64,000 bases of DNA from Spirochaetota bacterium (lineage in GTDB: Bacteria; Spirochaetota; UBA4802; JAFGDQ01). Both the position numbers and the translations under genes were made by a program. Where the stretch lies: contig JAFGSG010000023.1 in NCBI GenBank assembly GCA_016934735.1, forward strand, positions 1 to 64,000, read 5' to 3'. Position 1 is the first letter of the stretch. Each line of letters opens with the position of its first letter. The notes below the pieces were generated by a model. It saw only the letters and a list, made by a program, of their open reading frames with translations, ran no database searches and had not been told where the DNA came from. Of the stretch, positions 1-64,000 are shown in pieces.

Positions 1-2
1 CG

Positions 3-440
3 GTTCATGATCCCGGAAATATTGAAGGCCGGATAGTTTTCAGGGCAGTGAGAAATATACGCTATTCTGTCATAAACGAGAAAGGAGAGAGGATAGGCGG
101 CGAATATGATATTGTCGGCAGTCCTAGATGTATCAATCATTTGATTGCATTCAAAGCTGTAGACCAGTTCAGGCATTTTATTGTCAGCGAAACAGGCGAG
201 AGACTCGGCGGAGACTATAAATATATAAACTCTCCGGCGGAAATTCACGGAAGGGCTCTTTACTGGGCAAGTCATGAGAATAATTTTTTTATTGCGGACT
301 GGGAAGGCAGGAGGACAAAGCACGAATATGACAAGGTATATTATTTAAGACCGCTGCCCGACAACAGGGCCTATGTCATAGCAAAAAAGGGGAATTTTTT
401 TATTAAAGAGATCATTGATATTTTCAAGGATATGACATAG
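3..440 (+). CDS. WG-repeat-like hypothetical protein, 5' truncated by window edge
   Basis: Frame stays open upstream of the GTG at 48 to the window edge (VHDPGNIEGRIVFRA-VRNIRYSV...). Internal repeats such as NEKGERIGGEYDIVGSP / SETGERLGGDYKYINSP. Confidence 0.6.
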   Translation, partial: VHDPGNIEGRIVFRAVRNIRYSVINEKGERIGGEYDIVGSPRCINHLIAFKAVDQFRHFIVSETGERLGGDYKYINSPAEIHGRALYWASHENNFFIADWEGRRTKHEYDKVYYLRPLPDNRAYVIAKKGNFFIKEIIDIFKDMT

Positions 441-459
441 CGGATAAGATTAAAATCAG

Positions 460-664
460 GAGCTATCTCAAAATGATCTATTTTATGAAATAATTGACAA
501 CGAATTGAAATATACAACAAAATTTTTTGCGGAATCAGATCTTCCTGGCTGGCTTTTTATGATTTTTGGAGTTTTTGCATCAGTTCTGAAAGGCGTCCTA
601 AAAAATTTTATTTTATATTTCAATTCATAAAACTGAATAACTTATTTCTGAGATGACTTGAAGA
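460..664 (-). repeat. Composite repeat copy 1: ATCTCAAAA-type ends enclosing hairpin-core element (core 502..626)
   Basis: Left agctatctcaaaa and right ttctgagatgacttga termini; arms gaattgaaatata (502-514) / tatatttcaattc (614-626); core matches copies 2-4 on the minus strand. Confidence 0.75.
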
Positions 665-684
665 TTCAGCTTCCGGGATAAGCA

Positions 685-2496
685 ATGAGAATTAAATCGC
701 CTTTAATAAACAGGGAAATACTGGAAGAGGCTGAAAAGTTTTTTTGGGATAATAAACGGGCAATAAGCGATTATGCGGAGCGCACCGATTTAACATTCGA
801 GGCAGGCAATAAATGGTCGATTGATATTCAGTCGGGACGCTGCACCTATGATCCCATGTTTTTTTTCAGGAACGGATTCTCATATGCGGAAAGCATGTGG
901 GCTGTGTGCCATGAGATAGAGCATATAAGGGACCTGCGCAAGGACCCGAAGGCATACGCTGATCTTTACAGAAGAACCGGCAGAGGGAGGAGAAGGCTGG
1001 AACTTCTCTATAATCGTATCAACGACATATATATCAACAAAGAGCTGGACAGGAGATTCCCTGCGCATCTGGAGACGCGTCAGTCACTCTATAAATACAG
1101 GATAATCCGGATGACAGACCACACGGCGCGGCCCAGGCACCTGCAGTTTATTTATGCAATACTCTGCAAAAAAATGCTGCCTGATGAAGATGTTGTAGTC
1201 TCCGATGAAGTCAGATCGGAGATTGAAAAGCTGAAAAACATTGACGGGGAAGGGACTGATTTCACGGAATTATTATCGGATTCAACAGCCAGTCCCGGCG
1301 ACCGGTTTGATCTGATACGGGATTACATTGAACCGGTATACGAACGCTTTTACCATGAAGATCTTGAAGAAAGCCTTAAGCAGAAGAAGAACAAGGCCAG
1401 AGAAAATGTGCCCCAGGGCGATTTTTTCGAAGGAAGTCCGGACGGGATAAAGGCGGAGGATTATTTCTCTTCCGAATACGATGAGGCGGACGAAGGCCTG
1501 CCCGAAGCGCTCTCCCGGGAACAGATCAGAAATGCCGTTGACCAGGAAATTTTACTGGAACGTGAAAGAAATAAAACACCGGAGCAGATTGCAAGGGAAC
1601 AGTTTAAAGCCCTGCATGGAGTATCTCCAGAGGAAGTTGAAAGCTTTGCTGATCATTATAAAAAGATAGCCCACTATATAGATCCTCTAAGCAGGATTTT
1701 TGAACGCATTATAGAAACAAGGAAAAATACCCGCCGCCGTCTGAAGGAGAGAACGGACAATGGCGTTATTATCGATCCTTCGCTCCTTCCCCAGGCCTAT
1801 ATCGATGCGTACGGAGGTGTGGCCGAGTCAAGAACCCAGTTAAAGATAAGAAAGGATGAACTGGATCAGCATAAGCCTCTTGATTTTGAATTCACGCTCA
1901 TATGTGATCTGTCTGCTTCAATGAATGAAAATTATCCCGGCGGCAAGAGTTATGAGCAGAGACTCTGCGCAATATTGATAGTCGAGGCTCTTGCTGAATT
2001 TGCACGGAAGCTGAATGCGGAAAGGATAGAACGCATCGTCGACTTAAGGATATTTACGGAAATAAGGGGATTCGGAGCGGAGGATGAGATACTTAAGCCA
2101 ATGAGCGATGCTATTGACTATTATACGCGGGTAAAGATCTTCCGCAGGCTTGAGCTGTGCGTAGGGAAAAGGACGGCAGATTATAAATCACTTGAGATCG
2201 TATTGCTGAAAACCGGCGAAGATGTCACAAGGCGGATCAGGGAGATGAACCTGAAAAAGGCGGTTGTGCTTATCACCGACGGGGGCAGCAATAATCCCGG
2301 ACTTGCAAGAAATATAAAAGAGAGGCTCACCGGCAGGGGAGTGGTTGTAAAGGCAATACAGATAGGCGAAGCGACAATAAAAGACACTGAATCATTTAAT
2401 TATGCATGGGGGAGCGACGGACTGCCGTGCAGGGATGTTTCCCGGCTTGTATCCATTATTGAGAAACTGCTCGAAGACCTTCTTGAGGATCTGTAA
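685..2496 (+). CDS. VWA-domain protein with N-terminal HExxH metallopeptidase-like region
   Basis: MIDAS-like CDLSASM; AVCHEIEHIRDL (HExxH) followed by NDIYINKEL. Confidence 0.8.
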   Translation: MRIKSPLINREILEEAEKFFWDNKRAISDYAERTDLTFEAGNKWSIDIQSGRCTYDPMFFFRNGFSYAESMWAVCHEIEHIRDLRKDPKAYADLYRRTGRGRRRLELLYNRINDIYINKELDRRFPAHLETRQSLYKYRIIRMTDHTARPRHLQFIYAILCKKMLPDEDVVVSDEVRSEIEKLKNIDGEGTDFTELLSDSTASPGDRFDLIRDYIEPVYERFYHEDLEESLKQKKNKARENVPQGDFFEGSPDGIKAEDYFSSEYDEADEGLPEALSREQIRNAVDQEILLERERNKTPEQIAREQFKALHGVSPEEVESFADHYKKIAHYIDPLSRIFERIIETRKNTRRRLKERTDNGVIIDPSLLPQAYIDAYGGVAESRTQLKIRKDELDQHKPLDFEFTLICDLSASMNENYPGGKSYEQRLCAILIVEALAEFARKLNAERIERIVDLRIFTEIRGFGAEDEILKPMSDAIDYYTRVKIFRRLELCVGKRTADYKSLEIVLLKTGEDVTRRIREMNLKKAVVLITDGGSNNPGLARNIKERLTGRGVVVKAIQIGEATIKDTESFNYAWGSDGLPCRDVSRLVSIIEKLLEDLLEDL

Positions 2497-2594
2497 ACGC
2501 GAATTGACTTATCTGACCATTACATCGACAAATTAAAAATTATGAGCATACTGATTTTTTTGAACCGGTTTTATTGTTTTTCATGCCCTATCTG

Positions 2595-3029
2595 TTATCC
2601 TGCCCCATGTTTAAGCGGATACAAAATGTTTATTGCTCTGAATATAAACCGGAACGGATCTGAAACGGAGAGGATGCGTCTTTGTTTGGTAGGTGAAGAC
2701 AGCTGATATGCACTAGAATGCTTTTTCTCAGGCTCTCTTTGTATGCATGCATCTTCCTTCATGTATTGCGATATATAAAGATTATAGCCGCTCATGTTTA
2801 ACCCGCGCGCCTTTCCTGTGAACCTGTATTTTTCCTCGTCAGTTAAGGCCTGCCATGATTTCACTGCATTGGCAAATGTCCTGAGTATTATTCTCTGCAT
2901 GATGGTGTCCGGATTGCGCGGCAGCACATAGGTACGCATACATTGCCTGTTCTTCCGGCAATAAAATACAATGCCGCCTATACGGCCGCTCACTTCGCTG
3001 AACAGAGGATTGAGTAGTACAGTTGCCAT
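2595..3029 (-). CDS. Conserved hypothetical protein (NPDTxxQ...SWQALTDEEK...GYNLYIS type)
   Basis: ORF of 144 aa with pattern seen in small uncharacterised bacterial/phage-associated proteins. Confidence 0.55.
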   Translation of the reverse strand: MATVLLNPLFSEVSGRIGGIVFYCRKNRQCMRTYVLPRNPDTIMQRIILRTFANAVKSWQALTDEEKYRFTGKARGLNMSGYNLYISQYMKEDACIQREPEKKHSSAYQLSSPTKQRRILSVSDPFRFIFRAINILYPLKHGAG

Positions 3030-3198
3030 TGCAATTCTCCGCTTTTAATATCCGGAGGTGAATAATTATTCCCCTCTGTCTAAATATACAAAAATACCTT
3101 ACAGAAAATCGCGGGAATATGGCAACTTTTTAAAAAATTTTAATAAAAGTTAAAATTTTTTAATATTTTGTATCCAATATAATCGGGCTCTATATATC

Positions 3199-3240
3199 AA
3201 TTAAACATTTACCCTCCTGCGGGCGGGTAAATGTTTAATT
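3199..3240 (-). terminator. Hairpin terminator downstream of 3296..3943
   Basis: Inverted repeat AATTAAACATTTACCC / GGGTAAATGTTTAATT, 16 bp arms. Confidence 0.65.
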
Positions 3241-3295
3241 AAATATATTATTCGACAATATATTAATAAAAAGATTATGTCTTTTTTCTTCCGGA

Positions 3296-3943
3296 TTAAT
3301 CAATCATTTTGGTCCATTTTGTTTCTGAGATTGTGCCACCGTAGTAATTAAAGGTTGTCCCGTTTGCGGTTTTGCATATTATTTTGTTCCATCCTGCAGA
3401 AATGGCAACATTATTATAAATATAAGTTTTACCTCCGTCCGGTACTGTTCCACTGATAGTAGTAGCTTTTGAAGTATAAATGTATTCATAGTATTGAACA
3501 TAGCCATTTGTAGCATAATCAAAATTTCCTTCATAGTAACTAGCAGTATCAGGATTAGGAGTAACTTCAATTGGCCCAACATAAAATATTTTGGCAGTTG
3601 ATGATGATGAAGTAAGCCCCCAATCAGAAGGCGCAATCAGCCAGGTGCTGTCCGGAATTCCATAGGAGAGATCAAGAACTGAATTATTATCATCGTCTGT
3701 ATCTAACAGGTGGTCGGTAGCACCTTCGCCATTGAGTTCATAATCTTCTCCATCATTGTGGACAAAATCAGCAGTCCATGTCTCATCACCTTTGTCAAAA
3801 ACATGTGTGATTGTTCCTGCAATAGTTAAAGTATTTCCAAGACCGTCATCGTCGTCATCGTCGTCATCGTTGTTGAAACATGCAGGGAAAAGCAGCAGGC
3901 AGGCAATGCCTAAATAGATAAAAAACAACATAAACTTTTTCAT
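3296..3943 (-). CDS. Lipoprotein with poly-Asp tract after the lipobox
   Basis: Signal peptide with lipobox LLFPAC, then FNNDDDDDDDDGLG. Confidence 0.7.
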   Translation of the reverse strand: MKKFMLFFIYLGIACLLLFPACFNNDDDDDDDDGLGNTLTIAGTITHVFDKGDETWTADFVHNDGEDYELNGEGATDHLLDTDDDNNSVLDLSYGIPDSTWLIAPSDWGLTSSSSTAKIFYVGPIEVTPNPDTASYYEGNFDYATNGYVQYYEYIYTSKATTISGTVPDGGKTYIYNNVAISAGWNKIICKTANGTTFNYYGGTISETKWTKMID

Positions 3944-4184
3944 AAAAATCTCCTTTTATTTATAATTTATTTTATAATCAGTTCCTGATGAATAACCCAC
4001 TTATCCGGCCGATATGACTATTAGTCACCGGAAACTAATTAGTTAACAATTCAGTCCGTCCAACGGACGGGATAAATCCTGAAAAAATAAAAAAACAACA
4101 GAGTAAAGTAAGCAATTTAAAAAAAATTTTCAGAAGTGGAAAAATATACGTTATCACTTAATAATTTATAATACGCCTCTCAAA

Positions 4185-4222
4185 AAAAACTAAAACTGCA
4201 GATGACTGTAGTTTTAGTTTTT
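4185..4222 (-). terminator. Hairpin terminator downstream of the MalT-like regulator gene
   Basis: AAAAACTAAAACTGCAG-atga-CTGTAGTTTTAGTTTTT. Confidence 0.65.
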
Positions 4223-4251
4223 AAAAAATCGGAATTTTTATTAAAAAAACG

Positions 4252-7200
4252 TTATTTTTTTATTAAATCAGCTTCGGTTAGTTGCCTGAATAAATCCCTG
4301 GTTTCGGGTGAGGGCGATATTCCAAGTTCTCTGCTGAGAGAATCCGAAAAGGACTGATATATTTCATTGACCATCATCAGATTCCCCGCAGCAGCATAGC
4401 ATTCCATTAACATGCGGAACACATCTTCGGAGTATGGATCGCTGGCTGTCAGCAATCGCAGATACTTAAGGGCATGATCATAATCCTGTTTTTCAATATA
4501 GTGACGGTTGAGCTGTTTAAGTGCCTGGAGATATATTAATTCCAGATGCTCTCTGTACAGTATCAGCCAGGAGTAATCCATTTCAGCGAGATAATCTCCC
4601 CGGTATAGCCCGATGGCTTCACTGAAGTAAGATATTGCGGTATCTGTTGATTCTTCCGTGTTTTTCGCGCTGTTTAAAAGGCGTTCAAACCGGTCGCGGT
4701 CTGTTATACAGGTTCCTTCTTTTAGTCTGTATTTTCCCCCGGCATAAAGAATCAAATCCCTGCGTTTGCAGGTGCGGTAGAGTACTTGTCTTAAATAATA
4801 AAGAGTAGTATGAAAGAGATGGGAGCTTTTTTTACACTCCATGCCGGGCCATAAATCCTCCAGGATCCGTTCCCTTGATACTGCCTCTTTGCAATGGGCT
4901 AAATATGCCAGAAGATCGCGGCTTTTTAATGTTTTCCAGTTTGAAGTAGTGGCTTCCTCGCCGTTGATAAATATTTTTAAACTACCGAGCATATCCAGAC
5001 GCAATGGCGGTATTACGGATTTCAAATGCTCATTTAAGCCTGTTATTCCCAGATCGCAGGCTATCTGTCCGGCAAGTTCCTTTACCCCATGAGCAGGATC
5101 TTCCATTAAAGACTGTATTATTTTTTTAGCCTGAAATCCTCCCATCTCAGCCAACGGAAGAATAATGCTCCGGCGTGCTTCAGGAAAAGGACCGGAAGCG
5201 ATTTCTTTTATCAGTTCAATGGCTTCCTGTCCCAGGCGCGACAGAATGAGCTGAATAAACAGGGTTGCAATTCCCTGTTCCAGGCCAGATTTCAGAACGG
5301 GCCGGAACAGGTCAAAATTGGCAATAAAAATCTGCTGATAATTCTCCCTGGCAGCCAGTTCCAGACAATTGCGCGAATGTTCTAAAGCGGCAATGGTGTC
5401 ATTTTTCATGAATAATATTGCGGCCAAAGAACCATAAGCGATGCATAATGGATATTTTGCCCCGACCTGCTTTAGAATTCCTGCTGCTTCAAAGAGCATT
5501 TGAACAGCTTCCTTCGCCCGGCCCGTTCGTATTAAAACCGGGGCTATCATTTCGTTTGTGAACGCAATTACATAGGGAGACTGTGATTTGGATAAATTCA
5601 TTGCTTCTTCCGATGAGCTTACAGCTTCCGTAAATCGGTTCTGCATCAATAACAGCTTTGAAAGCATCGCAAGGCTCATAATAAGGAAGACCTGCTCTCC
5701 TCCTGTTTCTCTGGCGATATTGATGGAACGGCGGTAATTATTTTCGGCATTGCCCAGGTCTCCAATGTCCGTCTTTATGCAGGCAAGCTGATAATAAGCA
5801 TAGGGGAGTACCTCCATAAGGCCGAGTTTTTCTTTTACAGCAATGCTTCTTTCCGCCTGTTCCAAAGCTCTGTCCAGTTTCCCCCACTCCCTGTAGATAA
5901 GAGCTATGCTGTCTCTCATATAATAACTGGTCTGCACCGGTTCTTTTGAAATATTAACAGCACGGCGGTACATTTCCATAGACTTTGAATAATCGCCGGT
6001 GAGGAAATATAAATTGCTAAGGGCTTCGGAAAAATTGGCGATCAGATATTCATCTCCTTCGTCTTCTGCAATTTTCAGTCCCTCTTTTAATTCATTCCCG
6101 GCTTCGATGAATTTACCTGCCAGGACAAGGGTAAATCCCTTTTCTATGGAGAAGTCAAAGCGTTTCCGGGCTTTCCCGATTAATGACAATGAACGGTCCA
6201 GGAGCTTTATGCTTTCGGAATATCTCCCACGCGAACGCAGTAATCTTGCCTGCTGGCTCAGAGTTTCGCTCAGGCCGGGACTGTCGCCATGCTGCTCAAA
6301 CAATGCTCCCGCTTTCTTCAGAAGATATTCAGCATCGATCAGATTGCCCATATATATCTGCACTTCGGCCTGGAAAAGAATAAGCCACGGCTCGTTGTTT
6401 ATTCGCTCAGGGGAAATAGACGACAGCCATTTTCTTACTGTCTTCCAGTGGCCGCGTCCAAGACTATGCTTACCATTCTCAGTAATCAGGCGGAGTGCTT
6501 TTTCTGATTCGCCTGCAATATTATAAAATTCTACCGCTTTATCAATATTGCCAAGCTGTAATGCTATTTTTGCTGCCCTGGAAAAATGTTTCTTATCCCC
6601 TTTTCCCAGGCGGTTCAGAAGGAATTCATGAAAAAGCTGATGGTAACGGTAGGCGCTGTCGGAAACGGGGGAAATAAATAATTGCTGTTTTTTTAAAAAA
6701 TCAAGTATATCCCGGGATCCTTTTTTGTTCAGGAGAGAGTCACAGTATTCAGGAGTCAATATATCCAGGACAGATGTAGACAGAAGAAACTGCTGAATGT
6801 AATCGGGTTGATTCTGCAATACTTCTTCTGCCAGATAATTAAAGAGATGTATTTTTTCACTCTCTTTAAAATTATAGGTTTTATTATCTGAAATCGTATT
6901 TTTTACCAGGCGCAAAGCAACCGGCCAGCCTTCCGTCTGCTTTTCTATGAATTCGATTATATGCTCCTGAGCGATTGATGTTCCGAAATAGGAAATAATT
7001 TCTTCTCTTGTGAACCTGATTGCCTGGATATCAATAATAAACAGCTTTCCTTCCACTGAAAAACGGGATAGTGAAACGGGAAGAGGAGTACGGCTTGCAA
7101 TGCACAGCTGGACTCCCGGATAAAGGCAGTTAATTAATTCTTCCATGAATGTATGCATGGAGGGTTCGCTAATCGAATGATAATCATCCAGTGCTATGAT

Positions 7201-7617
7201 TAATTCTTTCCCTGCCTGAGAAGATAACTCATGAAAAAAAGCACTGATAATCTGCAGTTGTTTTTTTAAAATTCCGGATCTGTTTATACTGGATGACAAT
7301 ATGTTCCCTAAATCCGGGAAATGCCGGCTTATACCCGGTATCAGGTTCTTTAAAAAGGCTGCCGGATCATCGTAAGCGTCCAGCTGATACCAGATAACCG
7401 GCTTTCCGGATGCATTCAGGTACTGGGACATTAACACTGTCTTGCCGTATCCTGCAGGTGCATTAAAGAGGATTACAGAGGGCCCAGGATCCGCTGAAGT
7501 GATTTTTCCTATAAGCCTCGGACGGGCAATAATAGTTTTATCAGTATGCGGCGGCAGTAATTTGGCAGCTGTTATTTTATTTTTTGATTTTATTTCCATG
7601 ATATTGCGCCCACTCAT
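4252..7617 (-). CDS. MalT-like STAND regulator with TPR region and C-terminal SARP/BTAD DNA-binding module
   Basis: P-loop NAPAGYGKTVL; TPR-like repeats; C-terminal LGSLKIFINGEE...LLAYLAHCKEAVSRERILEDLWPG and BTAD-like tail. Confidence 0.85.
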   Translation of the reverse strand: MSGRNIMEIKSKNKITAAKLLPPHTDKTIIARPRLIGKITSADPGPSVILFNAPAGYGKTVLMSQYLNASGKPVIWYQLDAYDDPAAFLKNLIPGISRHFPDLGNILSSSINRSGILKKQLQIISAFFHELSSQAGKELIIALDDYHSISEPSMHTFMEELINCLYPGVQLCIASRTPLPVSLSRFSVEGKLFIIDIQAIRFTREEIISYFGTSIAQEHIIEFIEKQTEGWPVALRLVKNTISDNKTYNFKESEKIHLFNYLAEEVLQNQPDYIQQFLLSTSVLDILTPEYCDSLLNKKGSRDILDFLKKQQLFISPVSDSAYRYHQLFHEFLLNRLGKGDKKHFSRAAKIALQLGNIDKAVEFYNIAGESEKALRLITENGKHSLGRGHWKTVRKWLSSISPERINNEPWLILFQAEVQIYMGNLIDAEYLLKKAGALFEQHGDSPGLSETLSQQARLLRSRGRYSESIKLLDRSLSLIGKARKRFDFSIEKGFTLVLAGKFIEAGNELKEGLKIAEDEGDEYLIANFSEALSNLYFLTGDYSKSMEMYRRAVNISKEPVQTSYYMRDSIALIYREWGKLDRALEQAERSIAVKEKLGLMEVLPYAYYQLACIKTDIGDLGNAENNYRRSINIARETGGEQVFLIMSLAMLSKLLLMQNRFTEAVSSSEEAMNLSKSQSPYVIAFTNEMIAPVLIRTGRAKEAVQMLFEAAGILKQVGAKYPLCIAYGSLAAILFMKNDTIAALEHSRNCLELAARENYQQIFIANFDLFRPVLKSGLEQGIATLFIQLILSRLGQEAIELIKEIASGPFPEARRSIILPLAEMGGFQAKKIIQSLMEDPAHGVKELAGQIACDLGITGLNEHLKSVIPPLRLDMLGSLKIFINGEEATTSNWKTLKSRDLLAYLAHCKEAVSRERILEDLWPGMECKKSSHLFHTTLYYLRQVLYRTCKRRDLILYAGGKYRLKEGTCITDRDRFERLLNSAKNTEESTDTAISYFSEAIGLYRGDYLAEMDYSWLILYREHLELIYLQALKQLNRHYIEKQDYDHALKYLRLLTASDPYSEDVFRMLMECYAAAGNLMMVNEIYQSFSDSLSRELGISPSPETRDLFRQLTEADLIKK

Positions 7618-8019
7618 GAAATTGTCTTAAAAATATGATTTTTTCAGGGACAGTCAAGGAATAAAAGATATTCTTTAATAAATATATCCGGTCTGTCTGG
7701 TTTTAAATTCATGTTTTGGAGAATCAGGGGGACGGATCCGCCTTCTTAACGGAAAAGCAATTGATAATGTATTCCGGTATATTTCCGGCTGATTAAATCA
7801 ATTTATATTTTTAAGATGAGTTTCGGCAGATTGTTTTATCTTGACAAATCAGTAGAAATTAGAACAATTTCATGAAATAATCTGTAGAGATTTCTGATAA
7901 AACAATTAAAGCATGATTTATCCGTAGCATCACGCCTGCTCAAAGTTATTTAATACAGGCGTATAATTTTCAGTACTTGCTAAATCGCATATCTATATGT
8001 TAAATATAGTGTATAACTT

Positions 8020-9054
8020 ATGAAACAGGTAACAAGAAAACTATTATGGACAATTCTCTGTATATTAATATTACTTATTGTTCTATGCGCCGGTGCATAC
8101 GTGTATTTAAAAATTAAGAGTCCTCATCTTCTGCGTTTTTCAGAAGGGATAAAGGAAAGAACAGTTAGAATAAGGATAGGAGATACACCCTCAGCGGTTT
8201 TTATTAAAGGAATGAACGGATGCGAGAATCTGTATCCGGATGATGCTTCCATGAGGGTTTATGTAACAGATCTGCAGGGGTATGTGCATCTGCTCGACAG
8301 CAGTTCATGGAATGCGTTAAAGATTGTTAAATCAAAAAAACTGGGAAGCTTTGCATTGGGTATTGCAAAAGGGCCCGACAGGCGGCTGTATGTCAATGTC
8401 TGTGAATCCGGCTCAGGGACATGGGAAGAGGAAGGCGGTGCAGTCTGGAGGATCAGCCCGCAACTTAATTTCGCTGAAAAGCTGACGGGAAATTATAAGG
8501 GCATAAACGGCCTCGCTTTTGACGATGACGGGAACCTGTATTTTGCGTCAGGAAGGCCGGACATCCTGGATCCGAACGGACATATCTACCGGATAAAAAT
8601 TACAAAGAATAGTTATTTTACTCAACCGGAAATATTTCTGGCACATGTCGGCTGGGCTAACGGATTGTACTTCAGCACTAAAGAAAATAAATTGTATTTC
8701 AGCAATACGGTCGACGGATGTTTTAAATTTACTCCCGGAATCCCTGAAGCTGAGGTAGTTTATTATAAAACTAAAATAGCGGAGTCAATTGATGACCTGT
8801 GTACTGATACAAGGGGCCGTTTATGGATGACAGATCCCGGCAGAAGCACAGTAAAAATGTTCAATGCAGATACCAAAGAGCTGATCCGTTACGATATTGA
8901 AGGAATAGGCCAGACCTCCTCGTGCCGCATCCGCATGGAGCACGGGAGGGAAATTCTTTACATTACTGAACTTAAACAGAACCGTGATCCGATGTCGCAA
9001 ATTTATGACGGCCGTGGTCTGATAGTTATATCTTTAAAATCACTGGAACAGTAA
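8020..9054 (+). CDS. SMP-30/gluconolactonase/strictosidine synthase-like beta-propeller, membrane-anchored
   Basis: N-terminal TM helix; GLAFDDDGNLYFASGRPD...DDLCTDTRGRLWMTDPGRS. Confidence 0.65.
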   Translation: MKQVTRKLLWTILCILILLIVLCAGAYVYLKIKSPHLLRFSEGIKERTVRIRIGDTPSAVFIKGMNGCENLYPDDASMRVYVTDLQGYVHLLDSSSWNALKIVKSKKLGSFALGIAKGPDRRLYVNVCESGSGTWEEEGGAVWRISPQLNFAEKLTGNYKGINGLAFDDDGNLYFASGRPDILDPNGHIYRIKITKNSYFTQPEIFLAHVGWANGLYFSTKENKLYFSNTVDGCFKFTPGIPEAEVVYYKTKIAESIDDLCTDTRGRLWMTDPGRSTVKMFNADTKELIRYDIEGIGQTSSCRIRMEHGREILYITELKQNRDPMSQIYDGRGLIVISLKSLEQ

Positions 9055-9122
9055 TTTGTATTATATGCACATATGCTGTTTTGATACAACATTTTTGAAT
9101 AAGTTGCAGTAAGGAGAAGTAT

Positions 9123-9428
9123 ATGAAGGTGATTGCTGATCTGTGTATAATTCCGATCGGGGTCGGCGTGTCCCTGTCGCCTTATGTTGCTGCATGTGAA
9201 AAAATACTGTCCGAAGCAAAGTTAAAGACCCAGCTTCATGCAAACGGGACAAACATCGAAGGGGAATGGGAAGAAGTCTTTACGGCTGTTAAACGCTGCC
9301 ACGAAGCGATACATCAGATGGGAGCGCCGCGGATCGCTACTACAATTACATTCGGTACGCGAATGGACAGGGATCAGAGCATGGAAGATAAAATAAGCAG
9401 CGTACAAAAAAAATTAGAAGATTCATAA
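9123..9428 (+). CDS. MTH1187 family thiamine-binding protein (DUF77)
   Basis: MKVIADLCIIPIGVGVSLSPYVAAC...THLHANGTNIEGEW-type family pattern. Confidence 0.85.
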   Translation: MKVIADLCIIPIGVGVSLSPYVAACEKILSEAKLKTQLHANGTNIEGEWEEVFTAVKRCHEAIHQMGAPRIATTITFGTRMDRDQSMEDKISSVQKKLEDS

Positions 9429-9479
9429 GCGGACCAAAGATTCCAGGTTATATCAGTCCTTTCATGTGTCTTAAGTTAT

Positions 9480-9588
9480 GGTTACCTCTAAAAATTAAAT
9501 ATTGATGTAACCATTGGGAACAAATCAAGGTAAAAATCAGGTTTTTTATTTGAAGAACCAATAAAAACTCTGATTTTTAGAGGTTCCC
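9480..9588 (+). mobile_element. MITE-like element copy A, flanked by TTAT direct repeat
   Basis: Ends GGTTACCTCTAAAAAT... / ...ATTTTTAGAGGTTCCC; TTAT at 9476-9479 and 9589-9592; inverted second copy at 59723..59830. Confidence 0.8.
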
Positions 9589-9608
9589 TTATGTGATGCA
9601 ACACCGGA

Positions 9609-12101
9609 TTATACCCTGGATTCTTTACCTGCATGCTGTACAAATGCGAAGTTGTTTTTACCTGAGCTTTTTACACTGTACATGGCTTCATCGGCCAGCT
9701 GGATTAGTTGATCTATATCTTCGCCATGAACGGGATAAATCGCTATGCCTATGCTTGCGCCGATCGCTGCATTCTGGTTATCCAGAGCGATCGGCTGCGA
9801 CACAAGGCTGATTGTTTTTTTTGCGATCTGTGCGGCATCATCAGCAGAATGCAATTCGGTTGCAATAATTAGGAATTCATCCCCTCCTACCCTCGCAACC
9901 GTATCGGTTTCCCGGACGCAGGAAAGCATGCGTTCTGCAACCTGCTTCAGCACGTAATCTCCTGTATTATGGCCCAATGTGTCGTTAATGCTCTTGAACC
10001 CGTCGAGATCGATAAACATTACAGCTGCCATATTCTTATGCCGGTGCGCGGTACTTAGAGCTACAGACAGCCGGTCTCTGACCAGTCTCATTGTAGGCAG
10101 ATCTGTCAATATATCATGTGTCGCCATGTGGCTGATCTGTTCTTCAGCCTGTTTGCGCGCCGTTATTTCCTGATGAGTGCCGGACATGAACAAAGGCCTG
10201 CCGTCATCCGTCCACGTTATTACCTTGCCCCTGTCCAGAATCCAGATCCAGCAATCGTCTTTATGATGCATGCGAAATTCGCATTCATAATAGGGCAATT
10301 CCCCTCCGAAGTGCCTTTCCAGCAGATCCTTTGATTTAGAGAGATCATCGGGGTGCGTGTATTTTATCCATGTATCAATTGAAACAGGTTCCAGCTCAGC
10401 AAGCGTATATCCAATCATTTCCGCCCAGCGTTCATTGAACACGGTTTCGCCGGTCTGAATATTCCATTCCCATGTGCCTACGTTGGTTCCCTCGAGTATA
10501 TTGGCCAGACGCATTCGTTCTTCTGCAAGTAATTCTTCTGCATGCTTGCGGTCTGTGATATCCTGCCCCTGGGCTATAGTTGATATAAGCGTCTTACCGC
10601 CAGTACTGTAAATATTGGCAGAATTCCAAAGTAATGTCCTTGTTGTCCCGTCAACGTGCTTTATCAAAATTTCAACTGTTTCCCATTTTTCGCCGGAAAC
10701 GGTTTTACGAATATATTCAAGCGATTGCTGTTTCATTTCTTCCGGGAACAGAAGTTCAACATATTTTCCAATTACATCCTTTGCACTTCTGCCTGTTATG
10801 CGCTCAAATGCCTTATTGAAGCGCGTTATCTTAAATTTTGTGTCCCAGACAATTATCGGTGAGTTTGCATAATTTATAAGATTGTTCAGATATTCGCTGG
10901 TTTCCTTGAGTTCTTCTTCTGCCTGCTTGCTTTGGGTAATCTCCCATGCCACATCTGCCAGATACGAGACAATTTTAACGTCCTTTTCTGTATAATCTGC
11001 CGGTTTATTCCCAACGCCAAGTATTGCCATGATTTTCCCCTCTCTCATGATAGGCACAACAAGTTCGCGAATGACAGCAGCATGGCCTGTAGGAAGTCCT
11101 TTGCGGTTGGGCAGAGAATTATAATCGTTATGAATCACGGTACGCTTCTCACGCACGCAGTCCACCCATACACCAGCCTGATCGATTCCGTAATGCATTC
11201 CTTTGCCTTCTATCTTACAGAACTCTTTAATCGTCCGTGTTGACCACGCCTGAAGCGAAAGGGTCTTCTGGTCTGCTTCAACAAAATGATAGAAGCCGAT
11301 GGGACTATCAACCAGATATCCGACTTCATCCAGCACTTTTTGAAGCAGTTCCTCCAGAGAGTGTGCTGCGGCAAATTCCAGCAAAGTCAGTCTTACTCTG
11401 ATCAATTCTTCCATCTGTCTGCGCCCGGTGAGTTCTGATTCCAGACTTGTTAGTAATCTGCGGTTGACCAGCAGTACTAATGCGAAAGTCAATGCGATGA
11501 ACAGCGCCTGATATGCCAGGATTATCAAAGCATTTAAAAATCCGGACATGAACAGACGGCTGATTTGCGGTTTCGTCAGATTATATATTATATGAACTGC
11601 ACACACAAGACAAAATGCTATGAGCACTAAGCCGGTTGGTCTTGTAACCGGACGGAGGCCGGGCTTTACACGGTGCAGCATGAGCCATGCGCCCTGTGAG
11701 CCGACAAGAAAAAGAGCAAGCGAAAGATTGACATTACGGAGTGTAAGGCTTGGGTAAATATAGGTGAGATAGGCATGTGCAGCGGTAAAAACGGCTACCA
11801 TGATATAATTATGTATCTGCCGGCTTCTTTCCCCTGTGTAGACTTCAAGCCCTATATACAGCGCAACCATTCCTCCGACAATGAGCGTATTGGCGAGAAA
11901 AATTGAAACTAGATCCGGCACTGAATCGCGAAGTGTAACAAGAATAAGCGATACAAGCTGCAAAATGTAATAAGCAAGCCATAGGGAGATTTCCGGAAAC
12001 CGATTCCGGTTCTGCCGCCATAATGATGACATCACTATAACGCAGATTATATTGATTACAATATAAACGACAAAAAGGGTTTTTAATTCGATAAACATCA
12101 T
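9609..12101 (-). CDS. Membrane-anchored GAF-PAS-PAS-GGDEF diguanylate cyclase
   Basis: N-terminal TM region, GAF and PAS domains, RVGGDEFLII motif. Confidence 0.9.
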   Translation of the reverse strand: MMFIELKTLFVVYIVINIICVIVMSSLWRQNRNRFPEISLWLAYYILQLVSLILVTLRDSVPDLVSIFLANTLIVGGMVALYIGLEVYTGERSRQIHNYIMVAVFTAAHAYLTYIYPSLTLRNVNLSLALFLVGSQGAWLMLHRVKPGLRPVTRPTGLVLIAFCLVCAVHIIYNLTKPQISRLFMSGFLNALIILAYQALFIALTFALVLLVNRRLLTSLESELTGRRQMEELIRVRLTLLEFAAAHSLEELLQKVLDEVGYLVDSPIGFYHFVEADQKTLSLQAWSTRTIKEFCKIEGKGMHYGIDQAGVWVDCVREKRTVIHNDYNSLPNRKGLPTGHAAVIRELVVPIMREGKIMAILGVGNKPADYTEKDVKIVSYLADVAWEITQSKQAEEELKETSEYLNNLINYANSPIIVWDTKFKITRFNKAFERITGRSAKDVIGKYVELLFPEEMKQQSLEYIRKTVSGEKWETVEILIKHVDGTTRTLLWNSANIYSTGGKTLISTIAQGQDITDRKHAEELLAEERMRLANILEGTNVGTWEWNIQTGETVFNERWAEMIGYTLAELEPVSIDTWIKYTHPDDLSKSKDLLERHFGGELPYYECEFRMHHKDDCWIWILDRGKVITWTDDGRPLFMSGTHQEITARKQAEEQISHMATHDILTDLPTMRLVRDRLSVALSTAHRHKNMAAVMFIDLDGFKSINDTLGHNTGDYVLKQVAERMLSCVRETDTVARVGGDEFLIIATELHSADDAAQIAKKTISLVSQPIALDNQNAAIGASIGIAIYPVHGEDIDQLIQLADEAMYSVKSSGKNNFAFVQHAGKESRV

Positions 12102-12348
12102 TTTGCAGCCTCTGTGGCGAGAGTGATGCAGAATACGGCATTAAAGAATGCTTTACCGGAAAACCTGTTCTTTTAAATAAATACAATTATCGATTGATAT
12201 ATTAACATAAAATAATATAAATATCAATACAAATTCCTTTAAAAAAGAGTGATATCCATAAAATTAAATTGCCGATACCTCTGTATCATAAGTAATTGAC
12301 AAAAACACTTGATCAGATAAAGATACAAAGTAGTGAAAATCCGGGGAG

Positions 12349-12969
12349 GTGACGGTCATGAAATTTAAAAGCAGTGCAGCAGTCGCTGGCATTGCGGGCG
12401 GGATCGGCGGGCTTATTAACGCAGCGCTGTGTTATGCAAAGTGGCCTGTCCCGGTTATGAATAACTATACCTCATCGTTTGACTGGCACGTGATTCCTGC
12501 TGGTTTTATTCACGGTCTGGTGCTTGCGCTCATTGCTGTGCTGGCAGCTGGGATAACCTCCCGCCGGACCAGAGTGATCCGCTGGCTGATTATACCTTTT
12601 GCAGGCTGGTTTGCCGGGTATTTATCCTGGATACCGCTTGACATGTCTGCATTCGGAAATTCCCTGCGTCAGGCAGTCTCCTGGCCCGTTGAGGCATCCT
12701 GGCGGGCTGTATGGTCGCCGTTCGCCTACTTTGGAATAGTTGCTGCGCTTCTCTATTCATGGCTGATTTTCCGGCCCGGAAAGACGGTAATGTGGCAGGA
12801 GATGCTGGCTGCAGGCTGGGCGGGAATACTCGGTTCGCTGTGGTGGTGGATATCATGGGAGACGTGGTACTTCAGCCTAATACATGGCGCAATATGGGGC
12901 TGCGTCTTCGGTGCGGCCATGTCGCTAAGCGGCGGGCTTAATGAATCCCGCTCCATTGCAGGAGGGTGA
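12349..12969 (+). CDS. Hypothetical membrane protein
   Basis: Multiple hydrophobic segments, Trp-rich; RBS-like ggggaggtgacggtc before ATG. Confidence 0.55.
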   Translation: MTVMKFKSSAAVAGIAGGIGGLINAALCYAKWPVPVMNNYTSSFDWHVIPAGFIHGLVLALIAVLAAGITSRRTRVIRWLIIPFAGWFAGYLSWIPLDMSAFGNSLRQAVSWPVEASWRAVWSPFAYFGIVAALLYSWLIFRPGKTVMWQEMLAAGWAGILGSLWWWISWETWYFSLIHGAIWGCVFGAAMSLSGGLNESRSIAGG

Positions 12970-13136
12970 GGAATAGATCCGAAATCAACTGAGCCATGTT
13001 AATTGCATTTAATCTTTACTAATCATAATTATATTCCTCTTGAAAAGCAGCACACAGCATTTATATTAAGTCGTATAAATTTTAAGATTTTCGAAAATTT
13101 TATTGTATTTAATTAAAAAAACGTTGAATTTAATTA

Positions 13137-13339
13137 CAAGTTATCTCAAAAATAATTTTTGTCTTTAAATAAATTGAAAAACATTACAAAATTTTTGAGG
13201 ACGCCTTTCAGCCCTGATGCAAAAGCCCTCAAAGACATAAAAAACTAACCAGGAAGGTCTGATTCCGCAGAAAATTTTGTAATGTTTTTCAATTTAAAGT
13301 CAGCTATTTATGCAAAATCATATTTTTGAGATGAGTTCT
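13137..13339 (+). repeat. Composite repeat copy 2: ATCTCAAAAATA ends enclosing hairpin-core element (core 13171..13295)
   Basis: agttATCTCAAAAATA ... TATTTTTGAGATgagtt; 25/25 bp inverted arms 13171-13195 / 13271-13295. Confidence 0.85.
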
Positions 13340-13388
13340 AATATTAAAAATTAATTAGATTTAACAATAATGGTTAAGTAAAAAAATA

Positions 13389-15089
13389 ATGATAAATAAA
13401 TATTTTCGTTTTTATTCATATTTTATAGTTGCTACTGTTTTACTGCTTATAATTTCATGCGGCGGAATCAGCGAAAACAACAGCAGCAATACTGATTATA
13501 GCGATACACTCAGTGATTTAAATGAATTAAATTCCCCTGCTTTTCCGGAAGAAGATCAAATTAAAACAGACAGCACTAAACTGATTCACTCATTTGAATT
13601 CCATACGGAAAATAACCCAGAGTATTTATCTGAAAATATTTATGGTTCAATAAGCGGAAATATAATTACATTAAGGGTTCCGGTATATACGGATAGAAAA
13701 TTTTTAATTCCAACAATTCAATATTCGGGAAAATCTATAACGCCCGAAAGCGGTAAAGCTGTTAATTTCTCCGATGATAATGTTGTTTATACTGTAACTG
13801 CCGAAGATGGAACAACAGCAAAATATAAAATAATTATTCAAAACCGGCAGCTGATGAGGAGTGTTGAATACATACCTGCAAATAAAGAAAAAATTGATCC
13901 GGATAATGATGAAATAATCGGCTACAGCGTACCGGAATTTTTTAAAGACGGAGCATGCTCAGAATACACGGAGTATTATTCAAACGGCGAAGATGGCATC
14001 TGGTTTAATGATGACGATGATATCTATTCGATGAATGTTTATAATAAGGCCGGAGAAATAGTCGAAAGTTATTCATTTAACAATCCGGGACCTGACGGCA
14101 TATATCACACACAGGATGATATTTATAATTCATACGTAATTCACTTTTATGATAAGAACGGAAATGCAGTAGAATATATTGAAGGAATTTCAGCAGGCAT
14201 GGACGGCATCTGGCTTACGGAAGATGACGGTTTTTCTGTTCTCGTTGCCTATGAGTACGAGAATAAACTTCTTAGCAGAGAAATCCACTATTCAGATGCG
14301 GATGTAATCAGTTGTTATTATTTATATAGCTATAATCAGGATTTTAGAATCGATGCGGAATGGAAATACAATGGACCGGGTCCGGATAAGGAGTGGCTCA
14401 CTGAAGATGATAACCTGGAAACGGAAACATTTTATCAATATGATGATTCCGGAAATATTATAAGAGAAACTACCGGCCATGATAAATACGGCATTGTTTC
14501 CTACTGGTATTCCTACTCTTATAATACTGAAAACAAAATCATAGAAAAAATCGAGTATAATAAGGAAGGCCATGATAATATTTGGTTTACGGGTGATGAT
14601 ATCATAGCTTCAAGAGAGAGCTATGAATATAACAGGAATGGACGGCTGACATTAAGCATCAATTCTCTTTCACCAGGTACGGATGATATCTGGTTTAATT
14701 CTGATGATAATATTAATTCATATACCATAAGGGATTATACGGAATTTACAGAAACATATACCAGCTATTACTGGCCGGATAACAGGATCGGGCCTGACGG
14801 CTTATGGTTTACTGCTGATGATATTCCATGGTATAAAATATATATTCTTTACAATGTAATCCGGAATGTTAAAAAAGATCAGGAGATATATATCATCACA
14901 TATGGTGCCGGTAATGACGGTATATGGTTCACTGCAGATGATGTAAAACTCAATTCATATATGAGAAACAGATTTGATCCGCATGGAAATCCTCTCGGCA
15001 CGACATATTATAACGGGCCAGGAAACGACGGAGTCTGGATGACCGGCGATGATCTCATCGATTATTATACTGTTTCAGTTTATAAGTGA
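13389..15089 (+). CDS. Lipoprotein with N-terminal Ig/DUF5018-like region and about nine GxDGxWxTxDD repeats
   Basis: Lipobox LIISC; repeated DGIWFNDDDD, DGIYHTQDD, DGIWLTEDD, DNIWFTGDD, DGLWFTADD, DGIWFTADD, DGVWMTGDD. Confidence 0.75.
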   Translation: MINKYFRFYSYFIVATVLLLIISCGGISENNSSNTDYSDTLSDLNELNSPAFPEEDQIKTDSTKLIHSFEFHTENNPEYLSENIYGSISGNIITLRVPVYTDRKFLIPTIQYSGKSITPESGKAVNFSDDNVVYTVTAEDGTTAKYKIIIQNRQLMRSVEYIPANKEKIDPDNDEIIGYSVPEFFKDGACSEYTEYYSNGEDGIWFNDDDDIYSMNVYNKAGEIVESYSFNNPGPDGIYHTQDDIYNSYVIHFYDKNGNAVEYIEGISAGMDGIWLTEDDGFSVLVAYEYENKLLSREIHYSDADVISCYYLYSYNQDFRIDAEWKYNGPGPDKEWLTEDDNLETETFYQYDDSGNIIRETTGHDKYGIVSYWYSYSYNTENKIIEKIEYNKEGHDNIWFTGDDIIASRESYEYNRNGRLTLSINSLSPGTDDIWFNSDDNINSYTIRDYTEFTETYTSYYWPDNRIGPDGLWFTADDIPWYKIYILYNVIRNVKKDQEIYIITYGAGNDGIWFTADDVKLNSYMRNRFDPHGNPLGTTYYNGPGNDGVWMTGDDLIDYYTVSVYK

Positions 15090-15126
15090 TTAATATGTTT
15101 GTTTTTCAACAGCCGCATAAAAAATT

Positions 15127-15450
15127 GTGAACAAAAATAATAAAATTACCTGCCTTCGCTGCGGCGCCTGCTGCCACGTGGATATAATAGCATATGTCTC
15201 TCCGGAGGATATTCAAAGATGGGAGGGAGAGGGCCGTAATGATATTATAGCCAGGATAGGCGGCGGTGAGGTCGTCTGGCTTGGCGACAGGATTGTAAAC
15301 AAGTACGGCGAAAAAGTGAAAAATTGTGTTTATCTTAATTATGACGGCACATCATTTTTCTGTGAAATATACGAGACACGCCCTCTGGTATGCCGCAATT
15401 TCCTTCCTGGCTCCTCCGAGCTGTGTCCTCAGTACTACCGTAAAGAATAA
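15127..15450 (+). CDS. YkgJ-type cysteine cluster protein
   Basis: GTG start; CLRCGACCHVD ... CVYL ... CEIYETRPLVCRNFLPGSSELC. Confidence 0.8.
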   Translation: MNKNNKITCLRCGACCHVDIIAYVSPEDIQRWEGEGRNDIIARIGGGEVVWLGDRIVNKYGEKVKNCVYLNYDGTSFFCEIYETRPLVCRNFLPGSSELCPQYYRKE

Positions 15451-15460
15451 ATTATTTGCT

Positions 15461-15591
15461 GATAAATCGTAATAAATTACAAAATTTTTGAGGACGCCTT
15501 TCAGACCTGATGAAAAGGCATTCGAAAACATGAAAAACAGGCCAGGAAGGTCTGATTCCGCAGAAAATTTTGTAATTTATTACGATTTATC
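15461..15591 (+). repeat. Hairpin-core repeat copy 3 (28 bp perfect arms)
   Basis: GATAAATCGTAATAAATTACAAAATTTT (15461-15488) is the exact reverse complement of 15564-15591; core matches copies 1, 2 and 4. Confidence 0.85.
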
Positions 15592-15640
15592 ATTAATCAT
15601 ATAATTGAATTTATAATTTTGGGATGACTTCTAGTTAGCA

Positions 15641-15702
15641 ATGTATTCCAATTTATAGTAAATCATTTACATGGATCTATAATTTTGAGATGGATTGTAG
15701 AA
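15641..15702 (+). repeat. Partial short ATCTCAAAA-end element (S3), abutting the right end of copy 3
   Basis: TGTATTCCAATTTATAGTAAATCATTTACATGGATCTATAATTTTGAGATGGATTG resembles 58956..59029. Confidence 0.55.
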
Positions 15703-15857
15703 ATTGTGTTTGAAACAAATGACATAATAATAGAAGTTGTAACCAGGTTGCATTAGCAAACAATTTTAAGCATATTTCAGCAATTTCACCAAAGAATCAA
15801 CTGTTGAAATATTTTTTGTACAAAAATATAAAATTATACTGAAAGGATAAGTAATAT

Positions 15858-17285
15858 ATGAGCGGCATTGCTGGCATTGTATCCGGAAACGATTGCAAGT
15901 CCGATCTTTTTTACGCTGTTGATTATCATTCACATTTAGGCACATCATATGGCGGGATCGCGATATCCAATGGTAAAAAAGTACATAAGAAAATTCACCA
16001 TCTGGTAAAGGCGCAGTTTAAATCGTGCTTTTTTGAAGATGCTGAATTCGCGCGCATGAACGGGAATATGGGGATCGGCGTCATCAGCGACAGAGATACC
16101 CAGCCGCTCGTTATGCGTCTTAAATTCGGAGAATACGCGATATGTGCGGCTGGCTACATTGATAATCAGAATCAACTGGCAAAGAAACTGATCGATGAGG
16201 GCATCGTGTTTTCTGAAATGGTAAACGGAAATGTAAATCAGATTGAACTGGCTGCCAAACTGATAAATAAAGGGAATACTCTGGCTGACGGCATTGAATA
16301 CCTCCATGATCAGATTGAAGGTTCATTATCCCTGCTTCTCCTCGGTAAAGATGGCTTATATGCGGCGCGCGACAGGTATGGAAGAAGCCCGCTTGTGCTT
16401 GCTGAAAAGGACGATTCAAAAATTGTTGTTTCCGAGACATGTTCTTATAAAAATTTAGGTTATAAAATAAAGAAATTTCTGGGACCAGGTGAAATTGTGC
16501 TGATTTCGGAAAAAAAAGTCGAGCAGATAAGGAAGCCGAACGATAAGCTCCAGTTATGCACTTTCCTGTATGTTTATGCCGGCTTTCCTGCTTCGGAATA
16601 TGAAGGAATGAATGTTGAGGAGTTTAGAGAGGCTTCCGGGAGGATCATGGCAAGAAAGGACAATGTGAAGGCTGACCTCGTCTGCGGTGTAGCTGATTCA
16701 GGTACAGCATACGCGCACGGCTACTCGGACGAATCCGGCATCCCTGTAAAAATACCTTTGCTTAAATACACGCCCGGATGGTCCCGCAGTTATGTCCCGC
16801 CTTTCCAGGAGACCAGAGACCTGGTAGCACGCATGAAACAGGTGACAGCGGATAATTTAATCAAAGATCAAAGAATGATCATAACTGAAGATTCGATCGT
16901 AAGGGGTACTCAGCTAAAGAATTATCTTATTGTAAAACTATGGAACGCAGGGGCCAGGGAGATACACGTCAGACCCGCATGTCCGGCTCTCCTGTTTCCA
17001 TGCAAGTATCTGTATTCCACACGCCAGCTCGATGAGCTTATGGTGAGGAGGATCATAAAGGGAATTCACGGAAAACATATAGACAATGTCGGCGCTTATA
17101 TTGATGTTGAATCAGGCGATTATAAAAAAATGATCGGGCTTATGGAAAAAGAACTGAACGTCACGAGCCTGCGTTTTCAGGGCCTGGATGATATGATATC
17201 CGCAACCGGACTGCCTGAGGAAAGTCTATGCACTTACTGCTGGACAGGGAAAGAGACCTGTAAGCAAAAACAGGGTAAACGGTAA
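15858..17285 (+). CDS. Amidophosphoribosyltransferase (PurF)-like protein with apparently inactive glutaminase domain
   Basis: PRPP-binding motif ITEDSIVRGTQLKN, DSGTAYAHGYSDESGIPVK, LCTYCWTGKE; N-terminus MSGIAGI instead of MCGIxGI. Confidence 0.85.
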   Translation: MSGIAGIVSGNDCKSDLFYAVDYHSHLGTSYGGIAISNGKKVHKKIHHLVKAQFKSCFFEDAEFARMNGNMGIGVISDRDTQPLVMRLKFGEYAICAAGYIDNQNQLAKKLIDEGIVFSEMVNGNVNQIELAAKLINKGNTLADGIEYLHDQIEGSLSLLLLGKDGLYAARDRYGRSPLVLAEKDDSKIVVSETCSYKNLGYKIKKFLGPGEIVLISEKKVEQIRKPNDKLQLCTFLYVYAGFPASEYEGMNVEEFREASGRIMARKDNVKADLVCGVADSGTAYAHGYSDESGIPVKIPLLKYTPGWSRSYVPPFQETRDLVARMKQVTADNLIKDQRMIITEDSIVRGTQLKNYLIVKLWNAGAREIHVRPACPALLFPCKYLYSTRQLDELMVRRIIKGIHGKHIDNVGAYIDVESGDYKKMIGLMEKELNVTSLRFQGLDDMISATGLPEESLCTYCWTGKETCKQKQGKR

Positions 17286-17423
17286 TACACAGCGGTTTTA
17301 CAGATTTATATTGTCAATGAGACAGGAGGATTTTAATCTAACAGTCTCCGTCAACGCCTGTATCTCCTCCTATCCCGTTGAGATATGACGATATACCTGC
17401 CCGATTATATTAAGCGCGGTCCA

Positions 17424-18776
17424 TTACCGCCTGTCAGACAGATCGATGTATTTTCTTTCTTTGTTGCTGACCTGAACATAAGCAGGCCGCATTATTTTCC
17501 CCTGCATGATCTGCTCTATCCTGTGTGCACACCAGCCGACTACTCTTGCCATAGCAAAAATCGGGGTGTAAACCTCTTTCGGGATTCCCAGCATTTCATA
17601 TACGAAACCGGAATAAAAATCAACGTTTGCACATACGGCTTTTTTGTTTCTTTCTGAAAGCAGTTTTACTGCAATTTTTTCAACATTTTCGTAAAGATAG
17701 TAATCATCCAACTCATCATTTTTCCCGGCAAGTCTGCGCGCGTATTCCTTTAAAATCAGAGCACGCGGATCAGATACAGTATAAACAGCGTGGCCAAAAC
17801 CGTAAATCTTTCCGGTTCTGTCTCCTGCCTTCTTTTCAAGCAGTTTCGAAAGGTAAGCGGTTATTTCGCGTTCGCTGTCCCTGCCTTTTAAGGACTTTTT
17901 CATTTCCTTCATCATTGCCTTAACCGACTCATTTGCCCCGCCATGAAGATATCCGGACAGTGATGCTATGCCGGCAGCTATTGCCATATAAGTGTTGGCT
18001 CCTGCCGACGATACAGACCGCACTGTAAATGTTGAGTTGTTGCCCCCTCCGTGTTCGGCATGGAGTATCAGTGCAATATCGAATATATGAGCTTCTTCAT
18101 CTTCCGGAACTTCGCCGTGCATCAGATAAAGGAAGTTCTGGGCTATGGAGAGATCGGGTTTCGAGCGGAATATCTTCAGGTCAAATCCCTTGCTGTAACG
18201 TAAAACATTGTAATTTGCCGCAACAATAGTCGGAAATTTTGCAATCAGGTTTATGCACTGCCTGCAGACGACATCCAGATCTGTGGACTCGGGCTCTTCA
18301 TCTGTACGGCTCATATGGGATATCACGCTGTGCAGGGCGTACATCTGATTATCATTGTAAACTTCTTCCATGATGATCTGACGCTCGGTTTTAGATAAGG
18401 CTCTCCTCCTGGCAAGTTCCTGTGTAAATTTTATAAGATCTCTTCGGGAAGGCAGTTCACCGGCGAGAAGCAGGTAAGCTGTCTCCTCGAATCCGAATCT
18501 CTTTTTTTCTTCAACTATCCTGATTATGTTTTCTACATCATAATTACAGTAATATAATTTCCCCGGGATTGATGTAACCTCATAAATTTTTTTTTCCGGG
18601 TCCTTTAATATTTTCTGATAACCGTCAACCCTGCCTTTTGTAGTGATTCCCGCCACAACACCTGATCCGTCTGCGTTTCGAAGTCCCAGCTTTACATCTT
18701 TCTCCCTGACTATATCGGGATTAAGATAATCATGCACTCTTGTCAGTTTTTCTATTTTTTTATAAATTGTATCCAT
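17424..18776 (-). CDS. gltA: Citrate synthase
   Basis: LILHAEHGGGNNSTFTVRSVSSAGANTYMAIAAGIASLSGYLHGGANE; YGFGHAVYTVSDPRA. Confidence 0.9.
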   Translation of the reverse strand: MDTIYKKIEKLTRVHDYLNPDIVREKDVKLGLRNADGSGVVAGITTKGRVDGYQKILKDPEKKIYEVTSIPGKLYYCNYDVENIIRIVEEKKRFGFEETAYLLLAGELPSRRDLIKFTQELARRRALSKTERQIIMEEVYNDNQMYALHSVISHMSRTDEEPESTDLDVVCRQCINLIAKFPTIVAANYNVLRYSKGFDLKIFRSKPDLSIAQNFLYLMHGEVPEDEEAHIFDIALILHAEHGGGNNSTFTVRSVSSAGANTYMAIAAGIASLSGYLHGGANESVKAMMKEMKKSLKGRDSEREITAYLSKLLEKKAGDRTGKIYGFGHAVYTVSDPRALILKEYARRLAGKNDELDDYYLYENVEKIAVKLLSERNKKAVCANVDFYSGFVYEMLGIPKEVYTPIFAMARVVGWCAHRIEQIMQGKIMRPAYVQVSNKERKYIDLSDRR

Positions 18777-19003
18777 AATTAACTCCTATGAAAAATCGCA
18801 GCTTTACTGCAGTCACTGCCTTATGACGGTGCAATATAAATATATTGCGGAGCATAAATGTAAATAAAAAAGCCGATTGATTGAAAAAATAAAGCCGGCA
18901 TCATACCGCCGCAGTAATATGATATTATTGGGATAAAAACAATATGCAGGCAATCTATAAAATACTGTTAGACTCTGTCAGATTAATGCAGCTGAAAAAA
19001 TTT

Positions 19004-20065
19004 TTATTCCGCTATATTGTTGGCTACGTCGTCGCCGACCTCGGTTGTCGACATGCCCATCTTGCCGGCTCCCATGTCTTTCATTTTGAGTATGGTTTTC
19101 TTCATGGCATCTTCTACCCTGACTGCAGCCTTGCGCTCGCCGAGAATATCGAGCATCATCTGCACAGCACCGACAGCAGCCATAGGATTGATGATGTTCT
19201 GTCCGGTATATTTTGGCGCGCTGCCGCCGATCGGTTCGAACATTGAGACGCCCTCGGGATTGATGTTGCCGCCCGAGGCAATGCCCATGCCTCCCTGTGT
19301 AATTGCCCCAAGGTCCGTTATAATGTCGCCGAACAGGTTCTCCGTTACAATAACATCGAACCACTCAGGATTCTTGACCATCCACATGCAGGTGGCGTCA
19401 ACATGATAGTATTCGCGTTTGATATCAGGGAAATATTTCTGTCCCATTTCATTGAATGCTCTTTCCCATAAGCCCCATACATAGGTTAATACATTTGTCT
19501 TGCCCGAAAGCGCAAGTGTATTCTTTTTATTTCTCTTCTTTGTGTATTCAAATGCCCATTTAAGACATCTGTCCACCTGAAATCTGTTGTATAGCATCGA
19601 CTGCTCGGCAATTTCATGAGGGGTTCCTTCCATTGTATTTCCGCCGACCCCGGTATATACTCCTCCAGTGTTTTCCCGTACTACAACATAATCAATTTCT
19701 TTAGGGCCTTTATCCTTTAAAGGAGTCTGGACATTTTCATATAATTTAACCGGACGCAGATTTATGTATTGATCGAGTTCAAAGCGCAGTTTCAGCAGAA
19801 TACCTTTCTCAAGAATTCCGGGCTTTACATCCGGGTGTCCTATGGCTCCCAGAAGAATGGCGTCGAACTTCTTAAGATCGCTTACAGCGGAGGCAGGCAG
19901 CACCTCGCCTGTGCGCAAGTATCTGTCTCCCCCGAAATCAAAATCCGTAAGTTCAACCTTGAATTTTTCAATGTCGGCTGCGGCCTTAAGTGATTTAATG
20001 CCCTCGCGGACAACTTCCGGACCCGTACCGTCGCCGCCTATAACAGCTATCTTGTATGTTTTCAT
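19004..20065 (-). CDS. leuB: Isopropylmalate/isocitrate dehydrogenase family protein (probable 3-isopropylmalate dehydrogenase)
   Basis: IAVIGGDGTGPEVV; GILLKLRFELDQYINLRPVKLY; NLFGDIITDLGAITQGGMGIASGGNINPE. Confidence 0.8.
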   Translation of the reverse strand: MKTYKIAVIGGDGTGPEVVREGIKSLKAAADIEKFKVELTDFDFGGDRYLRTGEVLPASAVSDLKKFDAILLGAIGHPDVKPGILEKGILLKLRFELDQYINLRPVKLYENVQTPLKDKGPKEIDYVVVRENTGGVYTGVGGNTMEGTPHEIAEQSMLYNRFQVDRCLKWAFEYTKKRNKKNTLALSGKTNVLTYVWGLWERAFNEMGQKYFPDIKREYYHVDATCMWMVKNPEWFDVIVTENLFGDIITDLGAITQGGMGIASGGNINPEGVSMFEPIGGSAPKYTGQNIINPMAAVGAVQMMLDILGERKAAVRVEDAMKKTILKMKDMGAGKMGMSTTEVGDDVANNIAE

Positions 20066-20166
20066 TATTCAATTCCTCAAATTTATTAATTAATATACGC
20101 GACTTAATTTATTGCATTAAGAAGTATAAGAAATAAAAATCATGTGAATAAATGCAAGCAAAATTA

Positions 20167-21579
20167 TTATTCGATTTTGATAATCTTCATCATGTTCGTA
20201 TTGCCTGCTATGCCTGCCGGCGTACCTGCTGTAATTACAAACGTATCCCCATGCTTTGCTATGCGGCCGCTCATCAGCAATTTTTTTGCATTTTCTATCA
20301 TTTCATCCGTATTGGAATAAAAATCCGTTTTCATGGGGATGATTCCAAATACTATGGAAAGCTGTCTTGCAACATCTTCATTCTGAGTGACGGCAATAAT
20401 AGGGATTTGAGGCCTGAATTTTGCAGCTCTTAAAGCAGTTGAACCCGATGATGTAAAGCACAGAATGGCTTTTGCTTTAAGAGAATATGCTGCGTCTACC
20501 GCGGCATAGCTTATAGCTTCGCTCGAATCCTCCCTGTTGATCACTATTGAATCTTTGTATGCCGTATAGTCGATGGTTTTCTCCGCATTGTGAACTGTTT
20601 CGCAAAGATATCTGACTGCTTCAGCAGGGTATCTGCCTGCGGCAGATTCGCCGGTGAGCATAAGTGCGTCCACTTTGTCGAATACTGCGTTTGCAATATC
20701 GCTAACTTCTGCTCTCGTCGGGCGCGGATTCTGCATCATGGAATCCAGAAGCTGTGTGGCAATTATCACGGGCTTGCCCTTTCTCTGTGCAGCGCTCACT
20801 AGCATTTTCTGTGCCGTAGGCACCTCGGTTATCGGAAGTTCTACGCCGAGATCCCCTCTTGCGACAAGGATCATATCGGAGGCGTCGATTATTTTTTCAA
20901 TATTTGACAAAGCCTGCGGGTGCTCAATCTTGGCAACAAGTTTAATATTATCGTGGAGCAGGCCTCTGATAGCATAAATCTCTTTTTCGCTTTTAATCAT
21001 TGAGGCGGCAATGAAATCCACATTCTGGGATAATGCATAATCGATATCCTTTTTATCTGCCGGAGTAAGAATAGGGAAGGGTACGTCGACTCCGATAAAA
21101 TGGGTGCCTTTTCTGTCTTTTAAAATTCCGTCTTTCATTGAAGCAACTATAAGCCTGTCTCTTTTAACTTCTTTAATGATAAAATCAACAGTCCCGTCAT
21201 CCGCCATAATATGATTATTCTTTTTTGAAATCTGGTTTATTTTATCATAGTTGAGTGAAAAATTTTCATCAGTCAGATCAGCATCATTAAAAAGGAGTTC
21301 TATTTCTTTATCTTTCTTTAAAACAATACCGTTTATATTTTTAACGATAGTCCTGATTTCCGATCCTTTTAAGTCCGCCATTATGGGCATTTTATCATTT
21401 ATTGATCTTATTGTTTTTATCCGTTCTGTATAATCATTATAATCACCATGTGAAAAATTCAGCCGGAATATATCTACTCCTAGTTCGATAAATGTTTTGA
21501 TCATTTCTTTGTCTGATGAAGCCGGCCCCAGTGTTGCAATGATCTTTGTTTTGCTTTTCTCCATCATTAAGGTCTCCAA
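20167..21579 (-). CDS. pyk: Pyruvate kinase
   Basis: KIIATLGPASS; FRLNFSHGDYNDY; ILVARGDLGVELP; MLTGESAAGRYPAEAV. Confidence 0.95.
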   Translation of the reverse strand: METLMMEKSKTKIIATLGPASSDKEMIKTFIELGVDIFRLNFSHGDYNDYTERIKTIRSINDKMPIMADLKGSEIRTIVKNINGIVLKKDKEIELLFNDADLTDENFSLNYDKINQISKKNNHIMADDGTVDFIIKEVKRDRLIVASMKDGILKDRKGTHFIGVDVPFPILTPADKKDIDYALSQNVDFIAASMIKSEKEIYAIRGLLHDNIKLVAKIEHPQALSNIEKIIDASDMILVARGDLGVELPITEVPTAQKMLVSAAQRKGKPVIIATQLLDSMMQNPRPTRAEVSDIANAVFDKVDALMLTGESAAGRYPAEAVRYLCETVHNAEKTIDYTAYKDSIVINREDSSEAISYAAVDAAYSLKAKAILCFTSSGSTALRAAKFRPQIPIIAVTQNEDVARQLSIVFGIIPMKTDFYSNTDEMIENAKKLLMSGRIAKHGDTFVITAGTPAGIAGNTNMMKIIKIE

Positions 21580-21691
21580 ATATATTTTTTAATTAAGAAT
21601 ATAAATTTTTTTATTAAATGACAACAATAAAACAGAATTATTAAAAGTAAAGTACGCGGGCTTCAGGGTGTTGTTATTTGGGAAGATGAAT

Positions 21692-22258
21692 TCAGGCAAT
21701 AAGTTTAATAAGTTTCACATTAAATCCGCAGAACGGCAGCCATCCTTTATTTTGCGCCTTTTCAAATGAAATGATAATATGAGGCAGGTATTTAGGCTCA
21801 ACAGGATTAGTCCTGAGCGACCAGCCAAGTTCTTTAAGAAGCCTGTTACCTTTTTTATTGTTGCACCATTTGCATGCGCATACCATATTTTCCCATGATG
21901 AATAGCCGCTGCTTAAAGTTTTGCCGGTAATTTCCTGCCATCTGCTCCCCGGAATAACGTGATCAACAGTGAGATCTCTTACCGAGAATCTTTTATTGCA
22001 GAACTGACATATCATATCGTCTCTGTAAATAATGTTAAGTTTTGAAAAAACCACTTTCCTTTTAGGCAGATCGTTATAGCCCAGTATGGAAATAACCGAA
22101 GGTATCCTGATGGATATCGAGGGAGATCTCACGAAGTCATCGCTTTCAATTACAGGAACTGCTTTGTCTGCCGTTAACAGACATACAGCATCCCTCGCGT
22201 TTGTTATTCGGAGAGGGATGAAGCCGGAATTTAACACCAATACATCAGTATTCAGCAT
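21692..22258 (-). CDS. HNH endonuclease family protein
   Basis: CQFCNKRFSVRDLTVDHVIPGSRW...SWENMVCACKWCNNKKGNRLL. Confidence 0.85.
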   Translation of the reverse strand: MLNTDVLVLNSGFIPLRITNARDAVCLLTADKAVPVIESDDFVRSPSISIRIPSVISILGYNDLPKRKVVFSKLNIIYRDDMICQFCNKRFSVRDLTVDHVIPGSRWQEITGKTLSSGYSSWENMVCACKWCNNKKGNRLLKELGWSLRTNPVEPKYLPHIIISFEKAQNKGWLPFCGFNVKLIKLIA

Positions 22259-22525
22259 TGTATTTTCCTTTTTAAAAAAGCCGGAAGTCAGCCGAGGGCA
22301 TGCTAAATAAATCGAGTAATTCCGTCAAGAATTTTATTAAAATTGTAATTTTATATGCCCGGAATGATTGATCTGAGTTACACCGGATGTAATGATTAAA
22401 ATTTTTAATTGTATTATTTTATTCTTGTATTCAAGGATAAGTAAAATACAATTCCTCATCGGCAATTCAGCATAATAAAGAAAATATTAAGACGTCTATA
22501 ATAAAAATACAGGCAATTTTTTAAT

Positions 22526-23902
22526 ATGATATTAAAACTATTCAAGTTGATTTTTAATAAAATAACTAATCAGCCGTACAGATTAGTGCTTAGCAGTTTT
22601 GCAGCTGTCATAATAATCGGTTCAATACTTCTTTATCTGCCGGTATCGGCTGCCGGAAAAAATATCTCCTACATGGATGCGTTGTTTACATCAGCTTCTG
22701 CTGTCTGTGTTACAGGATTAGTTGTTGTTGACACGGGTTCATTCTTTTCAATGGGAGGACAAATCATAATACTATTGCTTATTCAGATAGGCGGACTTGG
22801 TGTTATGACCCTTTCAACTTTATTTCTGTTTTATCTTAAGGGAAAATTCGGTATTGGCAGCAGAGAAGTAATCCAGGAGACTATTTCGTCATTTGACATA
22901 GTTGATATAGGGCTGCTTTTAAAATCCGTACTTATTTTTACGTTTACATGTGAAGCTGCCGGAGCTGTTCTTCTAACTATCCGCTTTTTATTCGATATGC
23001 CGTTTTCTGCGGCGATATATAATGCCGTTTTTCATTCAATATCGGCATTCTGCAATGCAGGTTTCAGCACATTCAGCGATAGTTTAGTTGCGTATCGCTC
23101 AGATATATTTGTGAATGTAATAATAATTTTCTTAATAATAATCGGGGGAATAGGTTTTATTGTTAATTATGAACTTGTCAAAAACTGGAATAAAAAATTT
23201 TCATTTCGCGCGCTCTCGCTCCATTCAAAAATAGTGATTTCCGTTTCAGGTGCTTTAATAGCCGTTGGGACTGTTCTTATCCTGTTTTTTGAATACAGTG
23301 TTTCCATGAAGGAATTTGACTTTTCCACAAAAATACTTGCCGCCTTTTTCCAGTCGGTTACTTCACGTACAGCCGGATTTAACACTATTGATTTATATTC
23401 ATTCTCAATCCCGTCAATTTTTGTAATAGTCGGTCTTATGTTCATTGGAGCTTCTCCGTCGTCCTGCGGCGGGGGTATTAAAACATCAACAATTGCTGTT
23501 GTTTTAGCTTTTATAAGATCCAGAATAAACGGCCAGAAAAATATCAATTTATTTCACAACACATTGCCTTTCAATGTGATTTCAAAAGCTATTGTTATCG
23601 TTGTTTTCGGAATTTCGACAGTTGTGTTTTTTTCTTTCTTAATTTCCATTTTTGAAATAAGTAATACTTCTTTCAGTGATAACGGTACGCGCTTTATTCA
23701 AATATTTTTTGAGGTAGTGTCGGCTTTCGGAACTGTCGGCTTATCAACAGGTATTACTCCGGAACTGTCTTTTGTCAGCCGTGTTTTACTTGTGATTTTA
23801 ATGTTAATGGGCCGGGTGGGCCCTTTAACAATAGCGCTTTCTATAGGTTCCAAAGAAGCTGTTGATATAAGATATGTTGAAGATACCATTATAATAGGGT
23901 AA
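22526..23902 (+). CDS. ktrB: TrkH/KtrB-family potassium transporter
   Basis: TSASAVCVTGL; AFCNAGFS; SRTAGFNT; SAFGTVGLS selectivity-filter-like P-loops. Confidence 0.88.
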   Translation: MILKLFKLIFNKITNQPYRLVLSSFAAVIIIGSILLYLPVSAAGKNISYMDALFTSASAVCVTGLVVVDTGSFFSMGGQIIILLLIQIGGLGVMTLSTLFLFYLKGKFGIGSREVIQETISSFDIVDIGLLLKSVLIFTFTCEAAGAVLLTIRFLFDMPFSAAIYNAVFHSISAFCNAGFSTFSDSLVAYRSDIFVNVIIIFLIIIGGIGFIVNYELVKNWNKKFSFRALSLHSKIVISVSGALIAVGTVLILFFEYSVSMKEFDFSTKILAAFFQSVTSRTAGFNTIDLYSFSIPSIFVIVGLMFIGASPSSCGGGIKTSTIAVVLAFIRSRINGQKNINLFHNTLPFNVISKAIVIVVFGISTVVFFSFLISIFEISNTSFSDNGTRFIQIFFEVVSAFGTVGLSTGITPELSFVSRVLLVILMLMGRVGPLTIALSIGSKEAVDIRYVEDTIIIG

Positions 23903-23907
23903 TAATT

Positions 23908-24564
23908 ATGAAAAATATCACAATTATAGGTTTAAGCAGTTTTGGATTTTATTTATGCAAATCCTTAAGCAAGCTCGGATTTAATCTCATGGCTATTGAT
24001 ATCAAAGAAGAACAGGTGAATCAGGTAAAGACATTTGCCCGTAAAGCGGTCATTGGCGACGCAACAGATAAAAATTATTTAATGAAGCTGGGAATAACAG
24101 ATTTTGACATAGTCGTTGTATCTGTTGGAAATAAAATTGATACAAGCATTTTAATTACGCTTTACCTGAAAGAACTCGGAATAAAGAACATTGTTGCAAA
24201 AGCAATAAATGATGATCATGCGAAAATTTTAGAAAAAATCGGGGCAACACAAATAATATTTCCGGAACGGGATATGGCGGAGAGAATGTCCCATACCATA
24301 GCTTCCCCTAATTTTTTAGACTATATTCCGCTTACGGAAGGATTCAGTTTAATCGAATCGGCTCCGGTGACTGACTGGCAGGGTAAAATGCTGAAAGAAT
24401 TGGATTTAAGAAAAAAATACCAGATTCAAATTGTAATGGTAAGAGAACTAATCCCCGAAAGAGTTGTTATTCCCGACGGTGACTTTATTATAAAAGACAG
24501 TGATATTCTTTACATAATTGGAAGGAACGAAAACATTCAGCTGTTAAATAAAGATATAACTTAA
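23908..24564 (+). CDS. ktrA: TrkA/KtrA-family K+ channel regulatory NAD-binding protein
   Basis: RCK N and C domains; adjacent to the KtrB-like gene. Confidence 0.88.
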   Translation: MKNITIIGLSSFGFYLCKSLSKLGFNLMAIDIKEEQVNQVKTFARKAVIGDATDKNYLMKLGITDFDIVVVSVGNKIDTSILITLYLKELGIKNIVAKAINDDHAKILEKIGATQIIFPERDMAERMSHTIASPNFLDYIPLTEGFSLIESAPVTDWQGKMLKELDLRKKYQIQIVMVRELIPERVVIPDGDFIIKDSDILYIIGRNENIQLLNKDIT

Positions 24565-24773
24565 GCGGCTTTGGCGCGGACTATCCGCTAAAATCATATG
24601 GCGGTCTTGGTATACTTTTATAATTATATTATAAGCTTGACAATATGCATTTTTTAGTTATTACTATCTGTAGAAGCTTTCTTAAATATTCAGCTGCCGC
24701 ACTCAATAAAAAATGAGTTATGAAAAAGCACTAGTACGGCATTACATTAGAAATTGTGAGCAAAATGAATTTT

Positions 24774-24900
24774 TAAATTGAAATACATTACAAAATTTTT
24801 GAGGACGATTTTCAGGCCTGATGCAAAAGCTCTTTGAAACAAGAAAAACTAACCAGGAAGATCTGATCCCGCAGAAAAGTTTGTAATGTATTTCAATTTA
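24774..24900 (+). repeat. Hairpin-core repeat copy 4
   Basis: TAAATTGAAATACATTACAAAATTTT (24774-24799) matches the reverse complement of 24875-24900 at 25/26; core matches copies 1-3. Confidence 0.82.
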
Positions 24901-25066
24901 TGGCATTATTAACCATAAAAAACAAATGCGACTCTGTACTAGTATTTAAATTCATTTTTGTTTTTAAGTCTTTAAGGGTATATTTAAAAGATTACAATTG
25001 ATAATTATTTAATTCTATGCCCAATGATCATCTTGTAATATACAGACTGTAAGGATAAAAGAAAAT

Positions 25067-26410
25067 ATGAGAAGGATAAATATTATAACAATATTTGTAT
25101 TCTTATCTTTTGCTGCTTATGCAGACACATTAATGGACAGTACACTATCAAATGAACCGAAGCTAACCAATCAATACGCGGGCATCAAACTCGACGGTAC
25201 AGTTAACCCTATAATTGCCGAACATATAGTATCTTCAATAGAGAAAGCCAATAATAGAAACGCAAAATTTATCGTAATAAAAATGGATACGCCCGGCGGT
25301 CTGATGACATCTATGCGCGAGATCATAAAAGCAATTCTTTCTTCGAAGGTTCCTGTCGTTGTGTACGCTTTTCCCAAGGGGGCGCAGGCGGCTTCTGCAG
25401 GGGGATACATTATGCTTGCGGCTCATGTTGCGGCAATGGCCCCGGGCACGGAAATCGGTGCAATGCATCCTGTAAGTCCCTTCATGGACTTCGGGAAAAA
25501 GGACGAGAAAGGTAAACAGGAAACAGGAGTAATGGAAAAGAAGGTATTGAACGATACAGTCGCCTATGCCCGAAGCCTTGCCCAGAAGAGGAACAGGAAC
25601 ATTCAATGGACCGAAGACGCGGTAAAAAGCGCAATTTCCAGTACATATCTTGAAGCGAAAAAGCTGGGAGTAATTGATTTAATCGCTGAGGATATGGCAG
25701 ACCTGCTTAAGAAGTTAAATGGAAGAACGGTTAATGTTGACGGACATTCTATTGTTTTTCATACAACAGGTATAAAAGAATATGAATATGAAATGGATTT
25801 AAAACAAAAATTTCTGAACTATTTTGCAGATCCTCAGCTTGTTTTTATTTTATTTATTATAGCTCTTGTAGGCATTGGAATGGAGGTGAAAAATCCGGGC
25901 ATGATTTTTCCCGGTGCGCTGGGAGGGATAGCCTTATTTCTGTTTTTAATGGCCATGAGAATCCTTCCGATAAATATATTCGGCCTTGTTCTGATATTAT
26001 TAGCCATTACACTTTTTATTCTTGAGCTTAACTTTGTAAGTTACGGATTGCTCACAATCGGAGGCATAATATCTTTTGTGCTTGGCTCCATGATCCTTTT
26101 TGACTCTCCGCTTCCGGGTATGTCCATCCCGGTACCTTCGATTATCGGAGCAGCAATATTTTTATTGCTATTTTTCTTTGTGCTGATAAGATCAATATTA
26201 GCTGTACACCGCGGGAAGGTTTCTACAGGCATGGAAGGCTTAATCGGCGAAACCGGAACAGCAATAGTAGATTTTAATAAAGCCGGTAAAATATTGATAC
26301 ATGGTGAATACTGGAATGCTGAAAGCGATGAAGAAATAAAGAAGAACGATCAGGTTACTGTCGTCGCATCGAACGGTATGCTTCTGACGGTTAAAAGAAA
26401 AAAAGAATAA
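25067..26410 (+). CDS. NfeD family ClpP-class membrane serine protease
   Basis: MDTPGGLMTSMREI; AQAASAGGYIMLAAHVAAMAPGTEIGAMHP; C-terminal NfeD OB-like domain. Confidence 0.9.
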   Translation: MRRINIITIFVFLSFAAYADTLMDSTLSNEPKLTNQYAGIKLDGTVNPIIAEHIVSSIEKANNRNAKFIVIKMDTPGGLMTSMREIIKAILSSKVPVVVYAFPKGAQAASAGGYIMLAAHVAAMAPGTEIGAMHPVSPFMDFGKKDEKGKQETGVMEKKVLNDTVAYARSLAQKRNRNIQWTEDAVKSAISSTYLEAKKLGVIDLIAEDMADLLKKLNGRTVNVDGHSIVFHTTGIKEYEYEMDLKQKFLNYFADPQLVFILFIIALVGIGMEVKNPGMIFPGALGGIALFLFLMAMRILPINIFGLVLILLAITLFILELNFVSYGLLTIGGIISFVLGSMILFDSPLPGMSIPVPSIIGAAIFLLLFFFVLIRSILAVHRGKVSTGMEGLIGETGTAIVDFNKAGKILIHGEYWNAESDEEIKKNDQVTVVASNGMLLTVKRKKE

Positions 26411-26478
26411 TTTTTTATTATTATGCTTTTAAAGAACCATTATAATATCAGTAAAAATAAATAATTAAGGAGGTTTGT

Positions 26479-27234
26479 ATGTTTGCGAGCCCATTGTTAA
26501 CTGTAATTTTTTTAGTGATAATTCTGCTTATTGCATCTGTAAAAATACTGAAAGAATATGAAAGAGCTGTCGTGTTCCGCCTTGGAAGGATGATACTTCC
26601 TCCAAAGGGACCTAAAGGACCCGGGATTATAATAGTAATACCTATTATAGATAAATGGGTTAGGGTAACCTTGCGTTTAGTTGCTATGGATGTGCCTTCC
26701 CAGGATATTATTACCAAAGATAATGTTTCTTTAAAAGTCAATGCGGTAGTTTATTTCAGAGTTGTGGAGCCTAATAAGGCAATAACCGAAGTGGAAGATT
26801 ATCTTTACGCTACATCCCAGCTCGCACAGACTACGCTTAGAAGCATCATGGGTATGGTTGGATTAGATGAACTGCTTAGTGAAAGAGATAAAATAAATCT
26901 GCATCTGCAGGACGCGCTGGACAAGGATACTGACGCATGGGGAATTAAGGTTGCTAAAGTGGAAATAAAGCATGTTGACCTGCCTCAGGAGATGCAGCGC
27001 GCAATGGCAAAGCAGGCTGAAGCTGAGAGAGAGAGAAGGGCGAAAGTTATAAATGCCGAGGGCGAATTCCAGGCAGCTGAAAAGATGGTAAGCGCAGCTA
27101 CGTTGATGGAGGAGCATCCGATAGCCCTTCAACTCCGTTATCTTCAGACATTAAGCGAGGTTGCTACAGAGAATAATTCCACTACTTTATTCCCTATTCC
27201 GATTGATTTACTTTCACCTTTTATAAAGAAATAA
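26479..27234 (+). CDS. Slipin / SPFH (stomatin-like) protein
   Basis: [13 protein letters not shown]...[17 protein letters not shown]; follows NfeD. Confidence 0.93.
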
Positions 27235-27246
27235 TTATTATGCTGA

Positions 27247-27282
27247 TTTTTAAACAAGGGGCTGCAGCCCCTTGTTTAAAAA
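27247..27282. terminator. Bidirectional terminator, 36 bp perfect palindrome
   Basis: TTTTTAAACAAGGGGCTGCAGCCCCTTGTTTAAAAA between convergent genes. Confidence 0.85.
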
Positions 27283-27312
27283 AATATGTTGCGAAATCCT
27301 GTAATAAAATTA

Positions 27313-28971
27313 CTACAAAAGCATTCTTTTTAGTTCCCTGCCTTTTTCCTCCAGGAGTTTGCCCCGCTGTATATTTTTTGCGGAACCTTCAATGGGTTCT
27401 TTTACAACTTCAGTTAGTTTGTTTAAGTATTTTTCCAGATCAATAAGCAATGCATCAAGATTAAGCGAGTCATCTAAAATTGCCACACTCAGTTTTTCTG
27501 CTTCAGTGCTTGCCTGCGAAATGATGTTCATCTCATTGGTAAAATAAATTGAATTTTTTCTTACCTGAAAAAACACCGAGGATATATTCTGATACGAATT
27601 ATTAACAAGTTCAATAACGGATTTTGTCTTTTTAATGTTCGATTCAATCATCGGGATGCTGTTTTTTATTTTTTTTTGCAGTTTTTGTATGTTTTTTGAT
27701 ATTGTTAAGAAACCCTCATAAAGGACCGGATCGCGTGAAGCTTCAATTCTGGAATAGATGCCGATAATTTTCATAAGTTTCAATATATCTTTTAATATAA
27801 ATAATATATTATTTATATTAAAATAATTATCAATAAAATTTTTTAAAGTCTCATTGGAACTAATAATTTTTTTTTCAATTTCATTTAGCTGATCCATGAG
27901 TTCGCGTATGCTGGAGCTGATTTTTTCAGAAAGACTGTTGTTCTCGATTGATTGTTTGTTAAAAATATTTACTGTATTTTCAAGGTCTTTAGATTGTTCG
28001 ATAATCGATTTGCAGAATTCGAGCGAGCTGAAAGAGAAATCGAGCTGGCTTTTTGATTTGACATTAACATTTGTAGCCGTCTCACCTATAATATAGCCCT
28101 TTTCGGTTATTAAGTCTATCGTTTTAATGTGATCTTCAGGCGGTTTGCCGTTATTACCCGCGGATGCCAGTGTGTCAACTGCCGCTTTAAGATTTTCACC
28201 GATTTTCATGACATTGGCTGAACCTTCGATTGCTTTACCGGCATCGGAATCCATCAGGAAAACCTGAGTGTTGATATCAGCAAGCATATTCTTCTGGTTT
28301 TTGATTTTCTCTCCGGAAACCTCAGCTTTTTGCACCTGCTTGCCAACAACACTTTCCTGATGGCCGAATTTTTCTAAAAATAACAGGTAATTGTGATATC
28401 CGTTTTCAATATCCGAAAAAACCAGTGAATTAATGCTTATTAAATTATCTATATTTTCTTTGATCGGATTTACATAGTTAATTATGGTTTCAAGATTCTG
28501 ATTGATGTAATTGGACATGCTGTTGAATTTCGAGGAAAGTATCTGGAAGACAGAGGTATTATATTTACTTGATACAATAGAAGCATTGGTTGCAAGCACG
28601 TTTATCTCTTCCGTGTCTTTTTTAATTGTAATTACAATATTGATTAAATGATCAATCAGTGAAGTGATATTCTCTAATTTACTTTTTATTGAATTTATCC
28701 CATAAGTAATTTCAACAAAAAGATCTATATTTTTTCTAAAAGTAGTAATATTCTGTGAAATGCCTGAAATATAATTCTGGAGGCTGTCAAAAACCCGGTT
28801 GTAATTTTCGATAATTTTTGAATTTTTTTCCAATAATTCGGAAAGGAGCATCAGGCTTTCAGATGTAACTTGTTTTCTTACATGAGAAAGTTTATTTACA
28901 TTTTGAGCAGTTTCAATAATCTCAAAAATGGTTCTGGAGATGCTGTCGATAATTGAGTTGTCTAAATTCAT
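27313..28971 (-). CDS. Coiled-coil, soluble MCP-like protein with degenerate signalling hairpin
   Basis: KKDTEEINVLATNASIVSSKYN resembles the MCP hairpin tip INxLAxNAxIxAAxAGE; extensive heptads, no clear TM segment. Confidence 0.5.
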   Translation of the reverse strand: MNLDNSIIDSISRTIFEIIETAQNVNKLSHVRKQVTSESLMLLSELLEKNSKIIENYNRVFDSLQNYISGISQNITTFRKNIDLFVEITYGINSIKSKLENITSLIDHLINIVITIKKDTEEINVLATNASIVSSKYNTSVFQILSSKFNSMSNYINQNLETIINYVNPIKENIDNLISINSLVFSDIENGYHNYLLFLEKFGHQESVVGKQVQKAEVSGEKIKNQKNMLADINTQVFLMDSDAGKAIEGSANVMKIGENLKAAVDTLASAGNNGKPPEDHIKTIDLITEKGYIIGETATNVNVKSKSQLDFSFSSLEFCKSIIEQSKDLENTVNIFNKQSIENNSLSEKISSSIRELMDQLNEIEKKIISSNETLKNFIDNYFNINNILFILKDILKLMKIIGIYSRIEASRDPVLYEGFLTISKNIQKLQKKIKNSIPMIESNIKKTKSVIELVNNSYQNISSVFFQVRKNSIYFTNEMNIISQASTEAEKLSVAILDDSLNLDALLIDLEKYLNKLTEVVKEPIEGSAKNIQRGKLLEEKGRELKRMLL

Positions 28972-29329
28972 AATAAGGGTAGTATTATAGTGTGAATATT
29001 TTTTTTTATTTTATCATATATGATATGGATATTTCAAGGAATTATTTTTTTAAAAAAATCAGATGGCAGTTGATCTTAACAACTATGCAATAAAGCTGGG
29101 AACTAATAGTGCGTTTGCTATTTCTGCTGCCGCAGGATATATGCATAGATACATTTCTGCCAGATCTTGTCTGAAAACAAGTTTATAAATAATGATCTGA
29201 TGTTTCCTTGACATTTTTGGTGGACAAATGCAAGTTATTAATTAATCTATTTAACAAAAGTATATTATGCTAAATTCCAGTTATATTGGAGTTGTTGCAT
29301 AACTCAATATAACATATAAGAAGTCCGGA

Positions 29330-29368
29330 GAAATTCCCTGCCCCGCCGCAGGCGGGGGAGGGAATTTC
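29330..29368 (+). promoter_or_regulatory. GC-rich hairpin upstream of reductive-dehalogenase-like gene
   Basis: GAAATTCCCTGCCCCGCC-gca-GGCGGGGGAGGGAATTTC. Confidence 0.5.
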
Positions 29369-29417
29369 CCATTATTTCTTTGTTTTGCAACAAGTCTATT
29401 ATTGTAAGGAGCGCCTG

Positions 29418-30884
29418 ATGATTCATATATTGATAATAATTGGGGCCATCGGTTTGGCAGTACAGATGGTTATCGGGCTGAGTTTTTTCATTTCGTGTAT
29501 TATCGAAAAGGAGAAACGTGCGGTTATTGCAGCATCGATCCAGTTTATAGGGATGTTTATATTATTCGGTCTTTATTTGATTTTTATACAGGAGGGCTTT
29601 TTCGATACAACCGCGGGTAGGACAACCCTTCTCGTCGTATATATTATTACCGCTTTATTTGCATTTTTATTGATTAGGAAGACAAAAGCCAATACGAAGA
29701 CGATTTTGGGTACAAAGGGTTTGATCACTGCAGATGATGTTAAACGATTTGATGAAAGAGAAACTGTCTTTGCCCGTGCAGGCAACCTTCGTCCCGGAAC
29801 AAAGCAATACGAGATGTTTTACGCGGAGCATCCGGAATACAAGGAATTCGATGATGCCCGACGGGCGAAAGGAGTGCCTATGGGACATGCCGGCTCCATA
29901 GACCAACCTTATGGCAATGTAAATGTAGCCATGATGATGGCTTGTTCCAGTTTGCCTTTCTATCTTTCGGATAAGGAGAAAGTTCAGCCGGCGCCTCATC
30001 TTTCATTGGAAAAAGAATTAGCTAAACAAAAAGTCGCAATTACCCCGGAAGAAGCTTCGGAAAGGATTAAAGGCTTTGCTAAAATACTGGGAGCTGATCT
30101 GGTGGGGATTGCGGAGTTGAATCCGCTTTGGGTGTATTCCCATCGGGGAAGGATTGTTAAGGATAATATGGAAGATTGGGGGAAAGAGATTCCTGTAGCG
30201 CACAGATACGCGGTTGTGTTTGCCGAAGAGATGAAATTTGATATGATTGGCTCTGCGCCTCATACTCCCACCTCCATTGAGAGCATGCGAAATTATGCAA
30301 AAGGGGCATTTATTGCTGTTCAGGTCGCTTCTCTTGTTGCTAACCTGGGGTATTCGGCTACGGCAAATCACTTTCGATACTATGAGAGCCTTATGGTGCC
30401 TTTAGCTGTAGATGCGGGTCTGGGAGAGCTGAGCCGGATGGGATATTTGATTACCAGGGAATTCGGCCCCAGAATTCGGTTGAGTGCTGTAACCACGGAT
30501 CTTCCTTTGATTCCGGATAAACCGGTAGATATTGGTGTAGAAGACTTTTGCTGTATTTGTAAAAAATGTGCTATGTGCTGTCCTTCCGGATCAATTCCCG
30601 ATGGAGATCAGGTGGTTGTTAATGGGATATATAGATGGAAATTGAATGCAGAGACTTGTTTTGCATATTGGGGCAAGATAGGAACCGATTGTAATGTATG
30701 TATGCGCGTATGTCCATGGAGCCATGCACAGACCTTTCCGCACAGACTGATTAAGGCACTAACCGTACGGAATGCATTGTCCAGGCGGCTTTTTAATAAA
30801 ATGGACGATATATTCTACGGTAAAAAGCCGGCAGGTAAAAATGTACCGAAGTGGGCGACTTACAAGCCGTGGATACAATCCTGA
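29418..30884 (+). CDS. Reductive dehalogenase-like (RdhA-like) Fe-S/corrinoid-type protein with N-terminal TM domain
   Basis: FCCICKKCAMCCPSGSIP and CFAYWGKIGTDCNVCMRVCPWSHA; hydrophobic N-terminus with about 3 TM segments; RBS aagga before ATG 29418. Confidence 0.82.
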   Translation: MIHILIIIGAIGLAVQMVIGLSFFISCIIEKEKRAVIAASIQFIGMFILFGLYLIFIQEGFFDTTAGRTTLLVVYIITALFAFLLIRKTKANTKTILGTKGLITADDVKRFDERETVFARAGNLRPGTKQYEMFYAEHPEYKEFDDARRAKGVPMGHAGSIDQPYGNVNVAMMMACSSLPFYLSDKEKVQPAPHLSLEKELAKQKVAITPEEASERIKGFAKILGADLVGIAELNPLWVYSHRGRIVKDNMEDWGKEIPVAHRYAVVFAEEMKFDMIGSAPHTPTSIESMRNYAKGAFIAVQVASLVANLGYSATANHFRYYESLMVPLAVDAGLGELSRMGYLITREFGPRIRLSAVTTDLPLIPDKPVDIGVEDFCCICKKCAMCCPSGSIPDGDQVVVNGIYRWKLNAETCFAYWGKIGTDCNVCMRVCPWSHAQTFPHRLIKALTVRNALSRRLFNKMDDIFYGKKPAGKNVPKWATYKPWIQS

Positions 30885-31041
30885 ACCGGAATTATCTATA
30901 GCATATGCAGGGCGAAACTGCCCTGACAGTACCGAATTAAACTTTCTGAGAAATTATATTTTATTATTGTCAAATGGTTTGACTTTCGTTAAAAAAAATA
31001 ATTATACTATATAGATATAGATTTAAAGGAATAAATTATAA

Positions 31042-31206
31042 TTAAAAATTATACACAGGCACGCTTATGTTTATCTTCTTCTCTTCGGGTTGGTTCTCCA
31101 TTAAAGGCCTTACTCCGTTGCTTATGTGGTCTTCACGAATAGGCATTGAAGATGCGGAACAGCCGACAATAAATATAAATATTAAAAACACTATTGGAAT
31201 TTTCAT
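31042..31206 (-). CDS. Small lipoprotein (54 aa), not in supplied ORF track
   Basis: MKIPIVFLIFIFIVGCSASSMPIREDHISNGVRPLMENQPEEKKINISVPVYNF; lipobox IVGC. Confidence 0.6.
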   Translation of the reverse strand: MKIPIVFLIFIFIVGCSASSMPIREDHISNGVRPLMENQPEEKKINISVPVYNF

Positions 31207-31285
31207 TGTAATCTATTTGATACTGACTTATTATATTTTATCTATATATACTATAAAAAAATAAGCTGATTGTCAATGAAAAATT

Positions 31286-31465
31286 CTAAATAATGTGTTC
31301 CCCATCGTTTAAAGACTCGTAAATATCACGAATTTTTTCAAAAACGTCCTGCAGTAATATTCGTATTTCTTCAGATTCAATGTAATAATCGCTGTCTTCA
31401 GCTAAAAAGACGCTTAAAGTGTCCAGCACCTTCATTGATTCTTCCAGTTTTTGTATGGAATCCAT
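31286..31465 (-). CDS. Small acidic protein (59 aa), not in supplied ORF track
   Basis: MDSIQKLEESMKVLDTLSVFLAEDSDYYIESEEIRILLQDVFEKIRDIYESLNDGEHII, directly downstream of aconitase. Confidence 0.6.
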   Translation of the reverse strand: MDSIQKLEESMKVLDTLSVFLAEDSDYYIESEEIRILLQDVFEKIRDIYESLNDGEHII

Positions 31466-31480
31466 AACGGTTCCTCATTA

Positions 31481-33406
31481 TTATTTTTGTTTCCTTGTAT
31501 AATTCAAAAGACCGCCTGCAAGTAATATCTCCCTCTGTCTTTTTGAGGCAGATAATATAAAATTATAGGTTTTGCCAGCGATTTCTGCATTAATATAATT
31601 TTCGAATATTTGTTTCCGTAAATTTCGAAAAATAAATTCGTCGAATTGATTTATCCTGTCATAATCCTCTTTATTTTCAAAAACTAAAGGCATAATGCCG
31701 AAATTTATGAGATTTGAAGAGTGTATCCTTTCGAATGATTTTGCAATTACGAGCCTTACTCCCAGATACATCGGACAGATGGCCGCATGCTCTCTTGATG
31801 AACCCTGTCCGTAACTTTCTCCGCCTATAACACCGGTAAAAATATTATTTTCCTTATTATCTAATGATCTTTTGGAAAAATTACGGTCAATATTTTCAAA
31901 TACAAATTCGGAATACTTCGGAATATTCGAACGGTATTTAAGCCTGTCACCGGCCGGCATAATATGATCGGTCGTAATTTTATCGCCGACTTTAAGCCCA
32001 AAGATACCATTAATTTCGTCCATTAACGGATCGGTGTACGGCGGATTGCCTATGTTAGGGCCTCTGACAATTTGTACTTTTTTTTCTGAAGGCGGGATGA
32101 TCATTGAATCATCTATCAGGAATTTGTCCGGCATGGCGGGTTCAGGATATTCCGATACAGGATAATCCAGAGGATTGACCAGTTCGCCCTTTAATGCTGA
32201 AAGAGCCGCTGTTTCAATGCTTACAAGATAGATATGTGCAGATTCTGTTCCAGCCCGTCCTTTGAAGTTCCGGTTGTTTGTACGGAGCGATACGCCTCCT
32301 GTTACAGGCGACTGCCCTGCGCCTATGCAGAATCCGCATGCCGACTCCATAATCCTTGCTCCGGAAGCGATCATGTCCGCGAGCGCTCCGTTCCGCGCGA
32401 TCATCTCGAGGACCTGTCTTGATCCGGGAGCTATCAGCATACTGACTTCCGGATTGATTTTTTCCCCTTTAAGAATCGCTGCTGTTGTCATTAAATCTTT
32501 GTATGAAGAATTGGTACAACTTCCGATGGCAACCTGATCAACCTTCAGGCCTTTAAGCTCTGATATTTTTTTTATATTGTCCGGTGAATGAGGGCAGGCG
32601 ATCATTGGTTCAAGCGTTGAAAGATCAATATTGATTACCCTGTCATATTTTGCATCCGGATCAGGAAATATTTTTCTCCAGACTTGTTCCCTGCCTTGTG
32701 CTTTTAGAAAACTTCGTGTAATATTATCGCTCGGGAATATGGACGTTGTTACTCCGAGTTCCGCTCCCATATTTGTAATAGTCGCGCGTTCGGGTACAGT
32801 CAGGGACATTATGCCTTCGCCTGTGTATTCTACAACAACGCCGACATTACCTTTGGTGGTTAGCAGTTCCAGTACTTTTAGTATAATATCTTTAGCGCTT
32901 ACCCACGGCCTGAGCCTGTTAGTAAGATTTATGTTTATCACCTTTGGGCAGGTTAGATAAAACAGGCCTCCGCCCATAGCTGCCGCGACTTCAAGGCCGC
33001 CTGCCCCTATTGCGATCATGCCGAGAGCGCCGCCTGTAGGAGTATGGCTGTCAGATCCCAGAAGCGTAGCACCCGGACGGCCGAATCTCTCAAGATGTAC
33101 CTGATGGCAGATGCCGTTACCGGCCCTGGAGTAATATATTCCGTAATTGGCGTTCATGGTCTCGAGGTATTTATGATCATCCGCGTTCTCGAATCCCATC
33201 TGCATAGTGTTATGATCCACATACGATACGGAAAGTTCAGTTTTTACGCGCGGTATTCCCATTGCCTCAAACTGAAGATACGCGAGCGTTCCTGTAGCAT
33301 CCTGCGTAAGAGTCTGATCGATTTTTATGCCGATCTCGGTTCCATGCACAGCCTCTCCCTCTGCAACATGTTCGCGTAATACCTTATAAAACACTGAATC
33401 GCCCAT
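31481..33406 (-). CDS. Aconitate hydratase family protein
   Basis: LGSDSHTPTGGALGMIAIGAGGLEVA; IGSCTNSSYKDL; ACGFCIGAGQSP; GGESYGQGSSREHAA. Confidence 0.92.
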   Translation of the reverse strand: MGDSVFYKVLREHVAEGEAVHGTEIGIKIDQTLTQDATGTLAYLQFEAMGIPRVKTELSVSYVDHNTMQMGFENADDHKYLETMNANYGIYYSRAGNGICHQVHLERFGRPGATLLGSDSHTPTGGALGMIAIGAGGLEVAAAMGGGLFYLTCPKVININLTNRLRPWVSAKDIILKVLELLTTKGNVGVVVEYTGEGIMSLTVPERATITNMGAELGVTTSIFPSDNITRSFLKAQGREQVWRKIFPDPDAKYDRVINIDLSTLEPMIACPHSPDNIKKISELKGLKVDQVAIGSCTNSSYKDLMTTAAILKGEKINPEVSMLIAPGSRQVLEMIARNGALADMIASGARIMESACGFCIGAGQSPVTGGVSLRTNNRNFKGRAGTESAHIYLVSIETAALSALKGELVNPLDYPVSEYPEPAMPDKFLIDDSMIIPPSEKKVQIVRGPNIGNPPYTDPLMDEINGIFGLKVGDKITTDHIMPAGDRLKYRSNIPKYSEFVFENIDRNFSKRSLDNKENNIFTGVIGGESYGQGSSREHAAICPMYLGVRLVIAKSFERIHSSNLINFGIMPLVFENKEDYDRINQFDEFIFRNLRKQIFENYINAEIAGKTYNFILSASKRQREILLAGGLLNYTRKQK

Positions 33407-33616
33407 AATTATTGATTCCTGATATTATTGATTTTTTACTGGTAGTCATTTGTTTGTTTATATTTCTTTAGTCAAGAAAAAATATATTTAGACTGCAGTT
33501 TCTATAAGATCGTAGTTGATTATATTAACAGTATAGCAGTATTTTATGCTTAATTGAAACACTAATCAATTTAAATATTATTTATGTTCCGATAGAAGGC
33601 AAAAGGAGAGGAATAT

Positions 33617-34480
33617 TTATATGTCAATGCCGATAGTTTTCCTGGCAGCCAGCCCTATTATAAAAGAGAGTATTATTACTCCTGTTACTATTGTTATCAT
33701 TTCTCCAAAAACATGCCGGAATTTTTTATCCTGTATAACAGAAACAAAAGATGAAAAAGCGAACACGATAAAAAAGACAAGCACGGCTGATGTAAAAAAT
33801 GCTTTGTAGTAGGATTCCATCAGAAAATACGGCAGAACAAGAACTAACACAACAACAAAATACATAACACCTGTATACATGGCAGCTTTAAGGGGATTCT
33901 GCCCATTCTTATCTGATTTCTGTGAAAGATACTCAGCAGCCGACATAGAGAACGAGGCGGCTATTCCTGTAATTACACCGGCTATCCCGATTATCTTTGT
34001 GTTCTGCAGGGCGAATGTAAATCCCGCAAGCGCTCCTGTCAGTTCTACCAGCGCATCATTAAGACCCAGTACCATGGAACTCAAATAACTGAGCTTCTCT
34101 TCATGTATTATTTTTATCAGCGCTTTTTCATGTTTAAGTTCATCAGAAATAATTGATTTAAGTTCACTTGCCGGAATTTGCTTTTTTAACAGTGAATAAT
34201 TTTGCTGTGCGGAAGTTTCACCTCTTTCCATGAGTTTAACAGCGAATGTAATGCCAAATATTTTCGACAGAATGTAATAAAAAAATATACCCGGGAGCGA
34301 GGGTTTTACATCCAGCTTTGAATGTTTTTTCAATGTGTTATAATGCTTAAGCTCGTCTCTTGATATACTCTCAAGTACTTTTCTGTTGATGCCTTTTGCG
34401 GATTTCGCGAGCATTTTGTACGTATTATGTTCAGTTATTTCGCTTTTTTGAAATTTAATAAGTATTTTAATGGTATCCAT
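33617..34480 (-). CDS. Ferritin-like domain fused to VIT1/CCC1 transporter
   Basis: ExxH-type N-terminal motifs (SRDELKHYNTL, ISDELKHEKAL) and VIT1-like GLNDALVELTGALAG, SMSAAEYLSQKS. Confidence 0.85.
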   Translation of the reverse strand: MDTIKILIKFQKSEITEHNTYKMLAKSAKGINRKVLESISRDELKHYNTLKKHSKLDVKPSLPGIFFYYILSKIFGITFAVKLMERGETSAQQNYSLLKKQIPASELKSIISDELKHEKALIKIIHEEKLSYLSSMVLGLNDALVELTGALAGFTFALQNTKIIGIAGVITGIAASFSMSAAEYLSQKSDKNGQNPLKAAMYTGVMYFVVVLVLVLPYFLMESYYKAFFTSAVLVFFIVFAFSSFVSVIQDKKFRHVFGEMITIVTGVIILSFIIGLAARKTIGIDI

Positions 34481-34514
34481 ATTGGTTAACTTTTTTTGGG
34501 TGAGATTTATTGAT

Positions 34515-34841
34515 TTACATATCCAGCTTTACCCATCTGAATTTTATTTTTGTTTTTCCGAGAGATAGAATATCCCCGTCATCGAGGTTCCTTTGCTGAA
34601 AGACATTATCGTTAACTTTAGTTTTGTTAAGGCTCTGCAGATCAATAACCGTAAAATGATCATCCCGGAAGACGATCTGGCAATGTTTATTTGAGACATA
34701 TTCATCAGACAATTTTAAATCCGAAGCGTCGGCGCGGCCTATAGTTATGGTTTTATTTGCTATGTTAAACGTGGCGCTCGTATCAGCACCTTCAATGACT
34801 TCAAGCGATACACCCTTCGGGATATCAGCATATTCGTCCAT
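34515..34841 (-). CDS. FHA-domain protein
   Basis: TITIGRADASDLKLSDEYVSNKHCQIVFRD...LQSLNKTKVN. Confidence 0.9.
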   Translation of the reverse strand: MDEYADIPKGVSLEVIEGADTSATFNIANKTITIGRADASDLKLSDEYVSNKHCQIVFRDDHFTVIDLQSLNKTKVNDNVFQQRNLDDGDILSLGKTKIKFRWVKLDM

Positions 34842-35099
34842 ACAATACTCCTTGTGAAAATATTATAGTTTGAATTCTGCTTTTAATTCCTGATTATTTT
34901 TATAAAGAATGAATAATAAATCAATCGATATTTTTTTTTACTTATAATGATTTTGTTTAAATGATAGGACATTTTAAAATAAAATTGAATCCTAATAATA
35001 ATAAAAATACTTGCTAAACTTGTCACATATAGTGTATTTGTTGTAATATATTATATACAGAAGGACAAAATTTTTTATTAAACTAAGGATTTCTCCTGT

Positions 35100-35465
35100 A
35101 TGGAACGGGATAATGAAAATAATGACATCAATGATCCTATGGATAATGGATCCGACGGTATTAGCGAGTCATTAGAAAGCGATTTAAAGCTTAAACCGGC
35201 CGAAAAGATCTTAGAACCGAAGATGTACAGAATAATTATGCATAATGACCATTATACAACAATGGATTTTGTTATTGAAGTAATAATGAAAGTATTTCAT
35301 AAGCCGGCTGCTGAGGCGACTAAAATAATGCTGGATATTCATAAAAAAGGTTTTGGCGTTTGCGGTGTATATACCTATGATATTGCTGTTACTAAAATAT
35401 CGGAAGTTCATAAAATGGCAAAGAAACGACAATTCCCGTTAAAATGCAGTTACGAGGAAGCATAA
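35100..35465 (+). CDS. clpS: ATP-dependent Clp protease adaptor ClpS
   Basis: YRIIMHNDHYTTMDFVIEVIMKVFHKPAAEATKIMLDIHKKGFGVCGVYTYDIA. Confidence 0.95.
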   Translation: MERDNENNDINDPMDNGSDGISESLESDLKLKPAEKILEPKMYRIIMHNDHYTTMDFVIEVIMKVFHKPAAEATKIMLDIHKKGFGVCGVYTYDIAVTKISEVHKMAKKRQFPLKCSYEEA

Positions 35466-35481
35466 AAGAAAAAAATACTAT

Positions 35482-37749
35482 ATGGAAATAAACGAAGAAT
35501 TAAACCAGATAATTATGTCCGCGTTCAATGAAGCGAACGCGAGAAACCATGAATACCTTACTCCTGAGCATGTATTATATGCCTCTCTTTTCTTTGAAAA
35601 GGGCAAAAGGATAATAGAAAGCTGCGGAGCAAGTATTGACCGTTTAAGAACGAAGATCGAGAACCATTTAAAAAACAATGTACCGGTAGTGCAGGGGAAG
35701 GAACCGAACCAGTCGCTCGGGTTTCAGAATGTTATGGAAAGGGCTATATGGCATATCACCAATGCCCAGAAAAGCGAGCTGGATATTGGCGATATTTATG
35801 CTGCGATCCTGGAAGAAAAGGAATCCTATGCGGCGTATTTTCTTCAGGAGGAGGGTATTACCAAACTTGATCTGCTGAATTATATATCTCACGGCATATC
35901 TGTTATGCCTGAAGATTTTTATTTAAGAGATATCAACGAGAAGATAGACAAGGCCAGGGATAAGCAGACAAAAGAAGAGAAGAAAAAAGGCAGGAGCCTG
36001 CTTCAGGTTTTTGCCGTTGAGCTTGTTGAAAAAGCGCGAAACAACGAGATAGAACCTATTATAGGCAGGGAAGGCATACTTGAACAGACAATTCAGGTGC
36101 TGTGCAGAAGATTTAAAAACAATCCGATTCACGTAGGCGACGCAGGTGTAGGCAAGACTGCAATCACCGAAGGACTGGCGCAGATGATTGCCGCAAAAAA
36201 AGTTCCTAAACCTTTGAGAGATGCCACAATATATTCTCTGGACATGGGAGCATTGCTTGCCGGGACAAAATACCGAGGCGATTTTGAAGAGCGCATGAAG
36301 AAGGTCATCGCTGAGCTTAAAGAGATAAAGAATGTAATTTTATTTATCGATGAGATCCATACAATAATCGGCGCAGGCGCAGTTTCCGGTGGCACAATGG
36401 ACGCGTCAAACATTCTTAAGCCGATACTGACCTCCGGTATAATGAGATGCATCGGCTCTACAACTTACGAGGAATACACGAAATATTTTCAGAAGGATCA
36501 CGCGCTTTCGCGGAGGTTTCAGAAGATAGAGATCCCTGAACCCACTATTGATGAATCATATCAGATCCTTCTCGGCATAAGGGAAAAGTACGAAAAATAC
36601 CATAATGTGAGATATGAAGATACGGCTCTTCGTGCTGCTGCCGAGCTTTCAGCCAAGCATGTGAATGACCGCCATCTTCCGGACAAAGCCATAGACGTTA
36701 TCGATGAAGCGGGCGCGTTTTCACGTATGCGCAGGGAGGACGAAGGCGAGCCGGACGTGATCTCCATTCTTGAGATAGAGAAGATAGTGGCAAAGATGGC
36801 AAGGATACCCGAAAAGTCGGTCTCGGCCGCTGAAGTGAAAAGCTTAAAAAATCTTGAGGAAGAATTAAAGAATAACATTTTCGGCCAGGATAATGCTATT
36901 AAGCAGGTTGCCGAAGCAATTAAACGGTCAAGAGCGGGCTTCCATGATCCGGATAAACCTATTGCTTCATTCCTTTTTGCCGGCCCTACTGGTGTGGGCA
37001 AAACCGAACTCGCAAGACAGCTTGCATCTATCATGGGCATTAAGCTTCATCGCTTTGACATGAGCGAGTATCAGGAAAAGCACACGGTTGCAAGGCTGAT
37101 CGGGGCCCCTCCAGGATACGTCGGCTACGAAGAAGGCGGCCTTCTGACAGAGGCGATCAGAAAAACCCCGTATTCGGTGCTATTGCTTGACGAAGTGGAG
37201 AAAGCCCATCCGGATATCTTTAATACTTTGCTTCAGGTAATGGATTATGCGACCCTGACAGACAACAACGGCAAGAAAGCAGACTTCCATAACTGTATTA
37301 TCATTATGACATCCAATGCGGGCGCAAGGGAAATAGGTAAGAGCATTATAGGCTACGGCGGTGAAAAAGTTCAGGGTAATGCGGTAATAGATGCTGTAGA
37401 AAAGATATTTTCCCCGGAATTCAGAAACCGGCTTGATTCAATTGTCACTTTTAACGGATTGGGGGAAGAAATAATTTTAAAAATTGTAAAAAAGTCAATT
37501 GACGAATTTAAAAAGCAGCTGCAGGAAAAGAATATAGATATTGAAGTATCAGAGGAATGCTGTAAATGGCTTGCTGCCAAGGGTTATTCGCCTGAATTCG
37601 GAGCAAGGGAAATCAGCCGTCTGGTACAGACAAAGATTAAATCATATTTTGTTGATGAAGTACTTTTCGGTGATTTAAAAGAAGGAGGAAAGGCTTTTAT
37701 TGACATAGAAAATGATGATGTCGCAGTAAAAGTAGACAAGAGGGATTAA
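35482..37749 (+). CDS. clpA: ATP-dependent Clp protease ATP-binding subunit ClpA
   Basis: Two AAA+ modules; HVGDAGVGKTAI, LFAGPTGVGKTEL; adjacent to clpS. Confidence 0.95.
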   Translation: MEINEELNQIIMSAFNEANARNHEYLTPEHVLYASLFFEKGKRIIESCGASIDRLRTKIENHLKNNVPVVQGKEPNQSLGFQNVMERAIWHITNAQKSELDIGDIYAAILEEKESYAAYFLQEEGITKLDLLNYISHGISVMPEDFYLRDINEKIDKARDKQTKEEKKKGRSLLQVFAVELVEKARNNEIEPIIGREGILEQTIQVLCRRFKNNPIHVGDAGVGKTAITEGLAQMIAAKKVPKPLRDATIYSLDMGALLAGTKYRGDFEERMKKVIAELKEIKNVILFIDEIHTIIGAGAVSGGTMDASNILKPILTSGIMRCIGSTTYEEYTKYFQKDHALSRRFQKIEIPEPTIDESYQILLGIREKYEKYHNVRYEDTALRAAAELSAKHVNDRHLPDKAIDVIDEAGAFSRMRREDEGEPDVISILEIEKIVAKMARIPEKSVSAAEVKSLKNLEEELKNNIFGQDNAIKQVAEAIKRSRAGFHDPDKPIASFLFAGPTGVGKTELARQLASIMGIKLHRFDMSEYQEKHTVARLIGAPPGYVGYEEGGLLTEAIRKTPYSVLLLDEVEKAHPDIFNTLLQVMDYATLTDNNGKKADFHNCIIIMTSNAGAREIGKSIIGYGGEKVQGNAVIDAVEKIFSPEFRNRLDSIVTFNGLGEEIILKIVKKSIDEFKKQLQEKNIDIEVSEECCKWLAAKGYSPEFGAREISRLVQTKIKSYFVDEVLFGDLKEGGKAFIDIENDDVAVKVDKRD

Positions 37750-38510
37750 TGAGAATAATATCGATGTCCAATAATAAGGGCGGTGTAGGCAAAACAACCA
37801 GCACTGTTAACATAGCCGCATGCCTGCAGAAATTAGGGAAAAAGGTGCTGGTCATAGATCTCGACCCACAGGCTCAATCGACATATCATTTTGGAATAAG
37901 CCAGAACAGATTCGATCAGCCTATAAAAATAGATAAAACAATTTATGATGTAATAAAGGGGGAGTCATCTTATAAGGAGACAATAATTGACAGAAACGGA
38001 ATTCATGTTCTGCCTTCATGCCCTGACCTTCGCGGAATAGAGTTTATTGCATTGCCTGCGAAAGAATTTCTTTTGCGCGATTCGCTTGAGACTTTAAACG
38101 GATATGATTTTGTTTTGATAGATTGTCCTCCGTCGCTGGGTGTACTGACACTGAACGCGCTTTGCTTTTCAAACGAAATCTTTATCCCTCTGCAGGTCCA
38201 GTTCCTTCCGTATCACGGCATGTACAATTTATTTGAAGCTGTTGATATGGTAAAAAAAAGGCTGAATAAAGGTATAAAAATATCCGGTATTATAGGCACA
38301 ATGTATAACTCGAGAAAAGCGATCAACAACGAAGTTATTGAGGAGATAGAGAAGCGGCTGCCCGGAAAACTGTTTAAGACACTTATACGGGAAAACGTGG
38401 CCCTTCAGGAAGCTCCGAGCTGGGGCAAGACGATCTGCGAATATAAACCCAACAGCACCGGAGCTGACGACTATATGGGACTTACGAAAGAAATTCTGGA
38501 ACGCGATTAA
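37749..38510 (+). CDS. ParA/Soj-family ATPase
   Basis: MSNNKGGVGKTTSTVNIAACL; VLVIDLDPQAQST. Confidence 0.93.
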   Translation: MRIISMSNNKGGVGKTTSTVNIAACLQKLGKKVLVIDLDPQAQSTYHFGISQNRFDQPIKIDKTIYDVIKGESSYKETIIDRNGIHVLPSCPDLRGIEFIALPAKEFLLRDSLETLNGYDFVLIDCPPSLGVLTLNALCFSNEIFIPLQVQFLPYHGMYNLFEAVDMVKKRLNKGIKISGIIGTMYNSRKAINNEVIEEIEKRLPGKLFKTLIRENVALQEAPSWGKTICEYKPNSTGADDYMGLTKEILERD

Positions 38511-39586
38511 AGATTCGGGATGTTCTTTATCCGCGATTCTTCTTTTTTCTTTTCTTCTATTTTCTGTACCCGCTGTTTTTCCTGCTCTTCAGCTATTTTT
38601 GCCTGCTCATCAGCTATCCTTGTTCTTTCTCTCTGCTCGTCTTCCATTCTTTGCAGGCGTAATCTTTCAGCCTTTAACTGCTCTTCCTTCTTTTTATGTT
38701 CTTTCTTTTGTTCTTCTTCCAGAGCTGCCTTTTGATCTTTTATTTCTTTTTCTTTAATTTTCGTTTCTTCCCCGATCCGGATTTTTTCTAACTGTTCAAT
38801 TAGTTCAGTTTCATATTCTTTATTGTCTTTTATTTCTTCAGCCGGCTTTATCTCTATGCCGATTTCTTTTATTTCATTTTTAATCTCTTCGTTTAATGTG
38901 TTGTCGATTTTAATTAATTTTACTTCTTCTTTAATGGCAGCTATTTCTTCTTTATGTAACGTGACTATTTCAATTTCTTTCTTTTTTTCTATAATTTTAG
39001 TAATATCTTTCTGATCAATTTGTACTGTTTTGTCAGGCTCCACTATTTTTTCTATTTTCTCTATAATTACATCATCTTTAACTGGATTAACTTTTACCTC
39101 ACCTTTCAATACATCTACGCGCGATATTCCTTTGTTGGATGAAACACGGAAGGCCGTACCGCGTACAGCAGCCACGGATGTAGAGGTCTTAACCTGCAGT
39201 TTCGAGTCTTTAAGCAGTTTCGATACTGTGACAAATACTTTCCCTTCGTCCATTTGGAGAAGTGTTTCATCCGCGTTTTCGGTTGATAACAGACGGGCAA
39301 CATCCATACTGGTATTTTCACTTATCCTGATTATGCCGCTGTCTTTATATCTGATATCAATAATGGATAGTTTGCCGGTTTTAATAATGCTGTTTTCCTT
39401 TATCGCATAGCCTGCAACAGGTGTGGCTGTTACATCGCCAGACTGTATTGTTACATCTCCCAGTACGGTCTGAACTGTCAGGATAGAAGAGTCCTGTGTT
39501 AGTTGTGTTTCCTTTTTGCAGGAATATGCAATGAATAGCGATATAATAACACACAATATTAACACATTTTTATTTTGCTTTAACAT
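38507..39586 (-). CDS. FecR-domain lipoprotein with long charged C-terminal coiled coil
   Basis: Lipobox IAYSC; FecR-like TSTSVAAVRGTAFRVSSNKGISRVDVLKGEVKV; Glu/Lys/Gln-rich tail. Confidence 0.85.
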   Translation of the reverse strand: MLKQNKNVLILCVIISLFIAYSCKKETQLTQDSSILTVQTVLGDVTIQSGDVTATPVAGYAIKENSIIKTGKLSIIDIRYKDSGIIRISENTSMDVARLLSTENADETLLQMDEGKVFVTVSKLLKDSKLQVKTSTSVAAVRGTAFRVSSNKGISRVDVLKGEVKVNPVKDDVIIEKIEKIVEPDKTVQIDQKDITKIIEKKKEIEIVTLHKEEIAAIKEEVKLIKIDNTLNEEIKNEIKEIGIEIKPAEEIKDNKEYETELIEQLEKIRIGEETKIKEKEIKDQKAALEEEQKKEHKKKEEQLKAERLRLQRMEDEQRERTRIADEQAKIAEEQEKQRVQKIEEKKKEESRIKNIPNL

Positions 39587-39659
39587 ATAAAGTTTACCTC
39601 TGAAATTGAAAAGAAAATGTTGCAATAGAATAGAAATTCTGCTGCATCCATATGCATTT

Positions 39660-40379
39660 TTAGAAAGAGTATACTACAGATAATGTTGGTCCGAAAAAAT
39701 TATAAGACTCGCTTTCGGATTCTCCATCCGGATAATCGATAAATAAATATTGATATCTAAAGCCCAGGTTTACGGATGTATTAGCTGATGCGAAATAATA
39801 GGCAACGGATAGATTAGTATTAAAACCTCTTTCATTAATATTAATTGTGGTTTTACCGTCTGATTCTTCGCCGGATATGTCATGTTTACCCCATGAATAT
39901 GTACCTGATATATTCAGGAGAAGATACAGTGAGTCTGTAAGCGGAAATGTTGAACCTATGCCGGCTCCAGGCCCGGCGCTCCAGTGCACCCCCTCGTCAT
40001 CCTCTTCATCCCAGCTGAAGCCCATCAATTTCCCGCCTCCGAATAATTTTAAATACCGGTTGATGTTGTAATTCAAAGAAATATCCGAGTCAAATCTTGA
40101 GATGCCATCAGGTCCGCCTTCGCCCTTATTGTCTTCACTGGGAAATTTTCCGTATAAAAATACTCCGGCTAAACTCCATGATTCATTTAAACGCGCAGAT
40201 AAAACAGGGCCGTATAGCAATGTCGGTTGTAAATCCATATCATTTTCGGCTTTTACCGTTTCCCACCAGCAGAACCATGTTAAAACGCCTGCACTTAATT
40301 CAAGCGCTGAGGCTTTATTTATAAAGGGGAACACAATAAAAGATAATGATAGTATTATAGAAAAAATAACTCTTTTCAT
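39660..40379 (-). CDS. Outer-membrane beta-barrel protein
   Basis: Signal peptide, alternating aromatic/hydrophobic beta strands, C-terminal SVVYSF. Confidence 0.65.
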   Translation of the reverse strand: MKRVIFSIILSLSFIVFPFINKASALELSAGVLTWFCWWETVKAENDMDLQPTLLYGPVLSARLNESWSLAGVFLYGKFPSEDNKGEGGPDGISRFDSDISLNYNINRYLKLFGGGKLMGFSWDEEDDEGVHWSAGPGAGIGSTFPLTDSLYLLLNISGTYSWGKHDISGEESDGKTTININERGFNTNLSVAYYFASANTSVNLGFRYQYLFIDYPDGESESESYNFFGPTLSVVYSF

Positions 40380-40646
40380 AGATTGATGCCTCCAAATAGT
40401 CACCATTAAAAATAATAGTTTTTATTATTAAAGTCAATATGAATTTCGGCATTTTTACTATTACTTCTTTAGAAGCCGGCAGTAATATTGAGAGTTTTGT
40501 CAGTGGCAGGCAGGCTTTAGTGTCAAGTGCAGACGAGGATGTCTATTTTCACCTGATTGGATCCGGATGGTAAACAATTATAATCCTTTTTTGTGGGATT
40601 CGGGGTAGGCTGAGAGCAGAGTCTACTTTTTGCCGTAACCTGTAAT

Positions 40647-41225
40647 TTACCGGAACCACAACCAGGCTGCCAGTTTTTTTGAAAATAACATAGCCTTAAC
40701 CAGTCCGTCTTCAATCTGATCACCAAGCATGACTGCCTGAATGAAAAGAAAAATACCCAGTAAAATAAATATCGAAGCATACCATTTCGGCACGAGTTTT
40801 TCTTTCAGTATTTTATATATTATAAGAAAAGCAAAAGGTACTCCGATAAAAAAGCCGAAGATTACTCCCGGCGCATATGTCCCAAAATAAAATGACCAGT
40901 ATAAATGCACTACGCCGTTGTAGGATATAAGTGTTATAACCGGCAGCAATAAACAGGAATTAACTTTTTTATTCTTAGGAATCAGGCTTATATACGTATA
41001 TACAAAAAATAAGAATATTAGAAACAAAAAAATGGTCCTCAAATCCAGGCTGGTAACATCAGCAGGAATATTCGATTGAAATTGTCTGTGCCATGGCAGG
41101 ATGTTCCATTCTTCAAGCTCATGTAACATAAAGACAAAGGGGAATAGCATTAATAATTTACGTATTCTTATGCTATCTATAAATTGTTTAATATTAATAT
41201 CTTTTATCCGACTAAATATTGTCAT
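40647..41225 (-). CDS. HXXEE-domain membrane protein
   Basis: FMLHELEEWNILPWHR motif plus TM segments. Confidence 0.75.
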   Translation of the reverse strand: MTIFSRIKDINIKQFIDSIRIRKLLMLFPFVFMLHELEEWNILPWHRQFQSNIPADVTSLDLRTIFLFLIFLFFVYTYISLIPKNKKVNSCLLLPVITLISYNGVVHLYWSFYFGTYAPGVIFGFFIGVPFAFLIIYKILKEKLVPKWYASIFILLGIFLFIQAVMLGDQIEDGLVKAMLFSKKLAAWLWFR

Positions 41226-41350
41226 ATCATTTCTCCTGAGATTATCTATACCAAGGTATAATATCGCAACGTCTGTATAAAGGGTATAATCCTGGTTTTT
41301 AAAATCCCTGTACCAATGCATTCTCAATAGCTTTTCTTAAAACAGTACTG

Positions 41351-42088
41351 CTATCTGAATATCTGTTTTGCTTTCATCAGTAAAAGCATCCATTTGTACA
41401 TGTATACTTTTTTTCTCCTGTATGTAATCATTTTTTCCAGCTTAACTGCCGCTTTCCCGGGATCGAGTACCATAAATCGAGGCACTTTAACGGTGTCTTC
41501 TCTGTCGTGCTGGAAAGTAGTGTCCATAAGGCCAGGTAAAAACAATCCTACACTTATATTCAATTCTTTCATTTCACATTGAAGGCCTTCTGAAAAAACC
41601 GCAAGCGCTGATTTCGTACCTGCGTAAACACTGTTGTCAGCAAACGAAATTTCACTCACCAAAGAATCAATATTTAATATATAAGCAGCTCCGCTGCATT
41701 TAAGCAGCGGAAGCAAAGCTTTTATACAATAGAACGGGCCGTAAAAATTGACTTCAAACTGTTTTCTCATTTCATCATTGGACATTTTCTCTGAAATCTT
41801 ATGAATCCCGATGCCCGCATTGTTTATCAGAACATCAACATGTTTAAAGTTTTCGTCAATTATCCCTGCCATACGATGTACATCAGTTTCGTTTGAAACA
41901 TCACAAGGTATAATTAACGGTTTTCTGCCTGTCCGGTTCTCAATTTCTTTTTGCGTCTGTTCCAATAGACTTCCGGAACGCGCTACAAGAACAATATCCG
42001 GATTGCTTCGGCATAAACGAAGAGCAGTCTCCCTGCCTAGGCCCTTTGAAGCCCCTGTAATTACAATTGTTTTATTTGATAAATTCAT
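41351..42088 (-). CDS. SDR family oxidoreductase
   Basis: TGASKGLGRE, NNAG, YAGTKSA. Confidence 0.93.
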   Translation of the reverse strand: MNLSNKTIVITGASKGLGRETALRLCRSNPDIVLVARSGSLLEQTQKEIENRTGRKPLIIPCDVSNETDVHRMAGIIDENFKHVDVLINNAGIGIHKISEKMSNDEMRKQFEVNFYGPFYCIKALLPLLKCSGAAYILNIDSLVSEISFADNSVYAGTKSALAVFSEGLQCEMKELNISVGLFLPGLMDTTFQHDREDTVKVPRFMVLDPGKAAVKLEKMITYRRKKVYMYKWMLLLMKAKQIFR

Positions 42089-42116
42089 ATTTTACCTCCA
42101 GTATTTGATCTGATAA

Positions 42117-42353
42117 TTAACATCCGGATTTGACCCTGCTCTTATTGTCAGTATGGAGCTTTATGTGCATCAATACACCGATAAGACCTGCGAAAAATCC
42201 GCAGAAAAAACCACTGATGGTATGTCCCATTACGTTATCCATTACGTTTTTAGGGAAAGGGAAGATGAAAAAGTTGAGTAATCCTGAAATAATACTGCAC
42301 AGTATGCCCCCGAATATACCGCTCATTAGTGCTCCGATAATTTTTCCTTTCAT
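42117..42353 (-). CDS. Small membrane protein
   Basis: Two glycine-rich TM segments. Confidence 0.55.
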   Translation of the reverse strand: MKGKIIGALMSGIFGGILCSIISGLLNFFIFPFPKNVMDNVMGHTISGFFCGFFAGLIGVLMHIKLHTDNKSRVKSGC

Positions 42354-42435
42354 AACGTTTCTCCTGTTTTTTAATTTAAAATATATTTACTAAGGAGAAT
42401 ATACAGAAGTGCAAACCGGATGTCATTGATGTATG

Positions 42436-43029
42436 TTAAGATTGTTTTAAATTTGTGCGGATTCTGCTAAGTGATTCCGGGGTGATGCCAAGATAAGATG
42501 CAATATGATATTGACTTATTCTGTTCACAAGATTCGGATAATCCTGTAAAAATTGTAAATATCTTTCCTGCGCGTCAATTAATAAAAAATCGGATTCTCT
42601 TTTTTGTCCGAGTATAAATAGCATCTCAGCCAGCTTCCTTGCTACTTTCTGCCAGCATATATGGCTATTCAGTAAATCATTATATGTTTTATAATCGATA
42701 ACGAGTAATTTCGTATTTTCAAGCGCCTGAATATAAATATTTGATTCTTCCCTTCGTATAAAGGCGTTGTAAGCAACAGCTAAAGTCTTCTCAGTAACAA
42801 AATGCTTATTAATTTCATTTCCGGAATCATCAATATAGAAAAGACGCAACAGGCCTGAAATGTTATATCCTAAGCAGTCCGGAATTTTGCCTGCCAGTAA
42901 AAAATATTCGTCTTTTTTAAGGTAGATGATCTTCCTGCGTTTTAATAATTTGTGCTGTTCTTCTCTGGGAATCTCTGCGGAGAAATTCATTGAGTCAACC
43001 AGCTCTTGAAAATAATTTGATTTCATCAA
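42436..43029 (-). CDS. Crp/Fnr family transcriptional regulator
   Basis: cNMP-binding-like fold; ISQYHIASYLGITPESLSRIRTNL. Confidence 0.85.
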   Translation of the reverse strand: MMKSNYFQELVDSMNFSAEIPREEQHKLLKRRKIIYLKKDEYFLLAGKIPDCLGYNISGLLRLFYIDDSGNEINKHFVTEKTLAVAYNAFIRREESNIYIQALENTKLLVIDYKTYNDLLNSHICWQKVARKLAEMLFILGQKRESDFLLIDAQERYLQFLQDYPNLVNRISQYHIASYLGITPESLSRIRTNLKQS

Positions 43030-43190
43030 TTATCGGGACCTTGTATGTTTATCAAAGGATCTAATGCTTTACATTTCTTTTAGCAAACGAATTAGAGAGT
43101 GATTCCATTTGGATAATCCTTTCAGTTACAATAACTTTAAATTAAAACTAAAGTGATTGGTTTTGCCAACTATTAATTAAATTTTATTAT

Positions 43191-43282
43191 AGCTTATCTT
43201 AAAAAATAAGTTTTTTTTGATAGAAATGGAATATATTATACTCAGTAATTCATGGAAATTTATATTTTTGGGATAGCTTCTG
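43191..43282 (+). repeat. Short ATCTCAAAA-end element S1 (no hairpin core)
   Basis: agcttATCTTAAAAAATA ... ACTCAGTAATTCATGGAAATTTATATTTTTGGGATagcttctgg; matches 58956..59029. Confidence 0.65.
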
Positions 43283-43514
43283 GTTTTTCTGTGAAATAGC
43301 AGCAGTTTTTTGATATTTTACAATAATTGGATAGTATTTTCCTCTTCGATATTTTGCTATTTTTACGAAAATTTTTTGAAATTCAATTTGACTTATTGAA
43401 AAGCTTTGTTTGATGTTCCTATCAATCAATATCAATCATGCACGTGAGATTCAGATTATTTCTTAAAAGAGGCATTTACTCTATTGTTCATTTATATAAA
43501 AACAGAGGGTCTTT

Positions 43515-43934
43515 ATGGAAAAATATATTGTGTTTCTAATAATATTTTTAATAGTATCCTGTTCTTCCCTGGAAAAAAATAGATTTGAAAAAGCAAACGT
43601 ATATTTAAACAGCCATATTTATACATCAGAGCTGAACAGAATAGCAATTCTGGAAGGTATGGTAATCCTGGGAATGAATCCGTGTGAATCAATTGCCGCA
43701 GTAGGGGAGCCGTATTATTTTCAGGTTAAGAACGACCCGAAATTGCCGTCAGGCACAAAACCTTCTGCTATTGTTTTAAAGCAGTGTAATGATCCGGATA
43801 ATAGTATAGTTGACTTTTATTTTAAAAATTCTTTCCAGTACGGCAAAGAGCAGAATTATTCGGTTACATATATTAAGGGAGAAGCTGTAAAGATAGAAAG
43901 AGGTGCCGTAAAAGGCAGCGATTCCGGAGAGTAG
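43515..43934 (+). CDS. Small lipoprotein
   Basis: Lipobox LIVSC. Confidence 0.65.
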   Translation: MEKYIVFLIIFLIVSCSSLEKNRFEKANVYLNSHIYTSELNRIAILEGMVILGMNPCESIAAVGEPYYFQVKNDPKLPSGTKPSAIVLKQCNDPDNSIVDFYFKNSFQYGKEQNYSVTYIKGEAVKIERGAVKGSDSGE

Positions 43935-44057
43935 TATAAATTATTTATCTCCATGGCTGAACATCATACTTTATATTGCAAAATATTGAAAAAATCAGGT
44001 TGACTTTATGAAACCTTCCTATGGATATTATCATCACTTCACTAACATTGAGACACC

Positions 44058-45245
44058 ATGGACAATAAAAAGACTGCTGCACGGACTGCAATACAAAATG
44101 TATTTAACCGGGATTACGTTTTAAGCTTTCTCGCATTTTTTAGTTTTCTGTGCGCGTTTCATGCGCTTACACCCACTTTGCCTATTTATCTTGATATGCT
44201 GGGATCGGGGAAGGCAGAAGTGGGGGTACTCGTAGGGACTATCGGCATATCATCGCTGGTTTCAAGATTTCTCGTGGGCAGGGTGCTGCTCAGATACTCG
44301 GAAAGACGTGTAATGATCTGGGGTGCAGCGCTTTTCGCCCTCAGCTTCCTCGCTTTGATTTTCTTCCGCCCCTTCTGGCCTCTCTTTATAGTAAGGTTAG
44401 TTCAGGGAATTTCCTTCGCAAGTGTAGACACATCTGCTGTCGCGTATGGTATCAAGATTATCCCTCCGGCATACCGGTCGCGAGCCATCAGTTACTTTCT
44501 CCTCGCGCCTCCTCTTGCTTCGGGAACAGCCGCCGCCTCCGGTGTGTTTGTGCTCAACCAGTGGGGATTTACGGTACTTCTCCTTGCATGCGCGGGCCTG
44601 TGCATGTGCGCTTTTTTTATTTCGTGTAAATTGAAAAATCCTGGAACGGCAAAACCAGCCGTTGTCTCTCCGGTTAAGAAAAGATTTCCTGTTGAGCACA
44701 GGATTATTGCGCCTGCTGTTGTGAATTTTCTGTATTTCTTCTGCTGGGGAGCAGTTATAGCCTTTTTCCCTCTTTATGCCGTTAAGTGCGGTGTGTCAAA
44801 TCCCGGTTTGTTTTTCTCCGCCAATGCTGTCATGCTTATCATATCCCGTCTTCTGGGAGGCAGGGTTTTCGACACCTACGGCAAGGAAAAGACCATAATA
44901 ATTACTGCCTTTATCCTGTTGGCCGACTTGGTGATTCTCTCTTTCTCGAACACTCTGCCTTTATTTATTATTGTCGGATTGGTATGGGGCGTGGGAAGCG
45001 CTTTTTTCATACCTGTTACGATGTCATACGCCCTGGAATATGCAGGATCCTCTGACGGCACTACAGTGTCGACTTATCAGGCGTTCATGGATCTGGGGCT
45101 TGCCCTCGGGCCTGCGGTTGCAGGTATTTTTGTTTCACTGATGGGTTATCAGGCTCTCTTTCTCTGCCTTGGCATTGTCTGTCTCGTCAATATAGGCTTT
45201 TTTCAGTTTTATGTAAGAAAAAGAGGCAGGCGTATTACAGTTTAA
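44058..45245 (+). CDS. MFS transporter
   Basis: 12-TM pattern with GxLxxRxxxR-like loops (SRFLVGRVLLRYSERRVMI). Confidence 0.9.
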   Translation: MDNKKTAARTAIQNVFNRDYVLSFLAFFSFLCAFHALTPTLPIYLDMLGSGKAEVGVLVGTIGISSLVSRFLVGRVLLRYSERRVMIWGAALFALSFLALIFFRPFWPLFIVRLVQGISFASVDTSAVAYGIKIIPPAYRSRAISYFLLAPPLASGTAAASGVFVLNQWGFTVLLLACAGLCMCAFFISCKLKNPGTAKPAVVSPVKKRFPVEHRIIAPAVVNFLYFFCWGAVIAFFPLYAVKCGVSNPGLFFSANAVMLIISRLLGGRVFDTYGKEKTIIITAFILLADLVILSFSNTLPLFIIVGLVWGVGSAFFIPVTMSYALEYAGSSDGTTVSTYQAFMDLGLALGPAVAGIFVSLMGYQALFLCLGIVCLVNIGFFQFYVRKRGRRITV

Positions 45246-45495
45246 CCGGTCTTTTTATTTTCCCTTGATTTTTTTTGGTTTAATTCTACACGGCTTGCGG
45301 CTGGGAGCTTCATTGCTTTTTACTCAGTTCTACACTTTTGGGGAAGGAAATTCTTATATAAAGAAATGCCAAATATTGACAGAACGGTTGAAACAGCATA
45401 CAACTCTGAATCACAGGAAAAAAGAAAGCAATACTGATTTTACCGGAGGCTGTCTTAAGAGTTTATTAGGCTTTTAAAACAGCCCTATGGATTAA

Positions 45496-46023
45496 TTACT
45501 GATGATCAGGATGGTGATCATCATCTTCCGGTAATACATGAAGAGTACCGGACGGGTGTTCAGCAGGAGTATATATAGAATACAGTTTTACGTCAACTTT
45601 GCCATTATTTTTAAGATTGTGCCAGTATCCTGCGGGTATAAATATCGCCCAGTCATCAGAAACCTCTTTTTCAAAAGTAAGATTATCCTTTGTTTTACCC
45701 ATTACTACTTTAGCTTTACCCTGTTCAAGTCTTAGAAACTGATCGGTATTGGGATGTGCTTCGAGCCCTATCTCTCCTCCAGGCTTTATTGTCATTACAG
45801 TCATTTGAAGATGGTTCCCTGTCCACCAGGCTGCGCGAAAGTTATCATTTGCAAGAGTAAGTTCCTCAATATCAACAACCCAAGGCTGACTTCCATAGTC
45901 TTTATGTTTAAAAGCACTCTTTTCGGCTTTAGTGCACCCGGCAGTAAATAGAATAGAAACAGTAAAAATAAAAACTGTGATTAAATATAATATTTTGGTA
46001 GTGTCAAATATTTTTGGAGCCAT
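45496..46023 (-). CDS. Cupin-domain lipoprotein
   Basis: Lipobox LFTAGC; GGEIGLEAHPNTDQFLRLEQGKAKV ... IFIPAGYWHNLKN; His-rich C-terminus. Confidence 0.8.
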   Translation of the reverse strand: MAPKIFDTTKILYLITVFIFTVSILFTAGCTKAEKSAFKHKDYGSQPWVVDIEELTLANDNFRAAWWTGNHLQMTVMTIKPGGEIGLEAHPNTDQFLRLEQGKAKVVMGKTKDNLTFEKEVSDDWAIFIPAGYWHNLKNNGKVDVKLYSIYTPAEHPSGTLHVLPEDDDHHPDHQ

Positions 46024-46146
46024 TTATTCCTCCTGAAATAGATTAAATGGATTGCCATTAAGTATACAAATTTTTTTTATTATGTCAAGGGAATAAGAAA
46101 AATATTTTTACATGGCATACCTGTCAGCTATAGCATCAGAAGCCCG

Positions 46147-46450
46147 GATACCGCAAATAGCTGAATTTTAAGACCGGGTTTCCTGTTCCAATTACAACTA
46201 TCTTGGCACCCTTATTATTGATTGAGAGATTTAGCGTAGACGCTGACGATTTTTTTTCTTCATTCAGAAAATGAAGGTAATTTATAATATCGGACTGGCC
46301 GATGTTCTCCGGTGATTTACTGGCATGTTCCAGAAGCCCGGTATTGTAGAAAAGATAAATATCTATTGTTTTTTTACTGTATTTTCGGGCAGATAATTCT
46401 GCTGATAATATTTTTAGTGCTGAATCCTTGTTCTCTGTTTTTGTGAATTT
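46147..46450 (-). pseudogene. Tyrosine recombinase N-terminal (SAM-like) domain remnant
   Basis: Minus-strand frame reads FKFTKTENKDSALKILSAELSARKYSKKTIDIYLFYNTGLLEHASKSPENIGQSDIINYLHFLNEEKKSSASTLNLSINN with no catalytic domain. Confidence 0.6.
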
Positions 46451-46539
46451 AAAATATTCATAAAATCGCCATGAGGAATGAACCCCTGAGCCCCTAAGAA
46501 GGCTGCGGCTACAACGACCCGGACTGATTTTTACACAAT

Positions 46540-46605
46540 TTTTGTTTTACAGCAACAACCTGCTTATCAGTAATAATATCCCTGTTCCCCACCATCAGGA
46601 TGCCA
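46540..46605 (-). pseudogene. tRNA-dihydrouridine synthase (dus) fragment
   Basis: LGILMVGNRDIITDKQVVAVKQK compared with IPLIGNGDIITDEQAVAVKQK of the intact dus; nucleotide similarity to about 60298-60360. Confidence 0.6.
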
Positions 46606-46813
46606 AGATAATGGATTCCTAAGATGCAAAAAGCAGGAATAATAATTTTCACGATATTGCCGGAGAATTGTTTATCATTATATTCTGCCAAGGACTGGCA
46701 TTTAGCTGAATATAAAAACAATATTTTACAAAATGTTTCGAATCTTGAAAAAGCGGAAATAATAATTAAAGAATTCTCCTTAAAAAAAATGAATAAGCCT
46801 TTTAAAACATTCT

Positions 46814-49516
46814 TCAGTACTCAATGGCCTCCCTGACCTTTCTCGCAAGTTCGCTTAGATTAAATGGTTTTTGAATAAAATGCACATCCTTTTGCAGCAC
46901 ACCGTGGTGAACGATAGTGTTAGCAGTATACCCGGACATAAACAGGACTTTAACTCCGGGACGCATTTCAATGATCCTGTCCCTTAACTCTATACCATTC
47001 ATACCCGGCATAATTACATCTGTGATCAGCAGTACGAACGGGGTATTGCCTTTTTCGCAGATCGACAGTGCCTCCATAGGGGTTTCCGGCAGCAATACTT
47101 TATAACCGATCCTTTCGAGAGAAAGCGCAGTCATCGAACGCATCATCTCATCATCCTCTACCAGCATCAGAGTTTCTCCTCCTGAAGGCATCGGATTTTC
47201 CGGTGCCTTCGTTACTGTTTCGGATCCTTCCGTGTCCCTTATGAAATAGATGTGGAAAACGGTTCCCTTCCCCGGCTCACTGTAAACATTAATAAAACCT
47301 CCATTCTGTTTGATTATCCCGTATACCGTGGCAAGTCCAAGTCCCGTACCTTTACCTGTCTCTTTTGTAGTGAAAAACGGTTCAAATAAATGAGACTGCG
47401 TTTCACGGTCCATCCCAATGCCGTTATCGCTTATTGTCAGGAGCACATAATTTCCGGGCATAAAACCCAAATGCTCGCGGCTGTATGTATCGTCAATAGT
47501 GCTGTTAGCGGTTTCTATGGTCAGCTTGCCTCCGGACGGCATCGCATCGCGGGCATTGACGGCCAGATTATAAATCACCTGGTTAAGCTGCGACGGATCA
47601 AGCCTTACATTCCAGATGTACTCAGCGGGACAAAAACGCAGCTCAATGTCTTCGCCGATCAGCCGGGCGAGCATTTTATGATTTTCCATGATCAGGTCAT
47701 TGATGTTAAGGGATACTGGGGATATGATCTGCTTACGGGAAAAAGCGAGAAGCTGCCGCGTGATGTCCCTTGCATGGCCTGCAGCTTTCTCTATCTCAAT
47801 GATCTTTGCGGTCAGCAGATCATCGGACGGATTATCAAGCTTAATTAATTCAGCATATCCGAGTATTACGCTGAGCATATTGTTAAAGTCATGCGCCACT
47901 CCGCCTGCCAGGCGTCCGATTGACTCCATTTTCTGGGCCTGATGCAACTGCTCTTCCAGTTTAGCTTTTTCATCTTCAGCCTGTTTTTTCCAGGTAATAT
48001 CCTGAGCTAATCCTATAAAGGAATATGATCCACTCTTTGATTCCGCCAGCAGAGATCCTATCGATGAGTGCCAGCGCCATGTCCCGTCCATGTGCCTGAC
48101 ACGGTAATCAGTACCCTGCTGGGAAGTACCTGCCTGCAGCACTTTTTTCATGAACGATTCGCAGGCAGGGATATCCTCCGGATGGACAAAATATGAAAAA
48201 TGTCGTCCCTCGACCTCAGATAGCTGGTGGCCCAGAAGCCTGGTCCATGTCGGAGACACAAAAGTCAGCACCCCTTCTGAGGACAGAGTATAAATGATTT
48301 CGCTGGCGTTATCTATGATGCTGCGCAGACGCTCTTCGCTTTCTGCAAGGGCCTCCCTATTCTTCATGGTCTCTGCAAGCTGTTCTTTCAGGTTATGGTA
48401 GCTTTGCCGCAGCTGGTACATCATGCTGTTGAATGCGGCCGCAAGGCCGGCAACCTCCATTGGGCCTGTTTCCTGTACGCGTTCCCCGGCTGATCCGGAG
48501 GCGATCAGGGCTGCGGACTTCGTTAGACGGACCAGGGGTGCGGCTAACCTGCGAGCAATATATGTACCCAGCACGCCTGCCAGAAGGGAGAAGACAAGAA
48601 AAAGCATTATTGATAATAAAATTATTCCAATGACTTCCCTGTAAGCTTCATTCCATGGTGCTTCCACGACTAATGCCCAGTTAGGTTTTAGAAGAGGAGA
48701 ATAGGTTCCAACCACAATATCGCCCATAATGCCTTTATAGAATTCAACATCGGATGAATGCTCGGCAATTGTTTTTGAATTTACAAAGTTCATGACAGGT
48801 TTCAGATTTGCAACGTTTTCTACCCGTAAAACACGGGCCGTGTCGCCGAATGCGATAAGGTTACCCTTGCTGTTTACTACATAAGTTTTTCCCTTTGTGC
48901 CGACAATGAGCCGGTCCACTATATCCCACATAAATTTCAAGTTGAGCTCAGCCGCCAGAAAACCAGTATAATCCCGGAATATATTCCTGACCGGAACTGC
49001 AAGAATAACCAGCGGTTCGCTTGTTACCTGATCTATATAGACATGGCTGATCCAATCGCCTGTTTTGGTGTTATTGATAACTGTATTTAAATCAAGTTCT
49101 TCAATGAAGTGTGTGGAAGCCTGTGTTGAAAGGCGGGAAGCGTATGCTGCTATCTGCTCCCGGGAATTTGAAATTATTATCTGCCGGAAGGATGGTTCCA
49201 TTCCCAGCAGGCTTTCCAGCACCTGTCTTCTTTTATGATACGGCAAGCGCAGCAGATCATCCATTTGTGTTGTCATTGACAGGAGATCAACTTTTCCCCT
49301 GATGAAAGCGCTTACTTTACCGGCCGCTTCCTGTACCAGATGCTGCTGTTCGGCGGCTATAACCGCATGCTGGGATTGAATATAATAAATAAGCAGCAGG
49401 CCTCCGAAAAAGAGAAAAGCAACAATCATAAATACAACATATGGAAAGGAAACAGTCCTTGCCAGATTGAGAGCCGGCTTAGGTTTTCTATGTAATATTT
49501 TCATTGAAATTGCCAT
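46814..49516 (-). CDS. Hybrid sensor histidine kinase (Cache-HAMP-PAS-HK-REC)
   Basis: GGVAHDFNNMLSVILGYAEL H-box; NLAVNARDAMPSGG; REC LLITDVIMPGMNG. Confidence 0.93.
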   Translation of the reverse strand: MAISMKILHRKPKPALNLARTVSFPYVVFMIVAFLFFGGLLLIYYIQSQHAVIAAEQQHLVQEAAGKVSAFIRGKVDLLSMTTQMDDLLRLPYHKRRQVLESLLGMEPSFRQIIISNSREQIAAYASRLSTQASTHFIEELDLNTVINNTKTGDWISHVYIDQVTSEPLVILAVPVRNIFRDYTGFLAAELNLKFMWDIVDRLIVGTKGKTYVVNSKGNLIAFGDTARVLRVENVANLKPVMNFVNSKTIAEHSSDVEFYKGIMGDIVVGTYSPLLKPNWALVVEAPWNEAYREVIGIILLSIMLFLVFSLLAGVLGTYIARRLAAPLVRLTKSAALIASGSAGERVQETGPMEVAGLAAAFNSMMYQLRQSYHNLKEQLAETMKNREALAESEERLRSIIDNASEIIYTLSSEGVLTFVSPTWTRLLGHQLSEVEGRHFSYFVHPEDIPACESFMKKVLQAGTSQQGTDYRVRHMDGTWRWHSSIGSLLAESKSGSYSFIGLAQDITWKKQAEDEKAKLEEQLHQAQKMESIGRLAGGVAHDFNNMLSVILGYAELIKLDNPSDDLLTAKIIEIEKAAGHARDITRQLLAFSRKQIISPVSLNINDLIMENHKMLARLIGEDIELRFCPAEYIWNVRLDPSQLNQVIYNLAVNARDAMPSGGKLTIETANSTIDDTYSREHLGFMPGNYVLLTISDNGIGMDRETQSHLFEPFFTTKETGKGTGLGLATVYGIIKQNGGFINVYSEPGKGTVFHIYFIRDTEGSETVTKAPENPMPSGGETLMLVEDDEMMRSMTALSLERIGYKVLLPETPMEALSICEKGNTPFVLLITDVIMPGMNGIELRDRIIEMRPGVKVLFMSGYTANTIVHHGVLQKDVHFIQKPFNLSELARKVREAIEY

Positions 49517-49579
49517 TTATGTGAATTGATTTATACTTCCACCCAGGTTAAAATTTATTTATTATATGGGAGGAAATTT

Positions 49580-50593
49580 TTATCTAAGCACTTCTTTTGC
49601 CATCCTTAACATCCCTTCGCTGACTGTAAGCTTTAATTTCCGGGCGCGTTTATAGTTTATTCGCAGATCTAATTCGGCTGTCACAACAGGGAGTGTGCCG
49701 GCAGGTGTACCGCTGAATATCTTTTCTGCCAGGTATGCGGCCATAGCGCCTACACTAAAATGATTAAGCGCAAAATTGAACAATGCTCCCTGGTCAGTCA
49801 TAAACGGCAATGTTCCGGCCAGTGGCAGATTATGTTTTAGTGCAAAATTATTCAGAACAGAAAATCCTTCAGCAGAAACCGGCAGCCTGGGCATGATCAT
49901 AATAGCGTCAATATCCGTATTTCCGGATGATTCACGTTTGTAGAGATCAGCCTGCAGTTCTTTAAGAGCGACAACATGTATTTCAACAAGTGTAACATTC
50001 AATGACCTGGCAGTCCGGCGGAGCAGATCCATAATTTCGGCCACTCCCGGGTAATTCGCATCGTGCGGAATATAAATTTTCTTTACTCCCGGTGCAAGTT
50101 CATGGAGTATTTCAATGCGTTTGACTGTTTGCTCGGCGAGCATTGTATGTACGCCGGTGACATTCCCGCCCGGATGCCTCACACTTTCAACAAGACCAGT
50201 CCCTTCAATATTCGCATTCGCAAAAACTACCGGAATGCCTGTGCCGGCTGCTGCATTTTTTGCTATTACAGCTGCTTCAGTCGGGAATGCGAGTATCAGG
50301 TCAACATTGTCGGCAACGAATTTTTTAGCGGCATTTTCCATGCCTGCTGGATCTGCTTCAACCTTCTGGACATCATATATAATATTCCTGCCTTCTACAT
50401 ATCCCAACCCGGTTAATTTCGTTTTAAAACCATCTGTAATCTCTAAAAAAGAATCGAATCCGGAAATTATCCCGACACGATATACCTTTTCCGGCCTGGA
50501 GCATAATAAAAAGCATAGAACAAAAGCAACAGCCAGAATTAATCCTGGAAGTCCGCGCCGGATAAGGCTTATGTTATGAATAAAATTTGCCAT
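49580..50593 (-). CDS. ABC transporter substrate-binding protein (PF04392/TrpX-like)
   Basis: GFKTKLTGLGYVEGRNIIYDVQKVEADP; AKNAAAGTGIPVVFANANIEGTGLVES. Confidence 0.85.
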   Translation of the reverse strand: MANFIHNISLIRRGLPGLILAVAFVLCFLLCSRPEKVYRVGIISGFDSFLEITDGFKTKLTGLGYVEGRNIIYDVQKVEADPAGMENAAKKFVADNVDLILAFPTEAAVIAKNAAAGTGIPVVFANANIEGTGLVESVRHPGGNVTGVHTMLAEQTVKRIEILHELAPGVKKIYIPHDANYPGVAEIMDLLRRTARSLNVTLVEIHVVALKELQADLYKRESSGNTDIDAIMIMPRLPVSAEGFSVLNNFALKHNLPLAGTLPFMTDQGALFNFALNHFSVGAMAAYLAEKIFSGTPAGTLPVVTAELDLRINYKRARKLKLTVSEGMLRMAKEVLR

Positions 50594-50941
50594 ATATGAA
50601 AAACTAAACCTGAATGATAAGATTTACAATAAGTAAAATTTTTCAAAAGTCAATCCAAATTCCAAAATCTGGAAAATATAATTAAGGCACTGGTGTAATC
50701 TGAAAAATTATTTTTATCTGTGGCAAAGTTCCTGTCGATTTAAGTGACGCTTATGATACCTGACTTGATTGCACTTCTATAACATCATAGCCGGCTTAAT
50801 ACCGTTTTGTTTTAATTTACTTGCCTTTTTCTTTATCAGAAATCCTAAATTAGTTTAGTGCTTATTGAAAACATATTTGACTGCCTATGCAGTTTAATGT
50901 TATACTAGCGGGATGCCTTCGGCGATAGAGGAGAAGAATTA

Positions 50942-51748
50942 ATGACAGAAAATGTACTATTCGCACTTATGTTAACATTATTTGCCGGTTTATCTACCGG
51001 CATTGGTAGTGTTATAGGCTTGCTCTCAAAAAAGTTCAATCCGAAATTATTAACAATTGCTCTTGGTTTCTCTGCGGGGGTTATGATTTATGTTTCAATG
51101 ATAGAAATATTTGTTAAAGCAAGAGTATCTTTAAGTATACCTCTTGGTGATAAGGTTGGTTATATAATTACAGTAATAGCTTTTTTTACCGGTATTTTTA
51201 TCATAGCAATAATCGATAAACTAATTCCTTCATATGAAAATCCTCATGAATTAAATGTGAGTAGAAAAATTGAAGAAGCATCTGAGAATGAGAAGAAGAA
51301 ATTATTACGGATGGGGATGTTTTCGGCGTTAGCAATTGGCATACATAATTTTCCAGAAGGATTAGCTACGTTTATGAGCGGATTAACAAATCCTACACTG
51401 GGTATCAGTATCGCTGTGGCTATAGCAATACACAATATTCCTGAAGGATTGGCTGTCTCAGCCCCAATATACTATGCTACAAAAAGTAGAAAAAAAGCAT
51501 TTGTATTATCTTTTCTATCCGGATTAGCAGAACCCATAGGTGCACTTATAGGATATTTTGTGCTGCGGTCATTTTTTAACGATACAACTTTCGGCATAAT
51601 CTTTGCTGGAGTTGCAGGAATCATGGTTTATATATCATTAGATGAGTTGTTACCGACTGCAGAGGAGTATGGAGAACATCATTTAGCTATAGGTGGATTA
51701 ATAGCTGGTATGATAATAATGTCGATAAGTTTGTTATTATTCGTTTAA
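50942..51748 (+). CDS. ZIP family metal transporter (ZupT-like)
   Basis: IGIHNFPEGLATF and AIHNIPEGLAVSAP motifs. Confidence 0.92.
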   Translation: MTENVLFALMLTLFAGLSTGIGSVIGLLSKKFNPKLLTIALGFSAGVMIYVSMIEIFVKARVSLSIPLGDKVGYIITVIAFFTGIFIIAIIDKLIPSYENPHELNVSRKIEEASENEKKKLLRMGMFSALAIGIHNFPEGLATFMSGLTNPTLGISIAVAIAIHNIPEGLAVSAPIYYATKSRKKAFVLSFLSGLAEPIGALIGYFVLRSFFNDTTFGIIFAGVAGIMVYISLDELLPTAEEYGEHHLAIGGLIAGMIIMSISLLLFV

Positions 51749-51823
51749 GCTAAAAACTGCTTCAGGTCGGCTCTTTTGCAAACAGTCTGTAAATATTATT
51801 GAAGCCCTTCACAGGAGAAATCA

Positions 51824-52579
51824 ATGGCAAATCGCGATGAAATAGTGCGCTTTTTAGATGAACGTCTTGATGTCCGCAGGATAAAGGATAAATCGTCCAA
51901 TGGTTTACAAGTTGCCGGTAAAAATGAAGTGACCCGGATTGCAGTAGCTACCGATGCAGCTATGGCTACATATAAACGTGCTGCTGCCGAAGGGTGTGAC
52001 ATGGTGATTGTTCACCATGGCCTTATCTGGGGCGGGATTCAGCATGTAACCCACCGTAACCGCGAACATCTTAAATTTTTACTTGAGCGCGATATTAACC
52101 TGTATGCAGCTCATCTGCCGCTTGACATGCATCCGCAAATCGGAAACAATGCTCTTCTTGCCATGCAGCTTGGGCTTGAACAGAGACAGCCGTTCGGCAA
52201 TTATCATGGCGAGAATATAGGGATTTCGGGAAAGCTGACAGCGCCGTTATCAGCGCAGGAGATTGCAGATAGGTTTGCAGCGCATCTTGGCGGAGTACCC
52301 AGGATTATGGGATTTGGGCCGAAAGAAAACCGTGCGGTTGCCATTATCTCCGGAGGCGGAGGAAGCGTCTTTGACGAGGTGATCGAAAGCGGTTTTGACT
52401 GCTTCATCACAGGCGAAGTGTCTCATGAAATCTTCCACTCTGCTCTTGAAGGAAGGGTAAATGTAATATTGCTTGGACATTATTTATCTGAGACAGTGGG
52501 TGTACGTGCACTCGGCCAAGAGACAGCCGCGCGCTTCGGAATTCCGATGGTATTTATTGATGAACCGACAGGTTTCTGA
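51824..52579 (+). CDS. Nif3-like dinuclear metal center hexameric protein
   Basis: SSNGLQVAGKNEVTRIAVATDA; VHHGLIWGG; GHYLSETVGVRAL. Confidence 0.93.
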   Translation: MANRDEIVRFLDERLDVRRIKDKSSNGLQVAGKNEVTRIAVATDAAMATYKRAAAEGCDMVIVHHGLIWGGIQHVTHRNREHLKFLLERDINLYAAHLPLDMHPQIGNNALLAMQLGLEQRQPFGNYHGENIGISGKLTAPLSAQEIADRFAAHLGGVPRIMGFGPKENRAVAIISGGGGSVFDEVIESGFDCFITGEVSHEIFHSALEGRVNVILLGHYLSETVGVRALGQETAARFGIPMVFIDEPTGF

Positions 52580-52596
52580 TTTGTTTCCGGTTAAGC

Positions 52597-52634
52597 ATTA
52601 AATAGCTATAAATCATTATTTATAGCTATTTAAT
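52597..52634 (+). terminator. Hairpin downstream of Nif3-like gene
   Basis: ATTAAATAGCTATAAAT-catt-ATTTATAGCTATTTAAT, 17 bp perfect arms. Confidence 0.7.
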
Positions 52635-52723
52635 TTGCAGCTTTCTCTTCTTCCGGCAGGAGAATGCCAGCATCAGAATTTATAATATGAAAAAATCAAC
52701 TATTGAGGACGAATTAAATAATA

Positions 52724-54310
52724 ATGTCAAAAAATAAATTACCATCTGATTGTGATGTAATAGTTATTGGAGCCGGTATTGCCGGCCTGACTGCCTCTGC
52801 TTTACTGACAAAAAGCGGTCTTAAAGTAGTGACAGTAGAGGAACAGTCAAAGCCTGGTGGATATTTTATGGGATTTAAAAGAAAAGGATTTACTTTTGAC
52901 AGCTCAATACAATGGCTCAATCAATGTAAAGATGGTGGTTTTATTTATAATGTATTTAACTTTATTGGCAATGATTACCCAAGATGTAATAACATGAACC
53001 GCATACGCAGATATAAAGGAGAATCCTTTGATTATCTGCTGACATGTGAACCGCATATACTCAGAGATCAGCTTATAAAAGATTTTCCTGATGAAGCAGA
53101 AGGAACATTTAAATTTTTTAAAGACTGTAAAATAATCAGCCGCCGCTTTGATATTTTAAAAAATCGTATGCGGGCAATAGAGACTATGACGTTTTTTGAA
53201 AAGATTTTTTTCGGAATAAAAATGCTCTGGTGGGTAATACCCATATGGAAGACTTTAAGAATATCCGCGGATAAAGGACTGGCTAAATATTTCAAAGGTG
53301 AACCTGTAAAAAAAATATTCTGCAGCGAAGAAAAATTTATGTCCATCATTATGCCGATTTGCTGGGCTTATGAAAGAGATTTCCAATCACCCCCGCAAGG
53401 AGGAGCAGAAGTTTATATTAACTGGTTATGTAAAAAAATAAAAGGCGGGTTATCTCAAATAATTTTAACCGCTAAAGTCGAAAAAGTACTTATTGAAAAG
53501 AAAAAAGCAATAGGTGTAACTCTTGCAAATGGTCATACCATTTATTCCAGATACGTAATAGCGGCATGTGATGTAGAAAACCTTTATGAGAGAATGCTGC
53601 CCGCCGGTACGGTCCCGGATAAATTACTCAATCGTTTAAGGGAAGCCGATCTGTATTATTCAAGTGTGACCTTATTTATTGGACTAGCTTGTGATGCATC
53701 TGCTATTGGACTGCAGGAGGAACTTACATGCATTACACTTGATAATATTACCAGGAAAGAGCATTTTACAGGTAATCCGTACAAAAGTTCACTTATAGTC
53801 CAGGTGCCTTCTTTAAGGGATAAAACACTTGCCCCGAAAGGAAAATCCACACTGACAATTCAATGTGCTGCATGGATTGATTATAATAATTTCTGGCAGA
53901 CAGATAAAAATCTGGAACGCGGAATTGCCTATAAAAAATTTAAACAGGAATTTGCTGATATTCTGATTGCCAGAGTAGAAAAAGTGCTTCATGTTAAAAT
54001 AAAAGATCACATTGAAGTACTGGAAATCGCAACACCAATCACATACTGGAGATATACAAAAAATCGAAACGGAAGTATTATGGGTGCAAGTCAAACCGAT
54101 AAAAATATAATGAATAGACTGGCCCATTACTATACTCCGGTGAAAAATTTATTCCTGGGCGGGCACTGGGCTGAATATGGCGGCGGAATGCCAATTGCAG
54201 TAAAAGCCGCATCAAATGTAAGCCTCTTGATTTTAAATGAAATTAATAAGCAGGAATTTAAAAAACTTCGGGATGCTATGGATGGCAAAAATATAAATAA
54301 TAAAATTTAA
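52724..54310 (+). CDS. CrtI/RetSat-like FAD-dependent oxidoreductase
   Basis: DVIVIGAGIAGLTASALLTKSGLKVVTVEEQSKPGGY; C-terminal NLFLGGHWAEYGGGMPIAVKAA. Confidence 0.88.
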   Translation: MSKNKLPSDCDVIVIGAGIAGLTASALLTKSGLKVVTVEEQSKPGGYFMGFKRKGFTFDSSIQWLNQCKDGGFIYNVFNFIGNDYPRCNNMNRIRRYKGESFDYLLTCEPHILRDQLIKDFPDEAEGTFKFFKDCKIISRRFDILKNRMRAIETMTFFEKIFFGIKMLWWVIPIWKTLRISADKGLAKYFKGEPVKKIFCSEEKFMSIIMPICWAYERDFQSPPQGGAEVYINWLCKKIKGGLSQIILTAKVEKVLIEKKKAIGVTLANGHTIYSRYVIAACDVENLYERMLPAGTVPDKLLNRLREADLYYSSVTLFIGLACDASAIGLQEELTCITLDNITRKEHFTGNPYKSSLIVQVPSLRDKTLAPKGKSTLTIQCAAWIDYNNFWQTDKNLERGIAYKKFKQEFADILIARVEKVLHVKIKDHIEVLEIATPITYWRYTKNRNGSIMGASQTDKNIMNRLAHYYTPVKNLFLGGHWAEYGGGMPIAVKAASNVSLLILNEINKQEFKKLRDAMDGKNINNKI

Positions 54311-54312
54311 AT

Positions 54313-54612
54313 TTAAATAAAGTCAGCAACTACCGTATCTTTTATGTAATCTACCTTCACATTGATACATAAATTATTTTTCAATTCTTTATTAATCGAC
54401 GCTTTTTTAATACTATTACATAATTGTATTTTTCTGCTGTCAGTCAGCAATCGATTATTCGGCTTTACCTTAATATCATTTTTTGACGGCTTAGGCAGAT
54501 TCGCTATAGAAATTTTATAGGTTTCATAAAAACTTGATACTTCGTACTTCCAAAAGATCTTTTTATTTGTAAACACCCAATCTTTAATAATGGTTAATAA
54601 TTTTTTTTCCAT
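54313..54612 (-). CDS. Hypothetical protein
   Basis: 99 aa ORF convergent with the oxidoreductase gene. Confidence 0.5.
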   Translation of the reverse strand: MEKKLLTIIKDWVFTNKKIFWKYEVSSFYETYKISIANLPKPSKNDIKVKPNNRLLTDSRKIQLCNSIKKASINKELKNNLCINVKVDYIKDTVVADFI

Positions 54613-54844
54613 AATATAACATCCAATTAAAGTTAAAGCATTGCAGATTGTTGACAGATAATTCCGGTGAGAAATTTACCGATTTGGAAATTTCTAATAG
54701 AATTGTGATGTATTTTACTTGCAATATTATATAATCAGTGTCTCTAACAGATTAATGCAATCTTCTCAATGCTAAAGTCACTTTGCTTATAATATATATC
54801 AGTACGCTGATATTGTCAATATTGTATAAAAATGGAGGATTATA

Positions 54845-54958
54845 ATGGGAGATAAAGGCGGCAAAAAGGATAAAAATAAAGCCCAGAAACAGAATCAAAT
54901 CAAACGCGACCAAAAGGCAAAAATAAAACTGGATAAGCAACCGAAAAAAAAACCTTAA
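54845..54958 (+). CDS. Very small Lys-rich protein (37 aa), not in supplied ORF track
   Basis: MGDKGGKKDKNKAQKQNQIKRDQKAKIKLDKQPKKKP; RBS ggagg upstream. Confidence 0.65.
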   Translation: MGDKGGKKDKNKAQKQNQIKRDQKAKIKLDKQPKKKP

Positions 54959-55008
54959 CAGAAAGCATTTTTTAAATACATAATGCTGCAATTCCAGATG
55001 AAGTCTGA

Positions 55009-55164
55009 TTTATAGCAACAGCCTGTTCATTAGTAATAATATATCCGTTCCCTATAAGCGGGATGTTCAGGCGTTGTTTCAATTCCCCGAACAGGGCATG
55101 CCGTGCCGGACGTTTGAACCGGCCTTCAGCGGAACACGCATGAAAAATAATTGCATCGCTTCCA
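55009..55164 (-). pseudogene. tRNA-dihydrouridine synthase (dus) internal fragment
   Basis: GSDAIIFHACSAEGRFKRPARHALFGELKQRLNIPLIGNGYIITNEQAVAI closely matches the intact dus; nucleotide similarity over about 155 nt to 60300-60456. Confidence 0.85.
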
Positions 55165-55190
55165 TTCAAATAGCAGCCTTAACAGAAATA

Positions 55191-56045
55191 TCATCTGCAA
55201 ATATCATCGAGCTCATTCATCACTGAATTATTTTTACTTAACCGCAATTCATTTAAGATTCCGGCATTTGCCGATAATTGAGAACAAGTAATAATGCCTT
55301 TGTCCATCAGATACTGCTTATGATTTTTAGTTAAAAAATTCAATACGGTCACCGGAAATATTTTTTCCCGTTCAATTATTTCTTTAAGCCCGTTGCCTTC
55401 CGGATAGTCCCATCCGATTAGATGCAGCCCGCTGCATATCCCGTATTCAATTGAATCGGCAGAAAAGCGCGTGTTTGTAACTATACAGCCGAAGAAAGAA
55501 AAGCCGTCATATTCCGGTAATTCCTTTCGTTTTTTAATAATATCGTCCACACGGGAACGCACATACAAGGGCACCTGTATGCTTACCTGTTTCCCCTGAT
55601 CCTTGCTGTATTTGCACTCAATTAGATGCTGTTTATTATTGCCGCTGGCGATTACATCCATTTCATGGGAAACGCAAACTCCTTCAATTACGCGTCCTAC
55701 TTCTATTCCGTATCCCTGCTTTTCAAATATCTGTCCGACAAGATGCTCAAATGGATATCCTGTAGGCCCGAGTTCGAATATTGACCGCTTCAACTTGTAG
55801 CGAAGCGCCGCTAGATTTTTTTTGCGCCGAAGAAGTGTAAAAGCGCCGGAATATATTTTTCTTGTGGTAATGCCGTTATATATATGGTTAAAAATTTCAT
55901 CCGATATTTCTTTGACTGAATCATTATCTGCTCCGGCATTGCGCAATGAGCGCTCCAGTTTGTATTTTGAAAAAGGTTCTTCCTCGCCGGATGCTTTCTT
56001 TACCAGGATTGTACTGTCTGCATTTAATTTTGATCGGCTTATCAT
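55191..56045 (-). CDS. ATP-cone domain fused to Mrr-like PD-(D/E)xK nuclease
   Basis: ILVKKASGEEEPFSKYKLERSLRNAGA (ATP cone) and HEMDVIASGNNKQHLIECKYSKDQG (D...ExK). Confidence 0.75.
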   Translation of the reverse strand: MISRSKLNADSTILVKKASGEEEPFSKYKLERSLRNAGADNDSVKEISDEIFNHIYNGITTRKIYSGAFTLLRRKKNLAALRYKLKRSIFELGPTGYPFEHLVGQIFEKQGYGIEVGRVIEGVCVSHEMDVIASGNNKQHLIECKYSKDQGKQVSIQVPLYVRSRVDDIIKKRKELPEYDGFSFFGCIVTNTRFSADSIEYGICSGLHLIGWDYPEGNGLKEIIEREKIFPVTVLNFLTKNHKQYLMDKGIITCSQLSANAGILNELRLSKNNSVMNELDDICR

Positions 56046-56057
56046 AATATTTTTTAT

Positions 56058-58799
56058 TTAATTCGCTTTTGTATTCCTGGGTCTGTTAATAAATTTAAAA
56101 AATTCCATGCTTATTATTACCGGTGCTGCGAGCGCAAGAATATATAACCATTCAGTAACTGTAATCGGTTCTATGCGAAGTATTGTCTGCATAAACGGAA
56201 TTTGCATGCTTAGAATATGAATTCCCTGGGCCAGCAGCACGCCGAATACCAGAATAAGATTTCTTTTTAAAGGGACTTTAAAAGCAGAAACTGCCTCCGA
56301 CCGGCAGTTGAATACATGAAAATTCTGCATAAATACCATTAGAAGCAGGATAAGATCGCGCGCATGGGTTTCTTCCATTTGGGTGTAATTATTAAGCCAG
56401 TACCATAAGCAGAAAACAATTAATCCGATTGTCATACTCGACACAATTGTCTGCTTCACCATAATTGGATTAAAGATAGTCTCGGAAGGTTTTCTTGGCG
56501 GTTTCAGCATTGTGCCGGGTTCTCCGCCTTCAAAAGCAAGCGCCACATCCTGAATACCGTTTGTAACAAGATTGAGCCATAGCAGCTGAACAGCGAGCAG
56601 AGGCAGAGGCAGTCCTGCAAAAATGGAAAGCAGAAATAATATAATTTCCGCAGACCCTGTTGAGATAAGCAGGTAAATAACTTTGCGCACATTGTCATAA
56701 GCAAATCTGCCTTCTTCCACTCCTGCAACAATTGAGGAGAAATTATCATCAATTATTATCATCGAGCCTACTTCTTTGGCAACATCCGTGCCGGAGCCCA
56801 TGGCAACGCCAATATTGGCCCGTTTAAGAGCAGGGGCATCGTTAACTCCGTCGCCTGTAACTGCGACATATTCTCCGCCGCGTATCAGCACATCAACTAT
56901 CTCCAGTTTCTGGGTGGGTGACACACGGGCAAAAACACTTGCAGAGTGGACTAATTTTTCATATGCCGGGCTGTCCGGAGGCCCGGATTCGGTAAGCATT
57001 CCCCCTGATATAACAGGGTCTCCATGTTCCATTATTCCCAATCCAATACCAATATTGGCTGCAGTGGCAGGATGGTCTCCGGTAATCATCATTACTTTAA
57101 TGCCAGCTTTTTTGCATTTCCCCACCGAAGCTTTAGCTTCTGCTCTCAGCGGATCTATGAAACAGATAAGGCCGTAAAAGACCATGGAAGGCAAAACATC
57201 TTTCCCGTATGTTTCTTTCTTTTCGAACTTATCATATCTGCCTTTGGCAAAAGCAAGGACCCTGTATCCTTTTTCCGCTGCATCGTTTGCCTGTTTTAAT
57301 ATTACGTCTTTGTCAAGGGATTTAACTGAATTATCTGCTATCATGGAATCGCAAAAATCAAGAATGGTTTCAACAGCTCCTTTAGCGTAAATCTGTACAA
57401 TACTGTCTTTTTCACAGAAACCAGCAGAATATTTATTTTCGGATTCGTACGGGATTTTATCAATTAATCGATATTTATTTCTTATATCATCCGGGTCAAC
57501 TCCGAACTTGTATGCCATACCAAGTAAAGCAACATCCATTGCGTCGCCGTGATGGATCCACTCGTTTTTTTCTTTGTATAAAGCTGCTTCGTTTGCCAGG
57601 ACCGAGATCTCAACCAGGGTCCCGATATGCGGACTTTCATGAAGGTCAATTGCCGTATCGGGATTTTTATCATCAATTGCCTTTCCTGTCCCATTATAGC
57701 CCTCGCCGGATATAGAGCAGCCTGTACCGTCTGCCATGATTATTTTTTTTGCCGTCTGCTCGTTAACTGTAAGTGTTCCTGTCTTGTCGCTTGCAATTAC
57801 TGTGCAACTGCCGAGACTTTCAACAGACGTAAGTTTGCGCACGATTACATTTCTTTTGGCCATCCGCTTGGTTGCAATGGACAGCGCGACCGTAAGCGCC
57901 ACAGGCAATCCTTCCGGAATAGCGGAAACAGCGAGGGCAACCACAAAAAAGAAAATTGCCGTATAATCCATGCCCTGCATCCGCAGAACCACCGCGAGTA
58001 TGGCGCTTAGGGCGAGAATAAAATATGTAATTTGCCTGATGAATTTTTCCATACGAAGTATTAAAGGGGGTTTCGCGGATTTTCCTTCGGAAACATTCTG
58101 CGCGATCTGCCCCACCTGAGTTGATATACCTGTTCCCACAACAACGCCTGTTCCGCGGCCGGACATGACCTTTGACCCAGCAAAGGCCATATTTGTTCTT
58201 TCCGCTACACCAATCTCTTTATGTAAAATGCCGTCTTTTTTATTCGCAGCAAGGGATTCTCCTGTAAGAAAGCTTTCATCTATCTCCATGTTCAGGACTT
58301 CAAAAAGTCGGATATCGGCCGGCACTTTTATTCCGGATTCGAGAAACACAATATCGCCCGGTACAAGCTCTTCAGCCGCTATCTCCTGTTCTTTTCTATC
58401 GCGTTTAACCCTCGCTTTTATCTTTAATAAAGTCTGCAGACCTGACGCACTTTTTTCCGCATTGTATTCCTGGTAGGCGCCCAATGCGCTGTTTAAAAAA
58501 ATCACAATAAAGATAAAGATGGCGTCTTTGCCTTCGCCGATTGCAATGGATGCTAAAGCGGCAGCGACCAGAATAAAGATCAGCGGACTGATAAGCTGAT
58601 GGACAATAATGCTTAGCAGGGTAATTTTTTTCTTTTCCGGCAGTTTGTTCTCTCCGTAAAAGCCAAGCCGTTTTTCAGCTTCATATGAATCTAAGCCATC
58701 ATAGGAACTATTCATTTCTCTGAAAACATCAGAAATTTCAAAAGAATGCCATGCTTCCTGCGCTATAGTTGATTGATGTTTTATGTTTTTTCCATTCAT
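56058..58799 (-). CDS. Cation-transporting P-type ATPase (Ca2+ type)
   Basis: ASDKTGTLTVN; PEGLP; VTGDGVNDAPALKRANIGVAMG. Confidence 0.95.
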   Translation of the reverse strand: MNGKNIKHQSTIAQEAWHSFEISDVFREMNSSYDGLDSYEAEKRLGFYGENKLPEKKKITLLSIIVHQLISPLIFILVAAALASIAIGEGKDAIFIFIVIFLNSALGAYQEYNAEKSASGLQTLLKIKARVKRDRKEQEIAAEELVPGDIVFLESGIKVPADIRLFEVLNMEIDESFLTGESLAANKKDGILHKEIGVAERTNMAFAGSKVMSGRGTGVVVGTGISTQVGQIAQNVSEGKSAKPPLILRMEKFIRQITYFILALSAILAVVLRMQGMDYTAIFFFVVALAVSAIPEGLPVALTVALSIATKRMAKRNVIVRKLTSVESLGSCTVIASDKTGTLTVNEQTAKKIIMADGTGCSISGEGYNGTGKAIDDKNPDTAIDLHESPHIGTLVEISVLANEAALYKEKNEWIHHGDAMDVALLGMAYKFGVDPDDIRNKYRLIDKIPYESENKYSAGFCEKDSIVQIYAKGAVETILDFCDSMIADNSVKSLDKDVILKQANDAAEKGYRVLAFAKGRYDKFEKKETYGKDVLPSMVFYGLICFIDPLRAEAKASVGKCKKAGIKVMMITGDHPATAANIGIGLGIMEHGDPVISGGMLTESGPPDSPAYEKLVHSASVFARVSPTQKLEIVDVLIRGGEYVAVTGDGVNDAPALKRANIGVAMGSGTDVAKEVGSMIIIDDNFSSIVAGVEEGRFAYDNVRKVIYLLISTGSAEIILFLLSIFAGLPLPLLAVQLLWLNLVTNGIQDVALAFEGGEPGTMLKPPRKPSETIFNPIMVKQTIVSSMTIGLIVFCLWYWLNNYTQMEETHARDLILLLMVFMQNFHVFNCRSEAVSAFKVPLKRNLILVFGVLLAQGIHILSMQIPFMQTILRIEPITVTEWLYILALAAPVIISMEFFKFINRPRNTKAN

Positions 58800-58955
58800 A
58801 TGTTTTCAGTTTTATTTATTTAAAGTTTAAGTGCCGCAAGAAATCAATTGTGTAAATATCGGGAATACTATATTTATATTGCCTAATGTTTAAAAATAGA
58901 CTTGATATTTTAAACAATGTCAATATTATTTTAAGATTGTTAAACCTGTTTGCAT

Positions 58956-59029
58956 GTTATCTCAAAAATATGTATTCCATTTTATACTCAGTAATCCATG
59001 AAAATTTATTTTTTTGATATGGCTTCCGG
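58956..59029 (+). repeat. Short ATCTCAAAA-end element S2 (no hairpin core)
   Basis: gttATCTCAAAAATATGTATTCCATTTTATACTCAGTAATCCATGAAAATTTATTTTTTTGATATGGCTTCCGG. Confidence 0.65.
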
Positions 59030-59165
59030 CCACATTAAATAATGTACAAGGCAGCAAACAGACGGCATTTTATCTTTCATTGATTTAAGCATGGTTCAAT
59101 TACTATGCGTATAATATAAAATTATTATTTGCACCGGTTTCGCATCTGTATATTGAAAAAATATA

Positions 59166-59615
59166 TTGATGCATCCTGAAGGGAGAATACGGAACATGTT
59201 AAGTATATTAAAAAAATATGAAAAGATAATGATACAGATCCTTATGGTAATGATGGCTGTTGTTTTGGCCCTTTCCATTATAGATCTCGGCTGGCTTATT
59301 ATAAAAGACATTGTACAGCCGCCTTTGTTTCTTTTAAGCGTTGATCAGCTGCTCGATATATTCGGACTTTTTATGCTCGTATTGATTGGAATAGAACTCC
59401 TTGAAACTATAATGAAGACATACATAACCCAGGCCCAGCCTCATTATGAGGTTGTGCTTTCTGTGGCAATAATTGCAATTGCCCGCAAGGTAATTATAAT
59501 GGACATAAAAGAGATAGATAGTTTGAGCCTGATTGGGATAGCTTCGATTATTATTGCGCTTACAGGAGGTTATTTTTTTATGAAGAAAAGTCAATCCCGC
59601 AATAAACAAAAATGA
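59166..59615 (+). CDS. PsiE-like phosphate-starvation-inducible membrane protein
   Basis: LIGIELLETIMKTYITQAQPHYEVVLSVAIIAIARKVIIMD. Confidence 0.82.
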   Translation: MMHPEGRIRNMLSILKKYEKIMIQILMVMMAVVLALSIIDLGWLIIKDIVQPPLFLLSVDQLLDIFGLFMLVLIGIELLETIMKTYITQAQPHYEVVLSVAIIAIARKVIIMDIKEIDSLSLIGIASIIIALTGGYFFMKKSQSRNKQK

Positions 59616-59722
59616 ATTCTTCACAATAAAAGAGCCGGCCTTTAGAATATATAAAAATATTTCAATAGCCTATCAGCTATTTAAATATGTACTGCGGCAA
59701 AGGAGAGGCAAAATTATGATAA

Positions 59723-59830
59723 GGGAACCTCTAAAAATCAGGTTTTTTATTGTTTACTCAAATAAAAAACCTGATTTTACCTTAATCAGTTCCCAATGGT
59801 TACATCAATATTTAATTATTAGAGGTAACC
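59723..59830 (-). mobile_element. MITE-like element copy B, flanked by ATAA direct repeat
   Basis: Reverse complement nearly matches 9480..9588; ATAA at 59719-59722 and 59831-59834. Confidence 0.8.
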
Positions 59831-59945
59831 ATAAATTAAATTAGGGGCTGTCTTAAAAAGCAGCTTAATGTGTAAGCCTATCGATTTGCGAAGCAAATCG
59901 ATAACGCCCTGCCGGCAGCACCGGGGAATTCTATTTGCATAATGA

Positions 59946-60947
59946 TTATAAAATCACTTCGGAGTATTGCCTTTTTGGTTTTTCAAAGAAGTTGCTGATA
60001 ATTGCGAGCGTATCATCTGCCGTTTTTGCTTTGTAAATATTACCTTCAAACGTATGTCCGGATTCCAGACCTATACACAGCCAGCGGGCAAACAGCTTTG
60101 TCCTGCGAAGCATTACATCTGTTCCAAATTCATTGTCCATATCCCGGACAAACTGCATAAAAAAATCCCTCTTTTCTATCCATGACATGACAGGTTGGCT
60201 GAGTGGTTTTCCGGTAAGCCTGTACGCTATTGCACGGAATATGCCGGGTGTCACCAGAGCACCCCTGCCTATCATTACGCCATTCAGTCCGTATTTCTGT
60301 TTTACAGCAACAGCCTGTTCATCAGTAATAATATCTCCGTTTCCAATCAGCGGGATGCTAAGACGTTGTTTCAATTCACCGAACAGGGCATGCCGTGCCG
60401 GCCGTTTGAACTGGTCTTCACCGGAGCGGGCATGAAAAATAATTGCGTCGCTTCCGGCATCCTCTGCCTGTCTGCAAAAATCATAAAGCACCTCAAGGTT
60501 GTGCCGTACGCCAGCCCTTATCTTAATGCTGAAGTGAACAGCCGGGAATGATTTCTTCGCAGCTGTTACAATAGCCGCGACCCGCTCAGGATAATCCATC
60601 AGTGCAACACCCACGGGACACATCCCTGATTTCCGGATCTTTGCCCTCGGGCAGCCGCAGTTCAGGTTGAATCCTGCCGGATTATACTCGAGCATTTTCT
60701 CCATACCGGCAACTATAATGTCCGGGTCTCCGTGCATCAGATTATAATATAAAATTTCGCCGGGATTAACGGGCAGATTTTCTTTCAAATTGGGTCTTTT
60801 TTTTAGAACCGAATTTGGATTGATTGCAGGGCTGAAATAAGCCATGCGTGTGCCAATCGGCAATGTAGCGTTGATCAAACGTCTGAACACAGGATGGCTC
60901 AGATTATCCATTGGCGCGAAACAATATGGGAAAGAAGCGGGAAGCAT
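59946..60947 (-). CDS. dus: tRNA-dihydrouridine synthase family protein
   Basis: FAPMDNLSHPVFRRL; FNLNCGCPRAKIRKSG; FSIKIRAGVR; LIGNGDIITDEQA; GVMIGRGAL. Confidence 0.92.
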   Translation of the reverse strand: MLPASFPYCFAPMDNLSHPVFRRLINATLPIGTRMAYFSPAINPNSVLKKRPNLKENLPVNPGEILYYNLMHGDPDIIVAGMEKMLEYNPAGFNLNCGCPRAKIRKSGMCPVGVALMDYPERVAAIVTAAKKSFPAVHFSIKIRAGVRHNLEVLYDFCRQAEDAGSDAIIFHARSGEDQFKRPARHALFGELKQRLSIPLIGNGDIITDEQAVAVKQKYGLNGVMIGRGALVTPGIFRAIAYRLTGKPLSQPVMSWIEKRDFFMQFVRDMDNEFGTDVMLRRTKLFARWLCIGLESGHTFEGNIYKAKTADDTLAIISNFFEKPKRQYSEVIL

Positions 60948-61320
60948 GGCATAACATTGATTTTATTAAAAAATCCGCAAGCAAAAAAGTATATCCGGCA
61001 GGGAAAAAAATAGTTGTCGTTTATAAAATGAAGGAAACAATTAAGAGTGCATCCCAAAACCCTGTTTTGAATTATAATACAATTAATTTGTTTTAATTAC
61101 TTAGGCAGGATCTGACCAGTACGTGATCCTGGGCAAATGTTCTTTAAGACTGGGCGCCGCTTGAGCTTACAATGCCTACGCCGGTATCCTCCAAATCTCT
61201 CAACTATATATTTTTAATTATGATTTATTCTGAAATTAAGTTTGACTTAAAATTTATAATTTTTATAATTTAATAATGAGATTGTTTAAAGATAAATTGA
61301 CCAAAAGAAGAGGTAGCCCC

Positions 61321-61944
61321 ATGCTGAATAAATTTTATCTTATAGCTGTTTTCTTTCTTGCATTAACTTTTGCAGGCTGTTCCAGCCTTGATGTGGCTGT
61401 TTCAAAGAAATTAAACACCCAGAAAAAAATAGAAAAAATTGTTGTTTTTCCATTTCAAATAGAAGATTCGAAATGCGGATCCGAATTCGCCGATGCTGTT
61501 TCACATCATTTTGTCAAATCCCAAAAAATTGATGTAGTTGAGAGAGAAGCGCTTGATAAATTGATCGAAGAAGACAAGCTTTCATTGACCGGTATAATAG
61601 ATGAAAGCAAAGCGGCAAGAATAGGAAAAAAACTTGGTGTTGACGCTATGATCCTCGGACGCGGTACAGCCGAAGTGATAAAAGGTTATCACTGCATAAA
61701 ATCTTTTTCATTAAAAATGATAAGTGTTGAAACAGGCACTCATATGGTTACCATACGTATGGCAGAAGGTAAGAATCCAAACTACGACGATCTTGCAAAG
61801 GACATGGTTTCGGAAATCATGGATGCTATGGATAGAGTTGAGAAAGATAGAGCAGCAGAAGAAAAATCTGTAACAGTTGACAGTAAACCCAAGGAAACCA
61901 TAAAAACAGAAACATCGGAACCGGAAGATAATAAAGCAGAATAG
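61321..61944 (+). CDS. Lipoprotein with CsgG-like domain
   Basis: Lipobox LTFAGC; VVFPFQIEDSKCGSEFADAVSHHFVKSQKIDVVEREALDKLIEE. Confidence 0.7.
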   Translation: MLNKFYLIAVFFLALTFAGCSSLDVAVSKKLNTQKKIEKIVVFPFQIEDSKCGSEFADAVSHHFVKSQKIDVVEREALDKLIEEDKLSLTGIIDESKAARIGKKLGVDAMILGRGTAEVIKGYHCIKSFSLKMISVETGTHMVTIRMAEGKNPNYDDLAKDMVSEIMDAMDRVEKDRAAEEKSVTVDSKPKETIKTETSEPEDNKAE

Positions 61945-62617
61945 CCGGATAAAATCATTATTGAAATTATATTTCTTTACTAATGAAGGCGGTGAATTTT
62001 CTGCATATAACGTAACAATTACACCGGCAACCTCTCTTTAAAATAAATTCACAATTGATTAAGAAATTGCTCTTCGTAACTTTGCCCGAAAAATCGGAAA
62101 TCCGGCTCTGTTAAAATCAGCCGGCTTTGTATAGGATAGACATATCGTCGAATGATCCGCACAAAGCCTATTGCGGGCTGCAACTGGAATATTTCTGAAC
62201 GCACCTGTAGTATGCTTTTTTAAGGCTCCATTCTGATAACATTCATCACTTTAATGTAAATACACTTTGTCAAAGCGCATATATGCATTCCGTACGAAAA
62301 GGATTTGTCCCCTGGCCATGCGTTTTTCCGTCTGAGGTGCAGGTGCAGCACCTGCGTCCGGACTATGTTCTGTCTAAAATTTTACGATGAATACACGGTA
62401 AGCAGCAAAATACCGGAAGAATCGTCCAAATTTTCGAAAGGTTTAATGAACACAGTAATAAATCCTGTTACTGCTTTTTTTCTTGATTTTAAATTGTTTT
62501 CATGTATTGTACCCGTTAAACAGGTTCATTCATTATAACAGCAGGGATATGAGTTATTTTTTGAAATGCTGTAATTACTGCAATTTATCGGAACAATTTT
62601 AGCAAAGTGTTGTCTAA

Positions 62618-63250
62618 ATGACTGAGAGAATAATTATAAAGAATAAAGCAGAAAAACGGGAAGAGGACTTTGAGCTTATAAAGGAATTCCTAGCCAATGG
62701 AGGCAGCAGAACCGCTTTTAACAGGCTCGTATTGAAATATAAGGATATGGTTTTCAACCTGTGTTTCCGTATGCTGGGGGATTACGACGATGCAAATGAC
62801 TGCGCGCAGGAGATATTTATTAAGGTGTTCAATAATCTGAAAGGCTTTAAATTCGAATCGGGCTTTGCAACATGGCTTTACAGGATTTCTGTAAATACAT
62901 GCAAGAACAACTTATCGTCTTTAACATCACGTATGAAGAGAAAGATGACGAGTCTGGATGATCCGGGTAATGCAAATGATCCTTCGAATATAACCGGCCA
63001 CAGAATTAACGGGCGGGACAACTCGGATAATCCTGCCCGGCTGTACGAGAAAAAGGAAAGAGAAGCCATTATACAGAGAGCTGTCGATTCTCTTAAAGCC
63101 AAAGATAAAATACTCGTGGTTTTGCGCGACATTGAAGGCAGATCCTATGAAGAGATTGCTGCCATAACTGAATTGAACATGGGTACTGTGAAGTCCAGGC
63201 TTGCGAGGGCAAGGCAGGAGCTCAGGGAAAGGCTGAAAGGAGTTATTTAA
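62618..63250 (+). CDS. ECF RNA polymerase sigma factor
   Basis: Sigma2 YKDMVFNLCFRMLGDYDDANDCAQEIFIKVF; sigma4 RSYEEIAAITELNMGTVKSRLARARQELRERL. Confidence 0.95.
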   Translation: MTERIIIKNKAEKREEDFELIKEFLANGGSRTAFNRLVLKYKDMVFNLCFRMLGDYDDANDCAQEIFIKVFNNLKGFKFESGFATWLYRISVNTCKNNLSSLTSRMKRKMTSLDDPGNANDPSNITGHRINGRDNSDNPARLYEKKEREAIIQRAVDSLKAKDKILVVLRDIEGRSYEEIAAITELNMGTVKSRLARARQELRERLKGVI

Positions 63251-63251
63251 A

Positions 63252-64000
63252 ATGGATTGCAGTGAAATTAAAAAATTCCTGGATAAGTATCTGGATAATG
63301 AACTTAGCAAAGATGGTTCCGCAATCATTAAGAAGCACATTTCTTCATGCAGGGAATGCGCAGCAGAGCTTGCTTTTCTGAAGCAATACAGAAAAGACAT
63401 GGCTTCGCTTAATGGAGTAAAGGCCCCGGCCGATTTTCTTCAGCAGTTAAACCTGCGCATAGATAAACAGTCCAGTATCAAAAAAATTATAAGAACATTG
63501 TTTTTCCCTTTAAAGAGTAAGCTTCCGGTTGAAGCTCTCGGCGTTCTTGTAATTGGCGTATTAGTAGTTTTGTTTGTGAATCCTGCGGGCCAAATCAAGG
63601 AAAGCATTCATGTTGATAATGAAACCGCATTCAGGGCAAAGACAGCCCGGGTAGAAGAGCAGAAGATTGCCGGTTCAGGAACATCGGCGGGGAAGACGGC
63701 TGTGCCTGCCGTTTCTTTGCCTGTGAATATTGGTGATGAAAGAATGCCTGCCAAACTGGTGGAAAAATCACCGGGCGACATGGGCGGGGCTGTAAAGACG
63801 CACGAAATAATGCTCGCGCTGTACCAGGCAAAAAGCGCACAGGTTCCCCGCGCGCTGAAACGCATGGCTTCTCCTGAGTCGATTCAGCAGCACGCTGAAG
63901 AGTCAACCTACGATGCTGCGGAGAAGCCCCGTGATGTGTATGCAGGGGCGGCACCGGAGAGAGAAGAGCCTGCCGATTCTTTCATGTCCGGACAGCTCGC
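63252..64000 (+). CDS. Anti-sigma factor with zf-HC2-like N-terminus, truncated by window end
   Basis: MDCSEIKKFLDKYLDNELSKDGSAIIKKHISSCRECAAELAFLKQYR; follows sigma gene, TM segment LGVLVIGVLVVLFV. Confidence 0.85.
   Translation, partial: MDCSEIKKFLDKYLDNELSKDGSAIIKKHISSCRECAAELAFLKQYRKDMASLNGVKAPADFLQQLNLRIDKQSSIKKIIRTLFFPLKSKLPVEALGVLVIGVLVVLFVNPAGQIKESIHVDNETAFRAKTARVEEQKIAGSGTSAGKTAVPAVSLPVNIGDERMPAKLVEKSPGDMGGAVKTHEIMLALYQAKSAQVPRALKRMASPESIQQHAEESTYDAAEKPRDVYAGAAPEREEPADSFMSGQL

Follow-up and report, generated by a model that had tools for sequence, protein, structure and literature searches.

Hairpins of a Spirochaetota genome as the centre of a probable MITE superfamily with arms likely maintained by template switching

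The window studied here, the whole stretch of 64,000 nucleotides, contains four intergenic hairpins whose outer arms differ from copy to copy and yet are complementary within each one, which raises the question of whether they represent a structured RNA or a transposable DNA. The four hairpins described in the original prediction were all found again, with arms of about 25-29 bp that paired perfectly or nearly so (Table 1), and the single A/T difference reported between copies 2 and 4 was indeed compensated in the opposite arm. When folded as single-strand DNA, the z-scores against chance were -10.1 for copy 3 and -6.6, -6.1 and -3.2 for the other three.

Table 1. Hairpins and associated elements located in the window.
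Feature	Coordinates	Strand	Remarks
Hairpin copy 1	502..626	-	27-bp arms, 25 paired; divergent copy, 132.7 bits
Degenerate A-end element around hairpin copy 1	457..662	-	Ends TCAAGTCATCTCAGAAATA and AGGAGCTATCTCAAAATGA
Hairpin copy 2	13170..13296	+	Perfect 26-bp arms (26/26), 75-nt core; 153.9 bits
Complete A-end MITE-like element holding hairpin copy 2	13135..13340	+	206 bp including both TA; TIR-A at 13136-13154 and 13321-13339
Hairpin copy 3	15460..15592	+	Perfect 29-bp arms (29/29), A3 subfamily arm sequence; 152.3 bits
Right flank and A-type terminal repeat of the copy-3 element	15593..15633	+	TIR-A 15614-15632 minus; aligns with L019
Right half of a second A-type element (A2 subfamily), immediately after copy 3	15637..15699	+	TIR-A 15680-15698 minus; matches the right flank of L015/L017
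Hairpin copy 4	24774..24900	+	26-bp arms, 25 paired
Complete C-end MITE-like element holding hairpin copy 4	24732..24941	+	210 bp including both TA; TIR-C 24731-24749 and 24924-24942
Core-less A-end element (both ends and one arm half)	43188..43283	+	TIR-A matches
Core-less A-end element (both ends and one arm half)	58954..59029	+	Both A ends present

The hairpin turned out to lie inside a larger element that has terminal inverted repeats of its own, a context overlooked in the original prediction. The anatomy could be read directly from the copies, most of which are flanked by such repeats: a typical one has a core of about 75 nt between two complementary arms of 26 bp; outside each arm follow a flank, short on the left, then a terminal inverted repeat and, at the very end, TA, and the intact element measures approximately 200-230 bp. 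The TA at each end usually lies in the context Y-TA-R and, taken alone, points to a putative target-site duplication. Three end families were distinguished, A (TA-CAAGTCATCTCAAAATTA; 71 sites, against 2 with the reversed-pattern control), B (TA-GAGCRATTNACNTTTG; 17 sites vs 0) and C (TA-GTACRGCRTCACATTT; 18 sites vs 1), and one and the same hairpin is common to all three. As in MITEs, the elements are short, non-coding, multi-copy and dispersed, and carry terminal inverted repeats. Reduced forms were also detected. The left end of the copy-3 element is unrecognisable beside the stop codon of an ORF that ends at 15450, and copies of about 70 bp exist that are joined at TTTTTGAG, a sequence present in both the A end and the core foot. 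One-armed copies also occur outside the window. In three of these, L055 (C55:13601), L070 (C39:6611) and L054 (C78:29305), homology ends at the arm tip AAAATTTT, and they look as if they had been broken or deleted at the arm/core border.

The covariance-model search of the genome and its relatives proposed in the original prediction was carried out with a model trained on 36 copies. It showed that the four hairpins exist as described but belong to a family of about 51 in this one genome (opposite-strand mirror matches not counted; lowest score 75 bits), or 52 if a short-core relative, L113 (58 bits), is included. A 95-nt query comprising the core and arm tips retrieved at least 40 copies by blastn. 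No hairpin was detected in relatives, 58 of them searched by blastn and 44 with the covariance model, the genus being represented by this genome alone. The element had no blastn match among plasmids and phages, and a 20-base exact core motif, searched in 85,000 species genomes plus viral contigs, gave two isolated single matches, none of them viral; these, on a Paenibacillus contig and a Thiobacillus contig, were judged to be due to chance. Within the genome, 48 of the 49 copies examined avoided ORFs of at least 90 aa and one overlapped such an ORF. Contig ends of the assembly (91% complete, 150 contigs) carry near-identical copies, where recent repeats would be expected to have interrupted the assembly.

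The arms had been regarded as unrelated, locus-specific sequences. They are rather diverged forms of one arm, with the consensus TAAATTGAAATACATTACAAAATTTT, that fall into subfamilies, with L113 as the exception. Over 46 aligned copies, 94.8% of the cells were standard pairs and double changes were present at 22 of the 37 pairs. None of 500 shuffles reached any of the five covariation measures, sliding the pairing partner by one base abolished the signal, and the matching of arms within copies exceeded all 10000 permutations (0/10000). In a core-only tree, the arms cost 96 and 110 changes separately and 139 jointly, which corresponds to about 67 concerted changes, an approximate count since cores have been exchanged between copies.

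Furthermore, direct comparison of close relatives by flank scoring revealed that the orientation of the core relative to its flanks has been reversed at least four times. In the B family, L018, L023 and L010 are opposite to L032, L036 and L038 (flanks of L023/L038: crossed 101 vs parallel 12). Two cases were found in the A family, where L001 and L005 are opposite to L002 (L001/L002: crossed 82 vs parallel 37), and L019 and the minus-strand copy of L112 are opposite to L028 and L033 (L019/L028: crossed 61 vs parallel 16). In the C family, L024 is opposite to L039, also with crossed flanks. One of these cases lies in the window: L001 corresponds to copy 2, and its sister L002 diverges from it by 5% in the flanks and 4% in the core, with the core flipped. 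The flipped cores of L019 and L028 are likewise 5% apart. Since the arms (26-29 bp) are shorter than the usual assembly k-mers, these flips are unlikely to be assembly artefacts.

Covariation as strong as that seen over the 46 copies, together with stable folds, would ordinarily speak for a transcribed hairpin under classical compensatory evolution. Nevertheless, a structured RNA is considered very unlikely. A single-strand RNA helix tolerates G-U but not A-C, and among the arm mismatches G-U was no commoner than A-C (22 vs 19, p 0.76); changes by transversion on both sides were frequent. The strand of the core relative to co-directional genes was random (13 vs 16), the cores were flipped among close relatives, and a match to a known Rfam family, named beforehand as grounds for giving up the idea of a new family, was found neither at the gathering score nor at a relaxed threshold (best E 0.24). 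In addition, the hairpins lying in the scanned region had no terminator-like site, and a terminator function was rejected. Reasoning also led us to discard a box C/D k-turn in the core, since its would-be boxes, TGATG and CTGA, stand in the wrong order. Of the two readings put forward, an RNA with a conserved structure or a hairpin of DNA recognised by a transposase or recombinase, the RNA was not supported, whereas transposable DNA was, by the TA-flanked ends, the terminal inverted repeats and the dispersed near-identical copies.

The covariation therefore looks like a phenomenon of DNA and not of RNA, given the parity of G-U and A-C, the lack of gene-strand bias, the core flips and two further observations. 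No homogenisation was seen in the terminal inverted repeats of these copies, which sit further apart than the arms (14.5 within vs 14.7 between copies, p 0.76). Moreover, the outer arm was dominated by double changes and the part near the core by mismatches (69:30 vs 12:39; cells not independent), a gradient expected if repair synthesis were primed near the loop and ran outward, although a sequence constraint on the inner arm and arm tip would produce the same.

The hairpin is probably the centre of a non-autonomous, non-coding MITE superfamily whose arms are maintained by template switching. Its copies would probably have spread through the trans action of DDE-type transposases on Y-TA-R targets, a step that we infer for an enzyme presumably lying outside this assembly. 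Once inserted, the palindrome may provoke template switching, in which the growing strand would turn back on itself or move over to the other arm. By copying that arm, it would match the two arms again; if both switches fell inside the arms, the core would be inverted; and the swapping of cores between copies could have the same origin. Template switching between inverted repeats is reported to homogenise the arms and also to invert the spacer (PMC8604942); it has further been shown to give rise to, and preserve, apparent compensatory changes, and can thereby mimic compensatory evolution (PMC8794818). The marks by which tracts of template switching were recognised in the former study, homogenised arms and an inverted spacer, were both found here, and because they constitute the published signature, a MITE maintained by template switching is favoured over a structured RNA. 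Correction of this type had been raised in the original prediction as a non-selective caveat; it is most likely what produced the covariation, being the best account of it, and it also predicts the inverted cores.

No autonomous transposon with these ends was found in this assembly (91% complete, 150 contigs), in which the DDE_3 and DDE_Tnp_1 families were searched. A transposase of the DDE_3 (IS630) type is absent from it, and the single, degenerate DDE_Tnp_1 (IS4-type) element has ends unrelated to A, B or C. A pair of A ends 1.35 kb apart on contig 119 was considered as a candidate autonomous element and rejected, as by eye it holds sigma-factor and FecR-like genes and no transposase.

A different function for the arms would be that the extruded hairpin is a selected DNA structure, which a transposase, a recombinase or a structural protein must recognise, so that dead copies lose pairing. 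Decayed copies (the plus-strand copy of L112, L120 and L123) did show more arm mismatches (Spearman 0.34, p 0.02), an excess that could reflect selection on active copies and not blind correction, and an inner 8-bp stem includes an R-Y covarying pair. A further argument comes from L113 (L113:250-410, contig C20:41049-41210), which has A ends, 27-bp arms that are wholly different and a core of less than 40 nt, and still retains the GAGGAC and TTCCGCAG boxes of the core foot; L113 may be a related but distinct family. However, elements ending in TA and terminal inverted repeats suggest a double-strand DDE mechanism, for which a hairpin is not needed, the orientation of the core is free, and mismatches near the core that became fixed in subfamilies persist. 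A selected hairpin was thus judged unlikely.

The recurrence of inversion in at least four subfamilies, and the conservation of the arm tip AAAATTTT, could also be explained by a dedicated system in which the arms are recombination sites and a site-specific recombinase inverts the core. This was rated as highly improbable: the outer arms diverge between copies in a way that recombinase sites do not, those of L113 have almost nothing in common with the rest, the 75-nt core contains no evident promoter or gene, and no linked recombinase was noticed. The presence of AAAATTTT on both sides of the core also allows the core to be seen as a tiny insertion, with an 8-bp duplication, into a palindromic MITE whose ancestral site would be ACAAAATTTTGT; insertion in either orientation, repeated over time, would fit the flips and the exchanges of cores. 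Such an origin is hardly to be expected, as the flipped pairs are nearly identical in the core (4% for L001/L002, 5% for L019/L028), which fits inversion better, and a perfect palindrome without a core was not found.

Besides being inverted, cores and ends were directly seen to be exchanged. The copy L033 has A3 arms and flanks and a B-type core (5% from L038 and 19-20% from A3), and L035, L129 and L030 appeared by eye to be A/C chimeras that combine an A end with a C end opposite. Two minus-strand copies, L112:2505-2693 and L119:281-470, differ in flanks and arms despite having in common, at an identical core position, a GC-rich hairpin-forming insert of about 57 nt, GGATGTCTTAGTGCCGGGTGCGGGCAGGAAGCCCGTTTGTACCCGGC. 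This insert had no match in Rfam and can be read as a second level of nesting or as a core exchange. Together, these examples indicate that families trade cores, ends and inserts, at junctions that lie within or next to the arms. Template switching alone does not explain one hairpin in three end families. A self-correcting and invertible hairpin might serve as a recombination hub through which unrelated MITE ends are exchanged; repeated template switching, or insertion directed by the hairpin, would then carry it as a mobile module into several transposon families. We regard this idea as rather doubtful.

Other features were observed in the window. A further repeat family, about 100 bp long (9487-9585 and 59725-59829, in opposite orientations) has the ends GGTTACCTCTAAAAAT and ATTTTTAGAGGTTCCC; one copy contains an internal AAATCAGGTTTTTTATTTG hairpin, and the family looks like another MITE. 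Three diverged direct repeats of 71-160 nt, 70-88% identical, are located at 46538-46608, 55001-55163 and 60293-60455. On the minus strand, a lipoprotein-like ORF (38507-39625) resembles the Leptospira LipL45/Lsa33/Lsa19 models, with scores well below the curated cut-offs, a similarity that hints at a host among the Spirochaetota. Among the genes of the host, LptB suggests a lipopolysaccharide-bearing cell and a FliS-like ORF, recognised by eye, a flagellated one.

The roughly 50 copies constitute a natural set. Covariation like theirs is commonly taken to prove an RNA structure, yet here DNA accounts for it better, and the copies provide a worked warning for covariation-based RNA discovery. 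They may also serve as a gauge of bacterial template switching, both of arm correction and of spacer inversion. In addition, the recombination of MITE ends and centres as modules bears on the origin of new MITE families.

The superfamily, which comes from one lineage and has a shared, invertible and exchangeable hairpin, is apparently undescribed, and several known systems resemble it in part. REP/REPIN elements with RAYT, and derivatives of IS200/IS605, are dispersed short hairpins with a conserved foot tetranucleotide and without terminal inverted repeats or TA ends. The elements found here are also dispersed short hairpins, but they add terminal inverted repeats and TA ends, and their alignment contains no conserved foot tetranucleotide, so a hairpin of the REP/REPIN or IS200/IS605 type was rejected. 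In chloroplast genomes, small loops between hairpin arms are inverted at single-locus plastid sites with no net change in the arms; the sequence between the arms also inverts here, but in a transposable family. Prokaryotic MITEs mobilised by insertion sequences, such as RUP, Correia/NEMIS, Nezha and QMITE (PMC10969869), are similarly AT-rich, of about 200 bp, intergenic and present in dozens of copies per genome, with terminal inverted repeats, TA ends and a strong fold. The present superfamily differs from them in that three unrelated end families have one central hairpin, the core flips and is swapped, the homogenised repeats are the arms and not the ends, and a partner transposase was not found in the assembly. 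The BOX, RUP and SPRITE elements of Streptococcus pneumoniae (PMC3049150) are also modular, structured and interspersed, with MITE features, but they show no sequence match, and the modules here are ends and an invertible core instead of repeated boxes. A parallel in behaviour to the arms and cores described here comes from the inverted repeats altered by template switching (PMC8604942, PMC8794818), where homogenised arms and an inverted spacer also occur together, repeatedly and in parallel. Those are short genic repeats, with spacer inversions of a few bases in the first of the two studies, whereas here the process would act on a dispersed mobile family with 26-bp arms and a core of about 75 nt.
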